A stretch of DNA of 26,674 nt from a virus: IMG/VR virus record IMGVR_UViG_3300024264_000149, positions 1 through 26,674 of that record. One strand, 5' to 3'. Positions within the stretch are counted from its first letter, which is position 1; every line of letters starts with the position of its first letter. Made by a program: the position numbers and the translations under genes. This document shows, one piece after another, positions 1 to 26,674 of the stretch. The notes beneath the pieces are model-generated. The model saw only the letters and a list, made by a program, of their open reading frames with translations, was not told where the DNA came from and did not search any database.

Positions 1-637
1 CTTTTACAGAGCCTGTGCCGCTTAGTGTTAGGTTGACAAATGCAGGGCTGTCAGTAGTGGCTACGCCTTGATCTAATGCTTTAACAGATGCTTCGCTAGT
101 CAACTCGCTGTCCATCAGCGCACCAGCGGCTGTGACGTTAGCTGTGTCTGTAACGTCTGCACTGGCCTCTATGCCATCTAGCTTAGTGTTATCAGCAGAA
201 GTAAAGTTTATTTCAGTTAGCCCACCATCCCCAACACTGTATGTTGTGTTAGTGCTAGTAATTGTAAAGTTCGGATAAGTTCCTGAGATGCTGGTAGCGC
301 CAGCGCCAGTCAACACAACCGTCTGATCCGGCGCCGTGTTGGCAAACTCTGTCCCTGTCAGGCTAAGCCCAGATCCAGCAGTGTAAGTCGTATTAGAATC
401 ATCGGTCCAGATAGCGTTAGCGCCTGCACCCTGAGACTTTAAGACCTGCCCTGCTGTACCAGTTGACCCGCCAAAACTAGCAGTCCCTGTGAAAGAGGCA
501 TTCTGGAGGTTCGCAGAGCCGCTTAAAAGCCCGTCTAAGGCCGTTAAGTTAGCATTGAGCTTAGTACCCCACGTTCCGTCAGAACCGTCTATTTCGGGCA
601 ATACAAAGCTATATACGGGGGTAGTAGTGTCAGACAT
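1..637 (-). CDS. Tail fibre/tail protein, 3'-truncated by window edge
   Basis: I translated the minus strand from the ATG at 637 to base 1 and found no stop, so at least 212 residues are encoded and the C-terminus lies outside the window. The protein begins MSDTTTPVYSFVLPEIDG and has the Gly/Thr/Asn/Ser-rich, low-complexity beta composition of phage tail fibres. It contains two stretches I know from many phage fibres: GTAGQVLKSQGAGANAIW near residue 60 and NTKLDGIEASADVTDTANVT near residue 150. The start overlaps the stop of the upstream tail gene by one base (TAATG), so translation is probably coupled. Its first 40 residues resemble the start of that upstream protein (YSF.LP.., TWG..LNAN...LD.LL), suggesting a shared virion-attachment module. 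The receptor-binding end, if present, is not visible. Confidence 0.8.
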   Translation of the reverse strand, partial: MSDTTTPVYSFVLPEIDGSDGTWGTKLNANLTALDGLLSGSANLQNASFTGTASFGGSTGTAGQVLKSQGAGANAIWTDDSNTTYTAGSGLSLTGTEFANTAPDQTVVLTGAGATSISGTYPNFTITSTNTTYSVGDGGLTEINFTSADNTKLDGIEASADVTDTANVTAAGALMDSELTSEASVKALDQGVATTDSPAFVNLTLSGTGSVK

Positions 638-1470
638 TACAGTGCAGTCCTTTTCCAGCGATAAACCACGACATATGGTTGAAGGTTATTGTGGGCGGCA
701 TCGTCACCCTCGTACTTACTGTAGGATGTACTCCAGCCATCATCGTCCGTACCGCCACCAAAAGTTCCCGGCCCTATGTTGTTCTGTACAGCAGTCCATC
801 CTGAAGGGCGAGAGCTGCTAGAAGAGCCACCATGCAGCGTAATGTGTCGGTGCTCTGGCATCTCGTTGACAGTAAGGGTGTGCGTTTTAGATCCGCCTGT
901 TTCACCGTTCCCGTCAAACTCAGATTGAGAGCTGTCTTGGCCAACCGTTACCCGCCCGTTGCCAAACCTTGCCCAAGTGCCGCGACTAAACGTGGTGCCC
1001 GGATTCTCCGAGATTGTAGTTTCGTACAGGCAACCTACCGGATAAATGAGGTCTATAATTTGATCGTTGGTTATTCCACCTGATGTTGCAATCGAGACAT
1101 TACCCGAGCCATCAATGCTAGTGCTGCCGGTAATAGTCCCTGTCAGAGAGATAGTGCGAGCAGTAGCCCATTTTGTTGCGGTGTCTGCGTTGCCAGTTAC
1201 GTTGCCAGTCACATTGCCTGTCACATTGCCCGTGAGAGCTCCTGTAACGCCACCAGAGGCCGATACGGTAGTAAAGGCACCCGTTGATGCAGCATTAGCG
1301 CCAATCGCTGTACCGTCAATTGAGCCGCTGTTTATATCAATGCCAGTAACCGGCTGATCTCCACCTAAAAGGTCATCCAGCTTTTCTGTGTTGGCGTTTA
1401 GATCTCCGCCCCAAGTATTGAGGTTTGCCCCAACCGTTGGTACTTCAAAAGAATAATTTGTTGTAGCCAT
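637..1470 (-). CDS. Tail fibre protein with C-terminal tail-collar domain
   Basis: This 277-aa structural protein starts MATTNYSFEVPTVGANLNTWG. Its middle holds tandem GNVT tetrapeptides (residues about 78-95), a low-complexity element common in trimeric phage fibres. The C-terminal half matches the phage tail-collar pattern: DLIYPVGCLYET, then GTWARFGNGRVTVG, then LTVNEMPEHRH and finally HNNLQPYVVVYRWKR. Collar domains lie at the tip or base of tail fibres and in microcystin-dependent proteins. The gene follows the 94-aa tail gene and overlaps the next fibre gene by one base. It is likely part of the late tail operon starting at 2787. The collar assignment is from motif recognition; the position in the virion is inferred. 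Confidence 0.8.
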   Translation of the reverse strand: MATTNYSFEVPTVGANLNTWGGDLNANTEKLDDLLGGDQPVTGIDINSGSIDGTAIGANAASTGAFTTVSASGGVTGALTGNVTGNVTGNVTGNADTATKWATARTISLTGTITGSTSIDGSGNVSIATSGGITNDQIIDLIYPVGCLYETTISENPGTTFSRGTWARFGNGRVTVGQDSSQSEFDGNGETGGSKTHTLTVNEMPEHRHITLHGGSSSSSRPSGWTAVQNNIGPGTFGGGTDDDGWSTSYSKYEGDDAAHNNLQPYVVVYRWKRTAL

Positions 1471-1481
1471 TTAATTTGTCC

Positions 1482-1766
1482 TCAAGTCCTAGTATCTTGC
1501 CAGTCTGCATCTGACGCTGTTTGATCTGTCCACACTGCCGGGTTAAGTGATGCATCTTGCCACGTTGCCGGGTTCAATGGTGTTGTATCCCAGATGTTGA
1601 TTAGGTTAGCCGTCATCAGCGACTGAGTAACCGAGTCAGCAAATATTCTTACCAGCTTGCGCAAAAACATTGTTGTGGCGCTAGAGCTGCTAGAGGCCAA
1701 GTACATATTGGGCGAGCCCTCAGTACCATATACCCCGTAGCTGTAATAAAACTGCCCGTACTTCAT
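1482..1766 (-). CDS. Small tail-associated protein with Trp repeats, function unknown
   Basis: This 94-aa ORF lies between two recognisable virion genes and overlaps the start-side neighbour by four bases (ATGA-type), which supports its being real. Its N-terminal half is Tyr/Ser-rich. Residues about 58-94 hold three related segments, LNPATWQDAS, LNPAVWTDQT and ASDADWQDT, each with a Trp followed one residue later by Asp. I do not recognise a named family. By position it is probably a small structural component or assembly factor of the tail. Confidence 0.7.
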   Translation of the reverse strand: MKYGQFYYSYGVYGTEGSPNMYLASSSSSATTMFLRKLVRIFADSVTQSLMTANLINIWDTTPLNPATWQDASLNPAVWTDQTASDADWQDTRT

Positions 1767-2134
1767 GTCAGAGTCACATCTATATCGCCTATCGAGAAGC
1801 GAATAATATCACCAGTGACAATATCTCTACTTGTTTGCAGTCCGGTTGAAATCAACATATTTCCGCCACTTATAGCGTCATGGATCGCAGCATAGTTGAT
1901 AATGCCCCAGTCTGAGCCAGCGTTGTATTCCACGTTATTTGTGTTAGTGCCTGCCGAGGCCGTTACAGAAAAAGACGCGGATTGGCGAGCATACCCGGTC
2001 CCGGTAGTTTCGGTCCCGCCATTTAGCGGATCTCCTGCATATAAAGCCACATAGACCGTGGTAGGCGAGGTATAAGCCGTATTGGTCAAAACATGGCCCA
2101 GCAGTTTATTCTCTAGATAGGGGGTGAAGCTCAT
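1763..2134 (-). CDS. Beta-rich virion structural protein
   Basis: This 123-aa protein begins MSFTPYLENKLLGHVL and continues with VYVALYAGDPLNGGTE, GYARQSASF, then GGNMLISTGL and IRFSIGDIDVTLT. The pattern is a short alpha-helical start, then 'vyvaLy..dP.......E.....YaRq...f', and a C-terminal beta strand ending in TLT. I recognise it as a widespread phage virion protein (Gp80-like or tail/decorator type), although its exact role is not settled. It overlaps both neighbours by four bases, so the adaptor, this gene and the 94-aa gene are translationally coupled. Confidence 0.7.
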   Translation of the reverse strand: MSFTPYLENKLLGHVLTNTAYTSPTTVYVALYAGDPLNGGTETTGTGYARQSASFSVTASAGTNTNNVEYNAGSDWGIINYAAIHDAISGGNMLISTGLQTSRDIVTGDIIRFSIGDIDVTLT

Positions 2135-2787
2135 TGCATTCTCCAGTAATTTGCAGACCTGCTTGTATCGAGACCCTTAACGCGCATTCCTAGACCTGTG
2201 CCTGAGTATTTAGCGCTGTCTGACTCCTCATTCAGTCTCTTGACCGCTGCACTGTATAATTGTGCCCATACAGCCACCCTAGCGTCTTCTGCAAGGTAAG
2301 GGGCCGAGTGGAGAAGGCTACCGTATAGGTAAACGTCAGGGGCCGTAGACATCAACCAGTTGGTTGTAGCGGTGTCTGACAGTGCGGGTATTTTCTGCAG
2401 GTAAACCAACTCTGTGCTGGCATTGCTATCAGGTGAGGGGAATACCTCAAACTGGTCCTCAATGTGTCGATAGAACCGGGGCTCACCAGCAACATTGTCA
2501 CTGCTGGCTCTGCGCTCATCCATTGCTGCTGTGCTTAGAAACTGCAGGGGTCTGGTGCCATTACCCAGTATGGTAAAGCGGATAGTCTCCACCCAATCAC
2601 TTGGACGGGTCAAATACTGATCGTTCAGGGTAGCCGTTGCCCGGTTCTCCATCTGCCAGTGGCGTACATCACGGGCCATTTGAGCCTCTGCCAGACTGAT
2701 AAATGTCGGTATTACTGCGGTCAGGTCTTGACGGTTAAGAAAGTCCGCCATACTGGCCTTCAGCTCTGTGTAATTTGTTAGTGCCAT
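2131..2787 (-). CDS. Head-tail adaptor protein (SU10 adaptor-like)
   Basis: This 218-aa protein has the pattern of the phage adaptor family that docks under the portal, SU10-type, with a role like P22 gp4. It opens with NYTELKASMADFLNR and has an acidic-helix segment FISLAEAQMARDVRHWQM, then the small-domain segments YLTRPSDWVETIRF, EPRFYRHIEDQFEVFPSP and ELVYLQKIPALSD. The long C-terminal helices end in RVKGLDTSRSANYWRMQ. It is the first gene of the tail cluster. An SD (CGGAG) lies a few bases before the ATG, and a -10-like TGTTAAAAT lies upstream. Its presence agrees with the P22-type portal and SU10-type capsid elsewhere in the window. Confidence 0.8.
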   Translation of the reverse strand: MALTNYTELKASMADFLNRQDLTAVIPTFISLAEAQMARDVRHWQMENRATATLNDQYLTRPSDWVETIRFTILGNGTRPLQFLSTAAMDERRASSDNVAGEPRFYRHIEDQFEVFPSPDSNASTELVYLQKIPALSDTATTNWLMSTAPDVYLYGSLLHSAPYLAEDARVAVWAQLYSAAVKRLNEESDSAKYSGTGLGMRVKGLDTSRSANYWRMQ

Positions 2788-2805
2788 TATCTACTCCGAT
2801 TATTG

Positions 2806-2818
2806 GCCGATTTTAACA
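2806..2818 (-). promoter_or_regulatory. Extended -10 promoter for the tail genes
   Basis: On the minus strand the sequence reads TGTTAAAATCGGCC: an extended -10 (TGn) with TAAAAT at 2810-2815 and a CGGCC discriminator. The discriminator matches that of the promoter at 7011-7024. No clear -35 is seen. An SD and the ATG at 2787 follow downstream. Confidence 0.5.
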
Positions 2819-2844
2819 TTATTTTCATCCTAGCGCTTGATTGG

Positions 2845-2853
2845 TGCTATAAT
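2845..2853 (+). promoter_or_regulatory. Extended -10 promoter for the plus-strand gene at 2906
   Basis: TGCTATAAT has a perfect -10 hexamer at 2848-2853 preceded by TGn. It is about 52 bases upstream of the ATG at 2906 and diverges from the tail-gene promoter. No good -35 is visible, as is common for extended -10 promoters. Confidence 0.55.
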
Positions 2854-2905
2854 ATCTGCGCGATTTAATCCTACTTGCGGCATACAGCTAAACAGGAGAC
2901 TACTA

Positions 2906-3097
2906 ATGCCATATAAAGATGTAACCTACGACAACGGCGCAACTGAGCGCTTTTACTACGATGAAACCCCCTATGAGGAGGCTAAGCGCATGGCCAGAAT
3001 AAACCGTGTTGCTAAATTCCCGTCAGCAAACCACCGCTCGTCTGTGAATCGTCAGACTTCATCTGAGAAATCACAGCAGGGGACAAAACGCCCATAA
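2906..3097 (+). CDS. Isolated plus-strand small protein (moron-like), unknown function
   Basis: This 63-aa ORF starts MPYKDVTYDNGATERFYYD. I chose the ATG at 2906 over an upstream in-frame one at 2837 because a good SD (AGGAGA, 2894-2899) sits six bases before it, and because the promoter lies downstream of 2837. It is the only plus-strand gene among the leftward late genes and has its own promoter, the usual form of a moron. The N-terminal half is acidic/aromatic and the C-terminus basic and Ser/Lys-rich. Its last 86 bases overlap the end of the 1324-aa gene on the other strand. No family is recognised. The gene could be shorter in effect if the overlap is selected for the other protein. Confidence 0.6.
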   Translation: MPYKDVTYDNGATERFYYDETPYEEAKRMARINRVAKFPSANHRSSVNRQTSSEKSQQGTKRP

Positions 3098-6000
3098 CTG
3101 TAGCTGGCAATAATGCTTTATTTTTAAGCGCGAGCCGTAGGCCTGAAATACCTTTTTCTATTAGTATTTTTCTTGCGGTTCGCACATCTTCTCTTTGTGG
3201 TAAATTCATTGCATCATCCCGGCTTATGTTTGCCAGTGCTTTGCGTTGCAATGCAGGCTCGACATTCAAGGCAAATGTAGGATTCTCATCGAGCTTGTCT
3301 AAAAATTGTTTAGTTGCCGCCCCTGAACCTTCACCCGCTTGCCATGCGCTTTCGTAGTCTTCATATCCAGTTTGTATTTTTGTCCTAGAAAATGGCGCTC
3401 CCGTTAACTCCTGTATCTCTTTACCCAAGTCTCCCTTGAGCTCTTTACCTAAAGACGAGCCAGTGCGCTCTGCACCTATGGGCGTATAAATATCGCTAAT
3501 AAAATTCACACCCTTGCCCGTATCGACTGCAAAAAAACCATAATTTTCGGCTAGTGCGCTTAGCTCTGCCATTTTCTCTGGTTTAGGTGACTGGTCAAGA
3601 TCGACTGTAATCCCGGTTCGCTCAGAAACCTTTGTCTGGCTATCAGGTATTACGCGGTGATATGCGCCTGCATTTTGCACATCAATATATGCCCGGCTCG
3701 ACTCGCCAATATCTAATAATCGCGCCTCTGTAGGTATTATTTCTCCGCCGCTTGACTGCACTAATGGCCTTGCCACCTTACCCGGATTAATTTCTAATAT
3801 TCCGGTTGATTGAGGCGTATACGCTCCCACCATCGTTTCTGTAGGTTCTGCAAGTAGTCCGCCGCTTGAATACAAATCATCAATACCCTTAGAGCTCATC
3901 CAACTGGCAACATCCTCAAACTCTTGGCGCTTATCATACGGTAGTCCTAACAGGCCCTCGAGCTGACCAGTGCCTGCGCCGGGTGCCTGCTCGTAGGTAG
4001 CATTGACAGCGTATTTATCTGCAAAGTCTCCATAGTGTGTCGCGGCATCTTCTCCAACAATATCACCCGCCCTGATCTTAGCGCCTGACCATGCCGCCGC
4101 TTGCGTGTTCAAATTATCCCAGTCTGTCCTGCCGTCTAGCTTCATTTGATTTAAACGATCTTGGATGACCAGCATGTTTTCATCCATAAAAGCGTGTTGC
4201 TGAGGGCTAAACCCTGCGTCCCACGGCTTTCCATTAGGGTGAGTGTACCCAAACGCCCTACCCTGCCAAATGTCGTTTACAGCCGTGTCTGCCTGCTCCG
4301 GGTTCCAAGACACGCTTAAATTGTCTGCAAATGGTTGCCGCTTAGGCCCCAGTCGAGAGCGCTCACCAGATAAAGCATCTTCGATCAGTGGGCTCTGGTT
4401 GCCGGGGAATCGGCCAGTTTCCACAGGTAGTCCTGCGGCTTTTTGGTTTATTCCTTTTATGGCAAACCCAAGGTTGCTGTCTACGTTGGTCCCCTGAGAG
4501 GTTATTCCAATTGCATCTGCAACACCTTGTCGCTGACCCGGCGGGCTGACTTGATCGATCCAATTGCTACTGTCCTGATACCAATCTGCGCCAGCTTGAC
4601 CTAGCTCAACATCATTTATGTATGACGCAATCATGGCCTCTACCTTCTCTGGAGTGTCTACCCCTGCAGGGCCTCCAATATACTGCCCGGTGGTTGCCAC
4701 TCTTTCTCCAGACTTGCCTACGCCCTCACGGCCTACTTTGGTCAATAGCCCATCTATTTCTGAAGCCATAGACTCTACATCAAAATCATCACCTTTTTTT
4801 GCTAATTTCTTTATAGACTTTGAAAGGCCGGGGCCAACCGCAGGTATAGCTGCCATTAGGGTAGCTGTGCCGTTGATGACCATGCCCAGCGTGTCGCCTG
4901 ACTGTTTTGCATCCTCATAGTCGGTTAGCGCAGTAAGAACGCCCACCGGAGTAAAATCTACAACGGCAGATAAATTGCGAGCCCTTCTGTAATCCTCTCT
5001 GCCTCCCCCAAGCATCTCACCTAAATAACCTTCATAGGTTTTTCTTATGCCGGGATCAACCCCCTCAATATAGCCAACCCCCGACTGCGCTATCTCTTTA
5101 TCACGCTCAGTTATGCCGAAACTATCTACGATCTGATTAACCCGGTCTTGCGGAGACTGGGAAATGCCGTAATCGCTGGCCATATATCCTGCACCCAATA
5201 ATCCCGCAACACCCGCCGCATCAGAAAGGCTGGAGGCGTCTGACCGGAAGTTAGGCAGGTCTGACCGGAAGTTAGGCAGGTCTAAGACCGCAAGATCATT
5301 AAATAGCTCATCGTCACTGCCAGCCCTAAAGATCTGCTGGCTTCTAGGCTCAAATACATCCTCTGAAAACTCCAAGGGAGTTTGCTTTAGAAAATCAGGG
5401 CTCATCCTATCTCTGGTTTCAACATTTCTTGCCTCAACCTCGCCCATCGATCCTCTGTACATTCCGTAGGGAGAGCGTGCTCCAGCCTCGCCTACTGTGT
5501 CAGCATTGAACCTGTCAGCAATTTGCTTTTCGACCTTTAGGCGCTCTAGCTCATTTAGCTCCTTGATAGACATAGAGCCCTGACCCACTTCGTTACTTTT
5601 TGCTTCAAGCTCTTGTAGTCTTTTGCTTCCAGCCGGAGTTGGTCCAACACCACCATAAAACGCATCCCTGATTTTTTCTTCTTCTTTGAAGTTTCTGGCA
5701 GAGCCCCCAGACGCAAAGCCTTCGCGGTCCTGTATGGCATGCTGCAGCTCATGCAAGACGGTTGCTCTTTGCTCAGCCGGTGAGCTCTTACCGCTAATAA
5801 CAATTACTTCAGGCTGCCACTCGCCATTACTACCTAAGTGGCCCTCTCTGTGAAACCCTGTATCTGCCGGCATATTGCCATCAACAATAAACCCGATGTC
5901 ACCTAAAGGCCCGTAAGTGCCCCTAGATCCATACTCTTCAATCTCACCATCCATATCCCTAACGGTGGGTTTTCTGCCGCCTTTCTCATATTGAGACAGC

Positions 6001-6986
6001 AATTCTGGGTCATCAACAATGTCAGCAATAGTCCCAGTGTAATACTGCCTTCCCTCTTCAATTTCAGGGATGTTGAGTTTTGTCTCAGTGTTAGGCAGCT
6101 CTGTTCTCCACTGTCCGTCAGCCCCAATCTCCCAGCCGGTACGACTGCGGATGCCTATCTCATCCACGCCCTCGTTTGCCATCTTCTTGGCCATCCCCAG
6201 CAGGTCTTGCCGTCCAGCACCAAGTTTGGATAAAGGCCCTAAAATGCTCGCATCACTCTCTTCGCTCATTCCTGCACCGAGCAGTCCCGCCATAGCGACT
6301 GGTGCGGCCTGACGTATTGATATGTTGTTATACACTGGATGCTTTTTGCCTCGCATCTCGATCTCGCCAACCTTATCACCTAAGCTTACATGGCCCTTTC
6401 TTGTTGGCTTGAGTCTAGGCTCACTGGCTTCATTAGGATACCTAGCCAGCTCCACACCTTCTGGGAAATCAGTGTTTAACGTGTAATAGTGGCCCTTTCC
6501 GTCATTGACAGAGACAATGGGGAAGCCGCCATCTGGGTCTGGATCATAGCCTTCAGGAGCCTGAGTCCATTGCCATCCTGTCTTTTTCTTTGCTAGATTT
6601 GTTTTAATTTTTCGTCCGGGTCCTTTTGCGTCAGGGATGTTTGTGGCTTGCGTAGGCGCAACCTGAAACTTTGGCTTCCCATCAGGTCCAACGCCTAGTT
6701 GTGCGCTCGACGGGTATTCTCCGGTAATGTCTTTGGGCCCATCAGGTCCCATCTCTAAGTATCTGCCTCCGGGAGTTTGCCCGAACGGCTCTAGAAAGGG
6801 CTTATATGCCTTATCAGCAGGGTCAAACATTCTCTGAGGTGCAGGGAATACGTTTCGTAGCAATCCAGCAGTACCAGCGCTTGCATCTTCAGTAATCTGG
6901 TTAACAGGTTGTGTTGCCTGTCCCAGCAAGCCAGAAACCTCTTCTACGATCTCCCTAGCCCTATCCCTAAAAAACCGCTTTGCCAT
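3012..6986 (-). CDS. Giant polyvalent-type virion protein with HExxH metallopeptidase-like domain
   Basis: This 1324-aa protein resembles the large polyvalent proteins of phages, which are thought to be packaged and delivered with DNA. Around residue 412 it has VLHELQHAIQDREGFASGG, an HExxH zinc-peptidase signature (H412, E413, H416). About 100 residues later comes GEVEARNVETRDRMSP (E518 is a candidate third ligand). This pair is typical of the polyvalent-associated LPD23-like domain. Hydrophobic segments lie near residues 228-240 (VAMAGLLGAGM), 590-602 (VAGLLGAGYMA) and 690-715, with another near the C-terminus. A seven-residue duplication, LPNFRSD twice, is encoded at 5239-5280. The start is supported by an SD (AAGGTGG) and a promoter at 7011-7024. 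Proteolytic activity and delivery into the host are inference; an internal virion or ejection role is an alternative. Confidence 0.75.
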   Translation of the reverse strand: MAKRFFRDRAREIVEEVSGLLGQATQPVNQITEDASAGTAGLLRNVFPAPQRMFDPADKAYKPFLEPFGQTPGGRYLEMGPDGPKDITGEYPSSAQLGVGPDGKPKFQVAPTQATNIPDAKGPGRKIKTNLAKKKTGWQWTQAPEGYDPDPDGGFPIVSVNDGKGHYYTLNTDFPEGVELARYPNEASEPRLKPTRKGHVSLGDKVGEIEMRGKKHPVYNNISIRQAAPVAMAGLLGAGMSEESDASILGPLSKLGAGRQDLLGMAKKMANEGVDEIGIRSRTGWEIGADGQWRTELPNTETKLNIPEIEEGRQYYTGTIADIVDDPELLSQYEKGGRKPTVRDMDGEIEEYGSRGTYGPLGDIGFIVDGNMPADTGFHREGHLGSNGEWQPEVIVISGKSSPAEQRATVLHELQHAIQDREGFASGGSARNFKEEEKIRDAFYGGVGPTPAGSKRLQELEAKSNEVGQGSMSIKELNELERLKVEKQIADRFNADTVGEAGARSPYGMYRGSMGEVEARNVETRDRMSPDFLKQTPLEFSEDVFEPRSQQIFRAGSDDELFNDLAVLDLPNFRSDLPNFRSDASSLSDAAGVAGLLGAGYMASDYGISQSPQDRVNQIVDSFGITERDKEIAQSGVGYIEGVDPGIRKTYEGYLGEMLGGGREDYRRARNLSAVVDFTPVGVLTALTDYEDAKQSGDTLGMVINGTATLMAAIPAVGPGLSKSIKKLAKKGDDFDVESMASEIDGLLTKVGREGVGKSGERVATTGQYIGGPAGVDTPEKVEAMIASYINDVELGQAGADWYQDSSNWIDQVSPPGQRQGVADAIGITSQGTNVDSNLGFAIKGINQKAAGLPVETGRFPGNQSPLIEDALSGERSRLGPKRQPFADNLSVSWNPEQADTAVNDIWQGRAFGYTHPNGKPWDAGFSPQQHAFMDENMLVIQDRLNQMKLDGRTDWDNLNTQAAAWSGAKIRAGDIVGEDAATHYGDFADKYAVNATYEQAPGAGTGQLEGLLGLPYDKRQEFEDVASWMSSKGIDDLYSSGGLLAEPTETMVGAYTPQSTGILEINPGKVARPLVQSSGGEIIPTEARLLDIGESSRAYIDVQNAGAYHRVIPDSQTKVSERTGITVDLDQSPKPEKMAELSALAENYGFFAVDTGKGVNFISDIYTPIGAERTGSSLGKELKGDLGKEIQELTGAPFSRTKIQTGYEDYESAWQAGEGSGAATKQFLDKLDENPTFALNVEPALQRKALANISRDDAMNLPQREDVRTARKILIEKGISGLRLALKNKALLPATVMGVLSPAVISQMKSDDSQTSGGLLTGI
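5239..5280 (-). repeat. Tandem 21-bp direct repeat, two copies
   Basis: The 21-base unit beginning TCTGACCGGAAGTTAGG occurs twice back to back (5239-5259 and 5260-5280). It keeps frame and duplicates LPNFRSD in the 1324-aa protein. Exact identity suggests a recent slippage event. Confidence 0.9.
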
Positions 6987-7010
6987 GGTGCCACCTTAAT
7001 TGATTGATGA

Positions 7011-7024
7011 GGCCGATTATACCA
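7011..7024 (-). promoter_or_regulatory. Extended -10 promoter upstream of the giant protein gene
   Basis: The minus strand reads TGGTATAATCGGCC, with a perfect TATAAT at 7016-7021 and TGn before it. It sits just after the large terminase stop (7029) and about 25 bases upstream of the ATG at 6986, leaving room for the SD. No -35 is apparent. The 11-mer TGGTATAATCG is shared with the promoters at 8904 and 17392. Confidence 0.6.
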
Positions 7025-7028
7025 CGTT

Positions 7029-8318
7029 TTAAACGATTCCCTGAAGGTTCCTTCTGATAGGGTCACCCCAGTCATTAAAGGGCCTGTAACCGACTGCTAG
7101 GTAGCGGAATGCGTCTGCACAGTGTGATGTCCAGTCGTGTAGCGGTTTGCCACGCCAGACCATGTTCTTGTCGTCATAGTCCCTGCGGTACTGCCTGAGA
7201 GCATCTACGCCACGCTCGCACTTCTTAAGATCGAACCAGCAGCGGCTAATCATGGTCCTAGCTGCCTGTATCCCGTCATCCACCGCCAGTTGAGGGGCAA
7301 TGGTTACCGGGCGCACTGCCAAGGTATCGAGGGTCTCCAGCCGTGACTTGCCTGTGCCCATCTCCCGGACCCGTACATCATGCGGTAGGATATGGCTCTC
7401 GTAATGGTAGCCCTTCTCAGCTAATACCCTTGCGTAGTGATCCAGACCCACGCCACTGCACTCATAGTAGTCAATAAGGCGCACCTCTTGCCCCACCATC
7501 TGCGCAAACCATATGGCAGTGCTGTCGCCTACCCCAAGGTCCCAAGCCGTTACAACGCCAACAGAGCGCTCGTATGGCACCTCACCAAGACGGCCTTCGT
7601 TGTTAACTGCACGCATTTCTTCAGCATAGAACGCGCCATCAGCATGGATCAGCATGTCGCCATTCCAGATATGGTCATACAGGTCTGGGCGCTTAGCCTT
7701 GTCATCCTTGCGCTCTTTGTCCAGCACATCAGGGAAGTAGGGATTGTCCTCCCAGTTCATCTGGATGATCTTGCTATCCTCTGGAGGGTCTAGCCTGAAT
7801 CGCCTGTGCGTAGCTGAGCGCTTTGTTTCCGGGTTCCACGTTACCCAGATCTCTGAGTCCTCTTCCCGGACAGTTGGTATTAGCTTCTGCCATGCGCTGT
7901 CAGACACTCCTTCAGCCTCGTCTACCCACGCTAGAATGATCCTAGCCTTTGACTTGATGCTGTCGAGGTTTCGCCTTAGACCAGCAAAGACATAGTTAAT
8001 ACGGCCATCACGGGACCTGACAAACTTCTCACCAATCTCGTAATACGCATTGAGCCAATCCACGCTGCGGATAGCTGACTTGATCTCTTCAAGGCTAGAC
8101 TCATCGAGAGAGTTGAGGTGCTCACGGGCACAGAGGATCTGGCCACTCTTTCCTGCCATCCCCCACTGGTAACCACGCACTGCAGTCATCAGGGCAAAGG
8201 ATCTGGTCTTGCCTGAACCACGGCCTCCAAAGGCTCCCCGGTATCTGGCGGACCCTTCAAAGATCGAGACTATCTTAGGTGGTAGGCGTATCTCAGCCTT
8301 AGTGGACGTCTTGGTCAT
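7029..8318 (-). CDS. terL: Large terminase subunit (packaging ATPase-nuclease)
   Basis: This 429-aa protein drives DNA into the procapsid at the portal and cuts the concatemer. It has the N-terminal ATPase: Walker A GGRGSGKT at residues 31-38, Walker B IILAWVDEAE with D133/E134, and a motif III-like VTWNPE near 159-164. The C-terminal RNase H-like nuclease has acidic residues D250 (VTAWDLGVGDSTA), D304 (LPHDV) and one near the end in HDWTSHCADAFRY. Length and motifs fit the PBSX-like Terminase_3 group. It overlaps the small-terminase gene by 20 bases. No SD is visible before its ATG, so it is probably translated by coupling to that gene. Confidence 0.93.
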   Translation of the reverse strand: MTKTSTKAEIRLPPKIVSIFEGSARYRGAFGGRGSGKTRSFALMTAVRGYQWGMAGKSGQILCAREHLNSLDESSLEEIKSAIRSVDWLNAYYEIGEKFVRSRDGRINYVFAGLRRNLDSIKSKARIILAWVDEAEGVSDSAWQKLIPTVREEDSEIWVTWNPETKRSATHRRFRLDPPEDSKIIQMNWEDNPYFPDVLDKERKDDKAKRPDLYDHIWNGDMLIHADGAFYAEEMRAVNNEGRLGEVPYERSVGVVTAWDLGVGDSTAIWFAQMVGQEVRLIDYYECSGVGLDHYARVLAEKGYHYESHILPHDVRVREMGTGKSRLETLDTLAVRPVTIAPQLAVDDGIQAARTMISRCWFDLKKCERGVDALRQYRRDYDDKNMVWRGKPLHDWTSHCADAFRYLAVGYRPFNDWGDPIRRNLQGIV

Positions 8319-8727
8319 CAGGGAAGGGCTCAGCGACCAAGGTCACATGGGTGGGCTGCATGGAGTAGTCACTGCTCACATGGTCAACCTGCGACTTGTC
8401 CCCGTACTTTCTGGGAGACATCCGGGCGACCTTCCACTTGCGGGAGTCTACTCGGAGTTTGGCGCGTTGGATCGCATTGCTGTCAGCGTCTTCGGATAGC
8501 TCATCTGCAATGTCTACAATCTCATCAGCGTAAAAGTCAGCCTGACAATCCCGAGCTCTCGCGTACTGCTCCGAAAAGTCTTTCTTGTCACTGTCCGTTA
8601 CCCACTTCATTAACGTGCTGAGTGCTGGCATTGAGTCATCACGACAGATCTGCCGGGCGCTCTCGCCCAAGGCTAATCTTCTGCAAATGGTGCTCGCTAG
8701 TTCATCATTAAATATTGTTGGTCTCAT
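8299..8727 (-). CDS. terS: Small terminase subunit (Sf6 TerS-like)
   Basis: This 142-aa protein recognises phage DNA for packaging and works with TerL. Residues about 8-45 form an HTH (LASTICRRLALGESARQICRD, then STLMKWV). EQYARARDCQADFYADEIVDIAD and AIQRAKLRVDSRKWKVARMSPRKYGDK follow, the typical central oligomerisation helices and KYGDK end of Sf6 gp1-like small terminases. The extra C-terminal tail (about 30 residues) is acidic. The start codon overlaps the stop of the 59-aa ORF (ATGA). It is directly followed by terL. Confidence 0.88.
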   Translation of the reverse strand: MRPTIFNDELASTICRRLALGESARQICRDDSMPALSTLMKWVTDSDKKDFSEQYARARDCQADFYADEIVDIADELSEDADSNAIQRAKLRVDSRKWKVARMSPRKYGDKSQVDHVSSDYSMQPTHVTLVAEPFPDDQDVH

Positions 8728-8903
8728 TCTTCACATATACAAGGGCTCTGGAAGCATCTACAGGCCCTCTCCAGTCGTTGTCTAGATAGGTGGATAACAT
8801 CATCAAGCAGTAGCTGATCGCGGTCATACAGCGCCTGAGCTAAGTCCTGCACCAGCTCAAGGTCCGCATCGTTAAGGTCACTGCCAATGATAAATTTGCT
8901 CAT
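8724..8903 (-). CDS. Small 59-aa protein upstream of terminase, unknown function
   Basis: Reading the minus strand from the ATG at 8903 gives MSKFIIGSDLNDADLELVQD and an acidic, Leu-rich helical protein. It ends with a Cys-rich tail, CRCFQSPCICEE. The TGA stop overlaps the terS start (ATGA), which argues for a real coupled gene. There is no SD. A TATAAT lies exactly six bases upstream of the ATG, so the transcript may start at the ATG (leaderless). No family recognised. The four C-terminal cysteines could bind a metal, but this is speculation. Confidence 0.7.
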   Translation of the reverse strand: MSKFIIGSDLNDADLELVQDLAQALYDRDQLLLDDVIHLSRQRLERACRCFQSPCICEE

Positions 8904-8918
8904 GGCTCGATTATACCA
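8904..8918 (-). promoter_or_regulatory. Extended -10 promoter of the terminase operon
   Basis: The minus strand reads TGGTATAATCGAGCC directly before the ATG at 8903. TATAAT is at 8910-8915 with TGn in front, and no convincing -35 is present. Only six bases separate the -10 from the ATG. Confidence 0.65.
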
Positions 8919-9122
8919 CTATTGGTCATCTTGTATCTGCTCGGACCAGCTAACCTCTACTGGCGCCCCCAGATGGCAAGCAGGGCAGAGTCCATATGCT
9001 GTGTCCTCCTCCTCGCTCAACCAATACTGCAGCCCGGTGCCACAGTCATCACAGAACGCTCTGGTTAACGTCATGCCTGACGTTGGTTTGTCCGGCTTAT
9101 TTAACCAGTGGATCTTTGCCAT
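8919..9122 (-). CDS. Zinc-ribbon-like small protein
   Basis: This 67-aa protein carries two Cys pairs, C24-x2-C27 (FCDDCGTG) and C46-x2-C49 (LCPACHLG), the layout of a small zinc ribbon. These folds often bind nucleic acid or protein partners; nothing here says which. Its ATG overlaps the stop of the DUF3310 gene by one base (TAATG). The C-terminus is acidic. It ends just upstream of the terminase promoter. Confidence 0.72.
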   Translation of the reverse strand: MAKIHWLNKPDKPTSGMTLTRAFCDDCGTGLQYWLSEEEDTAYGLCPACHLGAPVEVSWSEQIQDDQ

Positions 9123-9340
9123 TAGTCGTATACCTCGTCACTATATTGGTAATGTAACAGCAGCTCGCAGTAGTGCATGGCCTTCTTAACGTCCTCTGCT
9201 CCGTTCTTACCCTTGTGCCGGGTGATGTACTTAATCACGTTGCCCTGAAAATAGTCAAGCTCATTCGCTGCAATATACTCTATGGGCTGGATGGCCAACT
9301 TGTAGTGGCTGCCACCCTCCTGCTTATCCAGTGCGCTCAT
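9122..9340 (-). CDS. DUF3310 family protein
   Basis: The protein reads MSALDKQEGGSHYKLAIQPI and then YIAANELDYFQGNVIKYITRHKGKNGAEDVKKAMHYCELLL. This is the full DUF3310 signature (GGSHYK, IQPIEYI, GN.IKY..R.K.K.G..D..KA.HY), a small phage family sometimes labelled nucleotide-kinase-like. I place the start at 9340, giving 72 aa. The ATG two codons upstream (9346) directly abuts the SD GGAGG, while 9340 has the normal six-base spacing. It overlaps the end of the phosphoesterase gene by 17 bases. The biochemical function of the family is not established. Confidence 0.85.
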   Translation of the reverse strand: MSALDKQEGGSHYKLAIQPIEYIAANELDYFQGNVIKYITRHKGKNGAEDVKKAMHYCELLLHYQYSDEVYD

Positions 9341-10163
9341 CTTCATCCTCCATATAGGTCCTAGCTAGGTAGTCTAGGCTGATAGGCATCTCATCAAACT
9401 CACCGTCCTGCACCTCGTTAAGCATCCAGATACCACGCCAGCTATTGTTAGTCTGGTAGTTGAGGTACTCCTCTGCGTGCGTGTAAAAGATCCCTGCGAA
9501 TATCCCGGTCAATCTCTTGCCATCGGCCCTTTTGTTGAAGGCTATCGCCCGGTCCTGAACGTGGCCCATCACGGTGGACATATGGAGCTTTTTAAGCATT
9601 AGGTCAGGGCTCGACACAGGGCGCCCCATTACGCCTGAGCAATGGTAGTGGGCGTAACAAACGCCATCAATCACTACAGGCTTCAGGAAGTCATGCACCT
9701 CCCAGCCCATCTCCTTGAGCTGCAGATCGTCATAGCTCATCAGGCCCTCTAGCTTAACGTCAGCATCCAAAGCTCTCTCTATGCGGTACTCATGGTTGCC
9801 AATGGTAAACACCAGCCGAGGATTCCACTGCTTCTTTTTGTCGTGCTTTAGTTTGGCCTGCTCCTCCCTAATGGGGTCTAGGAAGGCTCTCATTGCGTTT
9901 ATACCAGCGTTAACGTCCTCGACATACCTGCGCCCCTCAAAAGACTTGCTGCCCTTAGCATCGTGGCTGGACAGCGAGGGGAAGTCCCAGTGGTCACCTA
10001 TGTGAACAATAACGTCTGGTTTTGTTTTGGCGGCATACATTCCTGCCCAGCGGAGGTGGTCCCACGACTGACCCGGCTTTGTCTGGGTGTCTGGTATGAC
10101 CATGTGGCGAGGCAATGGCTTGCCTTTTCTGCGTTTGAATAAATCTCGTAGGTAATCGAACAT
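9324..10163 (-). CDS. Calcineurin-like metallophosphoesterase
   Basis: This 279-aa protein has the two-metal phosphoesterase motifs in order: PDTQ (D25), GDHWD (D57, H58), GNHEYR (N123, H124), AHYH (H172, H174) and MGHVQD (H201). This set supports a folded, active enzyme acting on phosphoester bonds. The substrate (DNA end, nucleotide or protein) cannot be read from the sequence. It begins with a basic segment (DLFKRRKGK). An SD (GGAGGG) precedes the ATG, and a weaker -10-like TACAAT lies at 10186-10191 on the minus strand. It leads a short cluster with the DUF3310 and zinc-ribbon genes. Confidence 0.87.
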   Translation of the reverse strand: MFDYLRDLFKRRKGKPLPRHMVIPDTQTKPGQSWDHLRWAGMYAAKTKPDVIVHIGDHWDFPSLSSHDAKGSKSFEGRRYVEDVNAGINAMRAFLDPIREEQAKLKHDKKKQWNPRLVFTIGNHEYRIERALDADVKLEGLMSYDDLQLKEMGWEVHDFLKPVVIDGVCYAHYHCSGVMGRPVSSPDLMLKKLHMSTVMGHVQDRAIAFNKRADGKRLTGIFAGIFYTHAEEYLNYQTNNSWRGIWMLNEVQDGEFDEMPISLDYLARTYMEDEDERTG

Positions 10164-10204
10164 TGGGGTAGCCCTCCGTGGCTGTATTGTACACCAGTTG
10201 ATAA

Positions 10205-10429
10205 CTAGCGCAATGGGGCTGTATCTGCCTCCAGTATGGCTTCGATAGCCAGCTTTTGCTGCGGGGTTACCCAGAGGTGCAGCTCGGTCATGCCCTCGTT
10301 ATTTCTGCGCTCTCGCATCTCTCGCATGATCTGGGCCTTTGGCTTTGGACCGCTGTTGAACACTGCGTCAAAGTTTTTATCAAAAGTCTCTTTGTCCGGC
10401 ATTGGACGGGGCGCTGATCCTTTACCCAT
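10205..10429 (-). CDS. Small hypothetical phage protein
   Basis: I start this 74-aa protein at 10429 (MGKGSAPRPMPDKETFDKNF) because GGAGG lies six bases upstream; the longer reading is the frame-extension over the preceding gene. The opening MGKGSAPRP...FDKNFD resembles a small conserved phage protein of unknown role. The C-terminal half (LHLWVTPQQKLAIEAIL) looks helical. It overlaps the HTH gene by eight bases. Confidence 0.65.
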   Translation of the reverse strand: MGKGSAPRPMPDKETFDKNFDAVFNSGPKPKAQIMREMRERRNNEGMTELHLWVTPQQKLAIEAILEADTAPLR

Positions 10430-10649
10430 TTGGCACCTCCAGAGAGTATTCAGCAACCATGCACTTCTCATCAAACTGGTTGTAAACCGGGACCTGAGTG
10501 GAAGTGATTTTGTGGCCCATGCAGCGCAGGTCATATACCCTTGCTGCCAGCCTGCTGATGCCTAGCTCCTGCCAAGCGTTTAGGGTGGTCAGAGCACCAC
10601 CCCCCTCAAGAAACTCAATCACGCGATCATTCTGACTTAAATTTTTCAT
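10422..10649 (-). CDS. HTH-domain protein (HTH_39-like)
   Basis: This 75-aa protein matches the small phage winged-HTH type: SQNDRVIEFLEGGGALTTLNAW, then QELGISRLAARVYDLRCMGHKI, then a short beta-wing ending AEYSLEVPNG. The 'LtTLnAw.elGIsRLaARvyDLr..G' core is the typical HTH_39 signature. It probably binds DNA as a small regulator or recombination accessory factor; the target is unknown. An SD (CCGGAGGA) precedes the ATG. Confidence 0.78.
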   Translation of the reverse strand: MKNLSQNDRVIEFLEGGGALTTLNAWQELGISRLAARVYDLRCMGHKITSTQVPVYNQFDEKCMVAEYSLEVPNG

Positions 10650-10660
10650 ACATCCTCCGG

Positions 10661-11134
10661 TTAAATAACATCACAGCCGTGGCTCTCTTCAAGACCTTGG
10701 GCCTCAAAGAGTTTGTCACGGAGAGTAGCCTCAAGCTCAAGATAGATGAGCTCCTTATACATATCTCCAAAGCCAATGCGCTCATTGCTAATAAAATCAA
10801 CAGCATTAGCACACACAGTTTGAAAATCACCCAGAGCCGCACAGTGATTGAAGACATCTTCATTGCCCTCCACAGTGATGTCGTGCTTTACGCTGTAAAC
10901 ATCACGCCAGTAGTTGATGATTTTTTCAAAGTTCTCAGTGTCTTCGTAGAGCACTCTGATCCATGTCTTCTTCAGATCATGCAGCGCTTCAGGAAGAAAG
11001 TCCTCAATCCAGCTAGGCTTTGCCTGAAACCAGCTAAACACTGCCAGATCCTTTAGCTCATCTGACAGGCTCATCAGGTCATTATCCCAATCAGCCGGTG
11101 CCTGTGCAATTACGTTTTCAAAAATATCTTTCAT
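10661..11134 (-). CDS. Hypothetical protein, helical, Trp-rich
   Basis: I place the start at 11134 (MKDIFENVIAQAPADWDNDL), giving 157 aa, because the AAGGGGAA motif shared by this gene group lies just upstream (11139-11146). An upstream in-frame start would extend it into the preceding gene. The protein is acidic and helical with several Trp residues. I recognise no domain. It is the last gene of the accessory block that uses the AAGGGGAA leader. Confidence 0.65.
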   Translation of the reverse strand: MKDIFENVIAQAPADWDNDLMSLSDELKDLAVFSWFQAKPSWIEDFLPEALHDLKKTWIRVLYEDTENFEKIINYWRDVYSVKHDITVEGNEDVFNHCAALGDFQTVCANAVDFISNERIGFGDMYKELIYLELEATLRDKLFEAQGLEESHGCDVI

Positions 11135-11144
11135 GCCTTTCCCC

Positions 11145-11351
11145 TTAAATGTTGGTTTTGATGACGTCAACCGCGTCATCGAGATTAGCGAAATACAGAG
11201 CCTCTTCGAGAGCACCTACGCCAGCAGACATAACGTGTGACCGCACAAAATACTGCACACTCTCATCGCTGTCAGCCAGCAGCCTCTCGGCCATTAGCTG
11301 CTTGATAATTTTTACATCTACATCCAGAGTCATTTCAATTTTGATTTTCAT
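11145..11351 (-). CDS. Small hypothetical protein (cassette slot B2)
   Basis: This is a 68-aa protein, MKIKIEMTLDVDVKIIKQLM. The start at 11351 follows AAGGGGAA (11356-11363) and the hairpin block at 11373-11400; a longer frame would run back through the neighbouring gene. The N-terminus looks like a beta strand, followed by helices containing DSDESVQYFVRSHV, reminiscent of a small phage protein with unknown role. It is not similar to the gene in the equivalent position of the other cassette (11863-12144). Confidence 0.65.
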   Translation of the reverse strand: MKIKIEMTLDVDVKIIKQLMAERLLADSDESVQYFVRSHVMSAGVGALEEALYFANLDDAVDVIKTNI

Positions 11352-11372
11352 GTTTTTCCCCTTGGTTTTTGA

Positions 11373-11400
11373 TTGCCCCCCGTAGGGGGCGGCTAGATTA
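11373..11400 (-). repeat. Intercistronic hairpin block, copy 1
   Basis: The block contains GCCCCCCGTAGGGGGC (11375-11390), able to form a GC-rich hairpin. It begins at the TAA stop of the 126-aa gene. A copy with one mismatch in 28 bases is at 12159-12186. No T-run follows on either strand, so it is not a standard intrinsic terminator; an RNA-processing or mRNA-stability hairpin is possible. Confidence 0.85.
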
Positions 11401-11778
11401 AACTTCTCCTCTTGACTCACGCTCAAGCTGTAAATCGCACTCCATATACCAAGCTTGTTCACGCTCCAACTCTCTACAACGCTCGTCATAGTAAGACCAA
11501 TCTTCTCTGGTAGATTCATCTGGAAACCGCGCTATCTCCAAAGCGTCTAGAACATTAGCAACAGCATGATAAATATCGCCATCGAGGTAATCATATTCTG
11601 CCGCACCCATAGATAAACCTGCCACATCAACCATGTGTCGCTTGTCGTGATCTTCAGGATCGCGCACTGAAGCTACATAACCCTCACCGTCAAAATTAGT
11701 AATTAAACCGCACTCTGTGCCGTGGCAGTCCAGAACATCGTATGCCTCGAATGGTACATCTTTTTTGACTAATTTCAT
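11398..11778 (-). CDS. Hypothetical acidic protein (cassette slot A2)
   Basis: This 126-aa protein starts MKLVKKDVPFEAYDVLDCHG. The start at 11778 follows AAGGGGAA (11783-11790); the longer frame would begin inside the operator-like leader. The sequence is acidic, with EYDYLDGDIYHAVANVLDAL in the middle and a Glu/Arg-rich C-terminal helix. I do not recognise a family. It is bounded upstream by the duplicated leader (11792-11835) and downstream by the duplicated hairpin, which starts at its stop codon. Confidence 0.68.
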   Translation of the reverse strand: MKLVKKDVPFEAYDVLDCHGTECGLITNFDGEGYVASVRDPEDHDKRHMVDVAGLSMGAAEYDYLDGDIYHAVANVLDALEIARFPDESTREDWSYYDERCRELEREQAWYMECDLQLERESRGEV

Positions 11779-11791
11779 GTCTTTCCCCTTA

Positions 11792-11835
11792 CCTATCTCG
11801 TTAATGAGGTTACATGGTAATACAGTAACGGTTAC
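11792..11835 (-). promoter_or_regulatory. Duplicated leader with operator-like palindrome, copy A
   Basis: It holds CCTATCTCGTTAATGAGGTT (11792-11811, plus-strand reading) and, 13 bases further, the inverted repeat GTAACGGTTAC (11825-11835). The same two elements with identical 13-base spacing occur at 12437-12480. Copy A has only a weak -10 (TACCAT) where copy B has TATAAT. Confidence 0.7.
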
Positions 11836-11862
11836 CATGCAACCCCCCTAAGCAAAATAATT

Positions 11863-12144
11863 TTACCAGTCCAAACTGCAGGCCATCATGGTCCCTGCGT
11901 CTTGGTTCTCGAGGTAGAACCCATGCTTCTCCACCAGCTTCTGCAGCTTTGGGTGGAACCCGGTAGGATGCCATTCTTTCCAGTAGTCGTGCAGCGGCAT
12001 TCCATCAGGGGCACACTCTCCCTCGCAACGAAACCAGATGCGGTGCTTATCGACCTTTTCTTCGCCAGTCCATTCATCGTAGGTCACCGCGTTAGCCTTT
12101 GGAAACGCCTTGTTGATGTGCTTGCATAAAGTGATTGCTTTCAT
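11863..12144 (-). CDS. Hypothetical protein (cassette slot B1)
   Basis: This 93-aa protein starts MKAITLCKHINKAFPKANAV. AAGGGGAA (12149-12156) and the hairpin block at 12159-12186 lie directly upstream. It contains several Trp and His residues and two Cys (FRCEGECAPDG), and ends ENQDAGTMMACSLDW. No family is recognised. It occupies the same slot after the hairpin as the gene at 11145-11351, but the two proteins are unrelated by eye. Confidence 0.68.
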   Translation of the reverse strand: MKAITLCKHINKAFPKANAVTYDEWTGEEKVDKHRIWFRCEGECAPDGMPLHDYWKEWHPTGFHPKLQKLVEKHGFYLENQDAGTMMACSLDW

Positions 12145-12158
12145 ATATTTCCCCTTAG

Positions 12159-12186
12159 TTGCCCCCCGTAGGGGGCGGTTAGATTA
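12159..12186 (-). repeat. Intercistronic hairpin block, copy 2
   Basis: GCCCCCCGTAGGGGGC at 12161-12176 is identical to copy 1. The block again begins exactly at the TAA stop of the upstream gene (12184-12186) and is followed by the AAGGGGAA leader of the next gene. Confidence 0.85.
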
Positions 12187-12423
12187 GATGTTTTTGTAGT
12201 AGTAAGTGCTGCTTTCAATTGGCAAAGAGGGAATTTTTCCGTTTTCAAGCTTCAGGTGATATTTCGACCACTCTTCGGCAGGTTGCCCTACAAGTTCCTT
12301 TTGAACCAAAGTTGCGCGTTTTTTGCCCCAGCTAACAACTACAATTTCCCATACAGTTCCACTCTTAGTTACCTGAAGTATTGTGTCGCCCTTCTTTGCT
12401 GTTACGCTCTCTGAATATGTCAT
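12184..12423 (-). CDS. Hypothetical small protein (cassette slot A1)
   Basis: This 79-aa protein starts MTYSESVTAKKGDTILQVTK. It is basic and beta-rich (VWEIVVVSWGKKRATLVQKE) with a Tyr-rich C-terminus. It is the first gene after the strongest copy of the duplicated leader, with an SD-like AAGGGTAA. No recognised family; a small host-directed early protein is possible but unproven. Confidence 0.65.
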   Translation of the reverse strand: MTYSESVTAKKGDTILQVTKSGTVWEIVVVSWGKKRATLVQKELVGQPAEEWSKYHLKLENGKIPSLPIESSTYYYKNI

Positions 12424-12436
12424 TTTCTTACCCTTG

Positions 12437-12486
12437 CCTATCTCGTTAGTGAGGTTGCATTATACACTAGTAACCGTTACTGTCTT
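12437..12486 (-). promoter_or_regulatory. Promoter and duplicated leader, copy B
   Basis: On the minus strand it has -35 AAGACA (12481-12486), a 16-base spacer containing the inverted repeat GTAACGGTTAC (12470-12480), and a perfect -10 TATAAT (12459-12464). The conserved AACCTCACTAACGAGATAGG follows. An operator inside the spacer would suit repression. Confidence 0.7.
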
Positions 12487-12582
12487 AGAACCATTTTGCA
12501 TATGCTTATAACTTTTTGGAATATCCAGGGAATTACTCTCCGGACAAAGTTTGATGTTTTTTGTCCGCTACTTTTTCAGGGC

Positions 12583-12610
12583 AAAAAAAAGACCCCGCAA
12601 GTGCGAGGCC
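12583..12610 (-). terminator. Rho-independent terminator of the replication operon
   Basis: The minus-strand RNA would form an eight-pair stem, GGCCTCGC with GCGGGGTC (two G-U pairs), around a four-base loop, followed by eight T (12583-12590). It lies 64 bases after the stop of the 79-aa gene at 12674. Confidence 0.85.
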
Positions 12611-12673
12611 AAAGGGGAATCAATAAATTAGAAAGCGATAAAGTTACATTGCCGGGGAATTCCGACAACACCG

Positions 12674-12913
12674 TTAGTCTACTGGAAAAGAGGGATTAAG
12701 CAACAATAATTGATCCTCATTCGGAGGGATCTGCGCATCCTCGATTTTCTCCTGCACAATGTCTGCGATCTCCTCAATCTCAGCAAAGGCTCTGTCAGGG
12801 TTGGCGCCCTCAGAGATCACGCTGTCACACACTGTGAGTATTCTGTCCTGCAGGTCATCGAACCCGTTAGCTCTGCACAGCTCAATTAAGTTGCCGATAG
12901 TGATAGTCTTCAT
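12674..12913 (-). CDS. Hypothetical acidic helical protein
   Basis: This 79-aa protein starts MKTITIGNLIELCRANGFDD. It is acidic and helical (FAEIEEIADIVQEKIEDAQI). It overlaps the end of the NinG-like gene by four bases (ATGA), so it is the last coupled gene of the replication/recombination operon before the terminator. No family is recognised. Confidence 0.7.
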   Translation of the reverse strand: MKTITIGNLIELCRANGFDDLQDRILTVCDSVISEGANPDRAFAEIEEIADIVQEKIEDAQIPPNEDQLLLLNPSFPVD

Positions 12914-13317
12914 TTCAATCTCTCCGTATGGAATTTTATCTGTTCGTTGAAGTCATCCAGCAGATCACGATAATCTGCCGCGTACATTTTTTTAACCTTG
13001 CGCTTGTCCCGGTGCATCTCGTCCACAAAGTCTCTGCCAAAGTAGTCAATCATCCACAGGGTGTACTCGCTCTCTGCAGAGCCGTAGCGCATACCAAAGC
13101 CGTTGCACCCCTTGCACTGTGGCCAGACATTGCACTCCTCTAAGCTCCAATAGCTGGAGCTCCCCTTGGGTATGTAGTGGCCGCCATCGCACTCTTTCCA
13201 GTGGACGTTCTTGCCGCAGCTCACGCAGCTACAGTAGCCGTTGTCATCTGCTGACTTCATCCTGCTGAGCTTCTGCAGCTTCTCAAGGCACTGGGCCCTT
13301 AGTGTTTTCTTAGCCAT
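12910..13317 (-). CDS. ninG: NinG (Rap)-like recombination protein
   Basis: This 135-aa protein resembles lambda NinG/Rap, a Holliday-junction nuclease acting in phage recombination. Signature parts are C31-x2-C34 (CVSCGK), DGGHYIPKG with H47, NVWPQCKGCN with C68-x2-C71, and the tail YFGRDFVDEMHRDK. This is the NinG zinc-binding core, but the N-terminal zinc finger of lambda NinG is absent. I choose the ATG at 13317 (MAKKTLRAQC) rather than the upstream one at 13377, which lies inside the NinB-like gene. It overlaps that gene by eight bases. Confidence 0.85.
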   Translation of the reverse strand: MAKKTLRAQCLEKLQKLSRMKSADDNGYCSCVSCGKNVHWKECDGGHYIPKGSSSYWSLEECNVWPQCKGCNGFGMRYGSAESEYTLWMIDYFGRDFVDEMHRDKRKVKKMYAADYRDLLDDFNEQIKFHTERLK

Positions 13318-13774
13318 AATTATGAACCACCGAGCTCTCCCTGAGTACCGGGCCATCCTTGCTGGGGAACCCAACACTTACCACCCCATTAGTAATGGTG
13401 GCTATATTACTGTCTAGCTCCCGGTAAACCTTGCTCACCTGATCCCTCTCCAGATTGCTTGTTTTGCCCATTGTGTCTGGAAAAAGAGCAATTTGCAAAG
13501 CGGACCAAAGGGCCTTCACGCTGTCCTGCGTCCACTCAACCTCGATGCCGGGAACATCCCTGCCCTTAAATCTCACCTGAGAGGTGTAGCCTGCAGCGTT
13601 GAGCTCCTCTGCCAGCTCACGGCAATATTTGTGGATCGCGTTGTTTTGCGTCCCGGTTCTGGACCTGTTGGTTTTGCACACCACCTTGAGGTAGCGCTTT
13701 TCTTGCCAGAGATCACCAAGGTTCTTAAACAGGTTGATTAGGTCTAGCTCTGTATCGACAACGTAGTCTTTCAT
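13310..13774 (-). CDS. NinB-like recombination protein (tentative)
   Basis: This is a 154-aa protein. LKVVCKTNRSRTGTQNNAIHKYCRELAEEL resembles the NinB core in which a beta strand leads to 'NRS..QN..lh' and a helix; VEWTQDSVKALW follows where NinB has its Trp-containing segment. Lambda NinB binds single-stranded DNA and affects recombination. The position next to a NinG-like gene supports the call, as in the lambda nin region. Similarity is by eye and weak elsewhere, so a different phage family is possible. ATGA overlap with the upstream gene and an SD (GAGGGTG) support the start. Confidence 0.6.
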   Translation of the reverse strand: MKDYVVDTELDLINLFKNLGDLWQEKRYLKVVCKTNRSRTGTQNNAIHKYCRELAEELNAAGYTSQVRFKGRDVPGIEVEWTQDSVKALWSALQIALFPDTMGKTSNLERDQVSKVYRELDSNIATITNGVVSVGFPSKDGPVLRESSVVHNYG

Positions 13775-14109
13775 AATTTCACCCTCAAAAATTTATCCCG
13801 TAACTTGTCAGCTTTTGTCTCCAGCCGCATCTGGCACCTTGGCAAGGCCTTCTTGATCCCCAGCCTGTCTCGCCTTTTAGTGTTAACAGCAACGTACTCC
13901 TCTTTCTGTAGCAGGCAGTGGGGCTCACAGGCTGCGCGAAACTTTAGCCTTCCCTTTAAGGTTGCCCTGCCAATCCTGCCAGTCTTGCTATGGTCTCTGG
14001 TCCAGTTGCTGTACATGCTTATCGTGTACAGCTTACCGTCCTCAAAATACTCATGGTCCCCGGAAAAAGGGACCCACTTAACCGCATTGTTTGTATTATT
14101 CTTCACCAT
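13771..14109 (-). CDS. Hypothetical basic protein downstream of the initiator
   Basis: This 112-aa, strongly basic protein starts MVKNNTNNAVKWVPFSGDHE. It has a beta-rich N-terminus and a Lys/Arg-rich C-terminal helix (LETKADKLRDKFLRVKL). CEPHCLLQKEEYVAVNTKRR contains the only two cysteines outside the C-terminal QC. It sits one base after the initiator stop and overlaps the next gene by four bases. By position it might be a nucleic-acid-binding replication accessory, but no family is recognised. Confidence 0.65.
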   Translation of the reverse strand: MVKNNTNNAVKWVPFSGDHEYFEDGKLYTISMYSNWTRDHSKTGRIGRATLKGRLKFRAACEPHCLLQKEEYVAVNTKRRDRLGIKKALPRCQMRLETKADKLRDKFLRVKL

Positions 14110-14110
14110 T

Positions 14111-14791
14111 TTATTCCGCCCATGATCTATCAGTTAGTGATTGCTCCAGAGATTTACCCCTGATGCTGTCTGTCCCCTTGCCCTTGCTTGCGCGGTCCCT
14201 ATCGCCCTTCTCCCAAGTCCTAACGCACGCCTGCCAATCCTTGACCGGGTTGCCACCCTTTGTCTTCCAGCCCCTTACGGAGTAGTAGTCAACAAAATAC
14301 TGTCCATCTATTCCGTTACCCCTAGAGTTACAATACTCCTGCACCTCTTCGTGTGTTGGGCGAACAGCCCCCCTCTTCTCTTTAGTATTAGTTTTATTAT
14401 TAACCTTTACTATTAAGGTAGAAGATTTGTTCGTGGGGGTATGGAAGTTTTCTTCGTGCCCCCCATGAAGATTTGTTCCACCCCCCATGAACTTTTCTTC
14501 TAGGGGTGCTGCTTTATCGACTAGGTAGATGTGCCTGCGCTGCTGCTGGTTCTCGTCCAAAAAGCACTGCACGTTGATGTACCCGGCATCCTGCAGCTCA
14601 GAGATCCACTTGCTGATCGAGCGCTTTGTGACGTTGTGACGTTTCTGGAAGTATTGATTGCCCGCCCAACAAAACCCCTCAGAGTTTGTCAGGCCAGAGA
14701 TCTCACCAAAAAGTAACCGGGCGTTTGCCGAAAGGCTGTGGTCATAAAAGACGTTAGCCGGGATGATGGCGTATAGCGGCTTATTTTCCAT
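14111..14791 (-). CDS. Replication initiator / replisome organiser
   Basis: The start at 14791 (MENKPLYAIIPANVFYDHSL) is chosen over one at 14830 because of an SD (GGGGTGAG) and because the longer version runs into the regulator gene; it gives 226 aa. Residues 10-75 form a winged HTH typical of phage initiators (LSANARLLFGEISGL, then NVTKRSISKWISELQDAGYI). Residues about 133-175 (RPTHEEVQEYCNSRG, then YFVDYYSVRGWKTKGG, NPVKDWQACVRTWEK) form the DnaD/replisome-organiser C-terminal motif. The Gly/His-rich linker (residues 97-125) is encoded by the iteron repeats, as in lambda O. It would recruit the host helicase. It overlaps the regulator gene by 11 bases. Confidence 0.83.
   Translation of the reverse strand: MENKPLYAIIPANVFYDHSLSANARLLFGEISGLTNSEGFCWAGNQYFQKRHNVTKRSISKWISELQDAGYINVQCFLDENQQQRRHIYLVDKAAPLEEKFMGGGTNLHGGHEENFHTPTNKSSTLIVKVNNKTNTKEKRGAVRPTHEEVQEYCNSRGNGIDGQYFVDYYSVRGWKTKGGNPVKDWQACVRTWEKGDRDRASKGKGTDSIRGKSLEQSLTDRSWAE
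14381..14500. other. Putative replication origin: four iterons plus AT-rich segment
   Basis: Four 12-base imperfect palindromes matching GAASWTTTSTTC lie at 14421, 14444, 14467 and 14489. They are spaced 23, 23 and 22 bases, close to two helix turns, and are separated by C-rich spacers (CCCCCAT type). A 40-base AT-rich stretch, only 7 G/C, adjoins at 14381-14420. The layout inside the initiator gene matches the lambda O/ori design. Confidence 0.75.
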
Positions 14792-14990
14792 ACTCACCCC
14801 ACTTGATAAACTGCGATAGGTTAACCCCAAATGACCCGGCCAGCAGGTTCAGAGTTGTGAGGGTTGGATTGCCTCTGCTCTTGAGGTTGCTAAGGGCCGC
14901 CTGTGACATGCCTGCAGCATCCGCTAGATCCTGATTGCGAGCATCATTCATTGTTAACCCGATTTCAATTGCCTGTTTTAAGTTGAACAT
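14781..14990 (-). CDS. XRE-family HTH regulator (Cro-like)
   Basis: This 69-aa protein is almost only an HTH_3 domain: NQDLADAAGMSQAALSNLKSRGNP, then TLTTLNLLAGSFGVNLSQFI. Its size fits a Cro- or small repressor-type DNA-binding protein. It heads the leftward replication operon and sits next to a divergent promoter pair with inverted TTGCAA-containing sites, its likely target. There is no C-terminal peptidase or dimer domain as in CI, so a lysogenic repressor function is not indicated. Confidence 0.85.
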   Translation of the reverse strand: MFNLKQAIEIGLTMNDARNQDLADAAGMSQAALSNLKSRGNPTLTTLNLLAGSFGVNLSQFIKWGEYGK

Positions 14991-15022
14991 TGTTTTGTAC
15001 CTGTTAGTGAATGTCTGCGCAT

Positions 15023-15049
15023 CCTATAGCACCTTTCAATTCATTGCAA
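15023..15049 (-). promoter_or_regulatory. Leftward early promoter
   Basis: The minus strand has -35 TTGCAA (15044-15049), a 15-base spacer and an extended -10 TGCTATAGG (hexamer at 15023-15028). The expected start is about 25 bases upstream of the regulator ATG at 14990. The -35 lies in one arm of the inverted repeat ATTGCAAC/GTTGCAAT. Confidence 0.6.
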
Positions 15050-15090
15050 CAATTACGGCTACAAATTAATTTCATATTGTGTGTTGCAAT
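15043..15090. promoter_or_regulatory. Paired inverted operator-like sites between divergent promoters
   Basis: ATTGCAAC (15043-15050) and its reverse complement GTTGCAAT (15083-15090) lie 40 bases apart, about four helix turns. Each covers the -35 of one divergent promoter. Confidence 0.55.
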
Positions 15091-15111
15091 CAAAAGTTAG
15101 ATGTGTATACT
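15084..15111 (+). promoter_or_regulatory. Rightward early promoter
   Basis: -35 TTGCAA (15084-15089), a 16-base spacer and -10 TATACT (15106-15111) lie upstream of the first rightward gene at 15138. The -35 sits inside one arm of the inverted repeat. Confidence 0.65.
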
Positions 15112-15137
15112 GGGCGGACTAACCAAGGGGAACCATT

Positions 15138-15488
15138 ATGAAATTAGTAGAAGGCAACACCATCACTATTAACGGCCACGACTGGCTTATAGATAACGTG
15201 TTAAACACAAACGATGCAGGCGAGACTTGCATACAAGTTAGGGCGCTCACCAAAAAGCGTTTTACTACTCGCAACCCGGATGGGTTTGTAGGTTGGCAAA
15301 CGGCCCTTTGGGTGCGGGAGGACGCAACTCCTAGCCCTTTTGATGATTATGCTCAAGGTGAGTATGATTGCCTGCATGGCTATGATGCCTTGGCAGGAAG
15401 ATCTGAGTGCTATTACAACGGCTTTGCCGATCAGTACGCGGCAGAGCAAATTGCAACTAACATATCTGAGTTGGGGAGACTACTATGA
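15138..15488 (+). CDS. Hypothetical early protein
   Basis: This 116-aa protein starts MKLVEGNTITINGHDWLIDN. The ATG follows AAGGGGAA (15125-15132), the same motif used by the accessory genes on the other strand. The N-terminal half is beta-rich. The C-terminal half, GEYDCLHGYDALAGRSECYY then GFADQYAAEQI, resembles a short motif found in small marine-phage proteins of unknown function. It leads the rightward recombination operon and overlaps the Rad52-like gene by four bases. Confidence 0.75.
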   Translation: MKLVEGNTITINGHDWLIDNVLNTNDAGETCIQVRALTKKRFTTRNPDGFVGWQTALWVREDATPSPFDDYAQGEYDCLHGYDALAGRSECYYNGFADQYAAEQIATNISELGRLL

Positions 15489-15877
15489 AAAACTGGGATC
15501 AAATCAGGGAGGAGCTTAAGGCTCCTTTCGCCACTAACGTGCTTAAATTTAGAGCCGGTGGTGGTGGTAAGCAGTTGGCGTACATTGATGCGCGTGCTGT
15601 TATGAAGCGTCTTGATGACGTTGTTGGTATGGAAAACTGGCAGTGTCACTATGAAGACCTGAGTGGCCGGGTTATCTGCAGGCTGTCCATCCGTGTTGAC
15701 GGAGAGTGGATCACCAAGTGTGATGGCGCTGGGGACACCAAGATAGAGGGCGAGAAGGGCGGTATTTCAGACGCTCTTAAACGCGCTGCAGTATTATTTG
15801 GTGTAGGGCGTTACCTCTACTACTTGCCTGCAGGGACTACTGTCAACAACCTGCCAGCATGGGCGGTGCCACAATGA
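15485..15877 (+). CDS. Rad52/Rad22-like single-strand annealing protein
   Basis: This 130-aa protein has the Rad52 family core: QLAYIDARAVMKRLDDVVGMENW, then VICRLSIRVDGEWITKCDGAGDT, then the helix ISDALKRAAVLFGVGRYLYYLP. Such phage proteins anneal complementary single strands during recombination and replication-dependent repair. An SD (GGGGAG) lies seven bases before the ATG. Upstream and downstream genes overlap it by four bases each. Only the N-terminal catalytic core of Rad52 is present, the usual size for compact phage members. Confidence 0.88.
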   Translation: MKNWDQIREELKAPFATNVLKFRAGGGGKQLAYIDARAVMKRLDDVVGMENWQCHYEDLSGRVICRLSIRVDGEWITKCDGAGDTKIEGEKGGISDALKRAAVLFGVGRYLYYLPAGTTVNNLPAWAVPQ

Positions 15878-16620
15878 AATATACTGCCGAGGCTGGTCAC
15901 TGGTACACCAGAGATGGTGAGCCTGCATACACCTACCTAAACCGGGACGGCGTAGAAAAAAACACCACGCTGCGTCAGGCTCGAGAGCGCAATCTGGTGC
16001 CATCGGTAACCACAATCCTGAACATTGCTGACAAGCCGGGCCTTAACCACTGGAAGGCCTTGCAAACCATCCAAGCCACCAAGGATATTAGGCGCTCAGA
16101 CTATGAGGATGAGGGAAGCCACCTAAAGGCCGTTTTAAGGGAATCTAAGCGCGTTGGCCGTGAGGCAGCAGAACGGGGCACCGAGATCCACGCAATGGTT
16201 GAAAAGGGCTTTAAAGGCGGTTTTAAGAGCCCTGCGTACCTTGCTGTCCTCGCTGTGCTCAATGAGATCTTTCCGGGCGAGTCTTGGCAGGCTGAAGAAA
16301 GTTTCTGCAGTGAATCGGGATATGGTGGTAAGATCGACCTTTGCTCAAAGGCGGGGGTGTTTGTTGATTTTAAAACCAAAGAGGGTCTAGCAGAAAAAAG
16401 CGTTAAGAGCCTTATCTTTGACGAGCACGGTATGCAGCTTAGCGCCTACGCCCATGGCAAGAAATTTATAAATCCTGAGAGAGTCTCGATCTTTATTGAC
16501 CGAGATGATCCAACCATCATCCGTCATCACGTTTGGGATCGTGAAGGTCACGACAGACATCTACAGATGTTTAAGTGCCTGCTGTCATACTGGCAGCTTC
16601 GGAATAACTACGCTAATTAA
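15874..16620 (+). CDS. PD-(D/E)XK exonuclease (RecB/Cas4-like)
   Basis: I start at 15874, an ATGA overlap with the Rad52-like stop, giving 248 aa. The alternative ATG at 15859 adds only MGGAT and has no better SD. A motif ERGTEIHAMVEKG near residue 100 resembles the early helix of RecB-type nucleases. The active site is GYGGKIDLC (D155) followed by VFVDFKTKEG (D165, K167), the PD-(D/E)XK pattern. LIFDEHGMQLSAYAHG contains the later Q..Y motif. It should resect double-strand ends and hand single strands to the annealing protein, a two-gene unit like Red exonuclease and beta. Confidence 0.88.
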   Translation: MKYTAEAGHWYTRDGEPAYTYLNRDGVEKNTTLRQARERNLVPSVTTILNIADKPGLNHWKALQTIQATKDIRRSDYEDEGSHLKAVLRESKRVGREAAERGTEIHAMVEKGFKGGFKSPAYLAVLAVLNEIFPGESWQAEESFCSESGYGGKIDLCSKAGVFVDFKTKEGLAEKSVKSLIFDEHGMQLSAYAHGKKFINPERVSIFIDRDDPTIIRHHVWDREGHDRHLQMFKCLLSYWQLRNNYAN

Positions 16621-16633
16621 TTGGAGCAATACA

Positions 16634-16948
16634 ATGGCTAAAATAGGGCTATCAGTAAGAATCGACGTAACCAAGATTGACAAAAAACGCCTATATCAAG
16701 GCGCCAAGGGCACCTACCTCAACCTCACCACTTTTGTGGATTTGGATAATACTGACCAATATGACAACAACGGATTCATCAGTCAGCAGGTGTCAAAGGA
16801 GGAGAAAGAGGCCGGAATACAGACCCCCATATTGGGCAATGTAGCGGTCTTTTATAACGACTCAAAACCAGCACCTCAAGCGCCACAGCAGGTGCAGGAA
16901 CCCACCCAGCAGGACAGTGCGTTTGGCGACGCAGACATCCCATTTTAG
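16634..16948 (+). CDS. SSB-like protein with acidic DIPF tail
   Basis: The start at 16634 (MAKIGLSVRIDVTKIDKKRL) has a good SD (GGAG, about seven bases before), giving 104 aa; the longer frame runs back into the nuclease gene. The N-terminal part (GTYLNLTTFVDLD, then PILGNVAVFYND) is beta-rich, as in an OB-type fold. A Pro/Gln linker follows. The end, FGDADIPF, copies the bacterial SSB C-terminal tip (D-D-D-I-P-F type), which binds partner proteins. The body is not an obvious bacterial SSB, so this is a phage single-strand-binding family by inference. Confidence 0.75.
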   Translation: MAKIGLSVRIDVTKIDKKRLYQGAKGTYLNLTTFVDLDNTDQYDNNGFISQQVSKEEKEAGIQTPILGNVAVFYNDSKPAPQAPQQVQEPTQQDSAFGDADIPF

Positions 16949-16956
16949 GAGGGAAT

Positions 16957-17148
16957 ATGACTACCAAGCAAAGAAAGAAAAAGATCAAAGAGGCCAACAA
17001 GGCGGCAGATAAAGCCATCCGTGACGCACAAATGCCGGGAGTATTGAAGTCCCTGAGAGACTTTGTGTACACTCCGCTGACGGTTAGCTATGGTCAGATG
17101 ATACTAGCGTGCATGCTCATTATTGGTCTCATTTCTATCGCCAACTAA
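16957..17148 (+). CDS. Small membrane protein, C-terminal TM segment
   Basis: This 63-aa protein has a basic N-terminus (MTTKQRKKKIKEANKAADKA). One hydrophobic segment lies near the end (residues about 47-61, MILACMLIIGLISIA). A perfect SD (AGGAGG) precedes the ATG. Tail-anchored, positive-inside topology is likely. It could alter the membrane or be an accessory lysis or early inhibitor protein. No family is recognised and the gene is not adjacent to the endolysin. Confidence 0.68.
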   Translation: MTTKQRKKKIKEANKAADKAIRDAQMPGVLKSLRDFVYTPLTVSYGQMILACMLIIGLISIAN

Positions 17149-17291
17149 TTTCCCCCTGACCGCCAGTATCCCCTTGCTGGTTAGTGACAGGATTAGCCCA
17201 CCTGTGGTCACAACGGGCTGCATATTGCATATGCTTCTAAATCATTATCTTCCCCACGCATAGCTCTGTACAATCTCGCCTCAATCAATCA
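17149..17291. other. Short non-coding gap in the rightward operon
   Basis: No gene is seen. It holds GCATATTGCATATGC (17219-17233), a short inverted repeat, and a weak -10 TACAAT (17269-17274) with only a poor -35. TTGCATATGCTT also occurs near 12497. Confidence 0.4.
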
Positions 17292-17303
17292 ATGGAGGTA
17301 GTT

Positions 17304-17381
17304 GTGATACTTTACGGTATAGCGGTGGTGTTGTTAGGTTTATCGGCAATAGCAAAAGACGATTTAAAGGGCTCCTTGTAG
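17304..17381 (+). CDS. Tiny 25-aa membrane peptide (GTG start)
   Basis: A GTG at 17304 follows a good SD (GGAGG, 17294-17298) with five-base spacing and encodes MILYGIAVVLLGLSAIAKDD and five further residues. An in-frame ATG at 17292 would add four residues but has no SD. It has one short hydrophobic segment and ends inside the following terminator hairpin. No known family. Confidence 0.5.
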   Translation: MILYGIAVVLLGLSAIAKDDLKGSL

Positions 17382-17392
17382 GGCCCTTTTTT
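17366..17392 (+). terminator. Rho-independent terminator of the rightward operon
   Basis: AAAGGGC (17366-17372) pairs with GCCCTTT (17383-17389), followed by further T's to 17392. The stop of the tiny membrane peptide lies in the loop. The next promoter begins within its T-tract. Confidence 0.75.
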
Positions 17393-17406
17393 GGTATAAT
17401 CGGACC
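17392..17406 (+). promoter_or_regulatory. Extended -10 promoter, leaderless-type, for gene at 17407
   Basis: TGGTATAATCGGACC ends directly before the ATG. TATAAT is at 17395-17400, six bases from the ATG. No SD is present and no -35 is seen. It is nearly identical to the sequence before the ATG at 8903. Confidence 0.65.
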
Positions 17407-17691
17407 ATGAAAAAGAAAGACAGCAAACTTACAAATGCAGGGGTCTCTGGCTACAACAAGCCAAAGCGCACCCCCGGCCATAAAACCAAAAGCCATGTTG
17501 TGGTTGCCAAGGAGGGTGGAAAGACAAAAACCATCCGGTTTGGCCAGCAGGGTGTCTCTGGGTCACCAAAGAGAAAAGGCGAATCCAAGTCAGATACTGC
17601 CAGACGCAAATCATTCAAAGCCCGGCACGCTGAAAACATCAAGAAGGGCAAGATGTCTGCAGCTTATTGGGCCTCAAAAACTAAGTGGTAA
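17407..17691 (+). CDS. Basic DUF6321-like protein
   Basis: This 94-aa, strongly basic protein contains VSGYNKPKRTPGHKTKSHVVVAKEGG, then TIRFGQQGVSG, and ends RRKSFKARHAENIKKGKMSAAYWASKTKW. I recognise this as the DUF6321 type common in marine phages, with unknown activity. The basic composition and the FGQQGV core suggest nucleic-acid binding. The ATG sits six bases after a TATAAT and no SD is visible, so translation is probably from a leaderless transcript. Confidence 0.75.
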   Translation: MKKKDSKLTNAGVSGYNKPKRTPGHKTKSHVVVAKEGGKTKTIRFGQQGVSGSPKRKGESKSDTARRKSFKARHAENIKKGKMSAAYWASKTKW

Positions 17692-17722
17692 AAAACCTTA
17701 CGAAACATTAGAGGATATTCTC

Positions 17723-17836
17723 ATGCCAATGGTAGGAAAGAAGAAGTACCCGTACACCAAAGAGGGTAAAGCAGCCGCCAAAAAAGCAGCTAAAAAGTCA
17801 GGCAAAAAAGTAGTCAAGAAAAAGAAGCGCTACTAG
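17723..17836 (+). CDS. Lys-rich 37-aa peptide
   Basis: The ATG at 17723 follows AGAGGA and encodes MPMVGKKKYPYTKEGKAAAK, ending in a run of Lys (KKVVKKKKRY). Similar MPMVGKKKFPYT-type peptides occur in many marine phage genomes, in my recollection; their function is unknown. A histone-like DNA condensing or virion role is plausible. It converges with the endolysin gene and its TAG stop lies in a CTAG that also supplies the endolysin stop. Confidence 0.75.
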   Translation: MPMVGKKKYPYTKEGKAAAKKAAKKSGKKVVKKKKRY

Positions 17837-18183
17837 TAAGGCCAAGACACGGGTGTAGTCTCCCGCATATCCACATGCACAAATGCCCGGTGGACACCGA
17901 TCCCGGTAAACCCCAAGGCATATGCGTGCTTCTGTATCAGATACCTCTCATTGCCTCCTGAGACCGCTATATCGCAAGCCAGCCCACTGCTATGCATTCC
18001 CGGACCATTGGCCTTAGATCGCTCTATAGAGTGCTCTGGGGACCTATATCCGCTGGTGATCGTAAAAGGGAATCCGCACGCCTCTCGCAAGTGGTCCAGC
18101 TTCAACAGGAAAGACTCCTGCATCTCATTCTCGCCAGTCTCTTGGCAATCAAACTCATCTACCGAAAAGTATTTTAAATCCAC
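17833..18183 (-). CDS. Endolysin, M15-type peptidase
   Basis: This 116-aa protein has the VanY/M15 D-alanyl carboxy- or endopeptidase pattern: ITSGYRSPEHS, then PGMHSSGLACDIAVSGG (H64, D71, the H-x6-D pair), and FVHVDMRE (H103, the third zinc ligand; D105 nearby). It cleaves cell-wall cross-links and would release virions. There is no signal peptide or cell-wall-binding domain, so export needs a holin, which I could not identify with certainty. It begins two codons from the end of the upstream gene. Confidence 0.87.
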   Translation of the reverse strand: MDLKYFSVDEFDCQETGENEMQESFLLKLDHLREACGFPFTITSGYRSPEHSIERSKANGPGMHSSGLACDIAVSGGNERYLIQKHAYALGFTGIGVHRAFVHVDMRETTPVSWPY

Positions 18184-18479
18184 TAGAACGTCCCCTTCCA
18201 GACCCTAAACTTGTCAAAATCACCAGAGAGCATTTTCTTCCGTATGATCTCCTTCCGGGCATCGGTGTCATCAAGGGCAACGCCTGCCTCTTTCATCCAT
18301 TCCGTCACCATAAACATGGGTATCCTGCCAACCAGACGATTCTCCCCGGTTACCCCGGCACCAGAGTCACGGATGATCTTGCTCTGCTCCAATACTGGAT
18401 TGGTGTCATATTGACGCTGCACGGTAAAGTGCCTTCCGTCAGTGTCGTAATGGACCTTCTCTTTAAACTTGTCTTTCAT
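18183..18479 (-). CDS. Conserved phage protein downstream of the capsid gene
   Basis: I start at 18479 (MKDKFKEKVHYDTDGRHFTV), giving 98 aa, because GGAG lies six bases upstream; the longer frame starts inside the terminator region. RQYDTNPVLEQSKIIRDSG then LVGRIPMFMVTEWMKEAGV, and the end LLSGDFDKFRVWKGTF, are typical of a small phage protein that I recall near head genes in marine phages. The function is unknown. It sits beyond the capsid terminator and overlaps the endolysin start by one base. Confidence 0.72.
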   Translation of the reverse strand: MKDKFKEKVHYDTDGRHFTVQRQYDTNPVLEQSKIIRDSGAGVTGENRLVGRIPMFMVTEWMKEAGVALDDTDARKEIIRKKMLSGDFDKFRVWKGTF

Positions 18480-18567
18480 TGTCTTCTCCACATCAATGGG
18501 TAGGTTGGAACACCTTTGCCCAAAAATTGATAATTTAGTTCCGACCACCCTAGTGATTAACGCTTGC

Positions 18568-18597
18568 AAAAAAAAGGAGGGCCGGAGCCCCCCTTAA
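18568..18597 (-). terminator. Strong rho-independent terminator after the capsid gene
   Basis: The minus strand gives a nine-pair stem (AAGGGGGGC with GCCCTCCTT, one G-U) around the tetraloop TCCG, a stable UNCG type, followed by a T8-run (18568-18575). It lies just after the capsid stop at 18618. Confidence 0.9.
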
Positions 18598-18617
18598 TTT
18601 TAACTTACTCTACTAAA

Positions 18618-19565
18618 TTAGCTAGTAGTAAGGTCAGCTACGATACCGCTTGCAGCTTCGTTCTTAGAGGTTAAAGTCAGCTCAGTAAGAATTTGACGCA
18701 TGGTAGAGTCACCAGTCTTGGCCAGAGCAACGCTCTTGGTTGGACGGAGAACAGCTACGTTGAACATATCGTTCTGCAGGATGTAAACATCGCGTGAACG
18801 GTTCTCACGGCTAGGCATAAACTCTACGGTACCCCAAGGAGTAACGTAAACGTCCAGAGACTTAACCACTTTGCTGTCGCCAGCCTGAACAGTTGAACGC
18901 TGGTTGTTGTTACCAGTAAAGTCAAGGGCCTTGTTCATCTGGAAAGGAGACAGGTAAACACGGTCAGGATTGCCACCGTTAGTCCAGATAGACTCCATTA
19001 CAGAGTCAAACTTAGTCTGATCGAATGCTGCCTGAGTGCCGTCAGTACGCTTGTCTACGCCAGTGCCAGCAGGAGCAGCGCCGCCAGTGCCTTTTGACTC
19101 GTTAGTCTTGATCCAAGCGCCCAGACCAGCCAGTTTGCGAGCAGTGCTTGAGTCGCCAGCAATATACTCTTGGTTCTCAAACAGGGCTTTTTCAATATCA
19201 AGCTTCTGCTCACGCGCTTCTTTAAGCATTTGGTAAGCCATTTCCTGCTTTCTGCCTGCTTTCTCAACGCCTTCTTCAGTGTCAGCAATTACTACTGCGT
19301 TCTTAAAGATCTGCGTGTAGTTGCGCAAACGGACAGTAGGAGTCACTGCACCAGCAGAAGTATCACCGCCTTCAATGTGAGCATTTACCGCTGAGCTTCT
19401 CAGGGTATCTGTCTGCCACTCATGGATGGTGTTAGTTGCTTTGGTCTTCTTACAAGCAGTGTACAGGGGGGTGTCATCAGGGGTCACAGAGTAAATGACG
19501 TTAGAGAGGTCTTCTCGGATGCCCACTGCATCATAGGTGTCGAAAGTATTAGTTGGTTGTGCCAT
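18618..19565 (-). CDS. Major capsid protein (SU10-like)
   Basis: This 315-aa protein starts MAQPTNTFDTYDAVGIREDL. The N-terminal SNVIYSVTPDDTPLYTACKK, then NTIHEWQTDTLR and the C-terminal segments VKSLDVYVTPWGTVEFMPSR and VYILQNDMFNVAVLRPTKSVALAKTGDS, are the SU10 capsid family signature (HK97 fold). It follows the scaffold gene by 11 bases with its own SD (AAGGA) and is followed by a strong terminator. Lys/Ala-rich segments near residues 120-160 match the expected flexible loop and helix. It would build the head with the scaffold and portal. Confidence 0.9.
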   Translation of the reverse strand: MAQPTNTFDTYDAVGIREDLSNVIYSVTPDDTPLYTACKKTKATNTIHEWQTDTLRSSAVNAHIEGGDTSAGAVTPTVRLRNYTQIFKNAVVIADTEEGVEKAGRKQEMAYQMLKEAREQKLDIEKALFENQEYIAGDSSTARKLAGLGAWIKTNESKGTGGAAPAGTGVDKRTDGTQAAFDQTKFDSVMESIWTNGGNPDRVYLSPFQMNKALDFTGNNNQRSTVQAGDSKVVKSLDVYVTPWGTVEFMPSRENRSRDVYILQNDMFNVAVLRPTKSVALAKTGDSTMRQILTELTLTSKNEAASGIVADLTTS

Positions 19566-19576
19566 TTTAAAATTCC

Positions 19577-20614
19577 TTAATCAATTAATAAAGCTATGGC
19601 GTCCTCTACGGAGCCAGTGCGGTTCAAAGTTTCTCTTTGCTTTTTGCGCAAGGTTTTATTGCTTCCGGTTTTCTTGGCGCCAGCTTTCACGGGCCGCTTT
19701 CTGCGGTTTGCCGGGTCAGCCTTTACCTCTGCAGCTTTCTTACCACTCATCAGCTCTTGATATTTCATGGCATCGTGAAGCACCCGGATAGCCCGGTGAT
19801 CCATAACCTGTCCTATCTCCGCTGGCTCATAGCCATACACGGACGAACCAACAGTCATCAACTTATCCCGGATCGCACCAGCTTTTTCACCATCAGCAAA
19901 ATCTGGTAGTACCTTCTGCAAGGTAGCCAGTTCGTGCTGAACGTAAGCCTGCTGTGCGGCCTGAGTTGCCTCTGTCTGCTGCTGAGAAACAGCCTCCATT
20001 TGTTGCATCTGGGTGTTGTAGCCAACCAGTTGCTCGTCATATTTCAGCTTAGCATCCATATAACCAATTGGGTCTGTCTCAAAAAGCTCTCGAGAGGGCT
20101 CTACCGGGGCAGTCTGTATCTGACCGCTTTGAGCTTGTGCATATACCTCTGCAATTTGCCTGCGCTCATGCAATAGGGCGTTGTAGACATCTTCGGTTGC
20201 CTTTCTGGCATCCGAGACCTCTTGCATACCCTTTTGGATGTACTTTTGACCACTGTATCCTCGCTTTAAATCGTCAAGGGTTACAGCCTCGCTCTTGCCG
20301 TCAACTTTGACGGTGAACATTTGCTGCTCTTGTTCGGTTTCCGCTTCTTCAGTGTCTTGCTCATCCTCATCGGAGTCTCCTACCTCCTCATCGTCATCTT
20401 CGGGCTCGTCTCCCTCTGACTCCGGTTGCTGCTCCTCCACATCCTCTGGTTCTTCTTCAACTTCTTCCGGGGTTTCTGGTTCAAGGAGAGACTCGACAGC
20501 CTCCTCTGAGATAGAATCCGTTTCAGTTGTAGCGCCCTCTTCTGGCTGTAACATTGCTGCAATGGCTCCCTCAATAGAGCCGTCTGTACTACCTAAAGTT
20601 TCAGTCGTTTCCAC
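19577..20614 (-). CDS. Scaffolding protein
   Basis: This 345-aa, highly acidic, Gln/Glu-rich protein starts with GTG (ETTETLGSTDGSIEGAIAAM after the start) and has an SD (AAGGA). Residues 30-95 are almost all acidic. Next come FTVKVDGKSEAVTLDDLKRGY and SGQKYIQKGMQEVSDAR. A helical Gln-rich segment and the basic C-terminus follow (RKRPVKAGAKK, then LRKKQRETLN). The last part, GSVEDAIALLI, repeats the N-terminal GSIEGAIAAML. The layout, its place between portal and capsid, and an acidic body with a basic capsid-binding end are typical of scaffolds. It would be lost from mature heads. Confidence 0.83.
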   Translation of the reverse strand: METTETLGSTDGSIEGAIAAMLQPEEGATTETDSISEEAVESLLEPETPEEVEEEPEDVEEQQPESEGDEPEDDDEEVGDSDEDEQDTEEAETEQEQQMFTVKVDGKSEAVTLDDLKRGYSGQKYIQKGMQEVSDARKATEDVYNALLHERRQIAEVYAQAQSGQIQTAPVEPSRELFETDPIGYMDAKLKYDEQLVGYNTQMQQMEAVSQQQTEATQAAQQAYVQHELATLQKVLPDFADGEKAGAIRDKLMTVGSSVYGYEPAEIGQVMDHRAIRVLHDAMKYQELMSGKKAAEVKADPANRRKRPVKAGAKKTGSNKTLRKKQRETLNRTGSVEDAIALLID

Positions 20615-20618
20615 GGTA

Positions 20619-20852
20619 CTAATCCTTCTGCTTTTTGTCGAAAATCGCCTCGTCTGTAAACACAGTGTTGAATTGAGCTTCGATCAAGTTAAGCGCCCTG
20701 ATTATATCATGCGCGTCTTTAATAGTCTCTACTTGAGACTGGCTGTTCAGAAACACGTTGGTCTGTGCATCCCGAATGCTTTGCAAGATTTCCTGAAAGG
20801 TATCATCTCGCCATAGGTTTTTGGCCAGTGCGGCCTTATCCTTTATGTTCAA
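20619..20852 (-). CDS. Small hypothetical protein with TTG start
   Basis: This 77-aa protein lies between portal and scaffold. The start codon is TTG (20850-20852), which shares TTGA with the portal stop; GGTGG precedes it. The protein is helical and hydrophilic (IKDKAALAKNLWRDDTFQEI, then LIEAQFNTVFTDEAIFDKKQ). It may be an assembly chaperone or portal-associated factor, but no family is recognised. Confidence 0.68.
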   Translation of the reverse strand: MNIKDKAALAKNLWRDDTFQEILQSIRDAQTNVFLNSQSQVETIKDAHDIIRALNLIEAQFNTVFTDEAIFDKKQKD

Positions 20853-22948
20853 AATCTACCACCCGTTACAGCTTGTACGGGGGTGCTATCTGGGTATCTA
20901 GGGGCTGCCTGCTCCGCCTTAATTCTTGCGGTGTCTACTGCAGTGCCGTACTTGCCAAAGATCTCTGCAGCGTCTACCAGTAAGTCCTGATCCATCTGGT
21001 CACGGTCCCGGTCATCTGCCGCTATGGCCTTCTGTGCGTCTATCTGGAGCTTAGCCATGTCAGAGGTAGCCTTAGCCTGTGCCTTGATCTGTTCGGCCTG
21101 TACATACGCCTCTGGCTGCGTCAGGGCCTGTTGTTGCTGTGCGGCCTGTTGCTGCTGTTGCTGCAGAATCATCTGCTCCTGCTCGATAGTCATTGGTAGG
21201 AAGTAGCGCTCAGTGTTAGACAGGCCATTCATAGCCAGCATATCTCCAAGGGTGTTGCGGATCTGGGTCATGCCCACAATGCCGTTCTGGGGTCCGTATG
21301 CTTGGAAGACCTGCATTTGGATCTGTAGCGCTTGCTGTAGGGCTGCCTGCTTCTGATCCTCTTGGCCCGTTCCCAGACCAACATTCACAGCAACGTCCAT
21401 AGATCTATTCCATGACCGGGGATCGACTGGCTCATACTGACCGCCAGAGACTCGCATCATGGTAGCCTCATCGCAGTTTTCCACGGTGAGCTTCAGGAGC
21501 AGCTTAAACAGTTGGGTCATACCACCTTGGCCAAGGTTTCTGGCCATGATCTCAATCTGCTGGGCAGCACCCTGCATTGTGGCATTCACTGCAGTAGCCG
21601 TTCTGGCCTGCAACGCTTCCGGGTTCAATCCCAGACTTGCCTTAGAGATTCCAACCTTGTTCTCGATCTCCTGATCGTAATACTGGATAGCAGACAGTGT
21701 CTGTCCAGCAACAAATGGAACGGTCTGGGCCGTAATGGCGCCAGCCTGCTTTGTTCTGATAATCCCGCCAATCTCGTTATTGAGCAGGTCATCGACATTC
21801 ACCATTCCATCGACAATCTCGGTCCGGGGGTTGTTGGTCAGGGCAATGTTATCTAGCACGCCTCTGAGCAACGCTGTGGCGCTGTCTTGGTCATTAATGA
21901 TTAGGTCAGCCACCGAGGTGCCATAGAACGTATGGGGCTCAGGATCGACCTCAAACACGGCAAACGGCATATGGCCCCACTCTTCGTAGGACAATAGCTT
22001 GTAGTTGTCTCCACCCATTGTCAGCTTGTACTGCTGCGCGATCCCAGTGCCGTCCACATCAATCTTCATGTACAGCTCGGTGATCAATACGTTGCGCATA
22101 GACGGGTCGTCACTTTCTGACTCGTTATACTGATCTAGGTAGCCAGTGCGCTCAAAGTCTTCCATATCTGAAATGGTGCTGTCAGTGCCTGAGTCAGCCA
22201 GCTCGCTAACCTCATCAAAGTCGTAGCCCATCTCTACTAGCTCGCCAACCCGGACATCGGTCCTGTGAGCAACGGCATATGCGTCCTCTAGGTTTCTGGC
22301 GTTGGAGTCTACAAAAAACTCTTCTGGTGGTACGCTCTCCATCTTGAGATCGCCCATCTCCTTGGTGCGCATAATCTTGAGATCATGCCGGGGAGACTCA
22401 ACCTCTAGGCCAGATGGGTCCAGCTCGATATTAATCTTGGTGGTGTGCTCAATTACCTCAACACCCTCATCGTTAACAATGGCAGTAAACTCCATGTCAT
22501 TGAGGTTGTCGAAAGTGTAGGTCTCAGCATCATAGCTGGTGTCCCAGTATGCCTTCACAATGCCGTTCTTTTTTAGCAGGGCATCGTGGAAAGCATCATA
22601 GAGAACCCTGTAGCCGTTGAGCTCATTAAACTTGTAATTGATGTACTTGGTTGCCTGCTCTGCAAACTTTACATCTTCCGGTCCACGCGGCACATACTCC
22701 ACCGCCCGGTCAGTCTGCAAAAATACCCGCATTAGGCTGGGCTTGATAGATCGTATGGCATCACGCACCTTAGTGGCAACAACAGAGGATCTGCCCTCTT
22801 CCTGACCAATGTCTACATGGCCATCGTAGTACCGCTGAGACTTCAGTCGATCAAATGCGATCTCTGACTCTACAAAGTCAACACAGTCCTCGATAGCGTT
22901 CTGTGCAATGCCCTCAATCTCATCTCTGTCTAATGGTTTTAGTTCCAT
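20849..22948 (-). CDS. Portal protein (P22-type)
   Basis: This 699-aa dodecameric ring at the head vertex has the P22 portal hallmarks. The N-terminal helices (DRLKSQRYYDG) are followed by VRDAIRSIKPSLMRVFL and VFLQTDRAVEYVPRG, a central PEPHTFYGTSVADLIINDQD, then LNPEALQARTATAVNATMQ and GGMTQLFKLLLKLTVENCD. The C-terminus is Gln-rich (residues about 590-608, Q6AAQ4), followed by long helices suited to a P22-type barrel. It is next to the adaptor/capsid set. It overlaps the 77-aa gene by four bases, and the preceding ejection gene ends directly before its ATG. Confidence 0.92.
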   Translation of the reverse strand: MELKPLDRDEIEGIAQNAIEDCVDFVESEIAFDRLKSQRYYDGHVDIGQEEGRSSVVATKVRDAIRSIKPSLMRVFLQTDRAVEYVPRGPEDVKFAEQATKYINYKFNELNGYRVLYDAFHDALLKKNGIVKAYWDTSYDAETYTFDNLNDMEFTAIVNDEGVEVIEHTTKINIELDPSGLEVESPRHDLKIMRTKEMGDLKMESVPPEEFFVDSNARNLEDAYAVAHRTDVRVGELVEMGYDFDEVSELADSGTDSTISDMEDFERTGYLDQYNESESDDPSMRNVLITELYMKIDVDGTGIAQQYKLTMGGDNYKLLSYEEWGHMPFAVFEVDPEPHTFYGTSVADLIINDQDSATALLRGVLDNIALTNNPRTEIVDGMVNVDDLLNNEIGGIIRTKQAGAITAQTVPFVAGQTLSAIQYYDQEIENKVGISKASLGLNPEALQARTATAVNATMQGAAQQIEIMARNLGQGGMTQLFKLLLKLTVENCDEATMMRVSGGQYEPVDPRSWNRSMDVAVNVGLGTGQEDQKQAALQQALQIQMQVFQAYGPQNGIVGMTQIRNTLGDMLAMNGLSNTERYFLPMTIEQEQMILQQQQQQAAQQQQALTQPEAYVQAEQIKAQAKATSDMAKLQIDAQKAIAADDRDRDQMDQDLLVDAAEIFGKYGTAVDTARIKAEQAAPRYPDSTPVQAVTGGRF

Positions 22949-24595
22949 TTATTGTAGCCTCTGTTCTTTATCTTCAAGCAGTCCTGCCTGATACAGTGCA
23001 TTATATACCTCTGGGGTGCGATACGGGGCTGTGATTTGTGCGGCTTTATTGCCTCCAAACTGCTGAAGACCTCCCATCGCCTTGCCTAAAGCGTGTGAAA
23101 CCTCGCCAGCCACTCTGGGAGAAGATGCCGCACCCATCAACACTGCTTGCGGCAATTGTCCTGTAAGCGCCATGCTTGATGTTAGCGCTGGCTGCGTAGC
23201 AGACTGCAATCCCCTCGGCATCACTGTAGACATTGTTTGCCCAGCAACGGCAGGCATTATTTGTCCGCCAGACGCCTCATCGAGAATCTGGCCAAGGCGC
23301 AGGCGCTCTCCATAGTTAGTGTTTACGTTGTTGCGCATCAAAGACGTTAGCTTTCGCAAGGCCGTGTCAGCAGAAGCCTTGTTACCCAGACTTAGCGCCC
23401 TTTCCATTTCTCTTAATAAATCCGCAGATTTGGAATAATTATCCATAGCCTTGGCATAGTCAGGAGCCTGCTGCGCTACAGAATTTTTAATAGAGTCATA
23501 TACCTGTTTGACAGCGGCATAGGCGGTCCTGTTTTCGGCTGGTAGCCCATCTAGAATTTCACCAACAGATTGCTTGAGTTGATCTAACCCTTCTGGCGTG
23601 TGAAATTGCTCTGGGTCAAGCTGTCTCCACTGCTGAACCTTATCGTCTACAGCCTGCAATGCTTTTGCTACAGACTCGTTTTTAATTTGGCCCTTATATG
23701 CAGCAAACTTGTTAAAGGAATCGCTGAGCGCATTAGCTGTGTCATCAAAACTAAGCACTGTTTTGTCTTTCGATACGCCTGCCATGTTTTGTCTGTAGGT
23801 TTGTGACGCTTGAGCTCTAATGCTTGCCAGAGCAGCACGGGCCGTGTCAACAATATCGGTAGGGTTAGCTGTGCCGCGCATAGAAGATGTAAACAAAGCG
23901 CTCGCCTCACCTCCTTCCTGCCCTGCTCTAAACGCCTGCTTAATCGGTTCAGGACCAACGCCAGTAAGCCCGCCAGAAAGTCCTGTAACAGCGCTGGCTG
24001 CCACAGGGGCGATTGTTCGAGTGGTAGCTGATAGAGGCTCAATTGCCGCCCCTACGCTAGACATTTTTTCTCCAACTTTAGACAATGCTGGAACCTTTGA
24101 TACGACCGCTCCCCCTCCAGTAAGCAGGGTTGCCGCGTCAGCTAGTATTGCGGCAGGATCTTCTGCTACAGCCTTCTTAAATCCCTCCTCGCTGCCGTAC
24201 TGTCGAACATAATGCTGTGCTACTGCGTCATACACCTCATCACCGCGCTCGTCCCTCCCAAGGGCTTCCACTACACTGTCAGGCACTGCCCTTTGCACTA
24301 TCCCGCGGGCTAGTTTTTGCAGCCCAGTAAGGGTATCTATTGGGCTGGCCACGGCCTCTACCAAGCCTTCTCCAAGGTTATAAACAGATCCCGGAAAACT
24401 AGCCACTCCTGACATTAAGGCCTGTGGCCAAGTTCTTTCTGGCTCTACCTCAGCATCGGGGGTGACTGCCGGTACTGGCTGGCTAGATCGCTGAACCTCC
24501 AGCGCCTTCAGGTAAGCATCTTGATTTGAAAGCCTAACGTCAGAGGGAACGATAACCGTCTCGCCATTAATAATTACATCGTACTCATATGCCAT
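22949..24595 (-). CDS. Probable internal virion/DNA-ejection protein, 548 aa
   Basis: The protein starts MAYEYDVIINGETVIVPSDV. This N-terminal domain resembles those of large internal proteins in marine short-tailed phages. It has long Ala/Gln/Lys helices (residues about 240-410, with several coiled segments). Hydrophobic stretches include AAILADAATLLTGGGAVVS and PVAASAVTGLSGGLTG. No enzyme motif is visible. The position between another large internal candidate and the portal, and the helical, membrane-compatible composition, suggest ejection with DNA. The gene overlaps the preceding one by one base (TAATG). Function is inferred, not motif-based. Confidence 0.65.
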   Translation of the reverse strand: MAYEYDVIINGETVIVPSDVRLSNQDAYLKALEVQRSSQPVPAVTPDAEVEPERTWPQALMSGVASFPGSVYNLGEGLVEAVASPIDTLTGLQKLARGIVQRAVPDSVVEALGRDERGDEVYDAVAQHYVRQYGSEEGFKKAVAEDPAAILADAATLLTGGGAVVSKVPALSKVGEKMSSVGAAIEPLSATTRTIAPVAASAVTGLSGGLTGVGPEPIKQAFRAGQEGGEASALFTSSMRGTANPTDIVDTARAALASIRAQASQTYRQNMAGVSKDKTVLSFDDTANALSDSFNKFAAYKGQIKNESVAKALQAVDDKVQQWRQLDPEQFHTPEGLDQLKQSVGEILDGLPAENRTAYAAVKQVYDSIKNSVAQQAPDYAKAMDNYSKSADLLREMERALSLGNKASADTALRKLTSLMRNNVNTNYGERLRLGQILDEASGGQIMPAVAGQTMSTVMPRGLQSATQPALTSSMALTGQLPQAVLMGAASSPRVAGEVSHALGKAMGGLQQFGGNKAAQITAPYRTPEVYNALYQAGLLEDKEQRLQ

Positions 24596-25932
24596 TATGG
24601 AACAATCCTTTCTGTTACTTGTGTAGATCCGCTGCGCATTGCACTAAGGGCTTCAGATGCTGCGTATTTCTTAGCCTCGGCTTTATCCACTAAAACTCTG
24701 AGCTCATCTCTCGCCTCTTTCATAGCCGCAATATAATCATCGTCACTTAACGTGAACGCCGCTAATCGGTCAATTGCCGCTTGGGCAGCCGCACCTTCTC
24801 TTTCAGTAATCTGTCCACCCCCTTTCAACTGCTCAAATGCTCGCAAAAACGATTTTGCAGATAAATTTTTGGCAAGGGATTCACCAAGCACCTGATTAGG
24901 CGTGACAGCGGGCAACCTGCCCTGTATTGGCCCGACGTAGGCTTTAACTGCGGCAAGGCTTTGCGGGTCATCTAAGATGCGATTTATAGCGTCAAATTGA
25001 TTTCCTAGCACATCAACAGTCTTCTGAGCGCTTCGCTCATCCTTAATGATGTTTTCAATTTCTACAGTCCCAAACTTTTTCTCGCCTGCTACTGCACTAA
25101 TATTTTTAGGGATGCTGCCTACAATTACGCCCTGATCATTCATCAACCCAGTTGTGGTTCCCATATCCACTTCGGTTAAGCCTGCTGAGACCGTTGCACC
25201 TTCTGGCAAATCAATTGGCTTTATGTTTCCGTAATTAGACGTTACATAGGGTATTACATTGCCCCCTTCAGTATAGGTTCGCACAGTAGTACCAAAGGTT
25301 TCAGCGCCCTTTTGTCCTGCAATTGGCTTAATCTCGCCAGTAACAGTATTTACTGAGTACAAGCTTTCGTCAATGAAGCCTTCCCGTCCTTTTTCTGCAA
25401 GTTGAGCGCCTGTCATTGTCACAAAGGTATCTTTGGGAGCTCGCAACGTAGATGTAACGTATGCTTGATAAATAGCGCTTGCGTTATCTGGGTTTGCCTC
25501 AATCATATCCGCCACTTGCCGGGCTGTCGGATCATCAGATCTTCGCAGCGCCTCTACGGTCTGATTAGCTTGATTCCTCACGGTTCGCAGAGCCATCAGG
25601 TCACTAGCACGCTTCTGTAGCTGCGCATTAGGGTTAAGGGTCATCTGGTTAAATGCAGCAGCCAATCCAGCCATAGTGGCCGGGTCCTTTAGGCCGCCCC
25701 TTATCCGGTCCATCATTCCCGGCTTCTCAGCAGGGGGTCGTGCATTCAGTGCAGGCTGAGGTGTCATCATAGGCTGTGGAGCAGCTCCTGATCCCATAGG
25801 GGATTGACCGCCAAAATTGATCCCCTGCAGTAGACCTTCTGCAGATACCGGGACAGAGTTCTGAGCATTTTTATAACGCTTTTGTCTCTCTAGCGCAATC
25901 ATTGTCTCTACATCGAAAATACCGTTAGCCAT
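24595..25932 (-). CDS. Probable internal virion/DNA-ejection protein, 445 aa
   Basis: This 445-aa, Ala/Gln-rich protein includes MMDRIRGGLKDPATMAGLAA then ALRTVRNQANQTVEALRRSD, and QVADMIEANPDNASAIYQAYV. The C-terminal segment AKSFLRAFEQLKGGGQITER and EGAAAQAAIDRLAAFTLSDDD is a motif I recall from internal proteins of marine phages. Predicted to be largely helical with a beta-rich middle (DTFVTMTGAQLAEKGREGFI). Start ATG at 25932. It is one of three consecutive probable ejection genes before the portal. Confidence 0.6.
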   Translation of the reverse strand: MANGIFDVETMIALERQKRYKNAQNSVPVSAEGLLQGINFGGQSPMGSGAAPQPMMTPQPALNARPPAEKPGMMDRIRGGLKDPATMAGLAAAFNQMTLNPNAQLQKRASDLMALRTVRNQANQTVEALRRSDDPTARQVADMIEANPDNASAIYQAYVTSTLRAPKDTFVTMTGAQLAEKGREGFIDESLYSVNTVTGEIKPIAGQKGAETFGTTVRTYTEGGNVIPYVTSNYGNIKPIDLPEGATVSAGLTEVDMGTTTGLMNDQGVIVGSIPKNISAVAGEKKFGTVEIENIIKDERSAQKTVDVLGNQFDAINRILDDPQSLAAVKAYVGPIQGRLPAVTPNQVLGESLAKNLSAKSFLRAFEQLKGGGQITEREGAAAQAAIDRLAAFTLSDDDYIAAMKEARDELRVLVDKAEAKKYAASEALSAMRSGSTQVTERIVP

Positions 25933-25939
25933 TAGTGCC

Positions 25940-26353
25940 TCACATTCTACCCATTGATTGGGCTCTCTTAATTAGTTCCATTAGGCCCATATTGTCGCCT
26001 GCAGCAGTCAAAGCTTGAACCTGTGGGCTCTGGGCCATTTGTTGGCCAGCTCCTCGCAGAAGCTCTAGCGATGGAACGTCTGTAATCCCAAGACCGGGCA
26101 TGGCTGCCATGTTGGCGTTAAACTTTTCCAAGTCAAAGCCCTTGTCACCTTGACCCATTTGCTCCTGCACGGCACGCAGCCCTTCCGTGGACGTTGCCAG
26201 CTCATTTATGGTGGATTCAATGTTGTTTATGCCGCCCTCGGGGGTGGTGCCAGACATTGGAGTCATTCCATAAATTGCTGCAGGATCTATCATTTTGGCG
26301 CTTTCCATGATCTTGCGCAGCATATCTTCGTTATCTTCTTTGGTAAAATTCAT
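25940..26353 (-). CDS. Hypothetical virion-associated protein
   Basis: This 137-aa protein starts MNFTKEDNEDMLRKIMESAK. It is Met/Gln-rich with a low-complexity helical nature (GLRAVQEQMGQGDKGFDLEK, then LLRGAGQQMAQSPQVQALTA). It is placed between two proteins that look like internal virion components, with spacing of only a few bases, so it is probably co-transcribed and virion-related. No family recognised. Confidence 0.62.
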   Translation of the reverse strand: MNFTKEDNEDMLRKIMESAKMIDPAAIYGMTPMSGTTPEGGINNIESTINELATSTEGLRAVQEQMGQGDKGFDLEKFNANMAAMPGLGITDVPSLELLRGAGQQMAQSPQVQALTAAGDNMGLMELIKRAQSMGRM

Positions 26354-26355
26354 TA

Positions 26356-26674
26356 TTAAAACGCTCCCATTGCGCTTGCACCTAGTGATAGGTAGTCAAA
26401 CAGACCGGGCTCCTTGGTAGTGGTTTGCGACTGCGGTATTGGAGACGATCCCAGCGCGTTAGACACATAGCCAATAGTTGATGCTGGTGCTCCGGTGTAC
26501 CCGGCAAACTGCTGCTTAGCGGCATCAATTAACTGCTGCTGCATTAGCTGCTGTACGTTGCCCTGATTCTGCAGGTTCTGCTGTACAGTTTGACCCATGC
26601 CAAACCCAAGGTTGCCAATGTTGGCAAACTGGTTTGCTGCCTGTAGGCCCATAGCGGCCTGCTGCTGCCCTGCA
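26356..26674 (-). CDS. Gln-rich virion protein, 5'-truncated by window edge
   Basis: The frame is open from the window end, reading AGQQQAAMGLQAANQFANIG, so the ATG at 26652 is probably internal and the true start lies outside. At least 105 residues are visible. It is rich in Gln, Asn and Gly, followed by YTGAPASTIGYVSNALGSSP and a C-terminal hydrophobic end (YLSLGASAMGAF). The composition resembles small DNA-ejection proteins of short-tailed phages. Function is inferred from composition and position. Confidence 0.62.
   Translation of the reverse strand, partial: AGQQQAAMGLQAANQFANIGNLGFGMGQTVQQNLQNQGNVQQLMQQQLIDAAKQQFAGYTGAPASTIGYVSNALGSSPIPQSQTTTKEPGLFDYLSLGASAMGAF

What the first reader, a model, noticed from the sequence alone, without database searches (positions are those of the whole stretch)
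3012..6986. 1324-aa virion-type protein with HExxH metallopeptidase-like centre
Seen: HELQH at residues 412-416 followed by GEVEARN near 516-522, plus recurring hydrophobic GLLGAG segments and a long region of no recognised fold. Known: this pair occurs in polyvalent-associated (LPD23-like) domains of phage mega-proteins. Inference: an enzyme delivered with DNA that cleaves a host target early in infection. The region after residue 750 may contain further, undescribed domains.
Basis: partly seen in the sequence, partly recalled or inferred. Interest (0 to 1): 0.6.

Follow-up and report, generated by a model that had tools for sequence, protein, structure and literature searches.

The report
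Swappable phage cargo protein, two enzymes
An uncultured marine-type phage carries one large protein, probably delivered with its DNA, that joins a metal-dependent protease-like module to a part resembling DNA-repair glycosylases, and near-identical phages swap whole pieces of this protein, which suggests a changeable infection toolkit.

Summary
In detail: window 3012-6986, MINUS strand, encodes 1324 aa with HELQH at 412-416 and GEVEARN at 515-521. The key residues of both motifs are invariant in 60 diverse relatives, and Pfam LPD23 lies just upstream (263-304, 31.9 bits, cut-off 27). From about residue 740 on, the protein carries a module that also exists alone (634-917 aa) in dozens of viral contigs. 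Its AlphaFold model (pLDDT >90) best matches an 8-oxoguanine DNA glycosylase (Z 9.2, 173 residues). A divergent family member passes DUF7178, whose stand-alone phage members are annotated as DNA glycosylases. The Lys (K882) and Asp (D905) expected of an HhH-GPD enzyme are invariant in 38 sequences. Zincin-type and glycosylase-type proteins are alternative alleles of one slot between TerL and a head-tail adaptor, in phages whose flanks are 98% identical; the window carries a fusion of both. Swap junctions lie near recurring GLL motifs. I judge it a polyvalent, virion-delivered multi-enzyme protein of known kind with a domain not named in the founding paper (PMC5512222). Catalysis, substrate and injection are inferred, not shown.

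The parts
3012..6986 (-). whole gene, 1324 aa, N-type and C-type modules fused
7013..7024 (-). extended -10 promoter-like element TGGTATAATCGG, kept in front of the slot gene in most alleles of this clade
6991..6997 (-). Shine-Dalgarno-like AAGGTGG
   Evidence: sequence
6288..6986 (-). residues 1-233: N-terminal region, mostly low-confidence, some beta strands; residues 33-257 shared as a block between different alleles
6858..6866 (-). residues 41-43, GLL motif near swap junction at residue 33
6243..6287 (-). residues 234-248, GLLGAGMSEESDASI joint; swap junctions at 241, 248, 257
6075..6200 (-). residues 263-304, LPD23 (PF18838)
   Evidence: E 1.1e-7, 31.9 bits against cut-off 27
5307..5906 (-). 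residues 361-560, zincin-like metallopeptidase domain, pLDDT mostly >90
5739..5753 (-). residues 412-416, HELQH
5424..5444 (-). residues 515-521, GEVEARN; E516 or E518 proposed third metal ligand
5187..5204 (-). residues 595-600, GLLGAG joint between N-type and C-type modules
4035..4646 (-). residues 781-984, DUF7178-type, HhH-GPD DNA-glycosylase-like domain
4341..4343 (-). K882, invariant in 38 homologues, third residue of the helix after the hairpin (proposed catalytic Lys)
4272..4274 (-). D905, invariant in 38 homologues, just before a helix (proposed catalytic Asp)
3339..4019 (-). residues 990-1216, alpha/beta domain, ferredoxin-like by structure comparison
3117..3320 (-). residues 1223-1290, conserved C-terminal helices
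7029..8318 (-). terminase large subunit, upstream boundary of the slot
2131..2787 (-). SU10-type head-tail adaptor / virion structural protein (phrog_2941), downstream boundary of the slot

Best explanation
The gene is the occupant of a promoter-headed, swappable slot in the late region of a family of podovirus-like phages. It encodes a polyvalent protein, that is, several unrelated enzyme domains in one chain, packaged in or with the head and delivered with the DNA. The order is: variable N-terminal region; LPD23 plus zincin metallopeptidase (HELQH, third ligand in GEVEAR); DUF7178-type HhH-GPD DNA-glycosylase-like domain (K882, D905); ferredoxin-like domain; C-terminal helices. Proposed action: after delivery the zincin releases or processes modules, most likely near the GLLGAG joints, and the glycosylase-like domain acts on DNA (base removal and possibly AP lyase) in the first minutes of infection. 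Shown here: module boundaries, conservation, allele swapping, gene context. Predicted: folds and active-site residues. Inferred: delivery, self-processing, DNA substrate.
For: LPD23 passes its cut-off. Zincin residues are invariant in 60 sequences, with IrrE/PprI as best relatives by profile (E 0.017) and by structure (Z 5.9 and 5.4). C-module: from its motifs I wrote down 'HhH-GPD glycosylase' before any structure search; the model then gave TmOgg as top chain, Z 9.2, 173 of 208 residues, rmsd 3.7, above the rows for other parts. K882 and D905 are invariant over 38 sequences down to 28% identity. Family member L080 passes DUF7178 (36.7 bits, cut-off 27) and 8 of 38 members match it at E<0.1. 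The C-module matches stand-alone DUF7178 phage proteins (hhalign E 4.6e-5), which three phage records call glycosylase. Slot: window and L023 are 97.6-97.8% identical in DNA on both sides but share only residues 241-577 of the gene; L034 (glycosylase type) and L107 (zincin type) have flanks 98.0 and 98.4% identical. Other alleles carry ART-PolyVal and a methyltransferase-like domain. Virion link: H66 gp60 and late-gene position.
Against: No virion proteome for this group; the window is a metagenomic virus record. Z 9.2 lies within what unrelated mostly helical models can reach (up to 13 or so, tool note), and Foldseek itself gave no PDB match below E 0.001. No HhH-GPD (PF00730) profile match was listed for any member, and hhalign against E. 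coli EndoIII is not significant (E 0.098, although in the expected Lys/Asp register). MAFFT placed the EndoIII Asp on D902, not D905. The window protein itself does not reach DUF7178; only relatives do. No coordinates were available to measure metal-site or Lys-Asp geometry.
Confidence: 0.55

Rival explanations
1. One reading: the zincin is the effector and cuts a host protein early in infection; the rest of the chain only carries or anchors it.
For: Complete zincin signature under strong constraint; closest folds are IrrE/PprI, which cleave repressors (own knowledge). Iyer et al. list host targets as one possibility.
Against: The C-module is found without any zincin in the same slot of 98%-identical phages and is itself highly conserved, so it is not a mere carrier. 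Polyvalent peptidases are proposed mainly for self-processing.
Confidence: 0.2
2. Structural or ejection protein: the C-module keeps a glycosylase fold only as a DNA-binding scaffold in the head or ejection channel and is catalytically dead.
For: Usually beside terminase, adaptor or portal genes where these are on the contig. Fold matches show no function.
Against: K882 and D905, the catalytic pair of the fold, are among the few invariant residues. The protein is replaced entirely by unrelated alleles in near-identical phages, unusual for an essential structural part. The window has separate candidate ejection proteins at 22949-25932, one weakly matching phrog_2534.
Confidence: 0.18
3. Virion-carried base-excision repair: the glycosylase-like domain repairs oxidised or UV-damaged bases in the incoming phage genome.
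For: Top structural match is an 8-oxoguanine DNA glycosylase.
Against: It does not explain why the domain is swapped for a zincin-type allele, or why related slots hold ART or methyltransferase-like domains, nor why it is fused to a peptidase module here.
Confidence: 0.15

Closest known systems
Polyvalent proteins of phages (Iyer et al. 2017, PMC5512222), zincin MPTase class
   Same: Large multidomain protein beside late virion genes; zincin with an insert between the HExxH helix and the Glu helix; LPD domain; domain shuffling
   Different: Adds a DUF7178/HhH-GPD-like module; the words glycosylase, endonuclease III and DUF7178 do not occur in the main text of that paper. Allele exchange between 98%-identical phages is shown directly.
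Pseudomonas phage F116/H66 giant proteins (H66 gp60, 3787 aa) and phage AF gp16
   Same: LPD23 plus HELQH/HEVQH...GEVEARN, 28-31% identity; H66 gp60 recorded in the virion by MS
   Different: Different partner domains; no similarity found outside the LPD23-zincin module
Stand-alone phage DUF7178 proteins annotated as DNA glycosylase (S-CRES3 gp63, DroogsArmy gp83, Shagrat gp113)
   Same: Motifs G..WY..A, S[PQ]....N, GPK...F..N, D.[HW], QA..W; hhalign E 4.6e-5
   Different: About 200 aa, stand-alone, no ferredoxin-like second domain
HhH-GPD DNA glycosylases (TmOgg 3n0u; EndoIII)
   Same: Predicted fold over 173 residues; Lys after the hairpin and Asp before a helix
   Different: Sequence identity 9%; no PF00730 match; no activity known
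Brig1 antiphage glycosylase (PMC11078745)
   Same: A DNA glycosylase in phage-bacteria conflict
   Different: Brig1 is a host defence that attacks phage DNA; this is phage-encoded. Common ancestry was not tested.

Membership tests
Polyvalent protein (Iyer et al. 2017) | two or more domains of disparate activity in one chain | tested here: met
   LPD23 and zincin by sequence; DNA-glycosylase-like module by homologues and structure; sibling alleles carry ART-PolyVal and methyltransferase-like domains
Polyvalent protein (Iyer et al. 2017) | encoded among late virion genes | tested here: met
   between TerL and SU10-type adaptor
Polyvalent protein (Iyer et al. 2017) | delivered into the host with DNA | not testable with these tools
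   only by analogy: H66 gp60 recorded in the virion by MS
LPD23 (PF18838) | score above Pfam cut-off 27 bits | tested here: met
   31.9 bits; 34-39 bits in close relatives
zincin metallopeptidase | HExxH plus downstream Glu, conserved | tested here: met
   invariant in 60 sequences
zincin metallopeptidase | zincin fold around the motif | tested here: inconclusive
   helix 403-422 bears HELQH, helix 514-526 bears the Glu; IrrE Z 5.9, PprI Z 5.4, below a safe level
Peptidase_M78 / DUF6782 | score above Pfam cut-off | tested here: not met
   20.4 against 22 and 18.3 against 27 bits
DUF7178 (PF23802) | profile match of the window protein or its family | tested here: inconclusive
   window protein itself: none; relative L080 36.7 bits against 27, and 8 of 38 members match at E<0.1; hhalign E 4.6e-5 to stand-alone members
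HhH-GPD DNA glycosylase | fold | tested here: inconclusive
   TmOgg Z 9.2, 173 of 208 residues; helical models can reach such Z by chance
HhH-GPD DNA glycosylase | catalytic Asp (and Lys in bifunctional members) in place | tested here: met
   K882 and D905 invariant in 38 and placed as in the HhH-GPD fold by secondary structure; spatial geometry not measured
HhH-GPD DNA glycosylase | PF00730 sequence profile | tested here: not met
   not listed for any of 38 or 21 members; so described as 'works like', not filed as a member
Phage SAM lyase | fold of the second C-terminal domain | tested here: inconclusive
   6zm9 Z 7.0, Foldseek prob 0.69, TM 0.51, but RND-pump ferredoxin-like domains score equally

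The most novel reading that the evidence does not exclude
Phages deliver a DNA glycosylase as a weapon, the mirror image of antiphage glycosylases such as Brig1. Injected with the genome and freed by its own zincin, it strips bases from host, prophage or competitor DNA, and phages rotate it with ART, methyltransferase and peptidase alleles in one slot.
Probability: 0.15. Interest if true: 0.85.

Novelty: new variant of a known kind. Interest (0 to 1): 0.58.

Why it matters
It gives a large family of uncharacterised phage proteins (the C-module; no Pfam match in most members, no PHROG match in those tested, no cultured phage found) a testable activity and two residues to mutate. It points to DNA glycosylase-like domains as a class of polyvalent cargo not named in the founding paper. 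The slot, where 98%-identical phages exchange zincin-type and glycosylase-type proteins behind a shared promoter-like element, is a natural experiment: whatever the alleles do, they are interchangeable for the phage, which suggests that they target the host rather than build the particle.

Tried and rejected
Sequence search of the whole protein against PDB and NCBIfam: nothing useful. C-module in 50,697 isolated phages by tblastn with three divergent stand-alone members: none. C-module in 84,980 bacterial and archaeal genomes: none confirmed. Direct hhalign of the C-module with one DUF7178 protein, and of DUF7178 with EndoIII: not significant; a better alignment of stand-alone members gave E 4.6e-5 to the C-module but still only E 0.098 to EndoIII. 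Fetching diverse EndoIII homologues gave only close ones. SAM-lyase identity for the second C-terminal domain was considered and not adopted: AcrB-type domains match as well. N-type and C-type HMMs against the Octadecabacter virus DB2 slot protein gp6: no match; it has weak ART-PolyVal instead. Assembly chimera of two genes rejected: the fusion recurs in independent contigs, L002-L006. Literature: no paper naming LPD23 in this sense or DUF7178; one paper combines 'polyvalent protein' and 'DNA glycosylase' (not read in detail).
Full report
CHECK OF THE OBSERVATION. The ORF at 3012-6986 is on the minus strand and codes for 1324 aa; the plus strand of the same interval is full of stops. HELQH lies at 412-416, GEVEARN at 515-521 and GLLGAG at 234 and 595. 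The gene starts 42 bases after the terminase large-subunit gene, with AAGGTGG 4 nt before the ATG. The same full-length gene occurs in independent metagenomic contigs (L002-L005 at 77-96% identity; L006 cut by the contig end), so it is not an assembly artefact. The window is a virus record of 26,674 bases.

N-TERMINAL HALF. Pfam LPD23 matches 263-304 above its cut-off; M78 and DUF6782 peptidase models match 391-433 below theirs. They form one conserved module: it aligns with Pseudomonas phages AF, F116 and H66, and more than 460 IMG/VR loci encode it. In 60 diverse sequences H412, E413, Q415, H416, Q419, E422, G515, E516, E518 and R525 are invariant. AlphaFold (A4, 60 sequences) gives pLDDT above 90 for most of 246-330 and 361-560; HELQH is on helix 403-422 and GEVEAR on helix 514-526, with a helical insert between them. 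Iyer et al. describe this arrangement for polyvalent zincins. The best structural neighbours are IrrE (Z 5.9, 100 residues, rmsd 3.8) and PprI (Z 5.4), which is weak; the profile search also ranks IrrE first, at E 0.017.

C-TERMINAL HALF. Residues from about 740 to 1316 occur as a separate 634-917 aa protein in dozens of viral contigs, at 28-69% identity. The window's module has no Pfam match, tested members have no significant PHROG match, and nothing was found in isolated phages or cellular genomes. Alignment of 38 sequences leaves very few invariant residues, among them S830, K882, D905, R910, H931, Q962, A963 and W966 (numbering plus 600). The order of motifs reminded me of HhH-GPD glycosylases, and I recorded that as a prediction before searching structures. 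The model of residues 601-1324 is confident (pLDDT above 90 over most of 765-1290). Its best PDB match by VIA-align is TmOgg, an 8-oxoguanine DNA glycosylase: Z 9.2, 173 of 208 residues, rmsd 3.7, model residues 781-984. In the model K882 is the third residue of the helix after a hairpin, and D905 immediately precedes a helix, the positions of the catalytic pair in this fold (own knowledge of EndoIII K120/D138). Viral predicted structures with E below 0.001 are giant phage proteins, some named for LPD, RelA/SpoT or pyrophosphatase domains.

DUF7178 LINK. One divergent family member (L080) scores 36.7 bits to Pfam DUF7178 (cut-off 27), and 8 of 38 members match it at E below 0.1. DUF7178 also forms the N-terminal part of a zincin-type slot protein (L121, E 5e-29). 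Stand-alone DUF7178 proteins in isolated phages are annotated 'N-glycosylase/DNA lyase', 'glycosylase' and 'DNA glycosylase'. The C-module aligns with them by hhalign at E 4.6e-5. The link from DUF7178 to EndoIII by sequence alone is not significant (E 0.098), although the only hit aligned GPK...IDGHAYCI with EndoIII GRKT...VDTHIFRV, the expected register. I therefore say 'glycosylase-like' and do not file it as an HhH-GPD member. The domain after it (990-1216) is alpha/beta, ferredoxin-like; phage SAM lyase (Z 7.0) and RND pump domains (up to Z 7.4) match equally, so its function is open.

THE SLOT. In relatives the place between TerL and the SU10-type adaptor holds a zincin-type protein of about 900-1490 aa, or a glycosylase-type protein, or, in the window and L002-L006, the fusion of the two. 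In more distant phages the glycosylase-type gene lies next to the portal gene. At the DNA level the window and L023 are 97.6% identical up to 2824 and 97.8% from 7007, yet inside the gene they share only 5259-6266, that is residues 241-577. L034 (glycosylase type, 745 aa) and L107 (zincin type, 927 aa) have flanks 98.0 and 98.4% identical. L034 and L105 share their first 30 or so residues and then diverge into different alleles. L003 and L004 are 97.5 and 95.8% identical on either side of the LPD23-zincin cassette, which alone is replaced. An extended -10-like element TG[GA]TATAATCGG stays in front of the gene in most sampled alleles of this clade; it occurs at 7013-7024 and, with at most one mismatch, at three other places in the window (0.2 expected).

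GLL JOINTS. Swap junctions lie at 33, 241-257 and 577-588, each within 18 residues of such a motif; for three junctions a uniform model gives p about 0.008. Inference: they are inter-module linkers, possibly the sites where the zincin cuts.

OTHER ALLELES. Slot proteins of relatives carry ART-PolyVal plus a methyltransferase-like domain (L120), weak methyltransferase-like matches (L023, L114) and DUF7178 (L121). In the closest isolate found by portal, Octadecabacter virus DB2, the slot protein gp6 has weak ART-PolyVal. This is what Iyer et al. call polyvalent proteins.

VIRION. No direct evidence for this protein. By analogy, H66 gp60, which contains the same LPD23-zincin module, is recorded as verified in the virion by mass spectrometry. 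The context is late and structural.

MECHANISM AND CONFIDENCE. Architecture as a zincin module plus a glycosylase-like module: about 0.8. Delivery with DNA: about 0.7. Zincin acting mainly on the chain itself rather than on a host target: about 0.55. Glycosylase-like domain catalytically active on DNA: about 0.6. Which DNA and which base is unknown. The ease with which alleles replace one another argues against an essential structural role and for host-directed or defence-directed functions, but this is inference.

NOVELTY. A polyvalent phage protein is a known kind. The module not named in the founding paper, the fusion of two alternative alleles, and the direct record of swapping make it a new variant.

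Noticed in passing
window 2131-2787; L003 7276-9174, L004 8623-11133, L116 4480-7296, L117 8395-12129: The head-tail adaptor gene is single (218 aa) in the window, but in sibling phages it has an N-terminal tandem array of about 102-aa mini-adaptor repeats: about 4, 6, 7 and 10 copies judged from length (633, 837, 939, 1245 aa). Such copy-number variation in an adaptor is odd.
   Followed up: partly
window 7013-7024 (-), 8907-8918 (-), 17392-17403 (+), 20698-20709 (-): Four near-identical extended -10 promoter-like elements TG[GA]TATAATCGG (at most one mismatch), 0.2 expected by chance; one heads the slot gene in most alleles of the clade sampled.
   Followed up: partly
L097 2752-4233 (Octadecabacter Antarctic DB virus 2 gp6): The slot of the closest isolate found by portal holds a protein with a weak ART-PolyVal match, a ParB-like stretch by eye, and GLL motifs.
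   Followed up: partly
window 24595-25932: 445-aa protein with a weak match to phrog_2534 'released from the phage upon host infection' (E 4e-6); a candidate ejection protein upstream of the portal gene.
   Followed up: no
L008 28-3447, residues 75-245 of its slot protein: The N-terminal part of another slot allele matches phrog_3170 (unknown function, E 3e-19): a further cargo module of unknown role.
   Followed up: no
L076 3215-5694: The glycosylase-type gene is split into two overlapping ORFs (508 and 341 aa), a frameshift or sequencing error.
   Followed up: no
window 11122-12157 and 11373-11400 / 12159-12186: Repeated segments between small genes, including a 28-nt near-perfect repeat with a hairpin GCCCCCCGTAGGGGGC, possibly terminators or regulatory sites.
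   Followed up: no
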